Position numbers and translations under genes: made by a program. The notes under the pieces were generated by a model. It saw only the letters and a program-made list of their open reading frames with translations, was not told the DNA's origin and made no database searches. Shown here in pieces: positions 1-11,059 of a stretch of 11,059 bases of DNA; position 1 is the stretch's first letter; each line of letters opens with the position of its first letter. The DNA comes from Candidatus Abyssobacteria bacterium SURF_5 (GTDB lineage Bacteria; Abyssobacteria; SURF-5). Location of the stretch: the NCBI GenBank assembly GCA_003598085.1, contig QZKU01000082.1, forward strand, positions 1 through 11,059, read 5' to 3'.

Positions 1-1
1 C

Positions 2-3000
2 TACGAAATTAGGGATGTTCTTGGCGAAGGTGGCTACGGAAAAGTCTACAAAGTCCATCATCTTGACTGGGATATGGATATGGCGGTCAAGACGCCGAAT
101 GAGGCCGCCATCTCCAGAGCAGGCGGCGTCGAGAGTTTTGTCCGTGAATGCCATACGTGGATGGACCTCGGCCTGCATGAGAATATAGTCACCTGCCATT
201 TTGTGCGCGTTCTGGGAAAGGTTCCCCGAGTCTTCGCCGAATACGTCGAAGGCGGCACACTTTCCGATTGGATCGAGACAGGAAAAATATATGAGGAAAG
301 CCCTGAAGAGGTAAGCGAACGCATCCTCGACATCGCCATACAGTTCGCCAGAGGTCTCGAATACGCCCACTCCAGAGGCATGGTGCACCAGGATGTTAAG
401 CCAGCCAATGTTTTGATGACTTTCGACGGAAACGCCAAGGTAAGCGACTTCGGGCTGGCAGGCGGGGCGCTGGAACTGCCGAAGGGAGTTTCATCCGAGC
501 AGGTTGCTTCAGTTGATCGCACGTTTGCGGGCATGACGCCGCGGTACGCTTCTCCCGAGCAGGCGCAGGCCCATGCCCAGCGCGCGGCGGGTGTCCCGAG
601 AGAGAATGTTGTCCGGATAACCCCGCACTCCGACCTCTACTCCTGGGCGGTATCCATCTTCGAGATTTTCAACGGCGGCACCACCTGGCCGTCGGGGACG
701 GTGGTGGGCGAAGCGTTCAGGGAATATCTTAAGACCGGTCCTGCCGAAGAATATCTGCCTGCGATGCCCGAGTCCCTTGTTTCTCTCCTCTCCAATTGTC
801 TGCATGGAGACCCTGCTGAGCGGCCGAAATCGATGTCTGAAGTGATTGAAAACCTCAAGGCGATCTATGGAGAAGAGACAGACCGTGAATATTCCCGTGG
901 AGAGCCGAAACAACTCGCTGAGATGGCCGATGTTCTGAACAACAAAGCTGCCTCATTTCTCGAACTGGATATGCCTGACGAAGCCGAGAAACTTTGGGAA
1001 GAAGCGCTGAAAATTGACCCGCATCATGCGGAAGCGACGTATGGCTTGTGTATTCAACAATGGCGAACTGCAAGAATCACCGATCTGGAAGCGATCAGAC
1101 GAATGGAAGAAGTACGGACAAGTCATGAATCCGATTGGGTTGATGATTACTTGCTTGGCCTGATTCACCTGGAACGTGGCGACAGAGGCACTGCAGTAAA
1201 AATTCTGAAAGAAACTGTTCATCTATCAGGGAAGAACACACAGGTTCAAAAAACCCTTAAGCAGGCGCGCACAGCAGGTATCCCATCCTGTGTGCGCACA
1301 CTCTCAGGCCATACAGGCGCCGTTTACGCTGTCACAATCTCCCCAGATGATCGGCTCGCGCTCTCGGGATCAAGTGATAATACAATCCGTCTTTGGGACA
1401 TAAAAACCGGGAGATGCCTACAAACACTCCTAGGACATTCGCAGACTATCCATTCCGTCGCGTTCTCCTCAGACAGCCGGTTCGCGCTGTCCGGAGCATG
1501 GGATGGAACGTTGATGCTTTGGGACATCAACAGCGGTCAATGCTTGTGCATATTCGGGAGACATTCGCAGCCCGTTTATTCCGTTGCGTTCTCCTCAGAC
1601 GACCGGTTCGCGCTGTCCGGAGCAGAAGACAGAACCCTTCGGCTGTGGGATGTAAAAAGTGGTGAGTGCCTGCGCATATTGAAAGGACATACAGCCGGTG
1701 TCCATTCCGTTGCCTTTTTCTCAGACAACCGGTACGCTCTTACGGGATCATTTGACCAGACTCTTCGGCTGTGGGACATAGGAACCGGGCAATGCCTGCG
1801 CACATTCGTAGGAGACACGGAGCCGGTTCATTCCATAGCGCTATCTCCAAACGGCCGGTTCGCAGTGTCGGGAGCCGCTGGCGAACTCCCATTCGAAGAC
1901 AATCAAACCCTCGCGCTCTGGGACATTGAAACCGGCCGGCGCGTACACAAATTTGAAGGGCACACAAGCGGTGTTCGTTCTGTCGCAATCACATCAAGTG
2001 GCCGTTTCGCGCTCTCAGGATCAAATGATAACACTCTCCGGCTCTGGGACATAGAGAGTGGTCGATGTCTCCACACATTAGAAGGTCATACAAAACGCGT
2101 CTTTAGCGTGGCAATCTCTTCAGACGACCGCTTCGCGCTCTCGGGTGGAAACGACGATACGCTTCGACTTTGGACTCTCACTCTCGGCGCATCATCAGAA
2201 AGAGCAGTATTGTGTCGGGTCCTGGCTACTGCGACTATTGCCGATTATGAGAGCCATGTGCACGACCTCGCGTCAATTGCGGAATCTAAGTTGGCCTTGG
2301 GGAATGTCGCCGGCGCTTATGATAGCATCTCCGAGGCTATGTCTGTTCCCGGTTATTCAAAATCAGCAAAACTCCTGGGACTTCGAGCCAAAGCATGTTC
2401 CAAGGGCAGAATTCGCGCCTTCTTACAGGGATGGCACGTTCGCACATTTGAAGGACACACAGACAGTGTACAATCTGTAGTTTTCTCGTCAGATAACCGA
2501 TTTGCGCTTTCAGCGGGATGGGTTAAAGATCGCACTCTGCGGCTTTGGGATTTAAGAACCGGTCACTGCCTCCGCATTTTCAAAGGGGGAGTCCAGTCCG
2601 TCGCCTTGTCCGCGAACGGCCGGTTAGCGCTTTCAGACGCATCTGACTGCAAGCTTCGACTCTGGGATATTGAAACTGGTCACTGCCTGCGCACTTTTAA
2701 AGGGCACACAGAGACTGTCAATTCCGTCGCCTTGTCTTCGGACGGCCGGTTCGCAATGTCGGGAGCATATGACAACACTCTTCGGCTTTGGAATATTGAA
2801 ACCGGTCAATGTCTGCGCGTAATAAACGGCGAATCCCATGTCCCATCACCGGTCGTCGACAACTTCGGGCTTTCTGAATCAGCTGACAACAAACTCCAGC
2901 TTTGTGACTTTTCAACTGGTCAGTTTTTTCAAGATAAACTCCATCTAAAACCAGGCTTCACTTCTATTGCATTGTCCTCGGACGATCGTTTCGCTCTCTC

Positions 3001-3718
3001 GGGATCAACAGACAAGACTCTTCGACTGTGGGACATCCGAAGCGGTCGATGTCTACGCATTTTCGAAGGGCACCGAGACCTCGTAGTTTCCGCCTCTTTC
3101 TCCCAAGATAACCATTTTGCTCTTTCAGTAGCGGATAAACCAAGGCTATGGGACGTTCAAAGCGGTCGATGCCTGTGTACTTTTGAAGGAAATGAAAGCG
3201 TTGTCCTATCTATCGCATTCTCATCAGACCGCCTGTTCGCGCTCTCAGGGTCATTTGATAATGCTCTTCGGCTGTGGGAAATCGAAACTGGTCGATGTCT
3301 GCGTACTTTTGAAGGACACAAGGAGATCGTTCGTTCCGTCGCATTCTCCTCAGACGGCCGCTTTGCGCTTTCGGGATCAAATGACAACACTCTCCGCCTC
3401 TGGGAACTCGTGTGGGATTACGAATTTCCCGAGCCCGCTGATTGGGATGAGGGCGCAAGGCCTTACTTGGAATGTTTCCTGACTCTGCAAACGCCCTATG
3501 CAGCCGAATTGCCGGCAATTCGAGAACCAACTCAGGAGGAAATCACACTCGCTCTTACGCGCCGCGGCAAACCATCATGGGCCGAAGAAGATTTTGAAAA
3601 TCTCCTGACGCACTTGAGCCATTGCGGCTACGGCTGGCTCAGACCCGAAGGAGTCCGGAAAAAGCTCGAAGAAATGACCTCAGATTGGCACGGCCCGCAT
3701 TCGCTGTCGGGAACCTAA
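2..3718 (+). CDS. Ser/Thr protein kinase with TPR-like region and 15 WD40 repeats (5' end outside window)
   Basis: This is a Hanks-type protein kinase fused to protein-binding repeats. The frame is open from the first complete codon at position 2, so the gene starts upstream; the ATG at 74 lies inside the kinase domain and is not the start. Visible motifs: glycine loop GEGGYGKVY (nt 23-49), VAIK-type lysine in MAVK (nt 80-91), catalytic HQDVKPAN (nt 386-409), DFG (nt 446-454), and SPE in place of APE (about nt 551-559). The catalytic Arg of HRD is Gln, making it a non-RD kinase. No transmembrane segment is seen after the kinase domain, suggesting a cytosolic protein. TPR-like helices follow (about nt 890-1275), then a 7-repeat WD40 array, a helical linker (about nt 2192-2434), an 8-repeat array and a conserved C-terminal domain ending in TAA at 3716-3718. 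By family knowledge it phosphorylates Ser/Thr on partners held by the propellers. Its substrate is unknown; downstream FHA and Clp genes suggest a link to regulated proteolysis (inference). Confidence 0.95.
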   Translation, partial: YEIRDVLGEGGYGKVYKVHHLDWDMDMAVKTPNEAAISRAGGVESFVRECHTWMDLGLHENIVTCHFVRVLGKVPRVFAEYVEGGTLSDWIETGKIYEESPEEVSERILDIAIQFARGLEYAHSRGMVHQDVKPANVLMTFDGNAKVSDFGLAGGALELPKGVSSEQVASVDRTFAGMTPRYASPEQAQAHAQRAAGVPRENVVRITPHSDLYSWAVSIFEIFNGGTTWPSGTVVGEAFREYLKTGPAEEYLPAMPESLVSLLSNCLHGDPAERPKSMSEVIENLKAIYGEETDREYSRGEPKQLAEMADVLNNKAASFLELDMPDEAEKLWEEALKIDPHHAEATYGLCIQQWRTARITDLEAIRRMEEVRTSHESDWVDDYLLGLIHLERGDRGTAVKILKETVHLSGKNTQVQKTLKQARTAGIPSCVRTLSGHTGAVYAVTISPDDRLALSGSSDNTIRLWDIKTGRCLQTLLGHSQTIHSVAFSSDSRFALSGAWDGTLMLWDINSGQCLCIFGRHSQPVYSVAFSSDDRFALSGAEDRTLRLWDVKSGECLRILKGHTAGVHSVAFFSDNRYALTGSFDQTLRLWDIGTGQCLRTFVGDTEPVHSIALSPNGRFAVSGAAGELPFEDNQTLALWDIETGRRVHKFEGHTSGVRSVAITSSGRFALSGSNDNTLRLWDIESGRCLHTLEGHTKRVFSVAISSDDRFALSGGNDDTLRLWTLTLGASSERAVLCRVLATATIADYESHVHDLASIAESKLALGNVAGAYDSISEAMSVPGYSKSAKLLGLRAKACSKGRIRAFLQGWHVRTFEGHTDSVQSVVFSSDNRFALSAGWVKDRTLRLWDLRTGHCLRIFKGGVQSVALSANGRLALSDASDCKLRLWDIETGHCLRTFKGHTETVNSVALSSDGRFAMSGAYDNTLRLWNIETGQCLRVINGESHVPSPVVDNFGLSESADNKLQLCDFSTGQFFQDKLHLKPGFTSIALSSDDRFALSGSTDKTLRLWDIRSGRCLRIFEGHRDLVVSASFSQDNHFALSVADKPRLWDVQSGRCLCTFEGNESVVLSIAFSSDRLFALSGSFDNALRLWEIETGRCLRTFEGHKEIVRSVAFSSDGRFALSGSNDNTLRLWELVWDYEFPEPADWDEGARPYLECFLTLQTPYAAELPAIREPTQEEITLALTRRGKPSWAEEDFENLLTHLSHCGYGWLRPEGVRKKLEEMTSDWHGPHSLSGT
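1289..2191 (+). repeat. First WD40 array: seven repeats
   Basis: Seven consecutive WD40 units lie inside the kinase gene and begin at nt 1289, 1415, 1541, 1667, 1793, 1940 and 2066. The first four are each exactly 126 nt (42 residues). The fifth is 147 nt because of a seven-residue insertion around GELPFED. Each unit follows the pattern C-L-x-T/I-x-x-G-H, then SVA-S-D-x-R-F-A-L-S-G, then D-x-T-L-R-L-W-D. Seven units are the usual number for one closed beta-propeller. The repeats are similar at the DNA level too: units 2 and 3 share the string CGGTTCGCGCTGTCCGGAGC, which is consistent with tandem duplication or gene conversion between units. Confidence 0.93.
2435..3410 (+). repeat. Second WD40 array: eight repeats, some degenerate
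   Basis: Eight further WD40 units begin at nt 2435, 2567, 2684, 2810, 2924, 3050, 3170 and 3296. The 3rd, 5th and 7th of these are exactly 126 nt. The second unit (2567) and the sixth (3050) are shortened. The fourth unit (2810) is degenerate: it lacks the GH signature and has CD instead of WD. This array probably forms a second propeller, with either eight blades or seven plus an eroded unit. A helical linker of about 80 residues (nt 2192-2434), with a TPR-like stretch around LALGNVAGAYDSISEAM, separates it from the first array. Confidence 0.9.
3404..3715 (+). repeat. Conserved C-terminal domain of the kinase, copy 1 of 2
   Basis: These are the last 104 residues of the WD40 kinase, starting at ELVW directly after the last repeat. 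Landmarks are FPEP-DWDEGARPYL, LTRRGKPSW, an E-E-D-F/Y motif, LLTHLSHCGYGWLRPEGVR, and a variable Gly/Pro/Ser tail. Nt 4801-5112 encode an equally long homologue. By hand alignment 82 of 104 residues are identical, with no gap. I do not recognise it as a named domain. The dense conserved core and highly variable last 15 residues indicate a small folded module with a flexible tail. Confidence 0.85.
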
Positions 3719-3865
3719 CAATGGAATCGATCATTTTGGAATGACAAATAACTGCAAGAAGAAATGGAGAAACAAGGTTGAAATGAGAACAGGACAGGAG
3801 GAGAAACTGGGGCAGCCAAGCTGGCAAGGTGGCAGGCGCCAAAGCCGAATAGGAAAGGAGATGAC

Positions 3866-4387
3866 ATGAATTTGCTTAAAGTGGCCCAGAAAGCAGAGGC
3901 CATCACCGGAGATAGGGCGGTCGGGAAACCTTCTCCAACTATGCGGCCTAACGGTACTTCATCGATCACATTCAGAGGTTCCAAGGGATGGTACGACGTT
4001 TATGAAGACCCCAATGAGGGTCTCATGGTTCTCTTCCTGGAAGGGCAGGAGAAACCTACAGGCAAGATCCTCGGGGCGTATTACACGCAACCTAAGCCTG
4101 CGGACGTGGAGGCGGCAAAGTTGGTTTCCCTGGTGCTGATATCGGTGAAAGTGCTGAAATCAGTGAAATCTTTGCCGACCTTCCAATATGGTTACATGTC
4201 AATGGACCCGAAGGGCGTGAACTGGAAGCGCTTCGCTATTGGTGGGAAAATGCTCCTGGTCAAGACCCGCAGAGCGGGAGCCAAGACGTATGGTGAGATC
4301 ATTGCCGGTTCGCTTATGGTTGGCGTGATAATTTCCGCCGATGGCGCGATTGAGAAGGTCGGCAAGATTCCTTCTAGCCGCCTTTAA
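3866..4387 (+). CDS. Hypothetical protein, 173 aa, inserted between the two WD40 genes
   Basis: I do not recognise this protein. The start is ATG 3866, preceded five bases upstream by the strong ribosome site AAAGGAG (3854-3860); the ATG at 3861 reaches a stop after two codons. The sequence looks cytosolic: there is no signal peptide or clear membrane helix. A possible beta-rich part (ITFRGSKGWYDVYEDPNEG, then MVLFLEGQ) is followed by a Lys/Val-rich stretch (LVSLVLISVKVLKSVKSL) and a C-terminal Gly/Ile-rich segment (EIIAGSLMVGVIISADGAIE). It sits 147 nt after the kinase gene and 32 nt before the truncated WD40 gene, so it is probably cotranscribed with the latter. Its place between two homologous WD40 tails suggests it moves or duplicates with that family. 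A role as a partner of the kinase is only a guess from position. Confidence 0.8.
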   Translation: MNLLKVAQKAEAITGDRAVGKPSPTMRPNGTSSITFRGSKGWYDVYEDPNEGLMVLFLEGQEKPTGKILGAYYTQPKPADVEAAKLVSLVLISVKVLKSVKSLPTFQYGYMSMDPKGVNWKRFAIGGKMLLVKTRRAGAKTYGEIIAGSLMVGVIISADGAIEKVGKIPSSRL

Positions 4388-4404
4388 AAACTGCTGAAGA
4401 AAAA

Positions 4405-4408
4405 GGAG
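4405..4408 (+). promoter_or_regulatory. Ribosome binding site for a TTG-started WD40 gene
   Basis: GGAG within AAAAAGGAGAA lies 11 nt upstream of TTG 4420. It supports a TTG start, since no in-frame ATG or GTG occurs between here and the first WD40 unit at 4441. The spacing is slightly long and the start is therefore uncertain. Confidence 0.45.
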
Positions 4409-4419
4409 AAGCCGAATCG

Positions 4420-5115
4420 TTGGGAGATCATCCCGCGAAGTGCCCGCGCACTTTCCAAAGACACATACCGGATAAGTTTTGTCGCCTTTCTCCGGATGGC
4501 CGTTTCGCGCTTTCGGGATCTGAGGATAATACGCTTTGGCTGTGGGATATCAACAGCGGAAAATGCCTGCGAATATTCGAAGGACACACAGGCCCTGTAA
4601 CTTCTGTTGCCATTTCTCCAGACGGCCACTTTGCAGTCTCGGGATCGAAGTGGGACTGGCCGCTTCGGCTGTGGGATGTTACAACCGGGAAGTGCCTGCG
4701 CACATTCGAAGGACGCTCAGGCAATGTGACTTCTGTGGCTTTTTCTTCAGATGGTCATTTCGCGCTTTCGGGATCTGATGACAAGACTCTTCGGCTGTGG
4801 GAACTGGTCTGGAATTACGAATTTCCTGAACCGGTTGACTGGGATGAAGGGGCGAGACCGTATCTTCAATCGTTCCTGACTTTGCATACGCCGTATGCCG
4901 CCGAATTGCCGGCGGATCGAAAACCGACCGAGGACGATATCACACTTGCCCTCACGCGCCGGGGCAAACCCTCATGGAACGAAGAAGATTACCAGAAACT
5001 CCTGACACACCTCAGCCATTGCGGCTACGGCTGGCTCAGGCCCGAGGGTGTGCGAAGAAAGCTCGAAGAAATGGCCGCCGGCTGGCAAGGCCCGCCGCCT
5101 CTGCCAGGGACGTGA
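4420..5115 (+). CDS. Truncated WD40 protein: three repeats plus the conserved kinase C-terminal domain
   Basis: This gene resembles the 3' end of the upstream kinase gene but has no kinase or TPR part. WD40 units begin at nt 4441, 4564 and 4693, followed at 4801 by the 104-residue C-terminal domain. The first unit is eroded: after CPRTFQRH the reading departs from the consensus (IPDKFCR in place of about eight residues) and recovers at LSPDGRF. This fits small compensating indels, including a lost T near 4489. Three repeats cannot close a seven-blade propeller alone, so the product must either pair with other repeats or be a decaying remnant. Against simple decay, the ORF is intact to TGA 5113-5115. 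Differences from the kinase tail in the C-terminal domain are also mostly synonymous third-base changes (for example GTG/GTC, CCC/CCT, GAG/GAA). The start is assigned to TTG 4420 with modest confidence; a pseudogene fragment is the main alternative. Confidence 0.7.
   Translation: MGDHPAKCPRTFQRHIPDKFCRLSPDGRFALSGSEDNTLWLWDINSGKCLRIFEGHTGPVTSVAISPDGHFAVSGSKWDWPLRLWDVTTGKCLRTFEGRSGNVTSVAFSSDGHFALSGSDDKTLRLWELVWNYEFPEPVDWDEGARPYLQSFLTLHTPYAAELPADRKPTEDDITLALTRRGKPSWNEEDYQKLLTHLSHCGYGWLRPEGVRRKLEEMAAGWQGPPPLPGT
4801..5112 (+). repeat. Conserved C-terminal domain, copy 2 of 2
   Basis: This is the homologue of nt 3404-3715, with 82 of 104 residues identical by hand alignment. Differences cluster in two places: the DRKPTEDD region and the last 15 residues. 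The core LLTHLSHCGYGWLRPEGVR is unchanged between copies. Confidence 0.85.
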
Positions 5116-5141
5116 CAAGAATACCGAAGAGATTCAACTGT

Positions 5142-5147
5142 GGAGGG
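5142..5147 (+). promoter_or_regulatory. Ribosome binding site that sets the start of the 100-aa gene
   Basis: GGAGGG lies five nt before ATG 5153. A longer in-frame reading reaches back to 5048, but that would overlap the conserved end of the WD40 gene. The ATG at 5148 is out of frame. ATG 5153 is therefore preferred. Confidence 0.7.
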
Positions 5148-5152
5148 ATGTT

Positions 5153-5455
5153 ATGGAAATTCCCGAGATTAATCTCCGAGACGTCGCCAATATCCTATTT
5201 CTGATTGCAGAGCGGCCGAACATGAGAAATCGACCACTCCCCGGTGATATAGACGGAGATTTTGACTATTGGTTCGATGGCGGGGCCGTCAGAGGAGTCA
5301 CCGGCACAACTTCTTATGAATTCATCGACGGCACCGAAGCGATGGAAGGCGTCCTTCCCTGGATTTCGCTCACAATACGCTTCGCCAATGGAGCAAGGGT
5401 AGGCGTTCATCAGGAACACGAGAAGGAGGCAATAGATACGGAACTGGAATTATGA
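5153..5455 (+). CDS. Hypothetical protein, 100 aa
   Basis: I do not recognise a family. It starts at ATG 5153 behind GGAGGG and ends at TGA 5453-5455, 37 nt after the truncated WD40 gene, so the two are probably cotranscribed. The protein is acidic and soluble, with no signal peptide or membrane helix. The N-terminal part (EINLRDVANILFLIAERP) looks helical. It is followed by a Gly/Asp-rich stretch (GDIDGDFDYWFDGGAVRG) and a probable beta segment (WISLTIRFANGARVGVHQE), then a charged tail (EHEKEAIDTELEL). The size and acidity would fit a small binding or inhibitory partner, but nothing in the sequence proves this. Confidence 0.75.
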   Translation: MEIPEINLRDVANILFLIAERPNMRNRPLPGDIDGDFDYWFDGGAVRGVTGTTSYEFIDGTEAMEGVLPWISLTIRFANGARVGVHQEHEKEAIDTELEL

Positions 5456-5620
5456 TCCGCTCAAGCAATTTCGTCAGAAATGAACCAGCGGCTTGACCTG
5501 AAATGCAGCGCTATCGGAGCCGGCTGAGGAACAGGTCCGGGAGCGAATGCGAATACACCGAAGGCATATGTAAACCCGTATGTCCGACTCGATCATAAGG
5601 TTGCCGAAAGGGAGTATCCC

Positions 5621-7282
5621 ATGATTGAACTCGAAGTGGTAAACGGGATAGCGAAAGGAAACACGCTCAGGACCAACGCGCCGTACATCACCATTGGCCG
5701 GTCGCAGGCCGACAGCATTGTCGTTCCCGACGCTTATGTTTCATGGCACCACGGCGAGATTTCTCAGCGCGATAAACACTATCGATATCGGGACCTCAAC
5801 AGCACTCATGGCACGATTCTCAGGCGGATGGACGCCGAGAGATACATCGACACGGTTGTCCTCAGAGAAGGCGACGAATTGCTTCTGGCGGGCCCGGAAA
5901 ACAGCGTCCGGGTGAATGCAATCATTCCCGGCGAAGGGGCTCCCGGAGAATTTACTCTTACCGTGGCACGCCAGGCTTCCGATGAGCCCGGCCCGCCGGA
6001 AGAAGTGCTTGGCGACGACTCGCACGCTCTTCAGACCATCCTTCGGCTGGACAGGGCCATGCAGTCCCTCAAAAGCATGGATTCGAACTCGCTGTTCACG
6101 GTCTTGACCGAAAAGATTGCGGAGATATACCCTGAACTGGAGTACGTCGCAGTCGTCCAGGAAAGCGGCGACACGGTATTCATCGAGCACTGCGGTTTCC
6201 AGCGCAAAGGCGCGAGATGCAGGACAAGCTCGACCATCCTGCGCAAGACGCTCGGAAGAAAGGGCGGTATCATCTTCGAGATATCAGACGAACGAGTGGC
6301 GCCGCAAGATGAGGAATCGGCGACGCTGAGCCCCAGAAGCATGACCTCGGCACCCGACGCTACCGGCATATGCATTCCCTTACTGAAAGGATCGCAGGGA
6401 GACAGTTACCTGCAGATGGAACGCCGCCTTGTGCAGGGGAGATTCTCCGGGCGCGACCTGAACCTGGTGAGTTCCATGGCCTCCCGCGTAATCAACCGAA
6501 TCGACCACTTGGCGCTCAACAGGCGATATCTGAGCATGAGTCAGAACGCCGCCATCGGCGTTTTCACAAAAATGATTGCCCACGATATCAAAAACTATCT
6601 GACATTTGCGCAGTACATCGATGAAAAGCTTCAGAACGTCGACGAGCATCCGGATATTGTCCTCGGGGTGGAACGCGCCTATCGGCTCGCACTCGGAATG
6701 GGGAATCTTACCGGTTCCGGCTCGAAACCGACCAGCCGAATATCGCTGCCTGAGACAGCCGGCGGAATTATGAGAGAATTCCACTTGCTTTTTCAGAAGC
6801 GATGCGCGTTCGAAGCCGTTGTTCTCGGAAATGCAACCGATATTGTGAGCAACGAAGAATTGCTTCGTCGCACGCTTTGGAACCTCGTAATGAACGCATT
6901 TTACGCGTTCGGAAATCGCGACCCCGCGATCTCAGAGCCTCCGCTTGTCAGATTACGTATTGAGCCGAAAGGGAAGAAAAATGTTATCATCAGGGTCGAA
7001 GACAATGCGGGAGGCATAGACTCGCGCACTTTGGATTATCTTGAGAAAGCCTTTGCTCTGGTCAGGGACGTCTATGAGCGTGAGGAAGATCTGATCCATG
7101 TGGTAGAGACCATCTACAACATGGAGGGGTTTACGAATCGGGTGGGGTTATTTTTTACCGCCGTCGCCGTCAACGACATGTGGGGGACGATTGCCGTGAC
7201 CACCGAAAAAGGGAAAGGCAGCGTGTTTACCGTGCAATTGCCGCGCAAAATCGATAAACTAAGAGACCTGCTCAGATTTTAG
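5621..7282 (+). CDS. Soluble FHA / GAF-like sensor histidine kinase
   Basis: This is a 553-aa cytosolic histidine kinase whose N-terminal domain belongs to the phosphothreonine-reading FHA family. ATG 5621 follows AGGGAG (5609-5614). The FHA domain covers about residues 1-100: GRS 26-28, V-S-W-H-H 40-44 and DLNSTHGT 58-65; the usual Asn of STNGT is His63. A GAF-like segment follows (about 135-295). The H-box is AHDIKN with His321, the likely autophosphorylation site. In the ATPase domain the N-box is NLVMNA (421-426) and the G1 box is EDNAGGID (460-467). The usual GxGLGL ATP-lid motif is degenerate (NRVGL, 506-510), while a terminal GKGS is kept (531-534). No membrane segments are visible, so the signal is intracellular. 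The receiver gene 26 nt downstream is the expected phosphoacceptor. A phosphorylated product of the WD40 kinase is the plausible FHA ligand (inference). The 165 nt upstream hold no gene or promoter that I can support. Confidence 0.93.
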   Translation: MIELEVVNGIAKGNTLRTNAPYITIGRSQADSIVVPDAYVSWHHGEISQRDKHYRYRDLNSTHGTILRRMDAERYIDTVVLREGDELLLAGPENSVRVNAIIPGEGAPGEFTLTVARQASDEPGPPEEVLGDDSHALQTILRLDRAMQSLKSMDSNSLFTVLTEKIAEIYPELEYVAVVQESGDTVFIEHCGFQRKGARCRTSSTILRKTLGRKGGIIFEISDERVAPQDEESATLSPRSMTSAPDATGICIPLLKGSQGDSYLQMERRLVQGRFSGRDLNLVSSMASRVINRIDHLALNRRYLSMSQNAAIGVFTKMIAHDIKNYLTFAQYIDEKLQNVDEHPDIVLGVERAYRLALGMGNLTGSGSKPTSRISLPETAGGIMREFHLLFQKRCAFEAVVLGNATDIVSNEELLRRTLWNLVMNAFYAFGNRDPAISEPPLVRLRIEPKGKKNVIIRVEDNAGGIDSRTLDYLEKAFALVRDVYEREEDLIHVVETIYNMEGFTNRVGLFFTAVAVNDMWGTIAVTTEKGKGSVFTVQLPRKIDKLRDLLRF

Positions 7283-7293
7283 GTGTGAACTCG

Positions 7294-7307
7294 AAAGGAG
7301 AGAGAGG
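7294..7307 (+). promoter_or_regulatory. Ribosome binding site that sets the receiver start
   Basis: AAAGGAGAGAGAGG lies directly before ATG 7309, with the AAAGGAG core eight nt upstream. An in-frame GTG at 7285 is upstream of this site and would add eight residues with no homology to receivers. ATG 7309 is therefore chosen. Confidence 0.75.
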
Positions 7308-7308
7308 A

Positions 7309-7686
7309 ATGGCGGACTTGGTCATCGCGGACGACGAAACCGAGGTTCGGAAGAAACTGGAAAAGGAACTGAAGCACGCGGGTCATAGCGTCCGGCTCGC
7401 TCATGACGGGCTTGGCGCTCTGGATACGGTGATGGAGTCGGCTCCGGACCTTCTGCTTGTTGACTGGCTGATGCCCGTTCTCACCGGCGGCGAAGTCATC
7501 GAACGCCTCAGGACGGACGAGAAGTTCGCGAAAAAGGACATCCCAATCATCGGGATGACCGACCTCGGCGACGACAAGAATATAAAGGTATTCATTCAGC
7601 GCGGGGCCGATGATACCTGGATGAAGGACTTGAGCGCGAAGGGGATCGGCGAGTTGCTCGGCAAGATTCAGCTTCTTCTCAAATAG
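7309..7686 (+). CDS. Stand-alone receiver-domain response regulator
   Basis: This is a 125-aa CheY-like receiver with no output domain. From ATG 7309, the acidic Mg-binding pair is Asp8/Asp9 (IADDE) and the phosphoacceptor is Asp52 (LLVDWLMP). The switch residue is Thr84 (IGMTD), and the conserved Lys is Lys106 (DDTWMKD). The Pro that normally follows this Lys is Asp. All residues needed for phosphorylation are present, so it should be active. It lies 26 nt after the histidine kinase and 105 nt before the Clp unfoldase gene. With no DNA-binding or enzymatic domain, it must act by protein contact. Single-receiver or receiver-based adaptors that deliver substrates to ClpXP are known (CpdR, RssB). 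An adaptor role on the neighbouring Clp complex is the most attractive inference; a phosphorelay intermediate is the alternative. Confidence 0.95.
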   Translation: MADLVIADDETEVRKKLEKELKHAGHSVRLAHDGLGALDTVMESAPDLLLVDWLMPVLTGGEVIERLRTDEKFAKKDIPIIGMTDLGDDKNIKVFIQRGADDTWMKDLSAKGIGELLGKIQLLLK

Positions 7687-7791
7687 TCCCGCTGTGCGGT
7701 CCTGTCAAATTGCTGTTGTGGGGCCGGAAACCTTCAAACGGCTGAACGAGATTCATCAAGAAGATTCAGTCATTCGCTGGGAGGGGAAGCG

Positions 7792-10251
7792 ATGGAATTA
7801 TCACCGGGCGGCAGGCTGCTGGTTGCAGTCGCCATAGCCGAGACAACCTTCACCAAGTGCAAGGAAATCGAGCCCGAGCATTTCTTCGCGGCCTTGTGCA
7901 AGATACCCGACCTCCCGAGACAAATTATCGAGGAGGTCGTAGGGACTTCTGCGGACACTGTCAATCGCGTCAACCGTGAAAGGGCGGCCGTACATGAGAA
8001 GCTCATGAAAGCCCGGATCGACCCGGTGCAGACCCGCAGGCGCGTGAGAAGAATGATTGGCAAAGAAACAGCGTTGTTAGGACAGTTCACCGAAAAGCTT
8101 TCTCAGCGCGGCCACCGGGTCTTCCAGTCAGCCGAACGAAGGGCTATGAGCCTCGGCGAGGCGCCGGTTCAACCGCTGCACATTCTCTGGGCCATCCTCT
8201 CGGAAGGAAGCTCGCTGCTTCAACAGGTTTTCGGCGACACAAAAGGCGCCTGGACTCTCTTGTGCAACCAGTGCGGCGTTCCACCGCCGGTAATACATGC
8301 CCCTGAAGATGAAATCGAAGGCATCGTAGTAATTAATGATATCGAAATTCCACCCGAGCCGCCCGCTCAAAGGGCGGCGCCAAAGCCGAGCGCCCACCCG
8401 CCGACCCCCTTCCTCGACAAGTTTGGCCGCGATCTGACCGCTCTTGCACGCGCGGGCAAGCTTTCTTCATGCATCGGCCGCAGGGAGGAAATGCGAACGA
8501 TGGCCCAGATACTGAGGAGGCGGACCAAGAACGCCCCCGTGCTGGTTGGCGACGCCGGGGTCGGCAAGACCTGCATCGTTGAGGGGTTGGCCCACCGTGT
8601 GGTTCATCCTCAAGCGCCCCAAACCATACGCGACTGGCGCATCGTCGAAATCAGCATGGGCAGCCTCATTGCGGGAACGACACTCCGCGGAATGTTCGAG
8701 GAGCGCTTGCAGAATGTCGTCAATGAGGCCAAATCGGATCAGCATCTCATCCTGTTTATCGACGAGATTCACACGCTCGTCGGAGCGGGAGGCTCGAGCG
8801 AATCGGGCATGGATGCGGGTCAAATTCTGAAACCGGCGCTGGCCCGAGGAGAAGTCAGGCTCATCGGCGCAACGACAACGGCCGAATACCGGAAATACAT
8901 CGAAGCCGATGCGGCGCTCGAGCGAAGAATGCAGATGGTGTGGGTGAACGAGCCGACGGGAGAAGAGGCTATCGAGATACTTGACGGCGTGCGCTCGACC
9001 CTCGAAAAGCATCACGGCGTCTTCATCACCCACGACGCTGTCGTGCGAGCGGTCGAGTGGTCGATGCGCTACCTGCCGGACCGGCGGCTGCCTGACAAGG
9101 CGCTGGATATCATCGATCAGGCGTGCACGGCGGAAATCATGAAAACCCTCTCTCCGGTTGCCCGCTTCAATGCGATCCAGCCGAATCCGTCAATCGGAAC
9201 TCCTCCGGCCCAGGTGACCGAGGAAGATATCGCGCGAGTCATTTCCGAAAGATGCCGAATCCCTGTGGGAATGATTGCGGTCGATGACGCGCAGCGCCTC
9301 CTGCGCCTCGACGAAACGCTGGCGCGGCGCGTTATGGGACAGGATGAGGCCATCAGACAGGTCGCCGACACCGTCCGAACGGCGCGCGCGGGCCTGAAAA
9401 AACCGAACCGGCCGGTTGGCGTGTTCCTGTTTCTCGGGCCGACCGGTACCGGCAAGACCGAACTGGCGAAGGCGCTTGCAGAAGCGCTGTTCGGAAATGA
9501 GGAAGCGCTCCTCCGCTTCGATATGTCCGAATACGGCGAAAAACATAATGTCGCCAGGCTCATCGGCGCGCCGCCCGGCTACATCGGCCACGATGAGGAA
9601 GGACAACTGACCGGCAGGGTCCGAACTCGGCCCTACAGCGTCATCCTTTTCGATGAAATCGAAAAAGCTCATAAGGACGTCTTCGATGTGTTTCTCCAGA
9701 TTTTCGACGATGGCCGCCTCACCGACTCGAAAGGACGGCGCGCCAGCTTCACCGAAAGCATCATCATCATGACTTCTAACCTCGGAACTTCAGCCGGGCC
9801 GGCGCCTCAGAAGCGGGATATCGGCGTCAGTCTCGGCCCCCCAGCCGAGCCGACCGGAGAAAGAAACATCGCACAGCAAAAAAACGAGCAGGAGCGCCGC
9901 GTGCAGGAGGCGTTGACGGGAGCTTTCCGTCCCGAACTGCTGAATCGCATCGACCGCAAGATCGTGTTTGCTCCGCTTTCCCGTGAAGTCGTCACCAGGA
10001 TTCTGGAAAAACTGATTGACGGCCTGAACAAGCGACTGGAGGATCAGTCCGTCGAGTGCGAATTCTCGCAGGAAGTCAGAGACCTCATCATGGAAAAGGG
10101 GTACAGCGAAACATACGGCGCCCGCGAACTCGAGCGGGTTTTCGAAACGCTCATTACAACTCCGCTGGCGCGGGCGTTGCTGGAAGGTAGGGTCGAGACG
10201 GGACAGACAGTTCGATTCGAACTCCGGAACGGTGAAATCCGCTTCGCATAG
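7792..10251 (+). CDS. ClpA/ClpC-type two-ring AAA+ unfoldase, ATPase subunit of a Clp protease
   Basis: This is an 819-aa Hsp100 protein that unfolds substrates with ATP and feeds them to ClpP. ATG 7792 follows GGGAGGGG (7779-7786). The N-domain has two Clp_N-like repeats (about residues 6-45 and 107-148), separated by an unusually long basic helical stretch with RRRVRR (82-87). A Pro-rich linker (185-207) leads to ring D1: Walker A GDAGVGKT 253-260, Walker B LFIDE 321-325, arginines 378-379. Ring D2 has Walker A GPTGTGKT 549-556, Walker B ILFDE 618-622, pore loop GYIG 596-599, sensor 1 MTSN 660-663, Arg719 and sensor 2 GAR 776-778. The ClpB coiled-coil middle domain is absent. IGV at 677-679 sits where ClpA/ClpC carry the IGL/VGF-type ClpP-docking loop. 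The D1 pore loop reads TLRG rather than KYRG (297-300). The clpP gene starts 13 nt downstream, so the two subunits are presumably made together. ClpV of type VI secretion is unlikely because of the docking loop and clpP neighbour. Confidence 0.95.
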
Positions 10252-10257
10252 GGAGGA
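10251..10257 (+). promoter_or_regulatory. Ribosome binding site that sets the clpP start
   Basis: GGGAGGA overlaps the last base of the unfoldase stop codon (TAG 10249-10251) and lies eight nt before ATG 10265 (measured from GGAGG). The in-frame GTG at 10232 lies inside the unfoldase gene and would add 11 residues not seen in ClpP proteins, so it is rejected. Confidence 0.8.
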
Positions 10258-10264
10258 TATTCTT

Positions 10265-10861
10265 ATGGCCAACCTTATTCCGTACGTGCAGGAGATAACG
10301 CCTCACGGCATGCGTACGATGGACCTGTATTCGCGCCTTTTGGGAGAACGCATTATTATGCTGACTGGAGAAGTCAACGATCAGGTGGCGGACCTCATAA
10401 CCGCTCAGATGTTCTATCTCGAAAGCGAGGACCCGGGAAAGGATATCAGGTTCTATATCAACAGCCCGGGCGGGGCCGTCACCGCAGGGCTTGCCATCTA
10501 TGACGCGATGCAGTATGTGCGCTCCGACGTCGCCACCATCTGTCTCGGGCAGGCCGCCTCGATGGGAGCGGTCCTGCTGGCAGGCGGTGCGGCGGGAAAA
10601 CGAATTGCCATGCCCAACGCAAGGGTCATGATCCATCAGCCGCTTGGCGGCGCGCAGGGCCAGATTTCCGATATGGAAATACATGTGAAGGAAGGCAAGC
10701 GCCTCAAGCAGCGGCTAAATGAGATACTGGTTCATCATACCGGCCGGTCGATGGACATAATCCAGCGTGACACCGACCGCGACTTTTTTTTGACCGCCGA
10801 AGAGGCGAAAACGTACGGAATCGTGGACCAGATAGCGGTGCGACAAGGGGAGAGAGGATAG
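10265..10861 (+). CDS. clpP: ATP-dependent Clp protease proteolytic subunit ClpP
   Basis: This is a 198-aa serine peptidase of the ClpP family that forms the barrel in which unfolded proteins are cut. Its length is normal for bacterial ClpP. The triad is complete: Ser99 (GQAASMGA), His124 (MIHQPLGG) and Asp173 (in RDTDRDFF). The family motifs YINSPGG (64-70), PLGGAQGQ (126-133) and [13 protein letters not shown] (176-188) are intact. The N-terminus NLIPYV resembles mature ClpP, so any propeptide is very short. It is translationally close to the unfoldase gene (13 nt gap), which supports a dedicated ClpAP/ClpCP-like complex. No clpX or tig lies beside it, unlike the usual housekeeping tig-clpP-clpX order, so this is probably an additional, specialised clpP. 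A run of eight T (10784-10791) follows the catalytic Asp codon. Confidence 0.97.
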
Positions 10862-10880
10862 ATAATCGCTTATTCATTTT

Positions 10881-10971
10881 GGACAGCCGGCTCGGCATGA
10901 GTCGAAAAGAGTCTCCTGCTTGGTCATAAACTCTTCCGGGCGCTCCTTACATGGGGAAGGAGAGGCTGTCC
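10881..10971 (+). other. Nested inverted repeats downstream of clpP (possible structured RNA or terminator region)
   Basis: GGACAGCC (10881-10888) and GGCTGTCC (10964-10971) form a perfect 8-bp inverted repeat that encloses two smaller hairpins: AAGAGT/ACTCTT (10907-10912 with 10930-10935) and CTCCTT/AAGGAG (10943-10948 with 10957-10962). Together they would fold as a three-way junction of about 91 nt, followed by ATAATTATGTTTTT. I do not recognise a known riboswitch or small RNA. The arrangement could be a leader of the next gene, a transcription end or chance. The remaining sequence to 11059 holds no supportable gene. Confidence 0.3.
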
Positions 10972-11059
10972 CATAATTATGTTTTTCAAGACGCTCAGAC
11001 CTGTTAAGGCATTGCATGCTGAGGGAAATTGAGCATCAGCGTTATGATTCTTCCGAATT

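Follow-up and report, generated by a model that had tools for sequence, protein, structure and literature searches.

We analyzed a window of 11,059 bases that makes up an entire contig (C82) of a draft genome assembled into 145 contigs with a total of 5.1 Mb. The window G+C content (0.547) matches that of other contigs of the genome (0.54-0.56), and a paralogue of the first window gene is found on contig C14; for both reasons, contamination is unlikely. Analysis of open reading frames together with profile searches showed that the five proteins named in the preliminary description (a WD40-repeat Ser/Thr kinase, an FHA histidine kinase, a lone receiver, a ClpA/C-type unfoldase and ClpP) are all encoded on the plus strand where that description had placed them. 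Its gene list was incomplete, omitting two orphan ORFs and a gene fragment (Table 1), as well as the fact that the window is a whole contig. Spacing is tight in the second half of the window. The histidine kinase and receiver reading frames are separated by 2 bases (26 bases to the receiver ATG), the receiver and the ATPase by 105 bases, a gap that allows a separate promoter, and the ATPase stop codon and the ClpP ATG by 13 bases. Scanning the window for terminator-like and promoter sites gave matches at chance frequency at most, and no RNA families were found in it.

Table 1. Genes and gene remnants along the 11,059-base window.
Feature	Position	Strand	Remarks
WD40-repeat Ser/Thr protein kinase	2-3718	+	Kinase domain, then TPR-like linker, WD40 repeats and a C-terminal tail; paralogue on C14; membership in the system uncertain
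Orphan ORF, 173 aa	3866-4387	+	No family
WD40-kinase-type gene fragment	4420-5115	+	Three repeats and C-terminal tail; its tail matches that of 2-3718 at 79% identity
Orphan ORF, 102 aa	5147-5455	+	No family
FHA, GAF-like, histidine kinase	5621-7282	+	H-box HDIKN, N-box and G1 intact; G2 box degenerate
Stand-alone receiver domain	7285-7686	+	Likely ATG start at 7309; phosphorylation site, conserved T/K
ClpA-like double-AAA+ unfoldase	7792-10251	+	N-domain of divergent Clp_N type; coiled-coil M-domain absent; IGV as putative ClpP loop
ClpP peptidase	10265-10861	+	Second copy in the genome, other than the one beside a ClpX-like gene

Since the reading frame of the first gene begins at the contig edge, the N-terminus of the WD40 kinase is missing. 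The remaining kinase domain (Pkinase, E = 4.5e-35) has the catalytic motifs that had been reported for it: the G-loop, HQDxKPAN, DFG and SPE can all be recognized, with MAVK showing the VAIK-type lysine. The closest paralogue, on C14, is 85% identical in the kinase domain, and the DNA is 84% identical over window positions 1-1183. The two contigs stop at the same point inside these paralogous genes (C82, window 1-1183; C14, L155:9773-10955), a shared end that is probably a repeat-driven assembly break. On C14 the kinase gene is followed by genes for an FHA-kinase, a PP2C phosphatase and a TPR protein, and no Clp gene was found within the ~11 kb examined. The WD40 kinase family sits in phospho-signaling loci, though not generally with Clp genes. 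The C-terminal tail of the kinase was found in only three places, all in its own genome, and is absent from genomes G001 and G002; the 4420-5115 fragment is a probable duplication remnant. Because this remnant follows the kinase gene and the FHA kinase gene begins nearly 2 kb further on, we treat the WD40 kinase as a neighbor of uncertain relevance. It is the weakest link of the proposed system, and the idea that it feeds the FHA domain is rather unlikely. As a defining part of the system it was rejected, given its paralogue family in the genome and the different setting on C14.

For the FHA histidine kinase, Pfam recognizes only the FHA (PF00498, 45.7 bits, E = 9e-12) and HATPase_c (E = 8e-10) domains; the order FHA, GAF, HisKA, HATPase was derived by alignment with such proteins of other genomes. 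The motifs of this protein had been described as intact, which holds for the H-box, N-box and G1 box but not for the G2 box, which reads RVGLFF instead of GTGLGL, nor for the whole of the FHA domain, where GRS is present, SWHH stands for SRxH and the NGT motif is altered to HGT. A peptide-pattern scan of one genome for each of 84,980 species, which would miss distant relatives, returned no close relative of this kinase, and none was found in viral contigs, in plasmids or in the host phylum (poorly sampled; the search there took in three genomes). FHA-GAF-histidine kinases of the same phylum, for example at L077 and L017, share the domain order of the window kinase but are only ~22% identical to it overall, have canonical G2 boxes and have no Clp gene seen alongside. 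Structure prediction without an alignment was unusable for both the FHA kinase (pLDDT 34.7) and the ATPase N-domain (pLDDT 40.5).

The adjoining receiver (Response_reg, E = 3e-18) is an ordinary single receiver domain. The description of its motifs as intact was borne out, with the acidic pair, the Asp in VDW, the Thr and the Lys all present and no output domain. RssB has a second domain, unlike the window receiver. Membership in the CpdR or RssB family was considered and rejected, as the receiver reaches neither family-model cut-off (CpdR, 41.8 against 180; RssB, 42.8 against 329).

The ATPase carries two Walker A/B sets, with a short linker alone and no M-domain between D1 and D2, and has an N-domain that is weakly Clp_N-like. 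It scored 669.6 bits against the ClpA equivalog model TIGR02639 (cut-off 993.15) and reached none of the cut-offs set for the ClpA, ClpB, ClpK, ClpG and ClpV models. We rejected its assignment as a canonical ClpA, ClpB or ClpC, given the missed cut-offs, its separate grouping in the tree described below and, with respect to ClpB and ClpC, the missing M-domain. The claim of a ClpP-docking-like loop agrees with the alignment as to position: DIGV in the window aligns with the LGF or VGF docking loops found in ClpC and in the clade relatives. A loop of this type is expected to read [LIV]G[FL] ahead of FRPEFxNR; the clade relatives retain an [LIV]GF form, compared to which the IGV of the window is weakened. 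The D1 pore loop (around residues 295-300) reads TTLRG in the window and KYRG in clade relatives, with loss of the tyrosine in the window; the D2 loop, GYIG, is intact.

Relatives of the ATPase were sought in four overlapping genome sets: 386 from diverse families, 24 from the G064 phylum, 386 from the G048 phylum, and 384 that are relatives of G365. Full-length relatives were present in two other families only: f47 (G048, G468, G609, G700 and G520), which looks cyanobacterial, and f63 (G064 and G398), from another phylum. Two clade members among the 384 genomes scored 1315-1347 bits compared to 877 for the next match, with both included in the model; scored before inclusion in the model, G398 reached 985 and G520 1099, whereas in the G064 phylum the best of the other matches stood at ~775. 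No further clade members were found at threshold in five genomes of the G129 phylum. In the tree, the window ATPase grouped with f47 (SH-aLRT 92), a placement that is not firm because its own branch is long (1.03), and all eight sequences, including those of f63, fell on one side of a branch (78), separate from ClpA-type (19) and ClpB/ClpC-type (44) rows. The window ATPase thus appears to belong, if not firmly, to a rare, non-canonical and apparently undescribed Clp clade.

Several other Clp arrangements were observed. In two genomes of one genus, Clp ATPases of ~1,170 aa (L140:6850-10374 and L141:508-4008) are extended at the N-terminus by ~330 aa that match no known family. At L143:10307-18000, at least five consecutive WD40-repeat ORFs directly follow a ClpA/ClpC-type gene. 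On the minus strand of L137 (8413-11988), a Clp ATPase carries a CHAT domain (E = 7e-13) at its N-terminus, ahead of Clp_N and two AAA+ modules, and a gene with an FGE-sulfatase domain adjoins this fusion.

ClpP starts at a GTG at 10232 or, more likely, at the ATG at 10265, and has the full triad that had been attributed to it (S110/H135/D184, GTG numbering). It scored 265 bits against PF00574 and, at 293.4, just under the cut-off of the equivalog model TIGR00493 (308.6); among PDB entries it matches ordinary ClpPs best (E = 6e-77). A special origin for this protein was rejected, as the best matches (~62% identity) are in many unrelated genomes with no special kin. Because the other full ClpP of the genome, on contig C92, adjoins a ClpX-like gene, the window ClpP is an extra, apparently dedicated copy.

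We examined the neighborhoods of the ATPase relatives. In the two f63 genomes, which represent two genera, a Ser/Thr kinase-TPR gene lies directly upstream of the ATPase gene and ends within ~100 bases of its start. In G520 (L217:3385-16211), the genes directly upstream encode a hybrid histidine kinase of 1,621 aa and a lone receiver, and a CHAT-TPR gene lies on the other side. No signaling gene was found near the ATPase in the four closely related f47 genomes (G048, G468, G609 and G700). With neighbors defined as kinase, FHA, histidine-kinase or receiver genes within 2.5 kb, detected by similarity to the window proteins, signaling neighbors were present for two of the three other clade lineages but for only 2 of the 30 other Clp loci scored (p = 0.03 in a one-sided Fisher test, or p = 0.006 with the window counted among the lineages), statistics that are suggestive only since the lineages are few, the question is post hoc and detection was by similarity to the window proteins. 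The f63 kinase-ATPase pairs (L136:5411-10047 and L214:5131-9965) are a conserved kinase-unfoldase pair and arguably merit study more than the window does.

One reading of these neighborhoods is that the clade is really regulated by a Ser/Thr kinase, which would change substrate choice by phosphorylating the N-domain or a bound adaptor, and that the histidine kinase and receiver of the window are secondary. The position of the kinase-TPR gene in G064 and G398 is in line with this idea, as is the WD40 kinase upstream in the window, whose paralogue has FHA and PP2C genes as neighbors, and PrkA-ReoM-ClpCP of Listeria, in which a Ser/Thr kinase controls Clp-dependent degradation, provides a precedent (PMC7286690). 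However, the window WD40 kinase is 4 kb upstream of the ATPase, with two orphan ORFs and the gene fragment in between. Its kinase domain shares 25-30% identity with the f63 kinases, which are no nearer to it than other kinases are, and the f47 members have no such kinase directly adjoining. The PrkA system differs in having a PASTA kinase and the intermediates ReoM and ReoY, without a histidine kinase or a receiver, both of which are present in the window. We consider regulation by a Ser/Thr kinase improbable for these genes. Equally improbable, in our estimate, is a combined scheme in which phosphothreonine signals, passed from the Ser/Thr kinase to the FHA domain, and His-Asp signals would converge to gate a ClpAP-type protease, with the kinase-TPR protein or the hybrid-kinase/receiver pair taking the same role elsewhere in the clade.

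The interpretation we prefer, though tentatively and with somewhat less than even confidence, is that the four-gene block at 5621-10861 encodes an accessory ClpAP-type protease beside its own two-component switch, with the receiver as adaptor. The FHA-GAF histidine kinase would integrate a cytoplasmic cue, possibly a phosphothreonine protein (via FHA) and/or a small ligand (via GAF), and would then phosphorylate the lone receiver. As it has no output domain, the receiver would act by binding, most simply to the divergent N-domain of the adjacent ATPase, and could serve as a phosphorylation-gated adaptor (or anti-adaptor) that chooses the substrate reaching the ClpP chamber. Judged by sequence, the receiver and ATPase motifs and the ClpP triad look functional; the phosphotransfer, the receiver-ATPase binding, the pairing of the ATPase with the window ClpP and the identity of the substrate are what we infer. 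The tight spacing, the intact motifs, the recurring signaling neighbors of the clade and the extra ClpP were counted in favor of this mechanism, and the degenerate G2 box, the loop with IGV rather than GF, the D1 pore with TL for KY and the failure to find a second four-gene genome were counted against it.

The chief rival, which we rate almost as likely as a receiver-gated protease, is an accident of gene order. An unrelated FHA-kinase/receiver pair would then happen to precede an accessory ClpA-ClpP operon, with a paralogous WD40 kinase upstream by chance; the receiver would work elsewhere, in a phosphorelay or as a diffusible regulator, and the protease would be constitutive or stress controlled. 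Conservation of the gene set bears directly on this possibility. None of the clade relatives and none of 30 other Clp genes had a ClpP gene within 2.5 kb, and the ATPase-ClpP pair is therefore so far unique to the window. Neither an FHA kinase, ClpP nor a WD40 kinase was present beside the ATPase relative in any of seven genomes, and no second genome with the same four genes (histidine kinase, receiver, ATPase and ClpP) was found in the genome sets searched. The exact five-gene set, which had been put forward as a system, is not conserved and fails the refutation test proposed with it, the searches above having returned no close relative of the FHA kinase and the partners being missing beside the ATPase in all seven genomes. 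This lack of conserved co-occurrence fits an accident of gene order. Chance neighbors are also made easy by the 20 Ser/Thr kinase matches and several FHA proteins of the 5.1-Mb genome, and FHA-GAF-histidine kinases exist away from Clp genes, including a paralogue in the same genome. Shared strand and tight spacing, the position of an output-less receiver directly upstream of the ATPase, and the recurrent signaling neighbors of the ATPase clade in other phyla argue against chance. The preliminary interpretation is partly supported: the more general proposal, of phospho-signaling joined to a dedicated Clp machine, gains independent support from the kinase and receiver neighbors that recur in the clade. 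The part worth following is the rare Clp ATPase clade with its recurring kinase neighbors.

We also considered a conflict, defense or cell-suicide module, in which phospho-signaling would trigger a Clp effector protease upon infection. CHAT domains occur in the vicinity of the clade, in a near-clade Clp ATPase fusion in G129 and in the CHAT-TPR gene near the G520 ATPase, and comparative studies of regulated conflict systems mention Clp_N domains and Clp-like proteases, though not the set of genes in the window (PMC7159879, PMC8195603). The kinases are weakly similar to the PADLOC models mad6 and PD-T4-6, but these matches were rejected as evidence for defense since they are generic, as expected of any Ser/Thr kinase or AAA+ protein. 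With no recognized defense gene and no similar island elsewhere, such a module is very unlikely.

Regulation of a Clp protease through a receiver, as in the mechanism we prefer, has precedents. CpdR of Caulobacter is a single-domain response regulator that acts as a ClpXP adaptor (PMC8973945), and RssB is a response-regulator adaptor that delivers RpoS to ClpXP (PMC7226468). The proposed mechanism resembles CpdR-ClpXP in that a histidine kinase would phosphorylate a lone receiver, which would gate a Clp protease; the resemblance to RssB-ClpXP lies in receiver-controlled delivery to a Clp protease, as proposed here. Whereas CpdR has ClpX as its binding partner and CckA as its kinase, the window encodes a ClpA-like ATPase with an adjoining ClpP and an FHA-bearing kinase. 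Like ClpAP, the window combines a double-AAA+ unfoldase without an M-domain, carrying a putative ClpP-docking-type loop, with ClpP, but the ATPase falls outside the canonical ClpA group, its N-domain is divergent and no ClpS-like ORF was recognized beside it. The literature searched yielded no receiver adaptor for a double-ring ClpA/ClpC-type enzyme, no receiver protease adaptor with an FHA kinase and no described Clp ATPase lineage with repeated kinase neighbors. The earlier statement that no system with this gene set has been described agrees with our finding none in the open-access full-text literature, which is weak evidence.

Receiver-gated ClpXP being already known from CpdR and RssB, what is new here is the placement of the ATPase in a rare clade and the recurrence of phospho-signaling neighbors. 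If the pairing of signaling proteins and protease holds, it would provide a direct route from protein phosphorylation to the choice of substrates for proteolysis, and the small clade would allow the link between phosphorylation and proteolysis to be tested with few proteins.
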